From NCBI GenBank assembly GCA_030148805.1, contig JASBSS010000019.1:1-64000 (forward strand): a stretch of 64,000 bases of DNA, in the 5' to 3' direction. Below the pieces are notes generated by a model that was not told the origin of the DNA, did not search any database, and saw only the letters and a list, made by a program, of their open reading frames with translations. Both the position numbers and the translations under genes were made by a program. Shown one piece after another: positions 1 through 64,000 of the stretch. Position 1 is the stretch's first letter. Every line of letters starts with the position of its first letter. This DNA is from Thiogranum sp. (lineage in GTDB: Bacteria > Pseudomonadota > Gammaproteobacteria > DSM-19610).

Positions 1-1190
<1,190 letters not shown>

Positions 1191-1234
1191 GCTGGACACT
1201 CCCAATGAAGCCTAGATTCTCGGATAGCCCTTAT

Positions 1235-1261
1235 ATGGGTGGGTGTATGCGGAATTTCAAG
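1235..1261 (-). promoter_or_regulatory. Sigma-32 (heat-shock) promoter of clpB
   Basis: On the minus strand CTTGAA (1256-1261) is followed after 15 bases by ACCCATATA (from 1240 downward). This is close to the RpoH consensus CTTGAA and CCCCATNT. It lies about 45 bases upstream of the clpB start codon, where such a promoter is expected for this heat-shock gene. Confidence 0.75.
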
Positions 1262-1312
1262 CCTGAGGCCGCGGATTTCGTCGCGCCAACCAGGAAAAGA
1301 CCGGCATTCCGA

Positions 1313-1813
1313 TTACTTATAGACCTTGCGTGGAAACAGGTCCTGGCGCCGGCTGACCAGCCGGTCGAGAAACAGCAACCCGTCGAGATGATCCAGTTCG
1401 TGCTGCACGGCGCGCGCCTCGAAACCCTGCATGTCGAAGGCCAGCGTCTGCCCATGGCGGTCCAGAGCCTGCAAGCGGATCTTTTCGGCGCGAATGACGT
1501 TGCCGGTGTAATCCGGCACCGAGAGGCACCCCTCGCGCCCCACGCTGTAACCGTCCCACTCGCTGATTTCCGGATTGACCAGAATGAGATGACCGTGATT
1601 GGGGGTGTTCTTGCGCGTCGAGACGTCGACCACCAGCACCCGCTCGAACCAGCCGATCTGGGGCGCCGCGATCCCCACCGCCCCGGGGCCGGCCAGCCGG
1701 GTCTGTTCCAGATCGTCGACCCGCGCCTGGAAGTCCGCATCGAACCGCGTCACCGCGCTCGACACCTGCCGCAGCCGTGCATCGGGATAGCGCAGAATCT
1801 CCCGGACCGCCAC
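1313..1813 (-). CDS. def: Peptide deformylase
   Basis: A 166-residue peptide deformylase, the metalloenzyme that removes the formyl group from N-terminal methionine of nascent proteins. All three family motifs are present: GIAAPQIG (about 47-54), EGCLS with the metal-ligand Cys96, and HELDH with His138, Glu139 and His142. The length is typical. It is not next to fmt, where the housekeeping def gene often sits, so it may be a second paralogue; the catalytic residues are intact either way. It follows the ACT-protein gene with only 3 bases between them, suggesting co-transcription. Confidence 0.93.
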   Translation of the reverse strand: MAVREILRYPDARLRQVSSAVTRFDADFQARVDDLEQTRLAGPGAVGIAAPQIGWFERVLVVDVSTRKNTPNHGHLILVNPEISEWDGYSVGREGCLSVPDYTGNVIRAEKIRLQALDRHGQTLAFDMQGFEARAVQHELDHLDGLLFLDRLVSRRQDLFPRKVYK

Positions 1814-1816
1814 GAT

Positions 1817-2338
1817 TCAGCCGATCAGCGTGTCTACGGCGCGCACATCGACCTTGACCCCTTGCGCCTGCAAGGGGGACAAGGCCGCGGCCAACGCAGC
1901 GATACCCTGGGTCGCGACCCCCTGGATCTGCAGAATGTAGATCGGCTGTTGCTCGGTGCCGCCGACGTCCGACTCCAGATCGAGGATGTTCAGGCCGGCC
2001 TGCGCCGCGCGGGTGGTCACCTCGGAGACGATGCCGGCGCGGTCCGCCCCGTGCACCAGAATGCTGACATCCGGCACCGGCCGATGGTGCAGCCGGCCTT
2101 CGATGGGGTCGATATGCAACGCCAGGTGCAGCGCCTCCACCACCGGGGCCAGCAACGCGCGCAACGACGCGTCATCCCCCGGCGCCTCGACCATCATCAT
2201 GACGGTGAAATTGCCCCCAAGGCGCAACATGGAGGTTTCACCCAGGTTGCAGCCCGCCTGATACAGCGCCGTGGTCAGCCGCGCCACGATGCCCGGTCGG
2301 TCCTGACCGACCAGGGTGAGCATGTACCATTGAGACAT
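1817..2338 (-). CDS. gcvR: ACT-domain protein, glycine cleavage repressor GcvR family
   Basis: A 173-residue protein made of two tandem ACT domains, about residues 4-80 and 90-168. Each begins with the ligand-binding pattern seen here as GQDRPGIV and GADRAGIV. This architecture is that of GcvR, which in E. coli binds glycine and controls the activator GcvA. No gcvA is visible nearby, so the exact target is not established. The first domain starts right at the N-terminus, supporting the ATG at 2338. The next gene downstream is the deformylase, 3 bases away. Confidence 0.75.
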   Translation of the reverse strand: MSQWYMLTLVGQDRPGIVARLTTALYQAGCNLGETSMLRLGGNFTVMMMVEAPGDDASLRALLAPVVEALHLALHIDPIEGRLHHRPVPDVSILVHGADRAGIVSEVTTRAAQAGLNILDLESDVGGTEQQPIYILQIQGVATQGIAALAAALSPLQAQGVKVDVRAVDTLIG

Positions 2339-2405
2339 CGCCTGTTCCCGCGAGGAAAACCCTACTATAGGCAGGCCATAGGCTGCCGCGCAAGCGGCAA
2401 CGGCA

Positions 2406-3191
2406 TCAGACGTGCAACATCGAGTGGGTGAAATAGATGAGCGCCACGCCGGCGCCGATCAGCACCACCTGCTTGACCGTGGCGCTGAATTCCGCGCGCT
2501 TGTGCAGACCGGGAATCAGGTCGGCCACCGCGATATAGATGAAGCTGGAGGCGGCCACCGCCAGCACGTAGGGCAACAGGGGTGTCAGATCGCGCAGGCT
2601 GTAATAGGCCAGCAGCCCGCCGAACACCGTGGTCAGCGTCGACAGCATGTTGAACACGAATGCCTTGCCGGTGCTGAAACCGCTGTGCAGCAACACCGCG
2701 AAATCGCCGACCTCCTGGGGGATTTCGTGTGCCGCCACCGCCAGACTGGTGACGACGCCGAGATGGATATCGGTGAGAAAGGCCGCGCCGATGAGCACCC
2801 CGTCGATGAAATTGTGCAGGCTGTCGCCCACCAGGATCAGGGTGCCGGCGGCCATGTGGGTATGCGCCTCCTGCTCCGGCGCATGGATTTCGCATTCCTG
2901 ATGGTGGCAGTGACGCCACAGCACCAGCTTCTCCAACAGGAAAAATCCGAACAGACCGAGCAACACGGCGCCGGTGATGCTGTGCAGGTCGCGATCGCCC
3001 GCGCCCTCCAGCGCGTGCGGCAGCAGCCCCAGCAGCGCCGCGCCGAGCAACGCGCCGATGGCGAAGCTGACCGCGTGCGGCAGCAGGCGCTCGCGTTGGC
3101 GGGTGGGCAACAGCAGAAACAGGCCCGCGGCGGCCACGCTGAGCACACCGCCCAGCAACGAGAACAACAGAATCCAGATCAGCAGCGACAT
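2406..3191 (-). CDS. ZIP family divalent metal transporter
   Basis: A 261-residue inner-membrane protein with about eight hydrophobic helices and a His-rich cytoplasmic loop (about 94-112) between the third and fourth helices. The two metal-coordinating signatures of ZIP transporters are present: HNFIDG (about 126-131) and HEIPQE (about 155-160). ZIP proteins import Zn, Fe or related cations into the cytoplasm; the substrate cannot be told from sequence. It is monocistronic in appearance, with 66 bases before gcvR. No Zur or Fur operator was recognised upstream. Confidence 0.88.
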   Translation of the reverse strand: MSLLIWILLFSLLGGVLSVAAAGLFLLLPTRQRERLLPHAVSFAIGALLGAALLGLLPHALEGAGDRDLHSITGAVLLGLFGFFLLEKLVLWRHCHHQECEIHAPEQEAHTHMAAGTLILVGDSLHNFIDGVLIGAAFLTDIHLGVVTSLAVAAHEIPQEVGDFAVLLHSGFSTGKAFVFNMLSTLTTVFGGLLAYYSLRDLTPLLPYVLAVAASSFIYIAVADLIPGLHKRAEFSATVKQVVLIGAGVALIYFTHSMLHV

Positions 3192-3252
3192 GACAGCGGG
3201 CCCCTGGCGAAAACGCCGAAGTATACGGGATCGCGCGCCCCGCGCCAGCGCT

Positions 3253-3975
3253 TCATTGCAACCAGATCAGGGTGGCCATGCGCCCGGTGGTGGACTCGCG
3301 GCGATAGGAATAGAAGCGCGCGGGATCGCTGTAGGTGCACAGGCCGCCGCCATAGACCGCCTCGACCCCGGCGGCCTGCAGGCGCAAGCGCGCCAGCCGA
3401 TAGATATCGGCGATCCAACGGCCGTCCGGCTGCGCCCGAAAGGCCGCCGCCGCCTGGGGCTGATGCTGCACGAACGCCGCCCGCACCTCGTCACCCACCT
3501 CGAACACCTCCGCACCGATGGCCGGGCCCAGCCACGCCAGCAGCCGCGGCGGCGCCACCCCCAGCGCCGCCACGCTGGCCTCCAGCACCCCCGCGGCCAG
3601 ACCCCGCCAACCGGCGTGGGCGGCGGCCACCACGCTGGCCTCCCGGTCGCACAACAGCACCGGCAGGCAATCGGCGGTCAGCACGGCGCAGACCTCCCCC
3701 GGCCGCCGGCCGATGCAGGCGTCGGCCGGGGTCAGCGGAGTCGCCGCCGCGGCCTCCGCCACCTGGCAGCCGTGCACCTGCTGCAACCAGCGTGGCTCGG
3801 CCGGCAACGCCAGCCGGGTGCGCAGCCGGCGGCGGTTTCGCGCCACCGCCGCGGGATCGTCGCCGACGTGCTCGGCGAGATTGAAACTGGCGTAGGGCGC
3901 CAGGCTGACACCGCCGGCGCGCGTCGTGGAAACGGCCCTGACCGCGGGCGGGGCGGGCCAATCGGGGGTGATCAT
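3253..3975 (-). CDS. pgeF: Peptidoglycan editing factor / multicopper polyphenol oxidase-like PgeF (YfiH)
   Basis: A 240-residue YfiH/LACC1-family protein. In E. coli it helps keep L-serine out of the muropeptide second position; homologues act as purine nucleoside phosphorylases or deaminases. The three zinc ligands are visible as His68 (QVHG), Cys103 (TADC) and His120 (HAGWRG). I chose the ATG at 3975. The reading frame stays open far upstream, but that extension lies antisense-like inside rluD and has no homology. The start codon overlaps the rluD stop by ATGA, so the two are translationally coupled, the usual arrangement for this pair. Confidence 0.92.
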   Translation of the reverse strand: MITPDWPAPPAVRAVSTTRAGGVSLAPYASFNLAEHVGDDPAAVARNRRRLRTRLALPAEPRWLQQVHGCQVAEAAAATPLTPADACIGRRPGEVCAVLTADCLPVLLCDREASVVAAAHAGWRGLAAGVLEASVAALGVAPPRLLAWLGPAIGAEVFEVGDEVRAAFVQHQPQAAAAFRAQPDGRWIADIYRLARLRLQAAGVEAVYGGGLCTYSDPARFYSYRRESTTGRMATLIWLQ

Positions 3976-4916
3976 GGCGACCTCAACTGCGTCAGCAAGT
4001 GGGAGAAATCCTCGGGCAGCCCGGCTTCCCAGGCCAGCGTCTCGCCGCTGGCGGGGTGTTCCAGCTCCAGGCGCCAGGCGTGCAGGGCCTGGCGCGCGAA
4101 GCCCGCCAGGGCCACGCGCTGCGGCTCGGGCAAGGCACGCGGCAGCCGTGCCCGCCCGCCGTAGAGCGGGTCGCCCACCAGCGGATGGCGGATCGAGGCC
4201 AGGTGCACCCGGATCTGGTGGGTGCGCCCGGTCTCCAGGCGCGCCAGCAACAGGGTGCAGCCGGGGAGGCGCTCCAGGACGCGGTAATGCGTCACCGCCG
4301 GCTTGCCGCCGGCGACCACCGCCATGCGCAGCCGGTCGCGCGGGTGACGGCCGATGGGCGCGTCGACCCGGCCGCCGGCGGTCACCTCGCCCAGCGCCAG
4401 AGCCTGGTACTGGCGTTGCACCGTGCGCGCCTGCAGCTGCGCCACCAGCGACTGGTGCGCCGGCAGGCTGCAGGCGACCACCATCAGCCCGCTGGTGTCC
4501 TTGTCCAGGCGGTGAACGATCCCGGCGCGCGGCAGCGCCGCCAGCCGCGGTTCGTAGTGCAACAACGCGTTTTGCAGCGTGCCGCGCGGATTGCCGGCGG
4601 CCGGGTGCACCACCAGCCCGGCGGGCTTGTCGACTACCAGCAGGTGCTCGTCGCGGTAGCGCACCTCCAGGGCGATCGCTTCGGGCTCGACCTCGCCGTC
4701 GAGCGCCAGCTCGGCGCTGATCTGCACCCGCTCGCCGCCGAAGACCTTGTAACGGGCGGCGACCACCTCGCCGTCGAGCCGCACCTCCCCGGCGCGCACC
4801 CACTGCTGCAGCCGGCTGCGGGAATAGTCGGGAAACAGCTCCGCCAGGACCTGGTCGAGGCGACGCCCGGCGGCGGCGGCCGGGATCTGGGCGTTTAAAT
4901 GTATCTGTTGTGTCAT
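3972..4916 (-). CDS. rluD: 23S rRNA pseudouridine synthase RluD
   Basis: A 314-residue RluA-family pseudouridine synthase that modifies helix 69 of 23S rRNA (positions 1911, 1915 and 1917 in E. coli). An S4 RNA-binding domain occupies about residues 17-75. The catalytic motif HRLDKDTSG has the nucleophilic aspartate at about 138. Length and motif position match E. coli RluD. It is divergent from bamD (74 bases between starts), a conserved arrangement in gammaproteobacteria, and overlaps pgeF by 4 bases. Confidence 0.95.
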   Translation of the reverse strand: MTQQIHLNAQIPAAAAGRRLDQVLAELFPDYSRSRLQQWVRAGEVRLDGEVVAARYKVFGGERVQISAELALDGEVEPEAIALEVRYRDEHLLVVDKPAGLVVHPAAGNPRGTLQNALLHYEPRLAALPRAGIVHRLDKDTSGLMVVACSLPAHQSLVAQLQARTVQRQYQALALGEVTAGGRVDAPIGRHPRDRLRMAVVAGGKPAVTHYRVLERLPGCTLLLARLETGRTHQIRVHLASIRHPLVGDPLYGGRARLPRALPEPQRVALAGFARQALHAWRLELEHPASGETLAWEAGLPEDFSHLLTQLRSP

Positions 4917-4990
4917 GGATTAGGTGGCCAAGCGGGGGCCGGGCGCTTTACAATTCAGGTCCGCTGATCACTTCCGGACACTGTTGGCCG

Positions 4991-5770
4991 ATGCGCTGGT
5001 TTCGCCTTATACCCGTATTATTGACCCTGTTCATCTTCGGCTGCGCCACCTCGCCGGACGACAAGTATGCCAAGATGTCCGCCCAGGAGCTGTACAACGA
5101 GGCCAAGACCTCGTTGAACGCCGGCGACTATGAAAACGCCATCAGCACCTTCGAGCAACTCGAGGCGCGCTATCCTTTCGGCAAGTACGCCCAGCAGGCC
5201 CAGCTCGAGATCGCCTACGCCTATTATAAGTTCGACGAGCCCGACTCCTGCATTTCAACCGCCGATCGCTTCATCCGCAACAACCCCGGCAACCCGCACA
5301 TCGACTACGCCTATTATCTGAAAGGCCTGGCCAACTATACGCGCGGCGCCTCGATCGTCGACCGGGTCGGCTCGCGCGACCCCTCGGATCGCGATACCCG
5401 CGCCCTGCGCGACGCCTTCAATGATTTTTCCCAGCTGGTGAAAAAGTTCCCCGACAGCCGCTACGCCGAGGACGCCACCCAACGGCTGGTCTATCTGCAC
5501 AACATGCTGGCCAAGTATGAAATCAACGTCGCCGAATACTATATGAAACGCGGCGCCTGGGTGGCGGCGGCCAATCGCGCCAAGTATGTCATCGAGAACT
5601 ATCAGCGCACGCCGGCGGCGCAGGACGCGCTGGACGTGCTGGTGCGCGCCTATACCAAAATGGGGCTGACCGGCCTGGCCAACGACGCCCGGCGGGTACT
5701 GGAGCTGAACAAGGCCGCCGCCAGCAGCAGCCAGGCGCGTCCGGCCGACAAGGAAGACAACAACGACTGA
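4991..5770 (+). CDS. bamD: Outer membrane protein assembly lipoprotein BamD
   Basis: A 259-residue essential lipoprotein of the BAM complex, which folds beta-barrel proteins into the outer membrane. A short signal peptide ends in the lipobox IFGC, making Cys18 the lipidated residue. The rest is a string of tetratricopeptide-like repeats, for example NAGDYENAISTFEQLEARYP. I chose the ATG at 4991 rather than an upstream ATG at 4910, because only the former puts a normal lipoprotein signal at the N-terminus. It is divergent from rluD and converges on glnB with 3 bases between stops. Confidence 0.96.
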   Translation: MRWFRLIPVLLTLFIFGCATSPDDKYAKMSAQELYNEAKTSLNAGDYENAISTFEQLEARYPFGKYAQQAQLEIAYAYYKFDEPDSCISTADRFIRNNPGNPHIDYAYYLKGLANYTRGASIVDRVGSRDPSDRDTRALRDAFNDFSQLVKKFPDSRYAEDATQRLVYLHNMLAKYEINVAEYYMKRGAWVAAANRAKYVIENYQRTPAAQDALDVLVRAYTKMGLTGLANDARRVLELNKAAASSSQARPADKEDNND

Positions 5771-5773
5771 CGC

Positions 5774-6160
<387 letters not shown>

Positions 6161-6202
6161 TCAGAAAGATATTTCAATTGCCGCGCCTCGGCGACGGCCC
6201 GC

Positions 6203-7869
6203 TCAGTCGCTGAAACCGGCGTGCAGAAAGCCCGAGGTGATGGGGTAGCGGCGGTCGCGGCCAAAGGCCCGGCGCGAAATCCGCACCCCGGGCGGCGCCT
6301 GGCGCCGCTTGTATTCGTTGCGATCGACCAGCGAGGCGATCCGCCGCACCACCTCGGCGTCGTAACCGGCGCGCACCAGCTCCTCGACGCTCAGATCGCG
6401 TTCGATGTAGCCCTCCAGAATCGGGTCCAGCACGCTGTAGGGCGGCAGCGAATCCTCGTCCTTCTGATCCGGCGCCAGTTCCGCCGAGGGCGCACGGCGC
6501 AGCACCCGCTCGGGAATCACCGACCCCAGGCCGTTGCGGTAGGCGCTCAGCCGGTAGACCAGCAGCTTGGGCACGTCCTTGATCGGCGCGAACCCCCCGG
6601 CCATGTCACCATACAGGGTGGCGTAGCCGACCGACATCTCGCTCTTGTTGCCGGTGGTCAGCAGAATCCGGCCCTGCTTGTTCGACAGCGCCATCAGGAT
6701 CACCCCCCGGCAACGCGCCTGGATGTTCTCTTCCGTGGTATCCACGGGGGCGCCGGCGAAGGCCTCGGCGAGCACGTCGAGAAAGGCCGCGAACGGCTGC
6801 TCGATCGGGATTTCGCGATAGCTGACCCCGAGCGCTTCGGCCTCCAGGCGGGCGTCCTCGAGGCTCATGTCCGCGGTGTAACGCGAGGGCATCATCACCG
6901 CCTCGACCCGCTCGGCGCCCAGGGCGTCGACCGCCAGCGCCAGGGTCAGGGCCGAATCCACGCCGCCCGACAGGCCGATGATCGCGCCTTGAAAACCGTT
7001 CTTGGTGACATAGTCGCGCACGCCCAGGACCAGACAGCGGTAAATGCTGGCCAGCTCCCCCGGCCGCGGACAGACCGTGCCCGCGAGCGGCGCCATGCGC
7101 CCGTCGCCACGGCTGAAGTCCACCGGATAGAGCCCTTCCTCGAAGGCGGGCGCGCGCACCACGGTGGCCGCCGCGGCGTTCAGCACGAAGGACTCGCCGT
7201 CGAACACCAACTCGTCCTGGCCGCCCACCAGGTTCACATAGACCACCGGACAGCCGGTTTCCCGCACCCGGTTGGCGACTTCGGCCTCGCGCTCATCGCC
7301 CTTGCCGGTGTGAAACGGGGACGCATTGAGATTGACCAGCAGCTCGGCCCCGGCGTCGGCCGCGCCGCGGGCGGCCTCCGGCATCCAGATGTCCTCGCAC
7401 AGGGTGATCCCGAGGGACACGCCGGCGACGCTGGCAACGCTGTACCCGCTGCCGGACACGAAATAGCGCTTTTCGTCGAAGACGCTGTAGTTGGGCAGGT
7501 GGCGCTTGCGACAGCGCGCCAGCACTTCGCCGTCGCGGATCAGCGAGGCGCTGTTGAAACGGCCGTCGGGCGTCAGCTCCGGGTGCCCCACCAACAGATG
7601 GATGCCCGTCACCCGCTGGCGCAGGCGCGCCAGGGCCGCGTCGACCAGTTCCTGGAAGCCCGGGCGCAGCAGCAGATCCTCGGGCGGATAGCCGGTCAGG
7701 GTGAGTTCGGGGAACACGATCAAATCGGCCTGCAGCGCGTCGCGCGCGTGCAGCGCGGCGTCGATCACCCGCTGGGTGTTGGCCGCCACCGCGCCGACCA
7801 GCAGGTTGCACTGCGCCATGACCAGGCGCAGCGCGGCCGGTTCGGGTCGGTTCGACGCGCCGGTCATGG

Positions 7870-7873
<4 letters not shown>
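6203..7873 (-). CDS. nadE: Glutamine-dependent NAD+ synthetase
   Basis: A 556-residue two-domain enzyme that amidates nicotinic acid adenine dinucleotide to NAD+. The N-terminal nitrilase-type glutaminase domain has the Glu56, Lys124, Cys159 triad. The C-terminal synthetase domain has the PP-loop SGGVDS at about 302-307. The coordinates start at a GTG (7873) overlapping the sucD stop as GTGA; an ATG two codons later (7867) is equally possible. Coupling to sucCD and proximity to glnB place it in a small operon joining central carbon, NAD and nitrogen sensing. Confidence 0.94.
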
Positions 7874-8741
<868 letters not shown>

Positions 8742-8745
<4 letters not shown>

Positions 8746-9935
8746 GAGGGCACCCGCGCCGACGCGCCGCCCTGGTCGCGCGCCGCCGCGACCACTTTGT
8801 CGGCGGCGTCGGTCAGCCCGTCGGCGGCGATCAGATTCAGGCCCGAGGCGGCCAGCAGCGCCTTGCCCTGGTCGACGTTGGTGCCCTCCAGGCGCACCAC
8901 CACCGGTAGACTCACGCCCACCTCCTGGACGGCCTGGACGATGCCCTCGGCGATCAGGTCGCAACGCACGATGCCGCCGAAGATGTTGACCAGGATGGCG
9001 CTGACTTTCGCATCCGAGAGGATCAGCTTGAACGCCTCGGCCACGCGCTCGGCGGTGGCCCCGCCGCCGACGTCGAGAAAATTCGCCGGCTCGCCGCCGT
9101 GGAGCTTGATCAGGTCCATGGTGGCCATGGCCAGACCGGCGCCGTTGACCATGCAGGCGATATTACCGTCGAGGGTGATGTAGTTGAGACCGTGCTCGGC
9201 GGCGGCGCGCTCCTTGGCGTCCTCCTGGCTGGGGTCGCGCAGCGCCACCAGCGACGGATGGCGATAGAGCGCGTTGTCCTCGATGTCCAGCTTGGCGTCC
9301 AGCGCCAGCAGCTCGCCGGCGGCGGTCACCACCAGCGGATTGATCTCCACCAGGCTGGCGTCCTCGCGCTCGAACAGCCGGTACAATCCCGCGAGGAACT
9401 TGCCGAAGGCCTTGATCTGCTCGCCCTGCAGGCCCAGGGCGAAGCCCAGATTGCGCCATTGATAGGGTTGCAGCCCCACCGCCGGATGCACCGCCTCGGT
9501 GAGGATGGCCTCGGGCTCGCGCGCCGCGACCTCCTCGATGTCCATGCCGCCCGAGCGCGAGGCCATGATCAGGATGCGTTCGCTGGCGCGATCGACCAGT
9601 AGGCTCAAGTACAGCTCGCGCTCGATCGCCACGGTCGCCTCCACCAGCACCGCGTTGATCGGCAAGCCCGGGCTGCCGGTCTGGCGCGTCTGCAAGCGGC
9701 TGCCCAGCATCTCGCCGGCGCTCTGGCGCACCTCGTCGACGCTGTCGACCAGGCGCACGCCGCCGGCCTTGCCGCGCCCGCCGGCGTGCACCTGCGCCTT
9801 GACCACCCAGCGCGCGCCGCCAAGCTCGGTGGCCGCGCTCGCCGCCGCCGCGGCGCTTTGCGCCATCTTCCCCGGAGGGACGGGAATCGCATAATCGGCG
9901 AACAGGGTCTTGGCCTGGTATTCGTGCAGATGCAT
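8742..9935 (-). CDS. sucC: Succinate-CoA ligase, beta subunit
   Basis: A 397-residue beta subunit with an N-terminal ATP-grasp fold (starts [12 protein letters not shown], the family signature) and a C-terminal ligase domain with the GGGAT and NIFGGI motifs. It partners SucD to interconvert succinyl-CoA and succinate. I chose the ATG at 9935. The frame is open about 50 codons further upstream, but that stretch includes a purine-rich tandem repeat and is not family-like. Unlike E. coli, sucAB is not adjacent; instead nadE and glnB follow. Confidence 0.96.
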
Positions 9936-10013
9936 GGCGGTTACCGTGAAGCGAAAAGGCGTATTCTGCGGGGAGCGCCGGAGAGGTGCAACCGGAGACG
10001 GGAGAGTGGAGCA

Positions 10014-10055
10014 ACCCGAGAAGGGCGACCCGAGAAGGGCGACCGGAGAGAGGCG
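10014..10055. repeat. Three tandem 14-bp purine-rich repeats
   Basis: Units at 10014-10027 and 10028-10041 are identical (acccgagaagggcg). The unit at 10042-10055 is accggagagaggcg. Degenerate relatives flank on both sides (about 9990 and 10056-10069). The array lies in the divergent promoter region between sucC and the PP0621-like gene, so it could affect spacing of regulatory sites, or be simple slippage-derived sequence. Confidence 0.8.
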
Positions 10056-10145
10056 ACCAGAGATCAGCAGGCCGCATCTGCATCCGCCGGCCAATAGACA
10101 GGGCCGCTAATTCCAATTGCCCGGCCATCAGTTACACTAGGCCCC

Positions 10146-10367
10146 ATGTTCGGAATCCGCGTCCTCCTCTATCTCGCCGGCATCGCCCTGGTGATCTGGA
10201 TCCTCGTGCGCCTGGCCAAGGGCCCGCGGGTGACGCAGAAACCCACGCCCCGGGTGGGCACCATGGTGCGCTGCGCGCGCTGCGGCACCCACGTCCCGAT
10301 CAACGAAGCCCTGCAACGGGACCAGCGCTACTACTGCTCCAGCGCCCACCGCGACGAGGACACCTGA
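10146..10367 (+). CDS. Small membrane-anchored zinc-ribbon-like protein, PP0621 family
   Basis: A 73-residue protein with one N-terminal transmembrane helix (about 3-23). A short cytoplasmic part follows, holding CARC and a later single Cys (YYCSSAHRDED), which could bind metal. Small proteins of this kind, called PP0621 family in Pseudomonas, are commonly found directly before pilS. The function is unknown. It ends 3 bases before the pilS start, so it is probably co-transcribed with the pilS-pilR pair. Confidence 0.75.
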   Translation: MFGIRVLLYLAGIALVIWILVRLAKGPRVTQKPTPRVGTMVRCARCGTHVPINEALQRDQRYYCSSAHRDEDT

Positions 10368-10370
10368 CCC

Positions 10371-11957
10371 ATGCCGGCCGCCGGCATGCCGCCGCCACGC
10401 CTTTCCCCCCACCCGAGCGAATGGCAGGCGCTGCGCCTGCTGAGCTTCTATCGCGTCATCATCGCCGGCCTGCTGGCGGTGCTCTATTTCGGACTGGCCG
10501 ACAGCAACCCCTTCAACGTGCGCCAACCGGCCCTGTTCACCGCCACCCTGCTGGTGTATCTGGCCTTCAGCCTGGGCGCCGGGCTGAGCACCCGCCTGCG
10601 CTGGCCGGGGTATGCCTTTCAGGCGCTGGTGCAGGTGCTGGCCGATATCGCCGCCCTGGCGCTGCTGATGCACGCCAGCGGCGGCGCGGCCAGCTCGCTG
10701 GCGATTCTGCTGGTGATCGCGGTGGTGGTCGGCGCGCTGCTGCTGCCCGGGCGCACCGCCTATCTGTTCGCCGCGGTGGCCACGCTGATCATTCTGTTCG
10801 AGACCACCATGGCGGGCATCAGCGCCGAAGGCGCCGACGCCGGCCACATCACCCGCGCCGGCCTGCTGGGCGTGGTGTTGTTCACCGCCGCGGGACTGGC
10901 GCACATCGTCTCGCTGCGCGCGCGCGAAAGCGCCGCGCTGGCCGAGCAGCGCGGGATCGACCTGGCCAACCTGGAGCAGCTCAACCGCTATATCGTGCAA
11001 CAGTTGCAATCCGGACTGCTGGTGGTCGACGCCGGCGGCAGCGTGCGCCTGGCCAACGACACCGCCCGCCAGTTGCTGGCGATCGGCGAAAACCGCTCGC
11101 CGCGCCTGGATCGACTCGCCGTCGAGCTGGCCGACCAGCTGCTGCGCTGGCGCAACGACCGTCACTGGCAGCCGCAACCGGTGGCGGTGGCGGGCGGCGG
11201 CGCGCGCGTGGTGCCCCGATTCAGCGAACTGAGCACCTCCAGCGGCAAGGGCGCGCTGATCCTGCTGGACGACAGCACCCGCCTGGCGCAACAGGCACAG
11301 CAGCTGAAACTGGCCTCGCTCGGCCGGCTGACCGCCAGCATCGCGCACGAGATCCGCAACCCCCTGGGTGCCATCAGCCACGCCGCGCAACTGTTGCAGG
11401 AATCCGAGCCCTTGAACGACGCCGACCGCCGCCTGAGCGAAATCATCTGCAACCACACCCGCCGGGTGAACGAAATCATCGAAAACGTGTTGCAGTTGTC
11501 GCGCCGCTCCAACAGCCAGCCGCAGAAGGTGCCGATGCGCCAATGGATGCACGCCTTTCGCGAGGATTTCGCCCTGAGCGAGAAGATCCAGGCTGAACAA
11601 CTCCTGCTCGACATCGACCCGGAAAACCTCGAAGTGCACGTCGACCCCGGCCACCTGCACCAGGTGTTGACCAACCTGTGCGAGAACGCCTTTCGCCACG
11701 GTCGCGGCGCCGAATGCCAGGTGAGGCTGCGCGTGCGCCACAACGCCAACGGCGCGTGCCTGGAGATCAGCGACAACGGCCCGGGCATCGACCCCGAGAC
11801 CGCCGAGCAGATGTTCGAGCCCTTCTACACCACCGCCGCCAGCGGCACCGGACTGGGCCTGTACATCGCGCGCGAGCTGTGCGAGATCAACCAGGCGCGC
11901 CTGAGTTACCAGGCCGGTGACGACGGCCGGGCCTGCTTCCGCATACAATTCACCTGA
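10371..11957 (+). CDS. pilS: Sensor histidine kinase PilS
   Basis: A 528-residue membrane sensor kinase. About six N-terminal transmembrane helices (residues 25-185) are followed by a PAS-like linker (about 205-300). The HisKA H-box SIAHEIRNP places the phosphorylated His at about 326. The ATPase domain has the N-box (NLCENAFRHG), DNGPGI and GTGLGL motifs. In Pseudomonas PilS senses pilin in the inner membrane and controls phosphorylation of PilR. The gene order PP0621-pilS-pilR-pilA supports the assignment. Confidence 0.93.
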   Translation: MPAAGMPPPRLSPHPSEWQALRLLSFYRVIIAGLLAVLYFGLADSNPFNVRQPALFTATLLVYLAFSLGAGLSTRLRWPGYAFQALVQVLADIAALALLMHASGGAASSLAILLVIAVVVGALLLPGRTAYLFAAVATLIILFETTMAGISAEGADAGHITRAGLLGVVLFTAAGLAHIVSLRARESAALAEQRGIDLANLEQLNRYIVQQLQSGLLVVDAGGSVRLANDTARQLLAIGENRSPRLDRLAVELADQLLRWRNDRHWQPQPVAVAGGGARVVPRFSELSTSSGKGALILLDDSTRLAQQAQQLKLASLGRLTASIAHEIRNPLGAISHAAQLLQESEPLNDADRRLSEIICNHTRRVNEIIENVLQLSRRSNSQPQKVPMRQWMHAFREDFALSEKIQAEQLLLDIDPENLEVHVDPGHLHQVLTNLCENAFRHGRGAECQVRLRVRHNANGACLEISDNGPGIDPETAEQMFEPFYTTAASGTGLGLYIARELCEINQARLSYQAGDDGRACFRIQFT

Positions 11958-11981
11958 AAACGAGGAACCGAGTGCACCGCC

Positions 11982-13328
<1,347 letters not shown>

Positions 13329-13390
13329 ACCGCCACCGGCGGCAAGTGACGCACAGCGTCACCGCAGCGCCGGATTAGGTCAGACCGCCA

Positions 13391-13413
13391 GAACCGGTTA
13401 AGGAGAACTGGTT
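13391..13413. promoter_or_regulatory. Direct repeat, possible PilR enhancer site
   Basis: Two 9-base copies, gaaccggtt (13391-13399) and gaactggtt (13405-13413), lie 14 bases apart start to start. They are about 180 bases upstream of the inferred pilA transcription start, a distance compatible with an enhancer for a NtrC-class activator. No match to the known Pseudomonas PilR motif was recognised, so the assignment is inference from position. Confidence 0.3.
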
Positions 13414-13548
13414 CACACTTTCACGGAGGAAGCCGTTCATGCCAAACCCGCCCTAGTTTTTCCGCCCCCGGAAATCCCGACGTGCCGACAAGGAGTTAGC
13501 GCAGCCAGGCTCGCTTTCGCACCCGCTTGCGGCCAACACAATGTGATC

Positions 13549-13563
13549 TGGCACGCATACTGC
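13549..13563 (+). promoter_or_regulatory. Sigma-54 promoter of pilA
   Basis: TGGCACGCATACTGC has GG at 13550-13551 and GC at 13562-13563, exactly ten bases apart, and matches TGGCACG of the RpoN consensus. Transcription should start near 13575, giving an 84-base leader to pilA. The sigma-54 activator PilR is encoded immediately upstream. The rest of 13329-13658 contains no recognisable gene. Confidence 0.85.
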
Positions 13564-13658
13564 TTTGACTAGGGCAGCCACACACTCGGCTTCTGAATCA
13601 CAACACGGTGGATACCCGAGGGTATCCGAACAATGCAACGTTTATTGAGGATGCACTC

Positions 13659-14120
13659 ATGAAGAAGACACAGCAGGGTTTCACCCTTATTGAATTGATG
13701 ATCGTGGTCGCGATCATCGGTATTCTGGCCGCGATCGCAATTCCCGCTTATCAGGACTACACTGTTCGCTCCAGGGTTACGGAAGGTTTATCATTGGCGG
13801 CCTCCTATAAAACCTCTATCGCCGAAAACGCTGCCAACGGACTCGCGTTTGCGACGGGCATCCCCGCTTTTGTCGCTACGCCTAACGTTACAGGGATGGC
13901 GGTTGCCGCAAATGGGGAAATCACTATTACTTACGGCGCGAACGCAGGCAATGGGACGCTTGTACTAGCGCCGCGAGACGGAGGAGCCGCGGGCGCCGCG
14001 CTGGCTGCCGGCACAATTCCTACGAATGCAATTACTTGGAATTGCAACGCAGCGACTTCTACGAAAGCGGGCTCTACCGGAACGTTGCAGGCTAAGTATG
14101 CACCGGCGAATTGCCGCTAA
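13659..14120 (+). CDS. pilA: Major type IVa pilin
   Basis: A 153-residue prepilin. The seven-residue leader MKKTQQG is cleaved by PilD before Phe; the mature N-terminus has Glu5 and the hydrophobic assembly helix. Two cysteines, C129 and C152, would close the C-terminal D-loop. I chose the ATG at 13659, preceded by GAGG, because it gives the canonical leader; an in-frame upstream start (13608) would add 17 residues before it. Base composition is visibly less GC-rich than the surrounding genes, as is common for pilins that vary by recombination. A strong hairpin follows. Confidence 0.96.
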
Positions 14121-14138
14121 AGACTGCATTTTTACCTT

Positions 14139-14172
14139 GATGAGACCGCCTACTCGGCGGTCTCATCATTCT
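14139..14172 (+). terminator. Hairpin downstream of pilA
   Basis: A perfect 12-bp stem (14139-14150 with 14156-14167; arms gatgagaccgcc and ggcggtctcatc) has a 5-base loop. The following tract attctatcc is only moderately T-rich. It probably terminates or attenuates pilA transcription so that pilin is made in excess over PilBCD, and may also stabilise the pilA mRNA 3' end. Confidence 0.7.
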
Positions 14173-14409
14173 ATCCTATCGCGCACAAAAAAAGCCTAGC
14201 TGCATGAAAGACGGTGATCGCCTAATACATCGATTTCTATGTAGAAATATTGCTGCTAAGGCTCTCTGTGTTTGCGGCACCGCCCTCTTGAATAAAGTCG
14301 CCTCACATTCAGCCGATAGCGCACCTACGGTCCACGGCGATTCCGCAGGAAGCACAGAACTGAGCAATTAATCACGGAAGCTGTCGCGAAATAAGGATAT
14401 TTTCAACCA

Positions 14410-16122
14410 ATGGTAACCACTCATCCGGTATCACATCTCAGCGGCTTAGCGAAACGTCTCGTCCTCGACGGATTAATTGACGAAGACCAAGCGAGCGACG
14501 CTCAAGAAAAGGCGTTGAAGCAGCGAGAGCCATTCGTGTCGTACCTAGTTGAGCACCGAATCTTAGCTAGCAACGATATCGCTGCGTCAGCCTGCCAGGA
14601 GTTTGGGGTACCGCTATTTGATCTCGCTGCTATGGAACTGGATAACGCGCCTCTTTCGTTAGTTGACGAGAAACTAATTCGCCAGCACCACGCTTTGCCT
14701 TTGTTCAAACGCGGCAACCGACTGTTCGTCGCAGTCTCCGACCCTACCAATCTGCAGGCGCTGGACGAGATCAAGTTCCACACCGGCATCAGCACCGAGA
14801 CCATCCTGGTCGAGGAGGACAAGCTTACCAAGGCCATCGAGAAGGCGCTGGATTCGGCCGATTCCTCCATGTCCGATCTGCTGGACGAGGATCTGGATAA
14901 CCTGGAAGTCACCGGCGGAGACGAGGACAGGAAGGATGACGGTGTCGACGCTGACATCGATGACACCCCGGTGGTGCGTTTCGTCAACAAGGTGCTGCTC
15001 GACGCCATCAACAAAGGCGCCTCCGACATCCATATCGAGCCGTATGAAAAATCCTTCCGCATCCGCTTCCGCCAGGACGGCGTGTTGCTGGAGGTGGCCC
15101 ACCCGCCGCAGTCGATGGCCAACCGGCTGATCGCGCGCATCAAGGTGATGAGCCGCATGGATATCGCCGAGCGCCGGGTGCCGCAGGACGGCCGCATCAA
15201 AATGGCGCTGTCGAAAAAGCGTGCCATCGATTTTCGTGTCAACAGCTGTCCCACCCTCTTCGGCGAAAAAGTGGTGCTGCGTATTCTCGATCCGAGCAGC
15301 GCGAAACTGGGTATCGATGCGCTCGGCTACGAAGACAATCAGAAGCAGCTTTACCTGGAAAACCTGAACAAGCCCTATGGCATGATCCTGGTGACCGGCC
15401 CCACGGGTTCAGGTAAAACCGTTTCGCTGTATACCGGGCTGAATATTCTCAATACGCCGGACCGGAACATCTCGACTTGCGAGGACCCGGTGGAAATCAA
15501 CCTGGCCGGCATCAACCAGTGCAACATGAATCCGAAGGCGGGGCTGACCTTCGCCTCGGCCCTGCGCGCCTTTCTGCGCCAGGACCCGGACATCATCATG
15601 GTCGGCGAGATCCGTGACCTGGAAACCGCCGAGATCGCCATCAAGGCGGCGCAGACCGGGCACATGGTGATGTCGACGCTGCACACCAACGACGCGCCCC
15701 AGACGCTGACCCGACTGGCCAACATGGGCGTGCCGCCTTACAACATCGCCTCGTCGGTCAACCTGATCATCGCCCAGCGGCTGGCCCGCAGGCTGTGCAG
15801 CAACTGCAAGAAACCGGTCGACATTCCCCGCGAGGCTTTGCTGGAAGAGGGCTTCAAGGAAGACGAACTCGGCTCCCTGAAGATCTACGGCCCGGTGGGG
15901 TGCGACCAGTGCTCCGAAGGCTACAAGGGCCGCGTCGGCATCTATCAGGTCATGCCGGTATCGGAAGCCATGGGCCGCATCATCATGGAGAACGGCAACG
16001 CCCTGCAGCTGGCCGATCAGGCCAAGAAGGAAGGCATCGCCGATCTGCGCGAATCCGGCTTGAAGAAGGTGCGCGACGGCGTCACCAGCCTGGAAGAAAT
16101 CAACCGTGTAACCAAGGACTAA
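14410..16122 (+). CDS. pilB: Type IV pilus assembly ATPase PilB
   Basis: A 570-residue hexameric cytoplasmic ATPase that powers pilus extension. It has an N-terminal MshEN-type domain (about 10-150), the catalytic core with Walker A GPTGSGKT (330-337), Walker B around DPDIIMVGEIRD, and a tetracysteine zinc site (CSNC and CDQC). The first 110 or so codons (14410 to about 14745) have clearly lower GC and different codon choice from the rest of the gene, suggesting a recombination boundary inside it. It is followed 3 bases later by pilC. Confidence 0.96.
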   Translation: MVTTHPVSHLSGLAKRLVLDGLIDEDQASDAQEKALKQREPFVSYLVEHRILASNDIAASACQEFGVPLFDLAAMELDNAPLSLVDEKLIRQHHALPLFKRGNRLFVAVSDPTNLQALDEIKFHTGISTETILVEEDKLTKAIEKALDSADSSMSDLLDEDLDNLEVTGGDEDRKDDGVDADIDDTPVVRFVNKVLLDAINKGASDIHIEPYEKSFRIRFRQDGVLLEVAHPPQSMANRLIARIKVMSRMDIAERRVPQDGRIKMALSKKRAIDFRVNSCPTLFGEKVVLRILDPSSAKLGIDALGYEDNQKQLYLENLNKPYGMILVTGPTGSGKTVSLYTGLNILNTPDRNISTCEDPVEINLAGINQCNMNPKAGLTFASALRAFLRQDPDIIMVGEIRDLETAEIAIKAAQTGHMVMSTLHTNDAPQTLTRLANMGVPPYNIASSVNLIIAQRLARRLCSNCKKPVDIPREALLEEGFKEDELGSLKIYGPVGCDQCSEGYKGRVGIYQVMPVSEAMGRIIMENGNALQLADQAKKEGIADLRESGLKKVRDGVTSLEEINRVTKD

Positions 16123-16125
16123 GTC

Positions 16126-17346
16126 ATGGCGGATGCAGCGATCAAACAGAGCGTTTTCTCCTGGGAAGGGACCGACAAGAAGGGCAAGCGCGTCAAGGGC
16201 GAAAGCCGCGCCAACAACCCCTCGCTGGTCAAGGCCGAACTACGTCGCCAGGGTATCAATCCGCTGAAGGTACGCAAGAAATCGGCTTTGCTGTCGTCGA
16301 CCAAGAAAAAGAAAATACTGCCCAAGGATATTGCCGTCTTCACCCGTCAGTTGGCGACCATGATGTCGGCCGGTGTGCCGCTGGTGCAGTCGTTCGAGAT
16401 CATCGGCCGCGGTCACGAGAATCCTGCCATGCAGGAGCTGGTGATGACCATCAAGGCGGACGTTGAGTCTGGGAACAACTTGTCGCAGTCGTTGGCGAAA
16501 CATACCCTGTATTTTGACGAACTGGTTTGCAATCTGGTCAATGCGGGCGAACAGGCGGGTATTCTGGAAACCTTGCTGGACAAAATTGCCACCTACAAGG
16601 AAAAAACGGAAGCGCTCAAGTCGAAGATCAAGAAAGCTATATTTTATCCGACCGCTGTTATTGTTGTCGCCTTTATTGTGACAGCTATTCTATTAATTTT
16701 CGTCGTACCGCAATTTCAGAGTCTATTTGAAGGCTTTGGTGCAGATTTACCTGCCTTCACGCAGATGGTGGTAAGCCTATCGAAATGGATGCAGTCAAAC
16801 TGGTGGGTGGTAATTCTTGGACTAGGTGTAGCCATCTATGGCTTCAAGGAAGCTAAACGACGCTCTCTAAAGTTTGCCCACACCCTTGATCGTATTGTGC
16901 TGAAGCTGCCGATCGTGGGAGACATTCTAACCAAGGCGATTATTGCGCGCTACGCCCGTACCCTCTCCACCATGTTCGCCGCCGGCGTGCCACTGGTGGA
17001 GGCCATGGAATCGGTCGCCGGGGCGGCCGGCAACCAGGTGTATGCCGAGGCCATCCTGCAGATGCGCGACGACGTCGCCACCGGCCAGCAATTGCAGCTG
17101 GCCATGTCGCAGACCGGCCTGTTTCCGAACATGGTCAACCAGATGGTGGCCATCGGCGAGGAGTCCGGCTCGCTGGACGCCATGCTGGGCAAGGTGGCGG
17201 ACTTCTACGAGCAGGAGGTCGACGACGCGGTGGACGGTCTGAGCAGTCTGCTGGAACCCTTGATCATGGCGGTGCTCGGCATCCTGGTCGGCGGCCTGGT
17301 GGTGGCCATGTATCTGCCGATCTTCAAGATGGGCTCGGCGATCTGA
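16126..17346 (+). CDS. pilC: Type IV pilus inner-membrane platform protein PilC
   Basis: A 406-residue GspF-family protein with two homologous helical cytoplasmic domains and three transmembrane helices (around residues 170-200, 220-245 and the C-terminal 375-400). It connects the PilB motor to the growing pilus. It begins KQSVFSWEGTDKKGKRVKG, typical of the family. A patch from about 16460 to 16940 is less GC-rich than the flanks, another sign of mosaic history across the pil genes. Confidence 0.96.
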   Translation: MADAAIKQSVFSWEGTDKKGKRVKGESRANNPSLVKAELRRQGINPLKVRKKSALLSSTKKKKILPKDIAVFTRQLATMMSAGVPLVQSFEIIGRGHENPAMQELVMTIKADVESGNNLSQSLAKHTLYFDELVCNLVNAGEQAGILETLLDKIATYKEKTEALKSKIKKAIFYPTAVIVVAFIVTAILLIFVVPQFQSLFEGFGADLPAFTQMVVSLSKWMQSNWWVVILGLGVAIYGFKEAKRRSLKFAHTLDRIVLKLPIVGDILTKAIIARYARTLSTMFAAGVPLVEAMESVAGAAGNQVYAEAILQMRDDVATGQQLQLAMSQTGLFPNMVNQMVAIGEESGSLDAMLGKVADFYEQEVDDAVDGLSSLLEPLIMAVLGILVGGLVVAMYLPIFKMGSAI

Positions 17347-17393
17347 GGTCGATCCTCCACGGCGGCAGCGCCGTGGGTTAAACTCTGCCCGAC

Positions 17394-18266
17394 ATGGACC
17401 TCTTCGATCTGCTGGCACAAAGCCCGGTGTTCTTTACCGGCACGGTTTTCGCGCTCGGGCTGCTGGTGGGCAGTTTTCTCAATGTGGTCATTCTGCGCCT
17501 GCCGGTGATGATGGAGCGCGACTGGCAGGCGCAGGCGCGCGAGTTCCTCGACCTGGAGCCGCCCGAGCAGCAGGCGCCGCTGTCGCTGGCGAGACCCGCC
17601 TCGCGCTGCCCCCAGTGCGGCCATGCCATCCGCTGGTACGAGAACATCCCCCTGTTCAGTTATCTGTGGCTGCGCGGCCGCTGCTCGGCGTGCGCGGCGG
17701 CCATCGGCCTGCGCTATCCCCTGGTGGAACTGCTCACGGCGGTGCTGTCGGCCGTCGTGGCCTGGCATTTCGGGTTCGGCTGGCAGGCGGGGGCGGCGTT
17801 GCTGCTGACCTGGGCCTTGATCGCGTTGAGTGTCATCGATGTCGATCACCAGCTGCTGCCCGATGGCATCACCCTGCCCTTCCTCTGGCTGGGGCTGCTG
17901 CTGAGTCTGTTTCCGCTGTTCGCCGACACCCGCGACAGCCTGATCGGCGCCATCGCCGGTTATCTGTCGTTGTGGACGGTCTACCAGTTGTTCCGCCTGC
18001 TCACCGGCAAGGAAGGCATGGGTTTTGGCGATTTCAAACTGCTGGCGCTGCTCGGCGCCTGGCTGGGCTGGCAGGCGCTGCCGATGATCGTGCTGCTGTC
18101 CTCGGCGGTGGGCGCCGTGCTCGGCGGCACGCTGTTGCTGGTGCAGGGCCGCGACCGCAACACCACCATCCCCTTCGGTCCCTATCTGGCCATCGCCGGC
18201 TGGATCGCGTTGCTGTGGGGGGATCCGCTCTCGCGGGCGTATCTGCGCTGGTCGGGACTCGGCTGA
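17394..18266 (+). CDS. pilD: Prepilin peptidase / N-methyltransferase PilD
   Basis: A 290-residue polytopic aspartyl protease that cleaves the prepilin leader and methylates the new N-terminus. The cytoplasmic loop carries four cysteines (C72, C75, C97, C100). The catalytic aspartates are D149 (SVIDVD) and D213 (GFGDFK). It completes a pilA-pilB-pilC-pilD set and is followed by coaE after a single base, the common pilD-coaE-zapD order. Confidence 0.96.
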   Translation: MDLFDLLAQSPVFFTGTVFALGLLVGSFLNVVILRLPVMMERDWQAQAREFLDLEPPEQQAPLSLARPASRCPQCGHAIRWYENIPLFSYLWLRGRCSACAAAIGLRYPLVELLTAVLSAVVAWHFGFGWQAGAALLLTWALIALSVIDVDHQLLPDGITLPFLWLGLLLSLFPLFADTRDSLIGAIAGYLSLWTVYQLFRLLTGKEGMGFGDFKLLALLGAWLGWQALPMIVLLSSAVGAVLGGTLLLVQGRDRNTTIPFGPYLAIAGWIALLWGDPLSRAYLRWSGLG

Positions 18267-18267
18267 A

Positions 18268-18894
18268 ATGGCCGCGGCGCTGCGTATCGGCCTGACCGGC
18301 GGCATGGGCAGCGGCAAGAGCGAGGCGGCGCGCGAGTTCGCCCGCCTCGGCGTGACGGTCATCGATACCGATCTCATCGCCCGGGAACTGGTGGAACCCG
18401 GACAGCCGGCGCTGGCCGAGATCGCGGAGAGCTTTGGCGCGACGATGCTGGATGCCGCGGGCAGGCTCGAGCGCAAACGCCTGCGCTCGCTGGTGTTCGC
18501 CGACCCCGCGCAGCGCGCGCGACTGGAAGCCATCCTGCACCCGCGCATCCGCGAGGAGGCGCTGCGCCAGGCGGCGCGGGCCCCGACCCCCTATTGTGTG
18601 GTGGTGATTCCGCTGCTGGTCGAGAGCGGCGGCGACTATGGGCTGGACCGGGTGCTGTTGATCGATTGCCCGGAAGCGATCCAGCGCGAGCGCGTCGGCG
18701 CGCGCGACGGCCTGAGCCCGGAGCAGATCGAAGCGGCGCTCGCCGCCCAGGCCACGCGCGCCGCCCGGCGGGCGCTGGCCGATGATATCATCGTCAACGA
18801 CAGCAGTCTGTCGGCGTTGACTGTCGCGGTTCGGCGACTCCATCAACGCTATTCGGCCCTTGCCAGCGAGCATTTGCGCCGCCCTCCGTCCTGA
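18268..18894 (+). CDS. coaE: Dephospho-CoA kinase
   Basis: A 208-residue P-loop kinase that performs the last step of coenzyme A synthesis. Walker A GGMGSGKS is at about 11-18, and the nucleotide-binding family motif VIDTDLIAREL follows. It starts one base after the pilD stop and ends 6 bases before zapD, so it is within the pil transcription unit. Confidence 0.95.
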   Translation: MAAALRIGLTGGMGSGKSEAAREFARLGVTVIDTDLIARELVEPGQPALAEIAESFGATMLDAAGRLERKRLRSLVFADPAQRARLEAILHPRIREEALRQAARAPTPYCVVVIPLLVESGGDYGLDRVLLIDCPEAIQRERVGARDGLSPEQIEAALAAQATRAARRALADDIIVNDSSLSALTVAVRRLHQRYSALASEHLRRPPS

Positions 18895-18900
18895 TAGACA

Positions 18901-19680
18901 ATGCGCCCGGTGAATGAGGCGATTATCTACGAACAACCCCTGAACGAACGCATCCGCACGTTTCTGCGCCTGGAGTTCCTGTTCGCCCAGGCCGCGCAGC
19001 ATCTGCACGACGACAGCCAGTGGGGCAGCCGCAACACGCTCACCAGCCTGCTGGACATGCTGAGCATCTTCGGGCGCACCGACCTGAAGACGGAAGTGCT
19101 CAAGGAGCTGGAACGCCATGCCGCCGCCCTCGGTCGGCTGGCCAGCAATCCGGATGTGGACAGCAACCGGCTGAAGAAAACCCTGGAGGAGCTCAGCACG
19201 CTGGGCAAGAAGCTGCACGCCAGCAGCGGGCCGATCGCCGCCGACCTGAAAACCCATGAATTCTTGAGCGGCATCCAGCAGCGCCTGGCCATTCCCGGCG
19301 GCACCTGCGACTTCGACCTGCCGGGGTTCCACTTCTGGCTGCAACAACCGGCGCAGCAGCGCACCCGCGACCTGGCCGGGTGGTTGCAGCGCTTCGAGGC
19401 CGTCGCCGGCGCGATTCAGCTGATTCTGCGCCTGGTGCGCGAAAGCGCGGTGCTGAAACCGGTGGTCGCCGAGGGCGGCTTTTTCCAGAAAACTCTCGAT
19501 GCCAACCATCCCTGTCAGCTGGTGCGGGTGGCGGTGGCGCGCGAGATCCCCTACTACGCGGAGATCAGCGGCGGCCGGCACCGCTTCACGGTGCGTTTCA
19601 TGCGCGCCGCCGACGGCGACGGGCACGTGCGCCAGGCCAACGAAAGCATCGCCTTTCAATTGGGTTGCTGCGCTATCTGA
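18901..19680 (+). CDS. zapD: Cell division protein ZapD
   Basis: A 259-residue cytoplasmic protein of the ZapD (YacF, DUF1342) family, which cross-links FtsZ filaments at the division ring. The N-terminal helical region (IYEQPLNERIRTFLRLEFLF) and the C-terminal beta domain are both typical. In many gammaproteobacteria yacG follows zapD; here no yacG-like Cys4 gene is seen in the next 220 bases, only a tandem repeat and the end of the convergent gene. Confidence 0.93.
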   Translation: MRPVNEAIIYEQPLNERIRTFLRLEFLFAQAAQHLHDDSQWGSRNTLTSLLDMLSIFGRTDLKTEVLKELERHAAALGRLASNPDVDSNRLKKTLEELSTLGKKLHASSGPIAADLKTHEFLSGIQQRLAIPGGTCDFDLPGFHFWLQQPAQQRTRDLAGWLQRFEAVAGAIQLILRLVRESAVLKPVVAEGGFFQKTLDANHPCQLVRVAVAREIPYYAEISGGRHRFTVRFMRAADGDGHVRQANESIAFQLGCCAI

Positions 19681-19754
19681 GTTGCCGCTGTCAGACGCAT
19701 GGCGCGGCCACCTCGGCGAGGCCGCTCTCATTGCCCGGCGGCGGCGTTCTTTTT

Positions 19755-19818
19755 CAGTCCCAGACGCTTTCGGCCCCAGACGCTTTTGGTCCCTGAGGCT
19801 TACAGTCCCTGAGGCTTA
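19755..19818. repeat. Four tandem 16-bp repeats
   Basis: Units start at 19755, 19771, 19787 and 19803: cagtcccagacgcttt, cggccccagacgcttt, tggtccctgaggctta, cagtccctgaggctta. The first two and last two are closest to each other, as expected for stepwise duplication. They occupy the convergent gap between zapD and the FAD/Fe-S oxidoreductase gene. No T-rich hairpin terminator was recognised in this gap. Confidence 0.85.
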
Positions 19819-19904
19819 GAACCTTACGGCGACACGTCTGTCACGGTGCGCTGGCACGCCTGTCGGGTGACGCCCACCCTGCCGCCTGGGCGACCGCACC
19901 GGAC

Positions 19905-22900
19905 TTACAACAACACGCGTTCGATGCCGCCACCGCGCGCGGCGTCGACGAAGCGCCGCTGCCAGTCCTCGCCCAGCACCTGGTTGGCCAGTTCCACCAC
20001 GATGTAGTCGGTCTCCAGGCCGGTGTCGTCGCGGTAGCGCGACAGACCCTGCTGGCAGGCCGGGCAGGAGGTCAGCAGCTTCACCTCGCCCCGCTCGACC
20101 TGCTCGCGCCCGGTGAGGCTGCGAATACCGGCGTGCAGCTCTTCCTGCTTGCGGAAACGGATCTGGGTGGCGATATCCGGGCGCGAGACGGCCAGCGTGC
20201 CGGCTTCGCCGCAACAGCGATCCGACAGGCGCACCTCGCTGCCCAGCAGCTTGGCGGCGACTTCCAGGGGCGCATAGGTTTTCATCGGCGTGTGGCAGGG
20301 GTCGTGATAGAGATACTGCCGGCCTTGCACACCGTCGAGGTTCACGCCCTTCTCCATCAGGTATTCGTGGATGTCCAGCAGCCGGCATCCGGGGAAGATC
20401 TGCTCGAACTGGTACTGCTGCAACTGGTCCATGCAGGTCCCGCAGGAGACGATCACGGTCTTGATGTCCATGTAGTTGAGCGTGTTGGCCACGCGATGGA
20501 ACAACACCCGGTTGTCGGTGCTGATCTGTTTGCCCTTGGCCTGGTCGCCGGTGGAGGTCTGCGGATAACCGCAGCACAGATAACCCGGCGGCAGCACGGT
20601 CTGCGCGCCGACTTCGTAGAGCATCGCCAGGGTGGCCAGGCCGACCTGGCTGAACAGGCGCTCGGAACCGCAGCCGGGAAAATAGAACAGCGCGTCGGAC
20701 TCCTCGTCGACCTTGGCGGCATCGCGCAGGATGGGCACCACTTTGTCATCTTCCACCCCCAGCATGGCGCGCGTAGTCTGGGTGGGAAGGCTGCCGGGCA
20801 TGGGCTTTTTGACGAAATTGACCACCTGCTCGGTGACCGTCATCTGGCCGGTGGTCGAGCGCGGCAGGGGCTGGCGGCCGCGCGGGGCGAACCGCTTCCA
20901 CAGGTTGTAGCCCAGGCGCTGACCGCGATAGCCCCATTCGATCATCGCCTTGCGCAGCAGCTTGATGGTCGCCGGGTCGGTGACGTTGAGAAAGCTCATC
21001 GCCAGCCAGCTGCTGGGGCTGAAGCGCTTCTTGCCCTGCTCGCGCAGGATGCTGCGCATGCGCACCGACACGTCGCCGAAGTCGATGTCCACCGGACAGG
21101 GGCTCAGGCACTTGTGGCAGATGGTGCAGTGGTCGGCCACGTCGTTCATTTCGTCGAAGTGGCGGGTGGAGATGCCGCGGCGGGTCTGTTCCTCGTATAA
21201 AAAGGCTTCGATCACCACGCCGGTGGCGAGTATCTTGTTGCGCGGCGAGTACAGCAGATTGGCGCGCGGGATGTGGGTGTTGCACACCGGCTTGCACTTG
21301 CCGCAGCGCAGGCAGTTGCGGATGTCGTCGTTGAGCGCGCCCAGCTCGGAGGCCTCCAGCAGCAGCGCCTCTTGCTGCACCAGCCGCAACGAGGGCGTGT
21401 AGGCATTGGCCAGGCCCGAGCCGGCCATCAGCTTGCCGCGGTTGAACACCTCTCCCGGGTCCACCTGGCGCTTGTACTCGGCGAAGGCCTGCACCGCTTG
21501 CGGGTCCAGGTACTGCATTTTGGTCAGGCCGATGCCGTGCTCGCCGGAAATCACCCCTTGCAGCTCCAGCGCCAAGGCCATCACCCGGTCGACGATGCGC
21601 TCGGCTTCGTGCAGCATGGCGTAGTCGTTGGAGTTGACCGGGATGTTGGTGTGCACGTTGCCGTCGCCGGCGTGCATGTGGGTGGCCACGAACAGGCGGC
21701 TGGAGCGCACCTCGGCGTGGATGCGATCGAGCCTGGCGCGCAGCGCGGCGAACTCGTGGCCGCCGAAGATATCCTTGAGCGGGCGCTCGACCTCGCGGCG
21801 CCAGGAGATACGCAGATCGCGGCGCAGCAACAGATCGATCAGGCGGTCGTGGTCGCGCCGCGCGGCACGCGCCGGTTCATCGAGCAAGGCCTCGCATTCG
21901 ATCGCCGGCGTCTCGAAACCCGCCAACACCGCCTGCCAGCGCGCGGCCACCTGGCGCAGATGCGCCAGCGCCGCTTCGCTCTTGGCGGCGACGATGGCGC
22001 GGTTCTCCTCGCTGTCGTCGTAGTCCTCGTGCTGGCGCAGCTCCGGCAGATCGCCTTCGAGATAGCTCTCCACCGCGGCGATCAGCGCCAGCTTGTTGCG
22101 GATGGAGTATTCGATATTGATGCGCTCGATGCCCTGGTTGTAGTCGTTGAGGCGCTCCAGCGGAATGACCACGTCTTCGTTGATCTTGAAGGCGTTGGTG
22201 TGCGCGGCGATCGCCGCGGTGCGGGCGCGCGCCGACCAGAACTGGCGCCGCGCCTCGGCGCTGACGGCGACGAAACCCTCGCCGCCGCGCTGATTGGCCA
22301 GGCGCACCACGGCCGAGGCGGCCTGCGCCACGGCATCGGCCTTGTCGCCGGCGATATCCATCAGCAGCACCATCTTCGGCAGCTCGCGCCGCGGCGCCTT
22401 GGTGCTGTAGTTGACCGCGCGCACGTAGCGCTCGTCGAGGTGCTCCAGCCCCGCCAGCACCACGTCGTCGCGGGCATCCAGGTATTGCTTGGACTCCACG
22501 ATGGCCGGGACCGCCGCCGAGACGTCGGTGCCGAAGAACTCCAGGCACAAGGTGCGCGTGTGCGCCGGCATCCGGTGCAGGACGAACACGGCGGAGGTGA
22601 TCAGCCCGTCGCAGCCTTCTTTCTGGATGCCCGGCAGACCGCCGAGGAACTTATCGGTGACGTCCTTGCCCAGCCCCTCCTTGCGTAGCGAGCGCCCGGG
22701 CAGTTCGAGGATCTCCGGCTCGCCTTTGGGGCGGCGGCCGTCGGCCTCGAAGCGCTGCACCCGGAAGCGCACCCGCGCCTGTTCGTGGATCTTGCCCAGG
22801 TTGTGATCCAGGCGGGTGACTTCCAGCCAACTGGCGTCGGGCATCACCATGCGCCAGGACAGCAGGTTGTCCAGGGTCGTGCCCCACAGCACCGCCTTCT

Positions 22901-23747
22901 TGCCGCCGGCGTTCATGGCCACGTTGCCGCCGATGGTGGAAGCGTCCTGCGACGTGGGGTCGACGGCGAACACAAACCCGTGCGCTTCGGCGCGCTCGGC
23001 CACCCGCCGCGTGACCACGCCCGCCGCGGCGCGAACGGTGGGCACCGCTTCGGCGTGGCCGTCGATCGACTGGAGTACTACATCGTCGAGCTGTTCGAGT
23101 TTTTCCGTGTTGATCACCGCCGTGTCGCCGTGCAGCGGCACCGCGCCGCCGGTGTAACCGGTGCCGCCGCCGCGCGGAATCAGGCTGAGGCCGAGTTCGA
23201 CACACACGCCCACCACGGCCGCGACTTCCTGTTCGGTGTCGGGGCTGATGACGACAAACGGCAGCTCCACACGCCAGTCGGTCGCATCGGTGGCATGCGA
23301 GACGCGCGCCAGGCCGCCGAAATCGATGTTGTCGCCGCGCGTCACCCGGGAGAGGCGCCGGCGCAGGCGCGCGCGCAACTCGCGCGTAGCGGGAAACCAC
23401 GCCTCGAAGGCGCGCACCGCTTCGCGCGCCGCCGCCACCAGCCGCAGGGCGTCCTGGTTGCCATTGGCGCGGGCGACGATCTGATCGAGACGATGATGCA
23501 GGGCGTGGGTGAGCGACTGGAAACGCTTGCGGTTCTCCAGCAGATCGTCCTGGATATACGGGTTGCGGGTGACCACCCACAAATCGCCCAGCACCTCGAA
23601 CAGCATGCGCGCCGAGCGGCCGGTGCGCCGCTCCTCGCGCAGTCCCTCGATCACCCGCCACATCTCCTCGCCGAGGAAACGCACGACGATTTCACGGTCG
23701 GAGAAAGAGGTATAGTTATAGGGGATTTCGCGGATTCGGTGCAGCAT
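19905..23747 (-). CDS. Fused FAD-linked / Fe-S oxidoreductase with DUF3683 N-terminal domain
   Basis: A 1280-residue fusion. Residues about 1-130 resemble DUF3683. An FAD-binding type 4 domain follows ([14 protein letters not shown] at about 191-204), then an FAD-oxidase C-terminal domain to about 770. Two 4Fe-4S clusters follow (C-x2-C-x2-C-x3-C near 810-820 and near 871-881). Two CCG-type cysteine domains end the protein ([10 protein letters not shown] near 1019; [10 protein letters not shown] near 1149). The layout is that of a membrane-associated 2-hydroxyacid dehydrogenase feeding electrons to the respiratory chain, combining GlcD-like and GlcF-like parts; the substrate is unknown. It stands alone, convergent with zapD. 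Confidence 0.85.
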
Positions 23748-23840
23748 GGGCGCGGAACTGTCACTCGGCTGGCGGAAACGGTCGCCTAGTGTAACAGCTC
23801 GGCGGATTACGGTTTCGTCTTAATCCATCGGTGTTTTGCC

Positions 23841-23871
23841 AAAAAAAAAACGGGGCCCGAAGGCCCCGTTT
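23841..23871 (-). terminator. Rho-independent terminator of the porin gene
   Basis: On the minus strand an ACGGGGCC / GGCCCCGT stem with a 4-base loop is followed by a run of ten T residues (the A-tract at 23841-23850). It lies about 30 bases after the porin stop codon. Confidence 0.92.
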
Positions 23872-23897
23872 CCTGCTTCCTGGTCAGCGTAGCCGAC

Positions 23898-24953
23898 TTA
23901 GAAGCTGTGACGCATACCCAGGCTGAAGATGTCGTCTTCGCCTTTCACGTCGTAGTCGGTGTTGGCATAGCCGGCATACACGCCCGTGCGCTTGCTGAAG
24001 CGGTGCCAGGCAGCCAGACGCCAGACGGTGTATTCCTCGACGTCGTCCGCGGTACCGGCAAGACCGTCATCACCGTTGGACTTGTCGCCCTGACCGAAGT
24101 CGGCACCGATGATGTTGTTGCCTAGGGTGTAGCTGGCACCCACGCTCCAGATGTCGGCGCCGTCGTCACCCGCGGTGCCCTGACGGCCGAGGTTGGTGGC
24201 GAAACCGTTGGAACGCTGCGCGGTGATCAGGCCTTTGTCCAGCTCGTAAATGCCGTGGAACTCCAGATCGCCCAGGGTGTACTTGAGCAGCAGCTGAGCG
24301 GCGGAATCGTCACCGCCACGCTGGGTGCTGATATAGGAAGCCGCGGCGTACAGACCGCCGCCCTTGTAGTGCACGCCAACGCTGTAGGGATCGTCGTCTT
24401 CGCCGTCACCCTTGTTGTTGTCGAACTGATAAGTGGCGGTCAAGCCCAGGCCGCCGATCGAGGGGGTGTCGTAACGGACCATGTTGGTACCACGACCCTG
24501 GCCTTCTTCACCGGCACCGGAGTGCAGGTTCGACTGCAGACCGATATCACGCGACTGCAGGTTGGTGCGGTAGAACGCGTCGATCTGTTTACCCGGCGAC
24601 TTGTAAGCGGTGGAAGCGGTACCGAACAGCACCTTACCGAAGCCTTCCATTTCCAGACCGATGTACTGATCACGATCGGTCAGCGAACCGTTGGCGTTTC
24701 TCTCGGTAGGATCGAGCTGATATTCGAGTTTGAAGAATGCCGACAGACCGTTGCCCAGATCCTCGGAACCCTTGATACCGAAGGCCGAGGTGTTGGAATT
24801 CATGTTGATGTCATCCTGAAAACCGGCGGCGTCGGAATCGATCGCGTCCAGCGACAGGGTGACCTGACCGTAAAGTTTAACGTCTGCATTGGCCAGGCCC
24901 ATTCCGCCCGCCATCACCAGACCCATTGCAGAAGCAATCAGTTTTTTGTTCAT
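23898..24953 (-). CDS. General outer-membrane porin
   Basis: A 351-residue Gram-negative trimeric-type porin. Residues 1-23 form a signal peptide cleaved after ANA. The mature protein starts DVKLYGQVTLSLD, alternates short amphipathic strands with acidic loops and ends in phenylalanine (LGMRHSF), the BAM recognition signature. It forms a passive diffusion channel; selectivity cannot be inferred. AGGAG lies a few bases before the ATG. A strong terminator and a long AT-rich upstream region suggest high, independently regulated expression. Codon use is strongly biased, consistent with an abundant protein. Confidence 0.93.
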   Translation of the reverse strand: MNKKLIASAMGLVMAGGMGLANADVKLYGQVTLSLDAIDSDAAGFQDDINMNSNTSAFGIKGSEDLGNGLSAFFKLEYQLDPTERNANGSLTDRDQYIGLEMEGFGKVLFGTASTAYKSPGKQIDAFYRTNLQSRDIGLQSNLHSGAGEEGQGRGTNMVRYDTPSIGGLGLTATYQFDNNKGDGEDDDPYSVGVHYKGGGLYAAASYISTQRGGDDSAAQLLLKYTLGDLEFHGIYELDKGLITAQRSNGFATNLGRQGTAGDDGADIWSVGASYTLGNNIIGADFGQGDKSNGDDGLAGTADDVEEYTVWRLAAWHRFSKRTGVYAGYANTDYDVKGEDDIFSLGMRHSF

Positions 24954-25150
24954 GGAATAACTCCTCGTTACTCAGTCGTAAAGTACAGCACAGGATAGTC
25001 GTTACGAGCGAAAGCTTACGCATTCCCTGATACTGCTGCAACAAATTTTTTCAAAAAAACCACAAGGTGTCGTTTTTGTATCATTGTCGCAACAAATTCA
25101 GGGCAGCGAACGCCGGAAACTCGTCAACCGCTCAATATCTCAGATAAAAT

Positions 25151-25178
25151 CGACACCGAAATGAGGTGTCGGGTTTTT
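25151..25178. terminator. Terminator-like hairpin, possibly bidirectional
   Basis: Arms cgacacc (25151-25157) and ggtgtcg (25165-25171) form a perfect 7-bp stem with a 7-base loop. On the plus strand it is followed by GGTTTTTG; on the minus strand by ATTTTATC. It may be a backup stop for the rplM-rpsI-tRNA transcript. The rest of 24954-25285 is AT-rich porin upstream sequence without a recognisable gene. Confidence 0.4.
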
Positions 25179-25285
25179 GACGACATAATGGCCGAAAACT
25201 TGAGCGCAGAGACCAAAAAAACCACAGCCGCCGGTCTAGAGACAGACGCACGAAAAACGGGGATATTCCATAACGAATTACTGAC

Positions 25286-25338
25286 AAAACAAAACCCGCC
25301 GTTGGCGGGTTCTGTTTTATTGGCTGGCGGACTAGGAT
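25286..25338 (-). repeat. Second copy of tRNA-Gln 3' end plus terminator
   Basis: These 53 bases are identical to 25438-25490, 152 bases to the right. On the minus strand the copy holds the last 18 bases of the tRNA (including CCA) and the following terminator, with stem arms at 25293-25300 and 25304-25311 and a TTTTGTTTT tract. Such a duplication of a tRNA 3' end is what site-specific insertion at a tRNA gene leaves behind. Confidence 0.9.
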
Positions 25339-25436
25339 GATTCGCCGCTTCGCGGCTCACCCCTGCGGGGCCGGCTGCGCCGTTCAAGCCCGCTACGCGG
25401 GCTTGTCGAACCCGAGGTTCTCATCCGAGTCCGCCA
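25325..25436. other. Structured element: 16-bp outer stem enclosing five triloop hairpins
   Basis: The outer arms 25325-25340 and 25421-25436 pair at 15 of 16 positions. Between them lie five perfect hairpins, each with a 3-base loop: 25344-25356, 25360-25370, 25372-25382, 25386-25404 and 25408-25420, separated by 1-3 bases. Four of the loops read GNA on the minus strand (GAA, GCA, GCA, GTA); the fifth reads TCG. The left outer arm is the duplicated tRNA-Gln 3' end. It has no coding potential. It could be a REP/MITE-like mobile repeat, or the folded part of an RNA transcribed past the tRNA. Confidence 0.8.
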
Positions 25437-25437
25437 T

Positions 25438-25472
25438 AAAACAAAACCCGCCGTTGGCGGGTTCTGTTTTAT
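25438..25472 (-). terminator. Terminator of the rplM-rpsI-tRNA-Gln unit
   Basis: Minus-strand stem AACCCGCC / GGCGGGTT (25456-25463 with 25445-25452) has a 3-base loop followed by TTTTGTTTTAT. It begins 10 bases after the tRNA CCA end. An identical copy lies at 25286-25320. Confidence 0.85.
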
Positions 25473-25546
25473 TGGCTGGCGGACTAGGATTCGAACCTAG
25501 ATTGGAGGAGTCAGAGTCCTCTGTCCTGCCGTTAGACGATCCGCCA
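25473..25546 (-). tRNA. tRNA-Gln (anticodon CTG)
   Basis: A 74-base tRNA with encoded CCA. The acceptor stem shows the weak U1-A72 pair and the G73 discriminator typical of bacterial tRNA-Gln. The anticodon stem GAGGA/TCCTC encloses loop CTCTGAC with anticodon CTG, which reads CAG. The T-arm contains GGTTCGAATCC. It sits 14 bases after rpsI on the same strand, so it is probably cut from the rplM-rpsI transcript. Confidence 0.95.
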
Positions 25547-25560
25547 AACTCAGTGGGCGC

Positions 25561-25950
25561 CTAGCGCTTGCTGAACTGCGGCGCGCGGCGGGCTTTGTGC
25601 AGACCGACCTTCTTGCGTTCGACTTCACGCGCGTCGCGGGTGACAAAGCCGGCGCGCCGCAACGGACTGCGCAGCTCGCCGTCATAACGGATAACCGCGC
25701 GGGTGATGCCGTGACGGATGGCGCCGGCCTGACCGGTGGTGCCGCCGCCCTTGACCGTGCAACGGACATCGAACTGATCGTTCAGATTCACCGACTCCAA
25801 CGCCTGGCGCACGATCATGCGCGCCGTCTGGCGGCCGAAATACTGGTCCAGCGGACGCTCGTTGACGGTGATCTGGCCGCTGCCTTTCTGGATAAACACA
25901 CGCGCCGTGGAGGTTTTGCGACGGCCGGTGGCGTAATAGGTTTCGCTCAT
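25561..25950 (-). CDS. rpsI: 30S ribosomal protein S9
   Basis: A 129-residue S9 protein ending in the conserved FSKR tail, which reaches the P-site tRNA. The N-terminal region ([16 protein letters not shown]) is diagnostic. It lies 14 bases after rplM, the universal rplM-rpsI pair. Confidence 0.98.
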
Positions 25951-25964
25951 GATGACTTCTCTGC

Positions 25965-26393
25965 TCAGATTTCCAGCGTCTTGGGCTGCTGCGCGGCGTG
26001 CTGGTGCTCGGGACCGGCGTAGATCTTCAGCTTGCGGTACATGGCCCGACCGAGCGGGTTTTTCGGCAGCATGCCCTTGACCGCCAGCTCCAGCACGCGA
26101 CCGGGCGCTTTTTGCTGCAGCTTCTCGAAGCTGATCGATTTCATGTTACCGATGTAGCCGGTGTGATGGTGATACATCTTGTCGCTGGCCTTGCGGCCGG
26201 TGACCCGAATCCGGTCGGCGTTGACGACCACGACATAGTCGCCGGTGTCCACGTGCGGCGTGTATTGCGGCTTGTGCTTGCCCCGCAGGCGACGCGCGAT
26301 CTCGCTGGCGAGACGGCCCAGGGTCTTGTCGGCGGCATCGACGACAAACCAGTCGCGCCGGACTTCATGTGCTTTGGCACTGAAGGTTTTCAT
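25965..26393 (-). CDS. rplM: 50S ribosomal protein L13
   Basis: A 142-residue L13 protein, an early-assembly 50S subunit component. The N-terminus [20 protein letters not shown] and the GDYVVVVNA motif are typical. It is transcribed from a sigma-70-type promoter at 26438-26466, giving a short leader. Autoregulation by L13 is known for this operon in E. coli; no specific operator structure was recognised here. Confidence 0.98.
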
Positions 26394-26437
26394 GGGAATC
26401 AGCTCCGAAACTTCGGTCGTGCAACAAAAGAGCGGGA

Positions 26438-26466
26438 ATAATACAGAACGGTCCCGCGCGATTCAA
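26438..26466 (-). promoter_or_regulatory. Sigma-70 promoter of rplM-rpsI
   Basis: Minus-strand TTGAAT (26461-26466), a 17-base spacer, then TATTAT (26438-26443). It lies about 45 bases upstream of the rplM ATG and downstream of the small-RNA terminator, so rplM does not depend on read-through. Confidence 0.8.
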
Positions 26467-26482
26467 GCTGCTGCGCGCGGAC

Positions 26483-26583
26483 AAAAAAAAGCGCAACTGG
26501 AGAAGTTGCGCTTAAAAACCACCAAAGGAGGATTGGAGGAGGCTGACCGGCTAGTTACGGTTGGGGGGCTAACCGATCAGCTG
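26483..26583 (-). ncRNA. Predicted free-standing small RNA with anti-Shine-Dalgarno loop
   Basis: This roughly 100-base transcript is bounded by a good promoter (26590-26617) and an intrinsic terminator: stem 26489-26498 with 26504-26513, then eight T residues on the minus strand. The 5' part can fold by pairing CTGATCGG with CCGGTCAG. Next come CCTCCTCC and a small hairpin CCAA-TCCTCCT-TTGG that presents an anti-Shine-Dalgarno sequence in its 7-base loop. rplM has its own promoter beyond the terminator, so this is not simply the rplM leader. It contains no ORF. An rplM attenuator is the alternative reading. Confidence 0.65.
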
Positions 26584-26589
26584 ATTAGT

Positions 26590-26617
26590 ATTTTATTATA
26601 TACTTCCGTTATGTCAA
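26590..26617 (-). promoter_or_regulatory. Sigma-70 promoter of the predicted small RNA
   Basis: Minus-strand TTGACA (26612-26617), a 16-base spacer, then TAAAAT (26590-26595). A perfect TATAAT overlaps (26595-26600) but is only 11 bases from the -35, so TAAAAT is preferred. The start should be near 26583. Confidence 0.75.
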
Positions 26618-26661
26618 GCACCGCTCTGACAACTGTGGGGCGGGGGTCCGACGCAAACCGG

Positions 26662-26682
26662 CAGTTGGATAGTATCCAACTG
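26662..26682. promoter_or_regulatory. Perfect 21-bp palindrome upstream of the small-RNA promoter
   Basis: Arms cagttggata (26662-26671) and tatccaactg (26673-26682) are perfect inverted repeats around a single G. Its centre is about 90 bases upstream of the inferred small-RNA start and 47 bases after the ferredoxin-like stop. It has no T-tract on the minus strand, so it looks more like a dimeric operator than a terminator. The regulator is unknown. Confidence 0.5.
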
Positions 26683-26718
26683 TTTCAAATGCATTTTTTT
26701 CTGGGGGCTGGCGTCTAT

Positions 26719-27027
26719 TCAGAGCTTCAGGCGCTCCACCACCCGGCCATGGATCAGATGTTCCTGGATGATTTCGTCGATATCCTCGCGATCGAGGTAG
26801 CTGTACCAGGTCTCGCCGGGGTAGACCACCAGCACCGGCCCCTCGTTGCAGCGATCCAGACAGCCGGCGGTGTTGATGCGCACCTGGCCAGGGCCGGCGA
26901 TACCCAGCTCCTTGCTGCGCTGCTTGGCGTATTCGCGCATCGCCCGGGCGTCGAAGCGCTGGCAACAGGCCGAACCGTCGGCGCGTTCGTTGGTGCAGAA
27001 AAAGACGTGATACTGGTAGTACGACAT
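26719..27027 (-). CDS. Thioredoxin-like [2Fe-2S] ferredoxin
   Basis: A 102-residue protein of the thioredoxin-fold [2Fe-2S] family. Four ligands fit Cys11, Cys21 (or 22), Cys56 and Cys60 (FFCTNERADGSACC and GCLDRC). These small ferredoxins donate or store electrons; a specific partner is not known. I chose the ATG at 27027 since it puts the conserved YYQYHVFFC at the N-terminus; the frame extends 15 codons further upstream. It is divergent from the GlcF-like Fe-S protein. Confidence 0.87.
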   Translation of the reverse strand: MSYYQYHVFFCTNERADGSACCQRFDARAMREYAKQRSKELGIAGPGQVRINTAGCLDRCNEGPVLVVYPGETWYSYLDREDIDEIIQEHLIHGRVVERLKL

Positions 27028-27140
27028 GCGGTTTACCTTGGGGCGGAGCGACCCGGTTTTCATTCCGCGCACAGCATACCATCCCTCGCCGCCGGCAATA
27101 ACGCTTGTCAGCGGCGGGCGGGTTCCTGTATCTGTGGCCC

Positions 27141-28346
27141 ATGAACGACGATCTGTCCGCTACCCGGCGCTGTGTGAAATGCGGCCTGTGCCTGCCGCAT
27201 TGCCCGACCTTCGCCCTGACCGGCAACGAAGCCGACTCGCCGCGCGGACGCCTCAGCCTGATGGAGATGCTGGAGCGCCCCGCCGAGGACTGGTCCCCCG
27301 GTCTGTTCCGACACCTGGACCAGTGCCTGATGTGCCATGCCTGCGAGGCGATGTGTCCTTCGCAGGTGCCCTACAGCCGCCTGATGGATCGGGCGCGGGC
27401 GCGCCTGGAGCCACGCCGGCCCTGGCGCCGACGCGCCGCCACCGCGCTAGGGCTGGCGCTGCTGACGCGCGCCGGCGGGCGCCGGCTGAGCGCAGTGGCC
27501 ATCACCGCCGCGCGCCTTTCCCGGGCGCGACGCCTCCCGCTCCTGCCGCCGGCCCTGCGGCGTTGGCTGCAACTGCTTCCGCCCAAAGCCGACCTCCGGT
27601 TGCCCGCCCCGCCCAAACCCGCGGCGTCCTCGGCGCGCGGCGCGGTCAACCTCTTCACCGGCTGTAGCGGCGACCTGTTCGACGCCCACACCCAGGCGGC
27701 CAGCAAGCTGCTGCTGGAACGCCTCGGCTACAAGGTCAACCTGGCGGCGCGCGCGCACTGCTGCGGCGCCCTGCACCAACACGCCGGCCGACCGGAACGG
27801 GCCCGCCAGCTGGCCATCGCCACGGCGCGGGCCTTCGCCGACAATGCCGATCCAATCATCAGTTTCGCCAGCGGTTGCAGCGCGCACCTGCGCAGTTACC
27901 CGCAAAACGATCCGCAAACCCAGGCCTTGTCTGGCAGGACGACGGACATCTGCGATTTTCTCGTCGCCCACGGCGCCGGCGCGCTGGCGCTGAAACCCCT
28001 GCCGGAATCCGTGGCGATCCATGTGCCCTGCACGCACCGGCATTGCCTGGACCCTAGCTCGATCCAGACACTGATGTCCTGGATACCCGGGCTACAGCCG
28101 ACGATGGTCACCGCCGAGGGCGGCTGTTGCGGCGCCGCCGGCGCTTATATGCTGACCCAACCGCAGCTGTCCGACCCATTGCGCGACGCCATGACGCAAC
28201 GTGTCATGGCCACGGGCGCGTCGCTACTGGTTACCAGCAACATCGGCTGCGCGCTGCAGTTGGCGGCGGGGCTGCGACAGCGCGGGGTGGAGCTTAGGCC
28301 GCTGCATCCGGCCGCGCTGTTGGCCATGCAGCTGAGCGATGCCTAG
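27141..28346 (+). CDS. glcF: Glycolate oxidase iron-sulfur subunit GlcF-like
   Basis: A 401-residue heterodisulfide-reductase/GlcF-type protein. Two 4Fe-4S clusters are near the N-terminus (C11, C14, C17, C21 and C62, C65, C68, C72). Two CCG domains follow (FTGCSGDLFD with HCCGALHQHAG; VPCTHRHCLD with GGCCGAAGAY). It would pass electrons from a GlcD-type flavoprotein to quinone. No glcD/glcE is in the window, so the substrate is uncertain. I start at the ATG at 27141 directly before the first cluster. Its TAG stop shares the palindrome CTAG with the stop of the convergent gene. Confidence 0.82.
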   Translation: MNDDLSATRRCVKCGLCLPHCPTFALTGNEADSPRGRLSLMEMLERPAEDWSPGLFRHLDQCLMCHACEAMCPSQVPYSRLMDRARARLEPRRPWRRRAATALGLALLTRAGGRRLSAVAITAARLSRARRLPLLPPALRRWLQLLPPKADLRLPAPPKPAASSARGAVNLFTGCSGDLFDAHTQAASKLLLERLGYKVNLAARAHCCGALHQHAGRPERARQLAIATARAFADNADPIISFASGCSAHLRSYPQNDPQTQALSGRTTDICDFLVAHGAGALALKPLPESVAIHVPCTHRHCLDPSSIQTLMSWIPGLQPTMVTAEGGCCGAAGAYMLTQPQLSDPLRDAMTQRVMATGASLLVTSNIGCALQLAAGLRQRGVELRPLHPAALLAMQLSDA

Positions 28347-28789
28347 GGCCGCAAGACGAAGGGCAGTTGCGCCTGGTACTCCCCCGCCGACGTGGCAATG
28401 CGTAAAGTCGCTTCCCAGTCGCTGCGCCCGGAAACACAAACCGGCAGGGTGATACTGCCTTCCCAGCGCTGCGGCGCCCGCTTTATCAGTTGGTAATGGT
28501 TCTGGCCCATTGCCATCCCGCGCATGCTGAACGCCAGGCCCACGGCGTCGACCGGAGACTGTGACTCGACATTCACCTGTACCGGAAACGGTCGCAGCGC
28601 TTGCGCGTCGGCGCCGAACTTCAGCGCGACGACCAGCGACCCGAGTTGCAAACGGCAGCCCGCCTGCGGCACGCAATCGGCGGGGACCGAGAGAGTGCGG
28701 GGCTGCGTCGCGGGTCCGTTTCCTTGATTGTCGCAAGCGCCGAGCAGCAATACCGCCAGCACGTAGCACGGCCACTGCCAGGGTTTCAC
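28343..28789 (-). CDS. Putative lipoprotein with FixH/YtkA-like domain
   Basis: Not recognised with certainty. A GTG start at 28789 gives a 148-residue protein with a lipoprotein signal ending LLLGAC. The remainder is a beta-rich domain with a Met-Gly-rich stretch (FSMRGMAMGQNHY) and a late PVC-x-SGRSDWEATL segment. This resembles FixH/YtkA-type periplasmic domains linked to copper or oxidase assembly. Longer forms from ATG 28837 or 28849 would overlap argJ and bury the signal peptide. It follows argJ closely and overlaps the GlcF-like stop by 4 bases. Confidence 0.6.
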   Translation of the reverse strand: MKPWQWPCYVLAVLLLGACDNQGNGPATQPRTLSVPADCVPQAGCRLQLGSLVVALKFGADAQALRPFPVQVNVESQSPVDAVGLAFSMRGMAMGQNHYQLIKRAPQRWEGSITLPVCVSGRSDWEATLRIATSAGEYQAQLPFVLRP

Positions 28790-28817
28790 CGCTCGGGTTT
28801 GCCGCCAGAGACTGGGA

Positions 28818-30035
28818 TCAGCTGCGGTACTCGGCATTGATGCGCACATAGTCGTGGGACAGGTCGCTGGTCCACACCCGCTCGCGCGCGCTGCCGCGGC
28901 CCAGGCGGATGTCGATACGAATTTCCTCCTGGTCCATCACGCGCTGGCCGTCAGCTTCGCGATACTCCGGCGCGACGCCGCCGCGGTGGACGATGCAGAC
29001 CTCGTCCAGGAAAATCTCGACCCGGCTCACGTCCAGATCCTGCAGCCCCGCCCGTCCCACGGCGGCGAGAATACGCCCCCAGTTCGGGTCGCTGGCGAAC
29101 AAGGCCGTCTTGACCAGCGGCGACTGAGCCACGGCGTAGGCCACCTGCAGACACTCCCGCGAATCGGCGCCGCCGGAGACTTCGACGGTGACGAATTTGG
29201 TCGCGCCTTCGGCGTCGCGCACGATCAGCTCCGCCAGACGCTCGCACACCTGCGCCACGACTTCACACAAAGCGGGGTAATCCGGATGGGCGCGGGAGAC
29301 CTCCGCGCCGCCCGCGGCACCGGTGGCCACCAATACACAGGCGTCGTTGGTCGAGGTATCGCCGTCGACCGTGATACGATTGAACGAGCGCGCTACCGCC
29401 GCCTGCAGGCAGGCGCGCAGACTTTCCGCCTCGACCTTGGCATCCGTCGCCAGGTAGGCCAGCATGGTGGCCATGTCGGGGCGGATCATGCCGGCGCCCT
29501 TGGCGATACCGGTGACGGTCACCGACCGGCCGTCGATCTGCAGCTGGCGCGAGACGCCCTTGGCGACCGTGTCGGTGGTCTTGATCGCCTCGGCCACCGG
29601 CGCCCAGGCCGAAGCGCTCAGCGCCGACAGCGCGGCGGGCAACGCCGAGCGCACCCGCTCCAGGGGGAGCTGCTGGCCGATCACCCCGGTGGAGAAAGGC
29701 AGCACCTGCGCGGCGTCGCAACCGGCCAACCCGGCCAGCGCCTGGCAACAGTCGCGGGCGGCGGCCAGCCCCGCCTCGCCGGTGCCGGCGTTGGCGTTGC
29801 CGCTGTTGATCAGCAGATAGCGGGGCATGGCGCGGTGCAGATGTTCGCGCGCCACCACCACCGGCGCGGCGCAGAAGGCGTTACGGGTGAACACGGCCGC
29901 CGCGCGGCTGCCCGCGGCGAGCTCCATCACCACCAGATCGTCGCGACCCTGATAGCGAATACCCGCCGCGACCGCCGCCAGGCGGATGCCGGGGATTTCC
30001 GACAAGGGGGGAAGTTGCCGGTAACCGACAGGCAT
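28818..30035 (-). CDS. argJ: Bifunctional ornithine acetyltransferase / N-acetylglutamate synthase
   Basis: A 405-residue ArgJ that recycles the acetyl group from N-acetylornithine to glutamate in arginine synthesis. Autoproteolysis occurs before the catalytic Thr190 in KGAGMIRPDMATML. The C-terminus HDYVRINAEYRS is the family end. I chose the ATG at 30035; the frame is open 23 codons further but without homology. It lies 93 bases downstream of secA, a frequent gammaproteobacterial neighbour. Confidence 0.96.
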   Translation of the reverse strand: MPVGYRQLPPLSEIPGIRLAAVAAGIRYQGRDDLVVMELAAGSRAAAVFTRNAFCAAPVVVAREHLHRAMPRYLLINSGNANAGTGEAGLAAARDCCQALAGLAGCDAAQVLPFSTGVIGQQLPLERVRSALPAALSALSASAWAPVAEAIKTTDTVAKGVSRQLQIDGRSVTVTGIAKGAGMIRPDMATMLAYLATDAKVEAESLRACLQAAVARSFNRITVDGDTSTNDACVLVATGAAGGAEVSRAHPDYPALCEVVAQVCERLAELIVRDAEGATKFVTVEVSGGADSRECLQVAYAVAQSPLVKTALFASDPNWGRILAAVGRAGLQDLDVSRVEIFLDEVCIVHRGGVAPEYREADGQRVMDQEEIRIDIRLGRGSARERVWTSDLSHDYVRINAEYRS

Positions 30036-30128
30036 GGCGCGATCAGCGAGCGCAGGGGAGCGGATGCGGACAAGGCGAGACAGGGGCCTCGTGCCGCCGC
30101 GCAATCAAGGCCCGAAGCCGACCCGGGG

Positions 30129-32843
<2,715 letters not shown>

Positions 32844-32984
32844 AGCTTGTCGTGAGAAATCAGTTGATATCCGCCTACAGGAAGACGGCATGATACCCGA
32901 TATGCGCCGGCGTAACAGATCTTTACGCCAGGAGGCGACCTGTCGGGTGGCGCGCGACCGGAGAAGTGTTAACGAATCGTGAGC

Positions 32985-33932
32985 TTAACCGCCGGCCGGT
33001 TGACGGCCGGCTTGCACATAGCGCGCCGGGTTGATCTGGCGACCGTTTTTCAACACCTCGTAGTGCACATGAGGCCCGGTGGAGCGGCCGGTGGAGCCCA
33101 TGAGCGCGATGGCTTCACCCTGTTTGACCCGCTGCCCCACCTTCACCAGGATTTTCTCGCAATGCCCATAACGGGTGGAAATTCCGCTGCCGTGGTTGAT
33201 TTCCACCAGATTGCCGTACCCATAGCGTTTCCCCGCCCAGGTGACCACGCCGGCGGCGGTCGCCAGGACGTCGCTGCCGGCCTGACCGGCGAAATCGACC
33301 CCCTTGTGCATTTCCTGCCGGCCATTGAACGGATCGGTGCGCTTGCCATAGTAGGAGGACAGCCAGCCCTTGCGGATGGGACGCCCGGCCGGCGACATGG
33401 CGTGTCTGAGCTGCCGCTGGCTGAGCACCTGCTCCAGCACCTCCAGCTGACGTGCCCGGTCATCGAGCTGCACCGCCAGGTCGTCGAGCGCGCGCATGAA
33501 GTCCACGCCACTCATTTGTTCCTCGGTGCCCGGCTCAGCGGGGCCGCCGCGCGCCGGCAATTGATCGAAGTCGAATTCGGATTTATCCAGATTGGCCTGC
33601 TCGGCCAGCCGCTGCCCCAGCGCCTCGACCCGCAGCATCTGTCCCTGCATCTGCCCCAGACGCACCGCCAACGCGTTGAGCTGGTCCTGGGCGGCGTCGC
33701 GCGCCTGCACCAGTTCCTGGCGCTGTTCCTTGAGCGCGCTTTGCCAGGCCAGGTCGCCGGCCGTCGCCGGCGCGCCGGCCGCCCCGGTGGCGCCGGCCAG
33801 CAGGTAGCCCACCTGTCCGGCCCCCAGCAGCAGTGCGCACACACCCAGCACCGCCGGTATCCAGAAAGTCGGACGCTGGAGCTGAATACTGCCTGACTTG
33901 CCGTAGGTGGTGGTGTAGAGTAGAAATTTCAT
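32985..33932 (-). CDS. M23 family peptidoglycan endopeptidase
   Basis: A 315-residue membrane-anchored LytM-type protein. A transmembrane helix (about 22-48) is followed by a coiled coil (about 65-175) and an M23 catalytic domain with zinc ligands His209, Asp213 (HKGVDF) and His290 (HVHYE); His288 is also conserved. The ligands are intact, so it is probably an active DD-endopeptidase, acting in the periplasm during growth or division. This gene between lpxC and secA is a common gammaproteobacterial arrangement. I chose the ATG at 33932, just before the membrane helix. Confidence 0.9.
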   Translation of the reverse strand: MKFLLYTTTYGKSGSIQLQRPTFWIPAVLGVCALLLGAGQVGYLLAGATGAAGAPATAGDLAWQSALKEQRQELVQARDAAQDQLNALAVRLGQMQGQMLRVEALGQRLAEQANLDKSEFDFDQLPARGGPAEPGTEEQMSGVDFMRALDDLAVQLDDRARQLEVLEQVLSQRQLRHAMSPAGRPIRKGWLSSYYGKRTDPFNGRQEMHKGVDFAGQAGSDVLATAAGVVTWAGKRYGYGNLVEINHGSGISTRYGHCEKILVKVGQRVKQGEAIALMGSTGRSTGPHVHYEVLKNGRQINPARYVQAGRQPAGG

Positions 33933-33965
33933 AGGCTGCTGGGTTCCCTGACTCCGCTGATTCGC

Positions 33966-34406
33966 ATGCGTAACAAAACTGTCTGTTCCTGCTCGCAAAT
34001 TCTCGAACAGGCCGCTTTGCCGGTCCTAGAACGGGCGCGCAAACTGGTACGGCTGGAAAAGGCGGTCCGGGAGCTTCTGCCCGCCGAACTCGCAGCGCAT
34101 TGTAAGGTGCTGAACCTGAAAAACGAAACCCTGGTTCTCGCGACCTCTTCTCCAGCCTGGACGAGCCGTCTGCGCTTCGCCAGCGCCGAGCTCATCCGGC
34201 AACTGCGTCGACGCCATGGTCTGGAAGTTACCCGGACAGCGCTCAGAACGCTACCCCAAGTGACTGAAAATCAAAAACTTAACCCCAGGCCCCAGACACT
34301 GTCCGGGGACAGCGCGAGCCTGCTGGCGCAAACCGCGGCGACCGTCGATCACCCGCCGCTGCAGGAGGCCCTGATGCGGTTAGCGGCAAAAACCCGCGAA
34401 GTTTGA
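33966..34406 (+). CDS. dciA: DciA family protein (DUF721), helicase-loading factor
   Basis: A 146-residue DUF721 protein. DciA is the ancestral bacterial loader or operator of the DnaB helicase. The conserved N-terminal KH-like region (VRLEKAVRELLPAELAAHC, then SPAWTSRLRFASAELI) spans about 28-95, with a variable tail. It is the only plus-strand gene between the secA and dcw blocks, divergent from the M23 gene and convergent with lpxC. Confidence 0.85.
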   Translation: MRNKTVCSCSQILEQAALPVLERARKLVRLEKAVRELLPAELAAHCKVLNLKNETLVLATSSPAWTSRLRFASAELIRQLRRRHGLEVTRTALRTLPQVTENQKLNPRPQTLSGDSASLLAQTAATVDHPPLQEALMRLAAKTREV

Positions 34407-34422
34407 GTCGTTTGATCGATTC

Positions 34423-35337
34423 TCAGACGGAGAGTATCGCCGGCTGCGTCAACCAGCCCGGCGCGCTGACGGGATCGTCGAAGGTCGTGATTTCCCAGGC
34501 ATCGGTCTCGCCTACCAGTGTGGTGAGCAGCGAATTGTTCAATGCATGGCCGGACTTGTAGCCGCAAAAGGCCCCGATCAGACTGTGGCCGAGTAGATAC
34601 AGATCGCCCACGGCGTCCAGCACCTTGTGCTTGACGAACTCGTCTTCGTAACGCAGACCGTCCTCGTTGACCACGCGGTAGTCGTCCAGCACCACGGCAT
34701 TATCCAGGCTGCCACCGAGCGCCAGGCGATCCTCGCGCAGCTTTTCGATATCCCGCATGAAACCAAAGGTACGGGCCCGACTGACTTCGCGCACAAACGA
34801 AGTACGCGCGAAGTCGAGCTGCGCGTGACAGCAACGATCCTTGAACATGGGGTGCTTGAAGTCGATGGTGAAACCGACCTGGAAGCCGTCGTGGGGCGTG
34901 AACCGCGCCCACTTGTCGCCCTCGCGCACCTCGACACTGCGACGGATACGCAAAAAACGCTTTGCCGCCGGCTGGATTTCGATTCCGGCTGACTGGATCA
35001 GAAAGACAAAGGGCCCGGCGCTGCCATCCATGATGGGAACCTCGCTGGCGCTGAGCTCGACCACGGCATTGTCGATTCCCAAGCCGGAAAACGCCGACAA
35101 CAGATGCTCGACGGTGGAGATGCGCACGCCATCGCGCCCCAGGGTGGTGGACAGACGCGTGTCGGTCACGTATTCGAGGCGGGCGGGAATATCCACCGGC
35201 GGCTGCAGATCGACGCGGCGAAACAGGATGCCGCTGTTGGGCGGTGCCGGCCTCAGGGTCAGGCAGACCTGCTCCCCGGTATGCAGACCGACCCCCTTGG
35301 CCCGCATGATGTTTCGTAAGGTTCTTTGATAAATCAT
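34423..35337 (-). CDS. lpxC: UDP-3-O-acyl-N-acetylglucosamine deacetylase
   Basis: A 304-residue zinc amidase that catalyses the committed step of lipid A synthesis. Zinc ligands are His78 (STVEHLLSA), His237 and Asp241 ([10 protein letters not shown]); numbering is within one residue of E. coli. It lies 231 bases after ftsZ, the standard end of the dcw region, separated by several stem-loops rather than overlapping. Confidence 0.97.
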
Positions 35338-35400
35338 TTAGTTATAGGTATCTCTAGCGCCAGCCCCGCCACTTGTGCCGGTTGTCATAGGGCTTTTATA

Positions 35401-35432
35401 CAGGCGCTCTCCCCCATCACCGTAAGCGCCTG
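35401..35432. other. Stem-loop in the ftsZ-lpxC gap
   Basis: Perfect 8-bp arms caggcgct (35401-35408) and agcgcctg (35425-35432) enclose a 16-base loop, about 65 bases upstream of the lpxC start. A second hairpin (gagccg/cggctc, 35523-35540) lies nearer ftsZ. Neither has a clear T-tract. They may shape the ftsZ mRNA end or the lpxC leader. Confidence 0.4.
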
Positions 35433-35568
35433 TCTCACCGGGCCAGTCGTTGTTGTTACAGCAGGCCAGTTGGCGATTATGCCAGCCAACGCCCACCGGC
35501 GCCAACGCCGGCGTGCCTGATCGAGCCGTCAATGCGGCTCGGATCGGCGCCGTCCGGCGGCGCGCCGG

Positions 35569-36726
35569 TCAGTCCGCCTGGCGACGCAAAAACGCCGGAA
35601 TGTCCAGGTAATCCATATCGTCGGAAACCGCCGGCGGCGGCAACGGATCGCCCGCGGCGCGGTTGCGGATCACGGCCGGCCGGTCGAGTTCGGCATAGTT
35701 CACCTCACCGCTGCGTTTGCGTTGCACCAATTGCACCGGCTCCGGGTTCGGTTCCTCGACCTCGTGCGAGCCGTTGCCCAGACCGGTGGCCACTACCGTC
35801 ACGCGCAGCTCATCGTGCATGTCGGGATCGATCACGGTGCCGACCACCACGGTGGCGTCGCGCGAGGCGAACTCCTTGACGGTGTTGCCGACTTCCTCGA
35901 ATTCACCGATCGACAGATCCAGCCCGGCGGTCACGTTGACCAGGATGCCGTGGGCGCCCATCAGGTCGATGTCCTCCAGCAACGGGCTGTGCACCGCCGC
36001 CTCGGCCGCCTCGCGGGCGCGGTCCTGCCCCGAGGAGACCCCGGTGCCCATCATCGCCATACCCATTTCCGACATCACCGTGCGCACGTCGGCGAAGTCG
36101 ACGTTGATCAGTCCCGGACGGGTGATCAGTTCGGCGATCCCCTGCACCGCGCCCTGCAACACATTGTTGGCCGCCTTGAAGGCGCTCAGCAGGCTGACGT
36201 CCTTGCCCAGGACCGAGAGCAACTTCTCGTTGGGAATGGTGATCAGCGAATCGACATACTGGCCCAGCTCCTTCAGGCCGCGATCGGCCACCGCGCTGCG
36301 CTTGCCGCCTTCGAAGGGAAACGGCTTGGTGACCACCGCAACGGTGAGAATGCCCAGCTCCTTGGCCACCTGCGCCACCACCGGCGCCGCACCGGTACCC
36401 GTGCCGCCCCCCATGCCGGCGGTGATGAACAACATATCCGCGCCGGCGATCACCTCGTGGATGCGGTCGCGGTCCTCCATCGCCGCCTGGCGGCCGATGT
36501 CCGGATTGGCGCCCGCGCCCAGGCCCTTGGTGATACTGCTGCCCAGCTGCAGCGTGGTGCGCGAATTCATGCTGGTGAGCGCCTGCGCGTCGGTGTTGGC
36601 GCAGATGAACTCCACCCCCTCGATATCGGCCTCGACCATGTGCTGCACGGCGTTGCCGCCGCCGCCCCCGACGCCCAGAACCTTGATCACCGCGTTCTGA
36701 CTGTACGAATCCATCAGTTCAAACAT
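35569..36726 (-). CDS. ftsZ: Cell division GTPase FtsZ
   Basis: A 385-residue tubulin homologue that forms the Z-ring. The GTP-binding signature GGGTGTG is at about 106-112, and NxD-type T3 and T7 loops are present. The disordered linker ends in the conserved C-terminal peptide MDYLDIPAFLRRQAD, which binds FtsA, ZipA and ZapD. ZapD is encoded elsewhere in this window. It starts 24 bases after ftsA. Confidence 0.98.
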   Translation of the reverse strand: MFELMDSYSQNAVIKVLGVGGGGGNAVQHMVEADIEGVEFICANTDAQALTSMNSRTTLQLGSSITKGLGAGANPDIGRQAAMEDRDRIHEVIAGADMLFITAGMGGGTGTGAAPVVAQVAKELGILTVAVVTKPFPFEGGKRSAVADRGLKELGQYVDSLITIPNEKLLSVLGKDVSLLSAFKAANNVLQGAVQGIAELITRPGLINVDFADVRTVMSEMGMAMMGTGVSSGQDRAREAAEAAVHSPLLEDIDLMGAHGILVNVTAGLDLSIGEFEEVGNTVKEFASRDATVVVGTVIDPDMHDELRVTVVATGLGNGSHEVEEPNPEPVQLVQRKRSGEVNYAELDRPAVIRNRAAGDPLPPPAVSDDMDYLDIPAFLRRQAD

Positions 36727-36750
36727 AACGACTTCTCCTCTCGTATGTAT

Positions 36751-37986
36751 TCAAAAATTTCCCTGAAACCAGCTTTTCATCCGTTCCCAGACTCCGCGCA
36801 CGCCACGCCCGAAGTCCGCATCGAAAGCCCGTTGCACGCGGTTCTGGCTGCCGAACAGCAACAGGCCGACGCCGGTTGCGTAGATCGGGTTGCGTACCAC
36901 GTCCACGAGCCCCATGACACTTTGCGGCGCGCCCAGGCGCACCGGCATGTGAAAAATCTCCTCGGCCAGATCCACCAGCCCCTCGATCTTGGAACTGCCG
37001 CCGGTGAGCACGATGCCCGCGGCGATCAGGTCCTCGAAACCGCTGCGGCGCAACTCGGCCTGCACCAGGGTCAGCAGCTCCTCGTAGCGCGGCTCGACCA
37101 CTTCGGCCAGGGTCTGGCGCGCCAGGCGCCGCGGCGGGCGGTCGCCCACGCTCGGCACCTCGATGCTCTCATCACGCGCGGCCAATTGAGTCAGCGCGCA
37201 GGCGTACTTGATCTTGATTTCCTCGGCGTACTGCGTGGGCGTACGCAAGGCCACGGCGATATCGTTGGTCACCTGGTCGCCAGCGATGGGAATCACCGCG
37301 GTATGACGGATCGAACCTTCGGTGAAAATCGCGATGTCGGTGGTACCGCCGCCGATATCGACCAGACAGACGCCGAGATCCTTTTCGTCGTCGGTCAGCA
37401 CCGAATAGCTCGAGGCGAGTTGTTCCAGGATGATATCGTCGACCTCGAGGCCACAGCGGCGCACGCACTTGACGATGTTCTGCGCGGCGCTCACCGCACC
37501 GGTGACCATGTGCACCTTGGCTTCGAGGCGCACGCCGCACATCCCCACCGGTTCGCGGATGCCGTCCTGGTCGTCGATGACGAACTCCTGCGGCAGGATA
37601 TGCAGGATTTTCTGATCCGCCGGTATCGCCACGGCGCGCGCCGCGTCGATCACCCGCTCGACATCGCCGGGCGTGACTTCCTTGTCGCGGATGGCCACGA
37701 TGCCATGCGAGTTCAAACTGCGGATGTGACTGCCGGCGATGCCGGCGTAGACCGAGTGGATCTGGCAACCGGCCATCAGCTCGGCCTCCTCCACCGCCCG
37801 CTGGATGGAGTGCACGGTGGATTCGATATTCACCACCACGCCTTTTTTCAGCCCCTTGGACGGGTGCGAGCCGATACCGATGATCTCGATGCCGCCGTCG
37901 GGCGCGATTTCGCCGACAATCGCCACCACCTTGGAGGTACCGATGTCCAGGCCGACTATCATGTTTTTTTCCAGTTTCTTTGCCAT
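36751..37986 (-). CDS. ftsA: Cell division protein FtsA
   Basis: A 411-residue actin-family ATPase that tethers FtsZ to the membrane. The phosphate-1 motif GLDIGTSKV is at the N-terminus and GGGTTDIA lies in the central nucleotide site. A C-terminal amphipathic helix (WERMKSWFQGNF) provides membrane attachment. It lies 15 bases after ftsQ. Confidence 0.97.
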   Translation of the reverse strand: MAKKLEKNMIVGLDIGTSKVVAIVGEIAPDGGIEIIGIGSHPSKGLKKGVVVNIESTVHSIQRAVEEAELMAGCQIHSVYAGIAGSHIRSLNSHGIVAIRDKEVTPGDVERVIDAARAVAIPADQKILHILPQEFVIDDQDGIREPVGMCGVRLEAKVHMVTGAVSAAQNIVKCVRRCGLEVDDIILEQLASSYSVLTDDEKDLGVCLVDIGGGTTDIAIFTEGSIRHTAVIPIAGDQVTNDIAVALRTPTQYAEEIKIKYACALTQLAARDESIEVPSVGDRPPRRLARQTLAEVVEPRYEELLTLVQAELRRSGFEDLIAAGIVLTGGSSKIEGLVDLAEEIFHMPVRLGAPQSVMGLVDVVRNPIYATGVGLLLFGSQNRVQRAFDADFGRGVRGVWERMKSWFQGNF

Positions 37987-38001
37987 GCCGCTCGTGCCGG
38001 A

Positions 38002-38775
38002 TTATCCGGTCTGTTGGGGGGTTGTCTCGGCGCGGTTCCAGCGAACCGCAAAGCCATTGCTGTAGCGCAGGTCCACGCTGATCATCTGCCCTGCGCCGCT
38101 CGCCAGGATGGCCGGGTAGACGCGCACAAAGCGCGCCACCCGTTGCAGCGGATCCCGCCGTCCCACTTCCAGTTGCAGGCCGTTGTTCAGACGCAGCCGC
38201 CAGGCGCGGCGAGCCGTCAGGGTGAGGGCACTGACATCGAGCTGCAGCGGGCGCACCATCGCCCGCAGACGATGGTGCATCTCCAATACGCGCAGTTGAT
38301 TTCCCTCGGGCCCGGCGAGCGCCGGCAGATCGTTCAGCACCACCGGCGGATCGGGGGTGAAGACCTCCGCCCGGGCGTTGATGAAACCCGCGGCACCCCA
38401 GCGCGCCACCGGCTGCTGTTCGCGCACCCGGATGTCCAGCTCATCGGGCCAGAGGCGTCGCACCGACACCTGATCGACCCACGGCAAGGCCTGCAAACGC
38501 GCCTGCAGGTCGCCGACGTCGACGACGAAGAAGCCGCCGGCGGCCGGGCCGGCGGCCACCGCCTGCACCTGCGCTTTCTGCAGATGGTGAAAGTCGCCCG
38601 CGACGTGCACGCGTTTGACCGGCCAGGCCTGCGGGTCGTGCATCCATTCCGACATCAGCGTCAGACCCAGCGCGCTGCCGGCGACGGTCAGCGCCGCGAG
38701 CGCCGGTTTGAGCCAGCCGAAGCTCGGCTTGAACGGCTGCTTGCGCCGCGCCTGGGCTTTGCGCTTGCTCATCAT
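38002..38775 (-). CDS. ftsQ: Cell division protein FtsQ
   Basis: A 257-residue bitopic protein with a basic cytoplasmic N-terminus (MMSKRKAQARRKQPFK), one transmembrane helix (about 27-45), then the POTRA domain (about 52-120) and a beta domain. It links FtsZ-side proteins to the FtsB/FtsL and FtsW/FtsI complex. The ATG overlaps the ddl stop (ATGA). Confidence 0.94.
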   Translation of the reverse strand: MMSKRKAQARRKQPFKPSFGWLKPALAALTVAGSALGLTLMSEWMHDPQAWPVKRVHVAGDFHHLQKAQVQAVAAGPAAGGFFVVDVGDLQARLQALPWVDQVSVRRLWPDELDIRVREQQPVARWGAAGFINARAEVFTPDPPVVLNDLPALAGPEGNQLRVLEMHHRLRAMVRPLQLDVSALTLTARRAWRLRLNNGLQLEVGRRDPLQRVARFVRVYPAILASGAGQMISVDLRYSNGFAVRWNRAETTPQQTG

Positions 38776-39716
38776 CGCTTCCCCTCACCCACACTGGTCT
38801 GCAGAAGTTGCCAGACTAGCTCCGGCATATCCCAGCCGTGAGCGCGCGCGGCCATGGGGACCAGGCTGTGATCGGTCATGCCGGGCACCGTGTTCACTTC
38901 GATCAACCACGGCCGAGCCTGTTGGTCGAGCATGAAATCCACCCGCCCCCAGCCGCTGGCGGCAACGGCAACAAAGGCCTCCTGACACAGCGCCTGCAGG
39001 CTGGCCTCCTGTTGCCCCGGCAGTCCGCAGGGACAGTGATAACGGGTGTCGTCGGCCTGATACTTGGCCGCGTAATCGTAAAAGACGCGCGGCGTTTCCA
39101 GCCGGATCAGGGGCAGCGCCGTATCGCCCACGATCGCCGCGGTATACTCGGCGCCGGTCACCCAACGCTCGGCGAGCACCTCGTGATCGAAACTCGCGGC
39201 GGTCCGCCAGGCCGCCTGCAACTGGTCTTCGTGCTCTACCCGCGTCATGCCGATGCTGGAACCCTCGTGAACCGGCTTGAGCATCATGGGAAAACCGATC
39301 TCCTGCGCGGCGGGCGCGAGATCGGCGCTGCTTTTGAGGCAGCGGAATTCCGGCGTCGGCAGGCCGACACCCCGCCACAATTGCTTGGTGCGCAACTTGT
39401 CCATGGCCAACGCCGAGCCCAGCACGCCGCTGCCGGTATAGGGCAGACCCAGCGACTCGAGCAGACCCTGCACCACGCCATCCTCGCCACCGCGCCCGTG
39501 CAATGCATTGAACGCACGCGCGTAACCGCCGCCGGTCAGCTGGGCGATAAAATCCTCCGCGCCACAGTCCAGCGGATGGGCATCCACACCGCGCTGGCGC
39601 AGCGCAGCGACCACCGCCGCCCCGCTTTGCAGCGAGATTTCGCGCTCCGCCGAACGCCCGCCGAGCAGCACGGCGACCTTGCCGAATGCCTGTGCGCTGT
39701 CGATCTGCGGCGTCAT
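38772..39716 (-). CDS. ddl: D-alanine--D-alanine ligase
   Basis: A 314-residue ATP-grasp ligase producing the D-Ala-D-Ala dipeptide that MurF uses. It has the family regions VLLGGRSAEREISLQSG and HGRGGEDGVVQG near the N-terminus, and the catalytic GWGRVDFM and EVNTVPGMT motifs near the end. It overlaps both murB and ftsQ by 4 bases, so all are translationally coupled. Confidence 0.97.
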   Translation of the reverse strand: MTPQIDSAQAFGKVAVLLGGRSAEREISLQSGAAVVAALRQRGVDAHPLDCGAEDFIAQLTGGGYARAFNALHGRGGEDGVVQGLLESLGLPYTGSGVLGSALAMDKLRTKQLWRGVGLPTPEFRCLKSSADLAPAAQEIGFPMMLKPVHEGSSIGMTRVEHEDQLQAAWRTAASFDHEVLAERWVTGAEYTAAIVGDTALPLIRLETPRVFYDYAAKYQADDTRYHCPCGLPGQQEASLQALCQEAFVAVAASGWGRVDFMLDQQARPWLIEVNTVPGMTDHSLVPMAARAHGWDMPELVWQLLQTSVGEGKR

Positions 39717-40612
39717 TCAAACTCCCCCACGATGCGGACCTCGGTCTCCAGGCGCACGCCATGGCACTCCTGCACGCGTTGCTGCACGTAACGAATCAGG
39801 GCTTCGATGTCGGTCGCCCGGGCACCGCCCAGATTGACGATGAAGTTGGCGTGCTTTTGCGACACCTGCGCCTGGCCGATCTGTTCGCCCTTGAGACCGG
39901 CGGTCTCGATCAAGCGGGCGGCGAAATCATCCGGCGGATTGCGAAACACCGAACCGCAACTGGGCAGTTGGGTCGGTTGACTCGCCGCCCGCTGCTGCAA
40001 CAGACCACGCACCTTGGCCTGGCCGGCAATGCTGTCACCGGCTTGCAGTTGCAGCTGCGCCTGCACAAACCATTCATCGGCGGCACCGATCACGCTGCGA
40101 TAGCCGATCTGATAGTCCTCGCGCCGCCGCCGGTGCAACTCGCCCTGGCGGTCGACGGTTTGCACCTCGCTGACCACCGCCCAGGTCTCGCCGCCAAAGG
40201 CCCCCGCGTTCATGCACAAGGCGCCGCCCAGGGTACCGGGTATGCCGGCGAGAAATTCCGCCCCGGTGAGGCCCTGGCGCACGGCGAACCGGGCCACTTT
40301 GGCACAGCTCAGGCCGGCACCGGCGAGCACTTGCGCGTCACCGGCCGACTCCAGGGTATCCAAGCCCCCGAAGGGCAGGATGACGGTGCCGCGGATGCCA
40401 CCGTCGCGCACCAGCAGGTTGCTGCCCAGGCCGACCCAGAGCAGCGGTTCGTTCGCCGCCAGGCCGGCGAGGAAACGGCGCAGATCCTCGAGATCGGCCG
40501 GGCGATACCAGTGCTCGGCGGGCCCGCCGACGCGCCAGCTGGTATGGGCCGCCATCGGTTCGTTGTGCCTGAGCTCGCCGCGCAGGCCGGTACGGGACTC
40601 GGCCGCCATCAT
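39713..40612 (-). CDS. murB: UDP-N-acetylenolpyruvoylglucosamine reductase
   Basis: A 299-residue FAD enzyme that reduces UDP-GlcNAc-enolpyruvate to UDP-MurNAc. Motifs are GSNLLVRDGG, AGIPGTLGGALCMNAGAFGGE (FAD domain), the catalytic serine in CGSVFRNP, and KHANFIVN. The short form fits type II MurB rather than the longer E. coli type. Its start is ATGATG at 40612/40609. The upstream 160 bases belong to a separate small ORF whose stop overlaps this start. Confidence 0.95.
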   Translation of the reverse strand: MMAAESRTGLRGELRHNEPMAAHTSWRVGGPAEHWYRPADLEDLRRFLAGLAANEPLLWVGLGSNLLVRDGGIRGTVILPFGGLDTLESAGDAQVLAGAGLSCAKVARFAVRQGLTGAEFLAGIPGTLGGALCMNAGAFGGETWAVVSEVQTVDRQGELHRRRREDYQIGYRSVIGAADEWFVQAQLQLQAGDSIAGQAKVRGLLQQRAASQPTQLPSCGSVFRNPPDDFAARLIETAGLKGEQIGQAQVSQKHANFIVNLGGARATDIEALIRYVQQRVQECHGVRLETEVRIVGEFE

Positions 40613-40776
40613 GATTTGCACCTGGCGGCGGCACGACCGGCGGGCGGGGAGACCTGAGCTCGCCGCCGCCCGGTCAGCGCGGCGACCGGCGCTTCGCGCA
40701 GCGAACGCACAATCCACCAACGACTGCGCAGCGGTTCGCCGCAACCCATGTGAATCCGATAGCGCGTCTCGCTCAT
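40609..40776 (-). CDS. Small basic protein of unknown function between murC and murB (55 aa)
   Basis: An unrecognised 55-codon ORF starting [20 protein letters not shown]. The strong ribosome site ggagagggagc lies directly before its ATG. That ATG overlaps the murC stop (ATGA), and its stop overlaps the murB ATG, so it fits the coupled dcw operon exactly. It is Arg-rich with a Trp pair (about 20-21) and has no signal peptide or membrane helix. It explains why murB does not directly overlap murC as the other dcw genes overlap one another. It may be a genuine lineage-specific peptide, or a translational bridge. Confidence 0.6.
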
Positions 40777-42224
40777 GCTCCCTCTCCTGATCGTCCCGCC
40801 GAGAATGCCGCCGGCAGCGTGGCCGCCACCGCCCCGATCGAGCCGGCGCCCAATGTCAACACCAGATCGCCGGCCTGCAACAGACCGGCGAGCACCTCGG
40901 AAAGATCCTCCACCCTGTCGACGAACACCGGCTCCACCCGTCCGCGCCCGCGCACGGCACGGCACAACGCGCGGCCATCGGCGCCGGCGATAGCCTGTTC
41001 GCCGGCGGCATAGACTTCGGTGATCAACAGCACATCAGTGTCGACCAGCACCTGCGCGAAATCCTCGAAAAGATCCTGAGTGCGGCTGTAACGGTGCGGC
41101 TGGAAGACGGTGACCAGACGCCGCTGCGGCCAGCCGCTGCGCACCGCGGCCAGGGTGGCGGCGATCTCGCTGGGGTGGTGACCATAGTCGTCGATGAACA
41201 TCAGGCGCCCGCCGTCGAAGGCCACGTCGCCGTTGACCTGGAAGCGCCGGCCGATACCGGCAAAGGTTTCCAGCGCGCGCTGGATGCTGGCCTCGTCGAC
41301 GTCAAGCTCGCGCGCAATGGCGATCGCGGCCAGCGCATTGAGCACATTGTGATGACCGGGCAGATTGAGTATCACCGGCAGGTCGGCGTAACCGTCCTGG
41401 CGGACCTGGAAATGCATCTGCAAACCGTCCTGGCGCAGGTCGACGGCACGCACGTCGGCGGTTTGCGCCGCGATGCCATAGGTGCGCACCTGCCGGGTGA
41501 TTTGCGGCAGAACGTCACGCACCTGGGGGTCGTCCAGGCAGACGACGGCCAGGCCGTAGAACGGCAGGTGATGCAGAAACTCGATAAAGGTCTGGCGCAG
41601 CCGCTGGAAATCCCCGTCATAGGTGGACAAATGGTCGGCATCGATATTGGTGACCACCGCCAGCATCGGCTGCAGGTAGAGAAACGACGCGTCGCTCTCG
41701 TCGGCTTCCGCCACCAGATAACGCCCGCCGCCAAGACGGGCGTGACTGTTGGCGCTGTTGAGCCGGCCGCCGATGACGAAGGTCGGATCCAGTCCGGCCT
41801 CGGCCAACAGACTGGCGACCAGGCTGGTGGTGGTAGTCTTGCCGTGGGTGCCGGCCACCGCGATGCCGTAGCGAAAGCGCATGATCTCGGCCAACATCTC
41901 GGCCCGTGGCACTACCGGTATGCGGCGCTCGCGCGCGGCCACGACTTCGGCGTTGTCCTCGCCCACGGCACTGGAGACCACCACCACGTCGGCATTTTCG
42001 ATGTTGCTCGGACGGTGGCCGATGAACACCTTCACCCCCTGGTCGGCCAGGCGCCGGGTGATGAGGCTGGCGCGCAGATCGGAACCGCTGACCCCATAGC
42101 CCAGGTTCAGCATCACCTCGGCGATACCGCTCATACCGGCCCCGCCGATACCGACAAAGTGGGTGTTGCGGATGCGCCCGAACGTGTCGGTGCGGCGCGG
42201 CGGGCGTTGCACGGCCGTCATCAT
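40773..42224 (-). CDS. murC: UDP-N-acetylmuramate--L-alanine ligase
   Basis: A 483-residue Mur ligase that adds L-Ala to UDP-MurNAc. The UDP-binding N-terminal domain has [14 protein letters not shown], and the ATP P-loop reads GTHGKTTTT (near 120). The start MM at 42224/42221 overlaps the murG stop. Its own stop overlaps the ATG of the 55-codon ORF. Confidence 0.97.
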
Positions 42225-43300
42225 GCCGCCTCCCTCCAGCCGCTGGCGGCGATACAGGCTTGGGCGACGCTTTCGGCCGCGTGCGGCAAGGCCCGGGCGC
42301 GCGCTTTTTGCGCCATCGCGATCAGTCGCTGCGGCTGGTGCACGAGCGCCAACTCCTGGCGCAGGCGCGCGATGTCCATTTCCGACTGCGGCAACAGGAC
42401 GGCGGCGCCGGCGTCGACCAGATAACGTGCGTTCGCGCTTTGATGGTCATCCACGGCGTGCGGATAGGGCACCAGAATGGAGGCCACGCCCACGGCGGCC
42501 AACTCGGCCACGGTCAGGGCGCCGGCGCGACACAGCACCAGATCCGCCCAGCGGTAGGCTTCGGCCATGTCTTCGATGAAGGCTTCCAGGCGCGCCTCCA
42601 CACCGGCCCGCTGATAGGCCTGACGGGCGCTGTCGATCAGCTTCAGACCGGTCTGATGACGCACCTCGGGGCGCTGTTGCTCGCTCAGACCGGCCAAGGC
42701 CGCCGGCACCAGTTCGTTGAGCGCCGCCGCGCCCAGGCTGCCACCGACCACCAACAGCCGCGGCCGGCGCCCGCTGCTGTCGGGCGCGACAAACTCCAGG
42801 GCGGCAATACTGGCGCGCACCGGGTTGCCGGTGTGCCGGGCCCGCGGCAGGCTGCCGGGAAAGGCCTCAAGCACGCAGCCGGCGAAGCGCGCCAACCAGC
42901 GATTGGTCATGCCGGCCACGGCATTTTGCTCGTGGATGACCAGCGGGCGACGCAACAACCAGGCCACGAGCCCCCCCGGTCCGGTGACAAAGCCACCCAT
43001 ACCCAGCACCGCCGCCGGACGCAGGCGCAGGATCACCACCGCCGTCTGCGCCATCGCGCTCAAGAGCATCAACGGCGCGGTCAATTTGCGCCACCAGCCT
43101 TTGCCGCGCAGACCCTTGACGCCGATCCAATGCAGCGCAATGCCGGTTTCGGGCACGACCCGCGCTTCCAGGCCGGCGCGGGTTCCCAGCCAGTGTACCG
43201 GCCAACCCTTGGCCCGCAGTTGCTCGGCCACGGCCAGGGCGGGAAAGACATGGCCACCGGTGCCACCTGCCATGATCAGAAACGGCCGCCGGGCTTTCAT
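42221..43300 (-). CDS. murG: Lipid II synthase (GlcNAc transferase) MurG
   Basis: A 359-residue GT-B glycosyltransferase on the inner face of the membrane that converts lipid I to lipid II. The N-terminal [10 protein letters not shown] and the C-terminal donor-site region ([12 protein letters not shown]) are intact. I chose the ATG at 43300, which overlaps the ftsW stop; the frame continues open through ftsW but that is out-of-phase sequence. Confidence 0.97.
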
Positions 43301-44505
43301 GCCGTCCTCCGCCGACGTCTGGCCGCCGCGGTCCCCGACGCCGGCAGACCGTTTATGCTGCAGCGGTTCTCGTAGTCGATACGCAGCAGCAGGGCGACCG
43401 CCACGCAAGTGATCAGCAAACTGCTGCCGCCGTAGCTCAGCAACGGCAGGGTCAGGCCCTTGGTGGGCAACAGGCCGGTATTGACGCCGATATTGATCAG
43501 CGCTTGCGTGCCCAGCCAGGTGCCGATGCCGTAAGCAAGATACGCGGCGAACAAATTGCCGCTTTCGCCGGCACGACCGGCGATGCGCCAGGCCCGATAC
43601 ACCACCACCGCGTACAGACTGAGCAGCACCAGGATGCCGACCAGACCCAACTCCTCGGCCAACACCGCGAAGACGAAATCGGTATGCGCCTCCGGCAGGT
43701 AGAACAGCTTTTGAATGCTGGCGCCCAGGCCGACACCGAACCATTCGCCGCGGCCGATGGCGATCAGTGACTGAGTCAGCTGAAAATCCGTATTGAACGG
43801 ATCGTTCCACGGGTCGACGAAAGCGGTCAGGCGTTGCAATCGATAAGGCGAGGTGATCGCCAGCACCGCCAGTGCCCCCCCGGCGGCGGCGATCAAGCCG
43901 GCGAACTTCCACAGGCTCACGCCGGCGACGAACAACATCACCAGCACGGTGGTCGCCAACACCACGGTGGCGCCAAAATCGGGTTCCAGCAACAGCAACA
44001 AGGCCACCAACAGCAACAACCCCAGCGGTTTGAGAAAGCCCGCGCCGGTCTCGCGCACCTCCTCGCCATGGCGCACCAGATAACCCGCCATGTAGATCAA
44101 CGCCAACAGCTTGGCGGGCTCGGAGACCTGCAACCGAAACACCACCAGATTGATCCAGCGGGTGCTGCCGTTGACCGTCGTACCGATGCCGGGCAGCAGC
44201 ACCAGCAGCAACATGAGTATCGCCAGCCCGATGCACGCCAGGCTGGCGCGCTCCCACAACACCATGCGCACCCGCAGCACCGCCAGCCCCAGCAACAGCC
44301 CGATGCCGAGATAGATCGCCTGGCGCACGGCGAAATAGAAGGTGCCGACATGCAGTCGCTCGGCCACCGGCATGGACGCCGAAGTGACCATCACCAGGCC
44401 AAGCGCGAGCAAGCCGGCGACGGCGCTGAGCAGCAACGGGTCGAGCGGCGGCAGGCGTTCGCCGCGCCGCGCGGGCATGTCGGGCAGCAGCACGGCCAGG
44501 TTCAT
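43297..44505 (-). CDS. ftsW: Septal peptidoglycan polymerase FtsW
   Basis: A 402-residue SEDS-family glycosyltransferase with about ten transmembrane helices. It polymerises lipid II at the septum together with FtsI. The signature region NTGLLPTKGLTLPLLSYGGSS near the C-terminus and the large periplasmic loop containing the catalytic aspartate (TAFVDPW) are present. Its ATG overlaps the murD stop. The Arg-rich C-terminus (RRRRRTA) is cytoplasmic. Confidence 0.96.
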   Translation of the reverse strand: MNLAVLLPDMPARRGERLPPLDPLLLSAVAGLLALGLVMVTSASMPVAERLHVGTFYFAVRQAIYLGIGLLLGLAVLRVRMVLWERASLACIGLAILMLLLVLLPGIGTTVNGSTRWINLVVFRLQVSEPAKLLALIYMAGYLVRHGEEVRETGAGFLKPLGLLLLVALLLLLEPDFGATVVLATTVLVMLFVAGVSLWKFAGLIAAAGGALAVLAITSPYRLQRLTAFVDPWNDPFNTDFQLTQSLIAIGRGEWFGVGLGASIQKLFYLPEAHTDFVFAVLAEELGLVGILVLLSLYAVVVYRAWRIAGRAGESGNLFAAYLAYGIGTWLGTQALINIGVNTGLLPTKGLTLPLLSYGGSSLLITCVAVALLLRIDYENRCSINGLPASGTAAARRRRRTA

Positions 44506-45848
44506 CGCGCCAACTCCCGCACCGTCTGGATGAAGACGTCGCCGCGGTGCTGGTAGTTGTCGAACATGTCGAAGCTGGCGCAAGCCGGAGACAACAGCAC
44601 CAGATCGCCACTGCGCGCCAGCTGGGCCGCCGCGCTCACCGCTTCGCGCATCGAGCCGGCGCGCTGGACCGGCAGGGCAGCGGCGGCAAAGGCCCGGGCG
44701 ATCTGCTCCGTGGCCTCGCCGATGAGCACCAGGCCACGCAGCCGCCCGGCGGTGCCGGCGGCGAGTTCGGTGAAATCCGCACCCTTGGGCTGACCGCCGG
44801 CGATCAGCACCAGGGGGGCGTCGAAGCCGCGTACCGCGGCGAGGGTGGCGCCCACGTTGGTCGCCTTGGAATCGTTGTACCAGGACACCCCGGCGATCTC
44901 CGCCACCCACTGCGTCCGATGCGCCAGGCCCTGGAATTCGCGCAACACCCGCAGCATCGCCTGGCGCTCGATACCTGCGGCGCTGCCCAGCGCCAGCGCG
45001 GCGACGGCGTTGGCCAGGTTATGCCGGCCGGCGATCCGCAGGTGCGACACCGGCAGCCAGCGCTCGCTACCGCGCACGATCCAGGCACCGCCCTCGCCGG
45101 CCAACACACCGAAATCGTTCTCGCCCGGCGCGTCCAGACCGAAGCTCAGTTGCGCGGCATCGAGCCCGGCCAACGCCGCAGCGCGCGGATCGTCGCGATT
45201 GACCACCTGGATCGCCGCGCCGGCATAAATCCGCCGCTTGGCCGCCATGTACTCATCCAGCCCAGCGTAGCGATCGAGATGGTCCGGACTGATATTGAGG
45301 ACCGCGCTGACCTTGCAGCGCAGACTGGTGACGGTTTCGAGCTGAAAGCTGGACAGTTCCAGCACATACAGATCGGGTTCCTCGGCGCTCAGCAGATCCA
45401 GCGCCGGGGTACCGAGATTGCCGCCCACCCGCACCTGCATGCCGGCCTGGCGCGCCATCTCGCCGACCAGGGTGGTCACCGTGCTTTTCCCGTTCGAGCC
45501 GGTGATCGCGATCACCGGAGCCCGCGCGTGGCGCGCGAACAATTCGATATCGCCGAGAATCTCCACCCCGCGCTGGGCGGCGGCGGCGATCAACGGCTCG
45601 CGCAAGGAGACGCCGGGGCTGACCACCAGACGTTCGGCACGGGCAAAAATATCCGCCGCGTAGCCGCCGAGAAACAACGCGACATCGGGCAATTCCGCGC
45701 CCATGGTCTCGAGCGCCGGGGGGCGCTCGCGGCTGTCGGTGACCGCCACCTCGACCCCCCGCGCGGCCAGGAAGCGGGCGCAGGACAGCCCGGTCGCGCC
45801 GAGACCGACAATCAAAGTACGGGGCTGCCGTTGTGCTTCGTTCACCAT
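44502..45848 (-). CDS. murD: UDP-N-acetylmuramoylalanine--D-glutamate ligase
   Basis: A 448-residue Mur ligase that adds D-Glu. The N-terminal UDP site VGLGATGLSCARF and P-loop GSNGKST (near 115) are typical. I start at the ATG at 45848 (MVNEAQRQ) because its length before the first strand matches E. coli MurD. An ATG seven codons upstream (45869) is also possible. Unlike its neighbours it does not overlap the upstream gene mraY; a 24-codon ORF fills the gap. Confidence 0.95.
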   Translation of the reverse strand: MVNEAQRQPRTLIVGLGATGLSCARFLAARGVEVAVTDSRERPPALETMGAELPDVALFLGGYAADIFARAERLVVSPGVSLREPLIAAAAQRGVEILGDIELFARHARAPVIAITGSNGKSTVTTLVGEMARQAGMQVRVGGNLGTPALDLLSAEEPDLYVLELSSFQLETVTSLRCKVSAVLNISPDHLDRYAGLDEYMAAKRRIYAGAAIQVVNRDDPRAAALAGLDAAQLSFGLDAPGENDFGVLAGEGGAWIVRGSERWLPVSHLRIAGRHNLANAVAALALGSAAGIERQAMLRVLREFQGLAHRTQWVAEIAGVSWYNDSKATNVGATLAAVRGFDAPLVLIAGGQPKGADFTELAAGTAGRLRGLVLIGEATEQIARAFAAAALPVQRAGSMREAVSAAAQLARSGDLVLLSPACASFDMFDNYQHRGDVFIQTVRELAR

Positions 45849-45887
45849 GTAGTTCGCTACCGCCTGCATCGCCTTGGGTCTGTCAAC

Positions 45888-45962
45888 TCAGAGCAACACC
45901 AATACGACCGCGATCACCACGAACGTCACACCGACAATCGCTATCTGACTTTTTTCATCCAT
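45888..45962 (-). CDS. Putative 24-residue single-pass membrane microprotein
   Basis: Between mraY and murD a complete ATG-to-TGA ORF encodes 24 residues. A charged head MDEKSQ is followed by about 18 hydrophobic residues (IAIVGVTFVVIAVVLVLL), a textbook membrane helix. A GGGGTG sequence precedes the ATG by 5 bases, and it starts 12 bases after the mraY stop. Very short membrane proteins often stabilise larger membrane enzymes, but no function is known here. Chance cannot be excluded at this length. Confidence 0.45.
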   Translation of the reverse strand: MDEKSQIAIVGVTFVVIAVVLVLL

Positions 45963-45974
45963 CGTCGCACCCCA

Positions 45975-47057
45975 CTAACGAATCTTCAGCGTTGCCAGAC
46001 CGGACAACACCAGAATCACGGTAATGATCCAGAAGCGCACGATCACCCGGGGCTCCGGCCAGCCCTTGAGCTCGAAGTGATGGTGCAGCGGGGCCATGCG
46101 GAAGATCCGCCGGCCCGTGAGTTTGAATGACGCCACCTGCAGAATGACCGACACCGTCTCCATGACGAAGACTCCCGCCATGAGAAAAAACACCAGTTCC
46201 TGACGCGTCAACACAGCGACGATGCCGAGCGCGGCTCCCAGCGCCAGGGCGCCGACATCGCCCATGAAAACCTGGGCCGGGTAGGCGTTGAACCACAGAA
46301 AACCCAGGCCGGCGCCCACCATGGCGCCGCAAAACACCGCGATCTCCCCGGCCTCGCGAATGAACGGGATGGCCAGATAACCGGAGATATTGAAATTGCC
46401 GGTGGCGTAGGCGAACACCGCCAGCGCGCCGGCGACCAGGACGGTGGGCAGGATCGCCAGGCCGTCGAGGCCGTCGGTCAGGTTGACCGCGTTGCTCGAG
46501 CCCACCACGACGAAATACACCACCAGGATGTACCAGGCGCCCAGCGGGATCGCGACATCCTTGAAGAACGGCACGATCAATTCGGTCTCCGCCGCCGACT
46601 GTGCGGTGTAGAACAAATAGACCCCCGCCACCAGCGCCGCCAGCGACTGCCAGCTGTACTTGGCGCGCGCCGACAGGCCACGGCTGTTGCCGTAGACGAT
46701 CTTGCGATAATCATCCACCCAGCCGATGGCGCCGAAAGCGCTGGTCACCAGCAACGCCACCCACACATAACGGTTGCCCAGGTCCGCCCACAACAGGGTC
46801 GAGACCGCTATCGCCACCAGAATCAGCGCGCCGCCCATGGTCGGCGTGCCGGCCTTGGACAGATGCGAGGCCGGGCCGTCGTCGCGCACCTGTTGACCGA
46901 TCTGGCGGAAACTCAAATGGCGAATCATCACCGGACCGACGACAAAGGAGATCATCAGCGCCGTCAACACGCCCAGAATGGTACGCAGGGTGAGGTACTG
47001 GAAGACGTTGAAGCCGCTGTAATACTGAGTCAGGTATTCAAATAGCGCCAACAACAT
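45975..47057 (-). CDS. mraY: Phospho-N-acetylmuramoyl-pentapeptide transferase MraY
   Basis: A 360-residue ten-helix membrane enzyme that makes lipid I. Conserved cytoplasmic motifs are TPTMGG, the DDxxK motif (WVDDYRK), [10 protein letters not shown] and the C-terminal HHHFE. I chose the ATG at 47057, which overlaps the murF stop as TGATG; the frame extends upstream within murF without homology. Confidence 0.97.
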
Positions 47058-48421
47058 CAGCGATTCTCCCGACCGGACCCGGCGCCGGCGAGCAATGCCC
47101 CCACGACGCGCTCCATCTGCATGGAACGCGAGCCCTTGACCAGCAAAGTGACACCCGGGCGCAAGGCCGCGCGTAGATCGGTCACCAGCGTCTCCACGCT
47201 GGCATAAGCGCACGCGCCGGAACCGAAGGCGCGCGCCGCCAACGCCGCCAGCTCACCCAGGGTGAACACGCGGGTGACCCCCGCGCGACGCGCGGCGCTG
47301 CCGGTGTCGCTGTGCAGGCGCTGGCCGCTCTCCCCGAGCTCGCCCATATCGCCCAGGACCAGCCAGCGTTCGCCGTCGGCGGCCGCCAGCAACGCCAGGC
47401 CGGCCTCCAGCGACGCCGGGTTGGCGTTGTAGGTATCGTCGATCACGCGCACGCCATTGATTCCGCTGACCGGCTGCCACCGCCCCTTGACCGCTCGCAC
47501 CTCGGCCAGGCCGGCGGCGATGGCCTCGACGGCGATCCCGAGCGCCGAAGCCGCGCCCGCCGCGGCCAGCGCATTCATCACGTTGTGCCGCCCCGGCAAC
47601 GCCAGGCGAACATCCGCCACCCCCTGGGGGGTGCGCAGTCGCAGGTCGCTGCCGTTGATGTCCCCGCGCCACTCGGCCGACACGTCGGCTTCCCGGTCCA
47701 GGCCGAAGCTGACCATCGGGCGCGGCGCGGCCAACTCACGCCACAAGTCCGCGTACACATCGTCGGCGTTGATGACGCAGGTCGTCGCCGGGCCGGCATG
47801 GGAGAAAATTTCGCCCTTGGCGCGCGCCACGCCCTCGATGCTGCCAAAACCTTCGAGATGCGCCGGGCCGGCGTTGTTGATCAGCGCCACCTGCGGTTGT
47901 ACCAATCCAGTGAGATAGGCGATCTCACCGGCGTGATTGGCGCCCAGCTCCAAAACCGCGTAGTCGTGTTCCGGTCCGATGCCGAACAGCGTATGGGGCA
48001 CGCCGATGTCGTTGTTGAAGTTGCCCTGGGTCACCAGAGTATTGCCACAGCCGCGCAGGATCGCCGCCAGCATCTCCTTGACCGTGGTCTTGCCATTGCT
48101 GCCGGTGACCGCGACCAGCGGCAGCTCGAAACGCCGGCGCCAGTGCGCCGCCAGCGCACCGAGCGCCAGCCGGGTATCCTCGACCTGAAGCTGCGGCAGG
48201 TCGATCGCCTGGGTCTGGCTGACCGCGGCGGCGGCCGCGCCGCGCGCGCGCGCCTGTTCCAGATATTGGTGGCCGTCGAAGTGCGGACCGCGCAGCGCGA
48301 CAAACAGATTGCCGGCGGCCAGGGTGCGGGTATCGGTACTGACACCCTGGAACTGCACGTCCTCGCCCACCTGCCGGGCGTCGAGCACCCGGGCGGCCGC
48401 GGACAACGGCATCGCCATCAT
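47057..48421 (-). CDS. murF: UDP-N-acetylmuramoyl-tripeptide--D-alanyl-D-alanine ligase
   Basis: A 454-residue Mur ligase completing the UDP-MurNAc-pentapeptide. The P-loop GSNGKTT is near residue 110, followed by [13 protein letters not shown] and [10 protein letters not shown]. The start MM (48421/48418) overlaps the murE stop. Confidence 0.97.
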
Positions 48422-49947
48422 GCTCCCCGCCTCCGCAAGGCCAGACGCACGCGCTCGCGATCGCTGAAGGGCAGGCGTCGCGCGCCGATCTGTTGATAGT
48501 CTTCGTGGCCTTTGCCGGCGATGAGCACCAGATCGTCCGCGCCCGCCGCCGCGATCGCCGCGTCGATGGCCGCGCCACGCTCGACCAGACGCCGGGCCCG
48601 TTGCGGTTGGCGCAACCCGGCGGCGATCTGATCGATGATCTTCTGCGCCGGCTCCGAGCGGGGATTGTCGCTGGTGAGAAACACCACATCGGCGTAACGC
48701 TCGGCGGCCGCGCCCATCTGCGGACGCTTGCCGGGATCGCGATCGCCGCCGGCACCGAACACGCACCACAACTTGCCGCGGCAATGCGGGCGCAGCGCCT
48801 GGAGCACGCTCGCCAGCGCGTGCGGCGTGTGGGCGTAGTCGACCACCACGGCGGGCTGGCCCGGCAGGGCGAACAACTCCATGCGCCCGGGCACCGGGCT
48901 GACGGCCTGCAGGCGCGCTAGCGCTTCCTCCAGGGACAGCCCGGTACCGAGCAAGGCCCCCAGCGCCGCCAGCAGATTGTCGACATTGAAGGCACCGAGC
49001 AGCGCGGCGTTCAGGCTCGCGCGCCCCTGACTGCTGTTCAGTTGCACGCGGATACCGCTGGTGGTGGCGCTGACGGACTCCGCCGTGAGCCAGTGTCCGG
49101 ACAATCGCTCGCTGTCATCCTGCGCCCGACCGTAGGCGAATACGCGGACCTGTGAGGACACCTCCCCTGCCAGGCGGCGGCCGAAGGCGTCGCCGGCGTT
49201 CAACACCACGGCCTCCAGCTCGGGGGACATGAACAGGCGTCGCTTGGCCGCGGCATACGCTTCCTGGCTGCCATGGTAATCAAGATGATCGCGGCTGAGC
49301 TGGGTGAGCACGGCAGTGGTGAAGCGCGTCCCATCGGTGCGCCGTTGGTGCAGCGCGTGCGAGGAAACCTCCATGGCGACCTGACGCACGCCGGCGGCGC
49401 GCAAGCGGGCGAACTCGGCCTGCAGGCGCAAGGCGTCGGGCGTGGTGTGCGTCGCCGGGCGCAGATCACCGTAAACCCCATACCCCAGGGTGCCGAGCAG
49501 ACCACAGGCCTGCCCGGCAGCGCTCAACGCCTGGGCGATATAATGCGCCACTGACGTTTTTCCGTCCGTACCGGTGACGCCGATGACCTGCATCGCGGCC
49601 GAGGGATGGGAATGGAAACGCGCGGCGATGACCCCCAGCTTGCGCCCAAGCTCCGGCACCGCCACCACCGGCACCGTCAACCCTGCGACTCGGGCCTCCC
49701 AGGCGGGATCGCCGTCCGGCTCCCACGCCACGGCCACCGCGCCGCGCGCCAACGCCTCGTCCAGATGCGTCAGGCCATGGACCTGCAGGCCCTTGCAGGC
49801 GAGAAACAGATCCCCCGGCGCCACCTGGCGGCTGTCGGCCGCCAACCCGGTCAGCGGCACTGGCGCCAGCGTCTGGGTGGCCGGCGCATACGCCTCCAGC
49901 AACTGCGCCAGGGTGATGCCGGGGTACAAGGTCTCGGCCGCCATCAT
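48418..49947 (-). CDS. murE: UDP-MurNAc-tripeptide synthetase (meso-diaminopimelate-adding)
   Basis: A 509-residue Mur ligase. The P-loop reads GTDGKTS. The substrate-specificity motif SDNPRSE shows that it adds meso-diaminopimelate rather than lysine, as expected for a Gram-negative cell wall. The start MM (49947/49944) overlaps the ftsI stop. The much longer open frame running upstream through ftsI is not coding. Confidence 0.97.
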   Translation of the reverse strand: MMAAETLYPGITLAQLLEAYAPATQTLAPVPLTGLAADSRQVAPGDLFLACKGLQVHGLTHLDEALARGAVAVAWEPDGDPAWEARVAGLTVPVVAVPELGRKLGVIAARFHSHPSAAMQVIGVTGTDGKTSVAHYIAQALSAAGQACGLLGTLGYGVYGDLRPATHTTPDALRLQAEFARLRAAGVRQVAMEVSSHALHQRRTDGTRFTTAVLTQLSRDHLDYHGSQEAYAAAKRRLFMSPELEAVVLNAGDAFGRRLAGEVSSQVRVFAYGRAQDDSERLSGHWLTAESVSATTSGIRVQLNSSQGRASLNAALLGAFNVDNLLAALGALLGTGLSLEEALARLQAVSPVPGRMELFALPGQPAVVVDYAHTPHALASVLQALRPHCRGKLWCVFGAGGDRDPGKRPQMGAAAERYADVVFLTSDNPRSEPAQKIIDQIAAGLRQPQRARRLVERGAAIDAAIAAAGADDLVLIAGKGHEDYQQIGARRLPFSDRERVRLALRRRGA

Positions 49948-51653
49948 GCCGGACCCTCCGCCTCGGGCAGCCGCGTCTGCAACAGGGACACATCGTCGGG
50001 CGAGATGTTCAACAACCGCAACGCGCCGGTCATCACCCGCGAGAACACCGGCCCGGCCACCTGGCCGCCGAAGTGTTCGTCCTTGGAAGGCTCGTTGATC
50101 ACCACCACCGTCACCAGGCGCGGATCGCTGGCCGGCGCCAGTCCGGCGAACACCGCCAGATAGCGGTCCTTGGCGTAACCGCCGGCTACCGACTTGTGCA
50201 CCGTCCCGGTCTTGCCGGCCACCCGGTAGCCGTTGACGGCGGCCAGGGGCGCGGTACCGCCGGGCTTGACCACCTCCTCGAGCATCCGCCGCACCGTGCG
50301 CGCCACGGCGGGGCTGAACACGGTCTGTTTCTCGGGCACCGCCTGGTCGCGTCGCAGCAGTGTCACCGGCACCCGGTAGCCGTCGTTGGCCAGGACGCTG
50401 TAGGCCTGGGCCAGCTGTATGCAGGTGACCGACAGCCCGTAGCCATAGGACAGACTGGCCCGCTCCACGTCGCGCCAGCGGCGCCAGTCGGCGAGATAGC
50501 CATCGGCCTCGCCGGGAAACCCGCTGCCGGTCGATACGCCAAAGCCGGCGGCGGAATAGTCCTGCCAGACCAGCCGCGGGTCGAGGGTCAAGGCGATCTT
50601 GCTGGCCGCCACGTTGCTCGACTTGCGCAACACGCCGGTCAGATCCAACACCCCGTAATCGTGCATGTCGTGGATGGTATAGGTACCGACCTGGAACAGT
50701 CCCGGCGAGGTGTCGATTTGCGTTCCCGGCTGATAGCGACCGCTTTCCAACGCGGTGGCGACCACGAAGGGTTTCATCGTCGAGCCCGGCTCGAAGACAT
50801 CGGTAATGGCCCGATTGCGCAGACTGGCCGCGCTCAGATGGCGGCGGTTGTTCGGGTTGTAGGCGGGCTGGTTGGCCAGCGCCAGCACTTCGCCGCTGCG
50901 ATTGTCGAGCACCACGATAGAGCCGGAACGCGCCTGATGCAGCTTCACCGCCGCTTTCAATTCGCGGTAGGCGAGATACTGGATGCGCCGGTCGATACTC
51001 AAGGTGAGCTGCTTTCCAGGGCGTGCCGAGCGGATGTTCTCCACATTCTCCACGATATGCCGGCGCCCGTCCTTGACCACCCGCTTGGCGCCCGGCTCGC
51101 CGCTCAGCCAGTGGTCGTAGGCCAGCTCCAGGCCTTCCTGACCCTGGTCGTCGATGTTGGTGAAGCCGATCAGGTGGGAGGTGACCTCGCCGGCCGGATA
51201 GTAGCGCCGGTATTCCTGCTGCAGATAGATGCCGGGAATTTCCAGGTCGACCACCCGTTGCGCCTTGTCGGGCGCGAGGTGGCGACGCAGATAGACGAAC
51301 TCGCGCCCTTTGCGCTGCCCCAGCAACCGTTGCAGCTGATCCAGGCGCATATCGAGAGCCGCCGCCACGCGGGCAAGCTCGCTGCGGCTGGCCACCAGCT
51401 CGCGCGGATTGGCCCATACCGACTCGACCGGCGTACTGATGGCCAGCGGCTCGCCGTTGCGGTCGGTGATCATGCCGCGGTGCGCCGGCACCTGCACCAC
51501 GCGCAGGTGGCGCGCATCGGCCTGACCCTGGAGAAACTCGCCGTCGAGCAATTGCAGTTGCGCGCTGCGCGCGGCGAGCAGCCCGAACCCGCCCAACAGC
51601 AGACTCAGCAGCAGGACGCGACGGGGGCGACTGATAGGGGCCGCTCGGCTCAT
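49944..51653 (-). CDS. ftsI: Septal transpeptidase FtsI (penicillin-binding protein 3)
   Basis: A 569-residue class B PBP. It has a short cytoplasmic tail, a membrane anchor (about 13-29), a pedestal domain, and a transpeptidase domain with the catalytic Ser291 in STMK, SSN at 345-347 and KTG at 481-483. It cross-links septal peptidoglycan with FtsW. Its ATG overlaps the ftsL stop. Confidence 0.97.
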   Translation of the reverse strand: MSRAAPISRPRRVLLLSLLLGGFGLLAARSAQLQLLDGEFLQGQADARHLRVVQVPAHRGMITDRNGEPLAISTPVESVWANPRELVASRSELARVAAALDMRLDQLQRLLGQRKGREFVYLRRHLAPDKAQRVVDLEIPGIYLQQEYRRYYPAGEVTSHLIGFTNIDDQGQEGLELAYDHWLSGEPGAKRVVKDGRRHIVENVENIRSARPGKQLTLSIDRRIQYLAYRELKAAVKLHQARSGSIVVLDNRSGEVLALANQPAYNPNNRRHLSAASLRNRAITDVFEPGSTMKPFVVATALESGRYQPGTQIDTSPGLFQVGTYTIHDMHDYGVLDLTGVLRKSSNVAASKIALTLDPRLVWQDYSAAGFGVSTGSGFPGEADGYLADWRRWRDVERASLSYGYGLSVTCIQLAQAYSVLANDGYRVPVTLLRRDQAVPEKQTVFSPAVARTVRRMLEEVVKPGGTAPLAAVNGYRVAGKTGTVHKSVAGGYAKDRYLAVFAGLAPASDPRLVTVVVINEPSKDEHFGGQVAGPVFSRVMTGALRLLNISPDDVSLLQTRLPEAEGPA

Positions 51654-51913
51654 GGGTGGAGGATGGTTACCTGTTGAGTGGCGGGCAGGTGCATGTGCAG
51701 GCGCTCACGCGCCGCGCCCTCGATCTTGCCGTGGGTGGTGTAGGTGCTTTGCTCCAACTGCAACTGACCCCATTCGACATTCATCGCGTCACGCTGCTCC
51801 TGCAGATTTTCCAGTTCGACGAAAAGTTTTCGGCTTTGGTGCTTGGCATAGGCCGCCGCCATGCCGGAGGCGACCACGGCGAGCAACAACACTGGCAGCA
51901 GCAGGCCTCTCAT
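51650..51913 (-). CDS. ftsL: Cell division protein FtsL
   Basis: An 87-residue bitopic protein with one transmembrane helix (about 3-22) and a periplasmic coiled coil (about 28-60). It forms the FtsQLB complex that activates FtsWI. Sequence conservation is low in this family; identity rests on size, topology and its position between rsmH and ftsI, with 4-base overlaps on both sides. Confidence 0.9.
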   Translation of the reverse strand: MRGLLLPVLLLAVVASGMAAAYAKHQSRKLFVELENLQEQRDAMNVEWGQLQLEQSTYTTHGKIEGAARERLHMHLPATQQVTILHP

Positions 51914-52839
51914 GCCGCCCGCTCCGCGACCCGCAGCACCGCGCTGCGCGCACGCGGGTTGGCGTCCACCTCGGCGGCGCTCGGGCGCAACGCCTTGCCC
52001 ACCGCGCGCAGCGTCGGCGCATAGGCCCGCCCCCGCACCGGTAGATCCGGCGGCAACTGCGGCCCGCGCTGCTGTTCGCGGATGAAACGCTTGACCATAC
52101 GGTCCTCCAACGAGTGGAAACTGATCACCGCAAGACGACCTCCGGCGGCCAGGGCATCGACGGTCTGCGGCAAGACCCGCTCCAGATCCCGCAGTTCGTC
52201 GTTGATGAAAATGCGAATCGCCTGGAAGCTGCGGGTGGCCGGATGTTTCTTGCCGCCATGCCCCGGTACGACGCTGGCGATAAGCTGCGCCAGCTCGGTG
52301 GTGGTGCTCAGCGGGGCGTGCTCGCGTCGGGCGACGATGGCGCGCGCGATACGCCGCGAATGCCGCTCCTCGCCATAACGCCACAACACATCGGCGATCT
52401 CCTCGGCGGGGGCGGCGGCGAGCCACTCGCCGGCCGTGATGCCCGCGTGCGAATCCATACGCATGTCGAGGGGCCCTTCGTGTTGAAAGCTGAATCCACG
52501 CCGGGCGTCGTCGAGCTGCGGCGAGGACACGCCGAGATCCAGCACGATGCCGTCGACTTTGCCTTGCCAGCCCAATTCCGTCACCACCGATCCCAGATCC
52601 CCGAAGCTTGCGCGGCGCATCATCAGGCGCGGCTCCCTGTCGAAATGGGCGGCCGCGTATGCCAGTGCTGCCGGATCCTTGTCGAAAGCCAACAACCTGC
52701 CATCAGCCCGCAACCGCTCCAATATCGCCGCGGCGTGCCCGCCACGCCCGAAAGTCCCGTCAACGTACAACCCGTCTTGCTTGATCTGCAAAACGTCCAG
52801 CACCTGGTCGCGCAGTACCGGACGATGTATGCCGCCCAT
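51910..52839 (-). CDS. rsmH: 16S rRNA (cytosine(1402)-N4)-methyltransferase
   Basis: A 309-residue SAM-dependent methyltransferase (MraW) that modifies C1402 in the ribosomal P site. It has the SAM motif YVDGTFGRGGHA, DLGVSSPQLDDARRGFSF and the C-terminal ISFHSLEDRMVK signature. Its ATG is joined to the mraZ stop as TGATG. Confidence 0.97.
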   Translation of the reverse strand: MGGIHRPVLRDQVLDVLQIKQDGLYVDGTFGRGGHAAAILERLRADGRLLAFDKDPAALAYAAAHFDREPRLMMRRASFGDLGSVVTELGWQGKVDGIVLDLGVSSPQLDDARRGFSFQHEGPLDMRMDSHAGITAGEWLAAAPAEEIADVLWRYGEERHSRRIARAIVARREHAPLSTTTELAQLIASVVPGHGGKKHPATRSFQAIRIFINDELRDLERVLPQTVDALAAGGRLAVISFHSLEDRMVKRFIREQQRGPQLPPDLPVRGRAYAPTLRAVGKALRPSAAEVDANPRARSAVLRVAERAA

Positions 52840-53288
52840 CAGAGCGTCAATGACTCAAGCGGGCTTGGCTTGTCGCCAGCCGCGTCGTCCTCCATCCAGG
52901 AGCTGCCGATGCGCTCCCAGGCGTCTTCGTTCCAGATTTCAAATTTCTTCCCCACCCCGATCAGCGACGCGTTCTTGTCCAAACCGGCGAACTCGCGCAG
53001 GCGCGGCGCGATGAGAATGCGTCCGTTGCTGTCCATCTCCACCTCGGTGGCATAGCCGACCAGCATGCGCTGTACGTCGCGGGTACGCCGGTCGTGGTTG
53101 GGCGTGCGGATCAACTGCAGCTCCAGGTCCTCCCATTCGGGCTGCGGATAGAGCAGCAGGCAGCGGTCGGAGTGCACCGTGAGCACCAGTTGCCCGGCGT
53201 AGCGCTCCGAGATGAGCGCGCGATAGCGCGTCGGCAAGGCCAGCCGCCCTTTCGCATCCAGCTTGACTGAGCTACCACCACGGAACAC
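52839..53288 (-). CDS. mraZ: Transcriptional regulator MraZ
   Basis: A 149-residue SpoVT/AbrB-fold regulator with two SpoVT-like repeats: MFRGGSSVKLDAKGRLALP (about 1-60) and VEMDSNGRILIAPRLREFA (about 80-125). It binds the TGGG boxes upstream and represses the dcw operon in E. coli. The start is GTG at 53288, giving the conserved MFRG N-terminus, with GAGGGCGG before it. An ATG at 53305 is in another frame. Confidence 0.95.
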   Translation of the reverse strand: MFRGGSSVKLDAKGRLALPTRYRALISERYAGQLVLTVHSDRCLLLYPQPEWEDLELQLIRTPNHDRRTRDVQRMLVGYATEVEMDSNGRILIAPRLREFAGLDKNASLIGVGKKFEIWNEDAWERIGSSWMEDDAAGDKPSPLESLTL

Positions 53289-53300
53289 AGCGCCGCCCTC

Positions 53301-53340
53301 ATCCCCCAGTTATTACCACTTAAACCCACTTCATCCCACT
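53301..53340 (-). promoter_or_regulatory. MraZ operator: four 10-bp direct repeats
   Basis: Read on the minus strand the repeats are AGTGGGatga, AGTGGGttta, AGTGGTaata and ACTGGGggat. The first two match TGGG-box half-sites exactly; the third has TGGT. They lie between the promoter and the mraZ GTG, the position of MraZ boxes in other bacteria, supporting autoregulation of the dcw operon. Confidence 0.9.
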
Positions 53341-53347
53341 TTTTGAC

Positions 53348-53376
53348 ACTATAGGTAGCCGCTAACCGCCCGTCAA
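53348..53376 (-). promoter_or_regulatory. Sigma-70 promoter of mraZ (dcw operon)
   Basis: Minus-strand TTGACG (53371-53376), a 17-base spacer and TATAGT (53348-53353). The start falls just before or within the first MraZ box. The remaining AT-rich stretch (about 53440-53600) up to the ssb terminator contains no recognisable gene. Confidence 0.85.
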
Positions 53377-53600
53377 GGCGCGCAAAGGAAAATTCCTACT
53401 GTTGTGACAGTAACTTAGACGCCAGCCGCAGGTTCGCGTCTGGCGTCCCGGAAGAACATATAATGCGTTTAAATTGCAAATCAGAGAGTTGGTGAAAGTA
53501 CCTATTTAATCTCTTGAGGTTTAGAGAGGGGGAGGCACTTATTATCAAATATTTATATCTATGAATAAATTTATTTATAGATTAAGCGGGAAACCAGGGG

Positions 53601-53630
53601 AGAAAATGAAACGCCCGCGAGCGCGGGCGT
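53601..53630 (-). terminator. Terminator downstream of ssb
   Basis: Minus-strand arms ACGCCCGC (53623-53630) and GCGGGCGT (53611-53618) with a 4-base loop, followed by TTCATTTTCT. It separates ssb from the dcw operon. Confidence 0.8.
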
Positions 53631-53665
53631 CGAGTCGAACCCGGCGAACGGGCGCGGCGGGCGCC

Positions 53666-54097
53666 TCAGAAGGGAATATCGTCGTCGAAATCGTCCGTCG
53701 CCGCGGCTGCCGGGGCCTGTGAGGCACTGCGCTCCGCGGAGAAATCGGCACTGCCGCCGCCGCGGCTGCCGAGCATCTGCATTTCGTTGGCGATGATCTC
53801 GGTGGTGTAGCGGTCGTTGCCGTTTTTGTCCTGCCACTTACGCGTCTGCAATTTTCCTTCGACGTAGATTTGCGAGCCCTTGCGCAGGTACTCGCCGGCG
53901 ATTTCCGCCAGACGACGGTAAAATACGATATTGTGCCATTCCGTCTTGTCTTTTTGCTCACCACTTTGCTTGTCTTTCCATGACTCGGTGGTCGCCAGCG
54001 TGACGTTACACACGGCACCGCCATTGGCCATGTAGCGCACTTCCGGGTCCTTGCCCAGATTGCCAATCAGAATCACCTTGTTGATGCCTCGTGCCAT
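53666..54097 (-). CDS. ssb: Single-stranded DNA-binding protein
   Basis: A 143-residue SSB with an N-terminal OB-fold ([20 protein letters not shown], about 1-110), a short glycine/alanine-rich linker and the C-terminal acidic tip DDDIPF, which recruits repair and replication partners. I chose the ATG at 54097 from the family start. It lies after the MFS gene on the same strand, with uvrA divergent beyond: the common ssb-MFS-uvrA neighbourhood. Confidence 0.97.
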
Positions 54098-54222
54098 GCT
54101 GTTCTCCTCGTGCGGAACCCGCTCCCTGGGCCCCGGTGTTGGCCGTGATCGTCGCTTGAAGGAGGGTATGATAACGGCTGCGTCTGGCGCCCACCAGTGG
54201 GAACCGATCACCCGCCCAGGGC

Positions 54223-55614
54223 CTATTTCACCGCCGGAACCGCAAACGCGCGCAGCGCGGCCTCATCCAAGCTGTGCTGGTCGATTTTGAGATAGACGAC
54301 TTCGTCCTCGGGGATCACTACCGCCTCGGCAACCCCGCGTACCGCGGTGATTTGCGCCGCGAGTCGCTGCGCGGCGGCCGGATCCTGGGGCCCGATACGC
54401 AGCACGCGGGTGCCCAGATAGCGCGGTGGGCGCATGCTGGCGGCCAACATCAGCCAGGCGAGCGCCACCAGGGCACAGAACAGAAAAACGGCCCCCAGAC
54501 CATAATGCCCGTGCAACCACCCACCGACGGTGCCGCCGACAAAGGCGCCGAAGAACTGCGAGCTGGAATAGACGCCCATGGCCGTACCCTTGCGGTCGGC
54601 GGGAGCCACTTTGGCGATCAACGATGGCAAAATGGCCTCGAGCAGATTGAACGCGGTGTAGAAGACGAACAATAACAAGGCGATGGAGGCGACACTGTGA
54701 TGCAGGAACGACAACCCGCCTTCGGCCAGCGCAATGAACAAAATGGCGCCGACAAATACCTGTTTCATGCGACGATGCTTTTCCGCCTGCAGGATGAAGG
54801 GGATGGCCATCGGCAAGGACAGCACCAGCACCGGCAAGTAGAGCAGCCAGTGACGCTCGGCCGGAAGACCCGCCTGATCGCGCAGCGCCAGCGGCAGCAC
54901 CACGAAGGTGGCGGTCAGCACCAGATGCAGGCAGAAGATCCCCAGATCCAGGCGCAACAACTGCGTATCGCGCAGGACCGAGGAAAACTGCTCCGGCACG
55001 GCACCGGCGTCGCGGTGCCGACGGCTGAGGGTCGGCGTCGGCACGATCAGCACCACCGCGGCGACCCCGGCCAGCGCCAACAGCGCGGTCAGCCAGAAGA
55101 TGCCCGGAACGCCGATCCAGTTGTTCAGCACCGGACCGAGCACCATCGCCAGCGCGAAGGAGGCCCCGATGCTCATGCCGATGATCGCCATGGCCTTGAC
55201 CCGGTGTTCCTCGCGAATCAGGTCCGCGGTCAGCGCCATGACGGCGGCCGCGATGGCGCCCGCGCCCTGCAGGGCCCGGCCCAGTATCACCAGGGCGATA
55301 CTCTCGGCGCTGGCCGCCACCACGCTGCCCAGGGCGAAGACCAACAGCCCGAAAATTATCACCGGCTTGCGTCCGATGCGGTCGGAGACCAGACCAAAGG
55401 GGATTTGCAACAAGGCCTGAGTCATGCCATAGATGCCGATGGCCAAACCGGCCAGGGCGGGCGTGGCCCCGTGGAGGTGCTCGGCATACAGCGCGAACAC
55501 GGGCAGGATCATGAATAACCCCAACATGCGCAAGGCATAAATGCCCGCCATGGCGGCCGCGGAACGCACCTCGTTGCGGCTCATACCTGCAGCGGCATCA
55601 AGGTCTTCGTTCAA
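54223..55614 (-). CDS. MFS transporter, YajR-like, with C-terminal ferredoxin-fold domain
   Basis: A 463-residue major facilitator with twelve predicted helices (about 20-395). It carries the motif-A loop [11 protein letters not shown] and ends in a soluble domain of about 65 residues ([13 protein letters not shown] to the end) like the YAM domain of E. coli YajR. The substrate is unknown; drug efflux has been proposed for relatives. It is divergent from uvrA with 73 bases between starts. Confidence 0.85.
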
Positions 55615-55629
55615 GCCCGGGAATCCTTT

Positions 55630-55658
55630 TTGGTCAGTGTTGCTAAACGCAGTATAGT
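55630..55658 (+). promoter_or_regulatory. Sigma-70 promoter of uvrA
   Basis: TTGGTC (55630-55635), 17 bases, TATAGT (55653-55658), 30 bases before the uvrA ATG. Between the two hexamers lies GTGT-N8-GCAG (55637-55652), two mismatches from a LexA box core (CTGT-N8-ACAG). Confidence 0.7.
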
Positions 55659-55687
55659 AGCAGGTTCGATGTTAAGCCGGAATCAAG

Positions 55688-58537
<2,850 letters not shown>

Positions 58538-58600
58538 ACCGATCGTTTCACCGGCCCCGTCCCACTTCTGCCACGACCAGAATGTGGGTAAGATAGCCCG

Positions 58601-59194
58601 ATGGTAGGACCAAGGCGGAATTCGACCTTCATCGGTGCGGCGCTGGCGCTGCTGATGGCCCCCGTGAGCGCGAACGACGGGCAGGTACAGACATTCACCG
58701 ACAGCGCCAGCGGCCTGCTGTCGTGGAAAGCCACTCATCCAGGCTTCAGCCTGCAGTTCATTCAACTGATGCCCGACTACGTGCGCGCCGTCTACGGCGC
58801 GCGCGGCCTGCCCAAGGACGTGATCGAGCTGATGGCGAGCTATTGTGTGTTCGGCACCATCATCAAGAACGAATCCGACGGCCCCCTGAGTTACCGGGTG
58901 AGCGACTGGCGCTACATCACCGCCGATGGCCGGGAACACCCGATCAAGACCAAGACCCAGTGGCTGAAACAATGGCAGGACATGGGCGTGGCCTTCCGCT
59001 GGTCACTGTTACCCGACGATCAGACCTTCGCGCCCGGCGACTGGAGCCAGGGTTTCACCACCCTGAAGCTACCCCCGGACACGCCGGTGAAGCTACGCTA
59101 CCGATGGACCCAGCAAGGCAAAAGCCATGAAGACATTTTTGAAAATCTGCGCTGCGCGCCCGAACAGGCCCCGTTCAAGAAACCCGCGCCCTAA
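58601..59194 (+). CDS. Secreted protein of unknown function
   Basis: Not recognised. A 197-residue protein with a signal peptide (hydrophobic FIGAALALLMAPVSA, cleavage before NDG at about residue 25). The mature part is soluble and rich in aromatic residues, with few cysteines (one in SYCVFG, one late in LRCAPE). A Trp-rich segment (QWLKQWQDMGVAFRWSLLP) and beta-rich character suggest a periplasmic binding or assembly role. Its last 68 bases overlap the downstream tlpA-like gene in another frame, so the two are probably co-expressed. The function remains open. Confidence 0.75.
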   Translation: MVGPRRNSTFIGAALALLMAPVSANDGQVQTFTDSASGLLSWKATHPGFSLQFIQLMPDYVRAVYGARGLPKDVIELMASYCVFGTIIKNESDGPLSYRVSDWRYITADGREHPIKTKTQWLKQWQDMGVAFRWSLLPDDQTFAPGDWSQGFTTLKLPPDTPVKLRYRWTQQGKSHEDIFENLRCAPEQAPFKKPAP

Positions 59195-59789
59195 GCGCCT
59201 GGGCCCGACTCTGGCCGTCCTGGCCGGCGCTCTGATTCCGACCCTCAGCCCGGCCCTCGACCTGCCGGCGCCCGAGCTGAGTCACGCACTGACGCGGCTG
59301 GAAACCCCGCTGCCGGCGCCGGAATTCACGCTGCGAGACATGGACGAGCACCCGCATGCTCTGTCGGACTATCGCGGCAAGGTCGTCATGTTGAATTTCT
59401 GGGCCACCTGGTGCCCGCCCTGTCGACGCGAAATCCCATCCATGGAATCGATCTATCAGGATCTGCAGAAAGAGGGATTTACCGTGCTCGCGGTGAATGA
59501 ATTCGAGGACAGCGACCGGGTTTTCGCCTTTCTCGGTCAGCTGAACCTGTTCCCGAGCTTTCCCATCCTGTTCGACAGCGACAGTCGGGTTTCCCAGGAT
59601 TATGGGGTCAAGGGCCTGCCGACGACGCTGCTGCTGGACCAGCAAGGCAACGTCGTCTATCGGGCGGTCGGCGGCCGCGACTTCGACCACCCCGCGGTTC
59701 GCGCCATTGTGCGCGAACTGTTGCAGCGGGGAAAGACGGGGGATCCCACCCCGCCGGTCAGCCCGACACCCGCCGAGCCACCAGGCTGA
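59127..59789 (+). CDS. TlpA-family periplasmic thiol-disulfide oxidoreductase
   Basis: A 220-residue thioredoxin-fold protein. An Arg-rich N-terminus and signal/anchor helix (about 25-45) are followed by the TlpA/ResA domain with active site WCPPC (Cys96, Cys99) and the cis-proline loop KGLPTTLL. Such proteins reduce disulfides in the periplasm, for example during cytochrome c or oxidase maturation. The start at 59127 overlaps the preceding gene by 68 bases, but no better start is visible. Its 3' end overlaps the convergent small membrane-protein gene by 32 bases. Confidence 0.87.
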   Translation: MKTFLKICAARPNRPRSRNPRPKRLGPTLAVLAGALIPTLSPALDLPAPELSHALTRLETPLPAPEFTLRDMDEHPHALSDYRGKVVMLNFWATWCPPCRREIPSMESIYQDLQKEGFTVLAVNEFEDSDRVFAFLGQLNLFPSFPILFDSDSRVSQDYGVKGLPTTLLLDQQGNVVYRAVGGRDFDHPAVRAIVRELLQRGKTGDPTPPVSPTPAEPPG

Positions 59790-60003
59790 AGGCGATCAAA
59801 CCAATCCCGAGTACCCAGAAAATCGTAGTCCCCCCGAAATCGGCCAGTTGACCGATTTCGAAAATCACGGCCTCGAGGCCGGAAAACTTGCCGCCACTGA
59901 GGTTGACCGTCTCCAGGACCCCGGTATTGGCCGGAGCGGCCACCGCCGCAGCGTTGATAAGCGTCAAAAAAGCAGTTACTGCAACTGTAACGAGGTTTTT
60001 CAC
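59758..60003 (-). CDS. Small membrane protein with signal peptide and C-terminal sorting-like tail
   Basis: Not recognised by name. An 81-residue protein with an N-terminal signal peptide (cleavage after AAAVAA, about residue 23), a short polar middle, and a C-terminal hydrophobic helix followed by ARRVSG. This layout resembles PEP-CTERM-like sorted proteins, but the PEP motif itself is missing. It could simply be a bitopic membrane protein. The gene overlaps the end of the tlpA-like gene on the opposite strand by 32 bases. Confidence 0.6.
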   Translation of the reverse strand: MKNLVTVAVTAFLTLINAAAVAAPANTGVLETVNLSGGKFSGLEAVIFEIGQLADFGGTTIFWVLGIGLIAFSLVARRVSG

Positions 60004-60175
60004 TACATTTCCTCTTGGTTGGCCTAATCAGTCCTAAACGTCCTCGCAAAATCCGGACCAACAACTGATAGCCAATAAATTCAAAATGTTAGGCTCGGGC
60101 CATTTGCCCTCAAAACGGGCATTTCCCCCACCACCGCGGCCTCCTGCACAACGGCGGGGCGAGTATACCCAGCTT

Positions 60176-60910
60176 TCATGACGAATGCATAACAAATAGA
60201 GGGCGGCCGATGTCGAGGGAGAGCCGGTCCGCGACGCGACCGGCGTTCACGGCAATCTCCACCAAACCGTTGGCGTTGACATACCAGAAGGGAGTGGAGG
60301 CAGCCGCCTCGGCAAAGGTACGCCGGTACTGGCAGCGGCAGCCCGAGACCTCGATCTGGCTTTCCGGCGCCACCGCGGTCGCCCGCAAACCGCTGATGGC
60401 GTTTCCGTAGGGGTCGATGTAAACGATTTCCGCCAGATCGTCCGGCCATTCGGGGCGATCCAGCGAGCGCCGATCGAGCGCGCTTGCCCGGGGCCGCCGC
60501 CCTTTGGCCAACATGGCGCACACGGGCGCGAACAGGTCGCGCGCATGGAAGCTGTCCGAGAGCGCTTCCGGGCGCCAGTCGATGCTGAACGCGGCGACCC
60601 TGGCGGCCCGTCGGACGACCTGCGATAACAGCCCGTTGTCGGGCCCCACGTACCAGCGATCATCCGCCTGTACCATGAGCGCCCGGCGCGAAGTGCCCAC
60701 GCCGGGATCGACCACGCAGAGACAAATATCGCCGGCGGCGAGCCCGACGCTGTAAGCCGGCAGCAAGTAAGCCGCCGCGCGCGGATCGAAGGCGGGCAAG
60801 TCGACAAAAACGTCGACCACGGGCACATCGGGGGCCTGTTGCGCCAACACCCTCCTCACCTGACCCAGGTAAGGCCCCTGGGCGCCGAAATCGGTAAAGG
60901 TCGCGATCAT
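60176..60910 (-). CDS. SAM hydroxide adenosyltransferase family protein (DUF62)
   Basis: A 244-residue protein of the family that hydrolyses S-adenosylmethionine to adenosine and methionine (relatives include fluorinase and chlorinase). The conserved elements are FTDFG at the N-terminus, VVDPGVGT, GPDNGLL and the Arg-containing FHARD motif near residue 122. The physiological role is not settled for most members. It begins near the end of the alpha operon and stands alone. Confidence 0.85.
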   Translation of the reverse strand: MIATFTDFGAQGPYLGQVRRVLAQQAPDVPVVDVFVDLPAFDPRAAAYLLPAYSVGLAAGDICLCVVDPGVGTSRRALMVQADDRWYVGPDNGLLSQVVRRAARVAAFSIDWRPEALSDSFHARDLFAPVCAMLAKGRRPRASALDRRSLDRPEWPDDLAEIVYIDPYGNAISGLRATAVAPESQIEVSGCRCQYRRTFAEAAASTPFWYVNANGLVEIAVNAGRVADRLSLDIGRPLFVMHSS

Positions 60911-60960
60911 CGCTCAAGCATAACCCAGGGACCGACAACGCGGAGAAACCCACGGGCATG

Positions 60961-60982
60961 AAAAAACCGGGCAAAGCCCGGC
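60961..60982 (-). terminator. Terminator of the alpha ribosomal operon
   Basis: Minus-strand GCCGGGC-TTT-GCCCGG hairpin (60967-60982) followed by six T residues (60961-60966), 27 bases after the rplQ stop. Confidence 0.92.
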
Positions 60983-61008
60983 TGTTTCACGCTGGCCGCG
61001 GACAGGTG

Positions 61009-61401
61009 TTATTCGTCCACCGCCTCGAAGGCTTCGCCGTCCTCGGGACGATCCACCAACTCGACCAGGGCCATGGGCGCCTGATCGCCGCTGCGAAAGC
61101 CCATTTTCAGGATACGCAGGTAACCACCCGGACGATCCTGGTAGCGCGGACCCAATTCGTTGAACAACTTGCTCACCACACCGCGATTACGCAGGCGATT
61201 GAAAGCCAGACGACGGTTGGCGACACTGTCGCTCTTGGCCATGGTGATCAACGGTTCGGCCACGCGACGCAATTCCTTGGCCTTGGGCAGCGTGGTTTGG
61301 ATGACTTCGTGGTCCAGCAGCGAGGCGGCCATATTGCGGAACATGGCTTTGCGATGGCTGCTGTTACGATTCAGTTTTCGACCGCTTTGACGGTGACGCA
61401 T
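61009..61401 (-). CDS. rplQ: 50S ribosomal protein L17
   Basis: A 130-residue L17 starting [20 protein letters not shown], the family signature. It is the last gene of the rpsM-rpsK-rpsD-rpoA-rplQ operon, 26 bases after rpoA. Confidence 0.98.
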
Positions 61402-61427
61402 GGTTCTCTACCTAGTTTGAATACGAC

Positions 61428-62429
61428 TCAGGCGGACTGCTTTTCGCTGTCCTTGAGGCCGGCGGGCGGCCAGTTTTCCAGACGCATACCGAGGGACAGG
61501 CCGCGTGAAGCCAGCACGTCCTTGATCTCGGTCAGCGACTTCTTCCCAAGATTCGGGGTCTTCAGCAACTCCACCTCGGTGCGTTGAATCAGATCGCCGA
61601 TGAAGTAAATACTTTCCGCCTTGAGGCAGTTGGCCGAACGCACCGTCAGCTCCAGATCGTCCACCGGACGCAGCAGAATCGGATCGACATCGGCCTCGTG
61701 GCTTTCCTGCTGGATCTCTTCCTTACCCTGCAGGTCGACGAACACCGACAGCTGATCCTGCAAAATCGTGGCCGCGTGACGAATGGCCTCTTCGGGGTCG
61801 AGGGTACCGTTGGTCTCGATCTCGATCACCAGCTTGTCCAGGTTGGTGCGCTGCTCGACGCGCGCGGCCTCGACGGTATAGGAAACACGACTGACCGGCG
61901 TGTAGCTCGCATCCAACTGCAGCGAACCGATGGGGTTGCCCTCGTCGTCGCGCTCGGCGCGCACGGTGGCCGGCTCATAGCCGCGCCCCATGTGCAACTT
62001 CAACGTCATGTTCAGCTCGCCGCTCTGGGTGAGATTGGCGATCACATAGCCGGGATTCACGATCTCGACGTCATGGTCCAGGCTGATATCCCCGGCGGTG
62101 ACCGGCCCGGGTCCTTTCTTGCTCAACTTGAGGCTGGCTTCCTCGCGATTGTGCATCTTCAGGGCCACGCCCTTGAGGTTGAGCAGGATTTCCATCACAT
62201 CCTCCTGCACCCCCTCGATGGCCGAATATTCGTGCAGGACGCCTTCGATTTCCACGCCCGTGATCGCGCAACCGGGCATCGACGACAACAGGATCCGCCG
62301 CAGGGCGTTGCCCAGCGTATGGCCGAAACCACGTTCCAGCGGTTCCAGAACCACCCTGGCGGTGTGCTCGTTGACGTTCTGCACGTCGACGATACGCGGT
62401 TTCAGAAATTCTGTGACCTTGCCCGGCAT
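61428..62429 (-). CDS. rpoA: RNA polymerase subunit alpha
   Basis: A 333-residue alpha subunit. The N-terminal domain (about 1-235) has [19 protein letters not shown] for dimerisation and assembly. The C-terminal domain (about 250-320, [20 protein letters not shown]) contacts UP elements and activators. Confidence 0.98.
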
Positions 62430-62454
62430 GTATAGCCCTCTTCAGCTGAATGTC

Positions 62455-63081
62455 TTACTTGGAGTACAACTCGACCACGAGATGTTCGTTGATCTCGGCC
62501 GGAAGATCCGAACGCTCCGGACGCGCCTTGAAGATACCCGACATCTTCTTGGCATCCACGTCGATCCAGTCGACAAAACCGCGTTGTTCGGCCAGCTCCA
62601 GCGCCGACTGCACCCGCAGCTGATTACGCGATTTCTCCGCCACCGCGAGATTGTCGTTGGGCTGCACCTGGTAGGACGGAATGGTGACCCGCTGCCCGTT
62701 GACCGTAATGGCGTTGTGGCGCACCAGTTGCCGGGCCTCCGAACGGGAAGCGGCAAAACCCATGCGATAGACCACGTTGTCCAGACGGCTTTCCAGCATC
62801 TGCAACAGGTTTTCGCCGGTGGAACCCTTGCGCTGCGCCGCGCTCATGTAGTAGTTACGGAACTGGCGTTCCAGCACCCCATAGATACGGCGCATTTTCT
62901 GCTTTTCGCGCAACTGCGCGGCGTAATCCGACAGGCGGCCGCGGCGCTGACCGTGCTGACCGGGCGGAAAGGCGCGGTTTTCCACCGAGCACTTGCTGGT
63001 GTAACACTTCTCGCCCTTGAGAAACAGCTTGGTGCCTTCGCGGCGGCACTGGCGACACTTGGGTCCTACGTACTTGGCCAT
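62455..63081 (-). CDS. rpsD: 30S ribosomal protein S4
   Basis: A 208-residue S4 with an N-terminal Cys cluster ([18 protein letters not shown]-type), which may bind zinc, and an S4 RNA-binding domain (about 97-160). In E. coli S4 represses this operon by binding the rpsM leader; I did not identify that pseudoknot here. Confidence 0.98.
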
Positions 63082-63096
63082 ATTATCTCCTCCGTC

Positions 63097-63489
63097 CTAC
63101 ACACGCCGCTTTTTCGGCGGACGGCAGCCGTTGTGCGGAATCGGGGTCACATCGGTGATGTTGGTGATGCGGAAACCGGCGTTGTTGAGCGCGCGCACGG
63201 CCGACTCGCGGCCGGGGCCGGGGCCCTTGACTTCGACTTCAAGATTTTTCAAACCGTATTCCTTGACCGCCTCGCCGGCGCGCTCGGCCGCCACCTGGGC
63301 GGCGAACGGCGTACTCTTGCGCGACCCGCGGAAACCGGAACCACCCGCGGTCGCCCAGGCCAGAGCGTTGCCCTGACGGTCGGTGATGGTCACGATGGTG
63401 TTGTTGAAAGACGCGTGAATATGGGCGATACCGTCCACCACATTCTTTTTGACCTTTTTACGCGTACGGGTTGTACTCGGCTTAGCCAT
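63097..63489 (-). CDS. rpsK: 30S ribosomal protein S11
   Basis: A 130-residue S11. Family features are [15 protein letters not shown] and the C-terminal [18 protein letters not shown]. It lies 15 bases before rpsD in the alpha operon. Confidence 0.98.
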
Positions 63490-63515
63490 ATTTAATAGTA
63501 CCTGTAAACAACAAC

Positions 63516-63872
63516 TTACTTACGAATCGGACGCCGCGGACCCTTCCGGGTGCGGGCATTGGTGCGGGTGCGTTGACCCCGCAACGGCAGCCCCCGGCGG
63601 TGGCGAATACCACGGTAGCAACCCAGATCCATGAGACGCTTGATGTTCATGGAAAGGGTCCGGCGCAGGTCGCCCTCGACGGTGTATTTAGCCACTTCAC
63701 CGCGAATCGACTCGACCTCGGACTCTGAGAGATCCTTGATCTTGGTCTGCGGCTTGATTCCGGTCGCCTCGCAGATCTTCTGCGCCGTGGTGCGGCCGAT
63801 GCCATAAATGGCGGTCAGCGCGATAACCGCGTGTTTTTGCGGCGGAACGTTAATCCCGGCTATACGAGCCAT
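63516..63872 (-). CDS. rpsM: 30S ribosomal protein S13
   Basis: A 118-residue S13 starting [20 protein letters not shown] and ending GPRRPIRK. It is the first gene of the operon in this window. No rpmJ or secY is seen in the 128 bases upstream, which instead hold a promoter. Confidence 0.98.
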
Positions 63873-63923
63873 GAACCTAATCTCCTCGACGAGACGTCCG
63901 GACGGGAGTCGCGAAAACCCGCA

Positions 63924-63952
63924 AGTGTACCGGACCTAGCCTCAATTCTCAA
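63924..63952 (-). promoter_or_regulatory. Sigma-70 promoter of the alpha operon
   Basis: Minus-strand TTGAGA (63947-63952), a 17-base spacer, TACACT (63924-63929), about 50 bases before the rpsM ATG. It would make the alpha operon independent of the upstream ribosomal genes. Confidence 0.65.
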
Positions 63953-64000
63953 TCTATAAAAATCAGCAATCTGAGCGACCGGGCGCTCAGCCCTGGCGCT

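Follow-up and report, generated by a model that had tools for sequence, protein, structure and literature searches.

The tRNA-linked repeats (TLRs) of E. coli, first described in 1978 (Egan and Landy, 1978; later Rudd, 1999; both as cited in PMC8144298), number 22 at ten loci in strain K-12, their 3′ ends carrying 18-19 bp identical to the upstream gene (PMC8144298). TLRs are said to have "no known function" and a starvation claim for tyrT has been retracted, with rrA, rrB and rrF of E. coli being transcribed, conserved in at least 31 species and binding Hfq and CsrA in vitro, the CsrA binding being suggested to be unique among TLRs (PMC8144298). Elements resembling rtT upstream of rbfA are mentioned in a further paper (PMC2965389). 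ERIC repeats have also been described (PMC2229807), and the passages of that account considered here do not name inserts like the core discussed below; in the literature searched, which omits most subscription journals, no paper joining TLRs with ERIC inserts was found.

The repeat behind tRNA-Gln(CUG)

The window is the whole stretch of 64,000 nt of Thiogranum sp. DNA analysed here, in which a tRNA-Gln(CUG) gene with an encoded CCA (25473..25546, minus strand; ARAGORN, Rfam tRNA 58.3 bits) sits between an rpsI-like open reading frame and a structured element of 112 bases at 25325-25436, the element lying 36 bp downstream of the CCA end on the same strand. Along the minus strand the tRNA and its CCA are followed by a terminator-like hairpin (25445..25463, scored on the plus strand and on the tRNA strand), by the 5′ arm of the element (25421..25436, minus strand), which from sequence and permutation test is an inverted, antisense copy of the 3′ strands of the tRNA acceptor and T-stem, and by hairpin H1. 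Then come GGTTCGA, a core module of four hairpins (25339..25405, minus strand), ATCC with the remaining tRNA tail and its CCA, and the same terminator-like hairpin again, identical to the first (25293..25311, scored on the plus strand). The core is flanked by the GGTTCGA and ATCC of the tail copy and is covered by a match to the core-only model R2 at 25336-25412, the window core having belonged to the R2 training set.

The 3′ arm (25321..25338, minus strand) repeats the final 18 nt of the tRNA with the CCA, 25321-25338 being identical to 25473-25490, and this is the tail copy by which E. coli TLRs are recognized; the tail copy is therefore a feature already known and the window element a new member of the TLRs. 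Since the arms are the tRNA tail copy and its inverse, the outer stem consists of host tRNA sequence and its inverted copy, so that the stem described in an earlier note on this DNA is real, its derivation from the 3′ end of the neighbouring tRNA having been missed there. Rfam RtT (RF00391) matches the window element over the full length (1-130) with 42.5 bits (E 4e-5), under the gathering score of 45, and the same-site relatives in genomes G007 (L003) and G006 (L004) score 45.9 and 50.0 bits. Secondary structure and core motifs are shared with the E. coli tyrT repeats, one of which (L087) is included in alignment A1. Judged by its sequence, the window element is a TLR of the Rfam RtT type belonging to tRNA-Gln(CUG), and the earlier statement that no named family has this layout gives way to the full-length RtT match and to the tail copy that defines E. 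coli TLRs (PMC8144298). DNA, RtT and R2 searches place the element at two places in the genome, the second copy lying behind tRNA-Gln(ttg) (L002 1488-1613; RtT 47.3 bits), in agreement with the suggestion that it is a repeat.

The layout is bounded by two identical direct repeats of 53 bp, copy 1 (25438..25490, minus strand) comprising the last 18 nt of the tRNA and downstream DNA with the terminator-like hairpin, and copy 2 lying at 25286..25338 (minus strand); a 152-bp unit (25286..25437, minus strand) is missing at the matching site of congeners G014 and G003. The 3′ ends of tRNA genes are usual integration sites, and the tail repeat resembles one, as expected had a phage or island using tRNA-Gln left its attachment-site repeat behind. 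Such a scar is very unlikely, as only 99 bp lie between the 53-bp repeats, with neither an integrase gene nor an island, and many tRNAs, 5S and ERIC all share a conserved core; the window element had no match in phage and plasmid records, nor the core pattern in viral contigs.

Two further observations concern the surroundings. A TTGTGGTTTTTTTGG-type motif occurs at about 25060-25080 and 25210-25230, between the element and a porin-like open reading frame, and several congeners carry it too, downstream of their tRNA-Gln(ctg). Immediately upstream of the rplM-like open reading frame, 26483-26544 on the minus strand (L001 2659-2720) matches RF02278 with 39.1 bits (gathering score 50), and loci of two congeners match with 45.7 and 35.5 bits; this stretch is possibly a ribosomal-protein leader.

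The fold put forward for 25325-25436, five triloop hairpins within a near-perfect 16-bp closing stem, was recovered, with 15 of 16 outer-arm positions paired as claimed. On the minus strand H1 (25408..25420) pairs GAACC with GGTTC, antisense and sense pieces of the T-arm, and is predicted from the fold; H2 (25385..25405; 9 bp, loop GTA), H3 (25372..25382; 4 bp, loop GCA) and H5 (25344..25356; 5 bp, loop GAA, between YGA and GAR) are drawn from fold and covariation, and H4 (25360..25370), a CCC-GNA-GGG hairpin of 4 bp with loop GCA, from fold, loop census and covariation. The stem lengths of 5, 4, 4 and 5 bp stand, the fourth stem having 9 rather than 8 bp. All five minus-strand loops have 3 nt (GAA, GCA, GCA, GTA and one TCG), so that the four GNA loops are confirmed; GNA loops are exceptionally stable in DNA.

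As RNA the element folds at -67 kcal/mol against a mean of -45.2 for dinucleotide shuffles (z -6.15), none of 200 shuffles being as stable. Under DNA parameters the minus strand reaches -41.6 kcal/mol (z -5.82), again with no equally stable shuffle, retaining the outer stem, H1 and H2 only, with H3-H5 rearranged. Five or more triloop hairpins occur in 43 of 6,389 112-nt steps of the window, and regularity beyond chance, as had been proposed, is thus a property of the whole fold, triloop hairpins alone being not very rare in the window. YGA-stem-GAR was also weighed as a hammerhead-like motif, a reading that was abandoned.

Hosts, arms and covariation

At E<=0.01 RtT found matches in 81 of 369 genomes of the class, with 24 above the cut-off, and R2 matched 157 of the 369, in 121 of 271 genera, at E<=0.001. 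A phylum draw of 299 genomes gave R2 matches at E<=1e-5 in 63; of these, 38 lie outside the class, and 36 of the 38 belong to family f200. Class and phylum scans used strict filters, with at most 8-15 candidates scored per genome, which makes the copy numbers minimum values. When named genomes were scanned with a pattern, 26 stretches matched: four carry the label Zetaproteobacteria or Mariprofundaceae, two come from a single 'Pedobacter' assembly (L079 and L081) and the rest are gammaproteobacterial by label; the tRNA-Ser context of L079 is like that of Moraxellaceae L072 and contamination of the assembly is therefore suspected.

An initial regular expression missed 23 of 90 sampled loci and nhmmer was used instead, which found nothing in 27 of 216 loci and gave 267 matches, from which 188 unique near-full cores were kept, 141 of them with a host (tail match at most 4 of 16). 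The other 47 comprise contig ends, decayed tails, hosts uncalled by ARAGORN, the orphans L110 and L133, and copies inside tRNA copies. The 141 cores have as hosts 16 tRNA species and tmRNA: Gln(ttg) 30, Ser(gga) 20, Tyr 17, Gln(ctg) 16, Ser(gct) 10, Ser(cga) 9, Ser(tga) 8, Arg(acg) 8, Arg(tcg) 6, Arg(ccg) 4, Glu(ttc), Arg(cct) and Arg(tct) 3 each, and Thr(cgt), Val(gac), Glu(ctc) and tmRNA 1 each; Lys(ttt) was also seen as a host outside this assignment. Among a further 34 core matches, 29 have a fitting same-strand tRNA or tmRNA (ARAGORN), four a tRNA-like tail by eye, and one is cut by a contig end.

Permutation tests used 114 loci, one per genome and host with tmRNA excluded (116 for the core-similarity test). 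An exact 16-nt tail copy is present at 84 of the 114 genome-by-host loci. Mismatches of the 3′ arm per 16 bases average 0.55 to the own tRNA, 1.79 to the same isoacceptor elsewhere and 6.57 to other amino acids, a fit owed in part to the choice of hosts by their tail match. The 5′ arm, unused in host assignment, has 3.65 mismatches per 12 to its own tRNA, 3.76 to the same isoacceptor elsewhere and 5.14 to other amino acids, and permutation within isoacceptors gave p<=1e-4 for either arm (114 loci). Only three of the 114 5′ arms match all 12 tested bases, and comparison of the left 60 nt with the antisense tail gave scores of 13.4 (own tRNA), 11.3 (same isoacceptor in other genomes) and 5.5 (shuffled). 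A reading of the element as a tRNA minihelix or RNase P substrate was set aside as not general, because several 5′ arms are without the acceptor part.

Alignments A1 (43 rows) and A2 (56 rows) were selected from 75 and 71 non-redundant candidates. Across the 43 diverse elements of A1, 91.5% of cells pair compared with 73.1% when shuffled, both sides have changed in 22 of 31 pairs, and the covariation score of 0.466 (0.151 shuffled) was reached in none of 500 shuffles and is lost on sliding partners. The compensatory changes that the earlier note had asked for in relatives are thus strong, and its refuting case of a single copy with no such change did not occur. There is an additional pair at the foot of H5, joining the Y after GGG with the R in GARTNAT (C-G 67, T-A 48, T-G 9, C-A 1). 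That tRNA ends were simply duplicated in tandem and decayed, the hairpins being chance products, would draw on the tandem copies that exist in G016 and in E. coli arrays and on the ease with which direct repeats recombine; with the covariation, matches to the model in 121 of 271 genera and the presence of this core in both D-loops and ERIC all speaking against it, such an origin is extremely unlikely.

Triloop hairpins in the cores have GNA loops in 294 of 412 cases and TNC in four, and CCC-NNN-GGG hairpins have GNA in 165 of 170. Counts of G.U against A.C (10 and 7; p 0.63, 126 stems) show no significant preference for either strand, the regular expression used having picked up few stems of H2 and H3. 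Compared with its complement, the tRNA strand gives the better fold in 129 of 147 cores as RNA and in 147 of 147 under DNA parameters, with loop and stem effects mixed and the latter figure probably reflecting a systematic loop term. In these folding models it is the tRNA strand, and not the complement, that carries the fold, which lends support to the earlier proposal of folding on one strand.

This preference in RNA folding, together with the strong covariation, is also what would be expected of a structured tRNA-precursor product, processed at the CCA of the tail copy and selected as a regulatory or processing RNA in the style of rttR or rrA/B/F. The rttR of E. coli is annotated as a 171-nt RNA ending at the CCA of a repeat, and some E. 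coli TLR copies do act as RNA, given that rrA/B/F transcripts exist and that Hfq and CsrA bind to them in vitro (PMC8144298). As an account of the elements in general a selected RNA is unlikely. A terminator-like hairpin lies between tRNA and element at 48 of 114 loci, including 15 of 16 at Gln(ctg), and also in the window, such that an RNA role is no common denominator; in addition there are congeners without the element, the same module lies in ERIC repeats and inside tRNA copies, and for TLRs the absence of a known function and the retraction at tyrT, both noted above, weigh on the same side.

Gain, loss and proposed insertion of the core

In keeping with spread between hosts, cores of different hosts in one genome are on average 0.695 identical (48 pairs) and those of the same host in other genomes 0.644 (743 pairs); label shuffles of same-genome identity gave 0.615 (maximum 0.656, p<=5e-4), a statistic that ignores genome kinship. 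For 54 elements in multi-host genomes the nearest core lies in the same genome in 17 cases, at the same host elsewhere in 10 and in neither in 27, so that nearest neighbours are mostly (37 of 54) in other genomes. The most telling example is G034, with 94% identity between the cores at Val(gac) and Gln(ttg) and with arms fitted to the different hosts.

The window site was compared across 11 genomes. Full elements are present in the window genome (G000), G006 and G007, pieces in G001, G009 and G012, with G015 doubtful, and G014, G003, G011 and G008 have the same tRNA and rpsI without the element, G014 and G003 being 96% and 95% identical to the window over a 201-bp tRNA-rpsI query. With full elements in G006 and G007 and pieces in three others, the element-less sites may be losses through the 53-bp repeats, and loss by direct-repeat recombination is as likely as gain. 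Loss of the stems with the flanks kept, which was to count against the element, was found in part, in the four congeners without it and the three with pieces, a pattern in line with a repeat being gained and lost, and not a refutation. Sequence comparison has thereby demonstrated element-free congeners, besides membership by tail copy, host-fitted arms and a covarying fold.

Cores also interrupt other sequences (^ marks the junction). At nine loci (L115, L134, L104, L137, L124, L048, L182, L192 and L195) near-whole tRNA copies, often with altered 3′ ends, are interrupted in the T-loop behind GGTTCGA. In three families cores lie behind CTGA in the D-loop of tRNA-Ser fragments (G281, G150 and G054; the matches in the last two being partial), the intact tRNA-Ser D-loops of these genomes reading GGCTGA^AGG. 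Between T1 and T2 of E. coli K-12 rrnB, a stretch used in many expression vectors, a core (E 1.2e-10) lies inside a copy of the 5S tail, which reads GTAGGA^core^ACTGCCAGGCAT where 5S has GTAGGGA^ACTGCCAGGCAT; the rrnB module is located at L292 633-715.

In two high-copy genomes the fetched stretch is without a tRNA in 15 of 18 inspected copies. Copies in G588 lie inside a dispersed repeat, and both the ends and the middle part of this repeat are also present in an E. coli ERIC locus; at G588 loci L250, L252 and L255 two to three modules per ERIC-like repeat were seen, some matches being weak, and multiple modules in one such repeat suggest repeated insertion. At L261, L263 and L264 of G576, where the fetched stretch is without tRNA, a second type of dispersed repeat has GCGA before the core and ACACAGGACGTGCGAG after it. 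The exact complement of ERIC1R, taken with ERIC2 from PMC3696847, is present at one of 291 loci (L256, a G588 copy) and absent from the window locus L001.

At dxs-yajO of E. coli three alleles were compared, without ERIC, with ERIC lacking the core and with ERIC containing it, the filled site reading GAACGA^core^CTCGCAGCC and the unfilled GAACGA^ATGCAGCC. ERIC inserts of ~70 bp have reportedly been noted by Sharp and by Wilson and Sharp. The filled ERIC query of 258 bp was covered to at least 80% in 169 of 5,426 E. coli genomes, and a longer query, satisfied by ERIC with or without the core, in 2,828. ERIC-plus-core queries also matched 279 plasmid records and 29 phage-collection records, several of the latter being labelled as Salmonella genomes, and such matches are as expected for a carried-along repeat. 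All four targets seen unfilled (T-loop, D-loop, 5S and ERIC) read GA^A, and in G588 and G576 most dispersed copies begin after GA, as known from filled sites alone. Junctions are imprecise, with CTC in the filled and AT in the unfilled ERIC, and GTAGGA in the 5S copy for GTAGGGA. The aligned alleles and targets demonstrate a module that fills or spares one site in E. coli ERIC and has four kinds of target.

A candidate insertion module among known systems

We favour, as the probable explanation, a small non-autonomous DNA insertion module at the core of the TLR, RNA products being secondary. The module, 67 nt here and ~65-100 elsewhere, would start with C, contain four hairpins and finish in a GARTA-type end, inserting behind GA, in unfilled targets between GA and A, and mostly at T-loop TTCGA^A; the targets would be exposed loops. 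Here its site would be an incomplete second copy of the tail of the neighbouring tRNA, flanked on the left by an inverted tail copy, giving a closing stem made of host tRNA sequence. We infer that the form in which the module moves is the tRNA strand, folded as single-stranded DNA, and that an enzyme acts in trans, the tail duplication arising at or after insertion and recombination with the tRNA keeping the tail in step.

REP/REPIN elements are high-copy, tagged and linked to a RAYT gene, and a REP/RAYT-type element moved by a Y1 (HUH) transposase is what the earlier note proposed. The GNA-loop hairpins and one-strand fold are compatible with a single-stranded DNA transposon, and Y1_Tnp (PF01797) is found in 114 of 157 core-positive genomes compared with 110 of 212 others (odds ratio 2.46, p 6e-5, uncorrected for kinship or genome size). 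PF01797 is, however, missing from 43 of the 157 core-positive genomes and the window genome, which holds two element copies only, has no PF01797 match at 95.87% completeness, so that the suggested RAYT/Y1 gene elsewhere in the genome was not found by this profile. On this evidence a REP/RAYT origin is quite improbable, and the assignment is set aside while the mobile behaviour it implied is supported.

For the insertion module, a broader claim would be that one GA-targeting mobile module underlies the E. coli TLRs, Rfam RtT, the rrnB T1-T2 spacer and the ERIC inserts, occurring in Gammaproteobacteria and at least one other class, bearing host tail on both sides at tRNAs and moving as folded single-stranded DNA through a putative enzyme; we put the chances of all this at about even. 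The comparison gives TLRs a testable origin, in a discrete module with a recurring target and with filled and unfilled alleles inside E. coli, and with hosts ranging from tRNA to 5S to ERIC. If true, sequences held under separate names would be tied together, pointing to a DNA-processing activity spread through Proteobacteria, and the cis-regulatory label that Rfam gives to RtT may describe a mobile element.

Among described systems, REP/REPIN elements with RAYT are likewise short, non-autonomous hairpin DNA, unlike which the window genome has two copies and no Y1 gene found. Rfam RF02902 (AaHKsRNA22) gives weak core matches in TLR and ERIC loci, all under its gathering score of 39.8. ERIC inserts are recognized by the core model, with E 1e-12 to 7e-10 among the main copies, and start after GA, but unlike TLRs have a dispersed repeat rather than a tRNA as host and no tail copy. 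In the K-12 infB-rbfA gap there was no R2 match, and R2 matches to the K-12 tRNA-Arg repeats are weaker (E 2e-8 to 9e-7), with H2 seemingly absent. The rrB region of E. coli has the same core between two terminators, much like the window (R2 E 1.2e-10), although the host of rrA, rrB and rrF, TLRs between T1 and T2, is 5S rRNA. The closest likeness is to the TLRs of E. coli K-12 (RtT, rttR), which lie behind a tRNA with an 18-19 bp tail equal to the 3′ end of the host gene, the tyrT and tyrV repeats having the same five-hairpin layout, in tandem copies with repeated downstream sequence. From these the window element differs in its host, tRNA-Gln(CUG), in belonging to another gammaproteobacterial lineage, in scoring just under the RtT gathering score, and in being a single copy behind a terminator-like hairpin.
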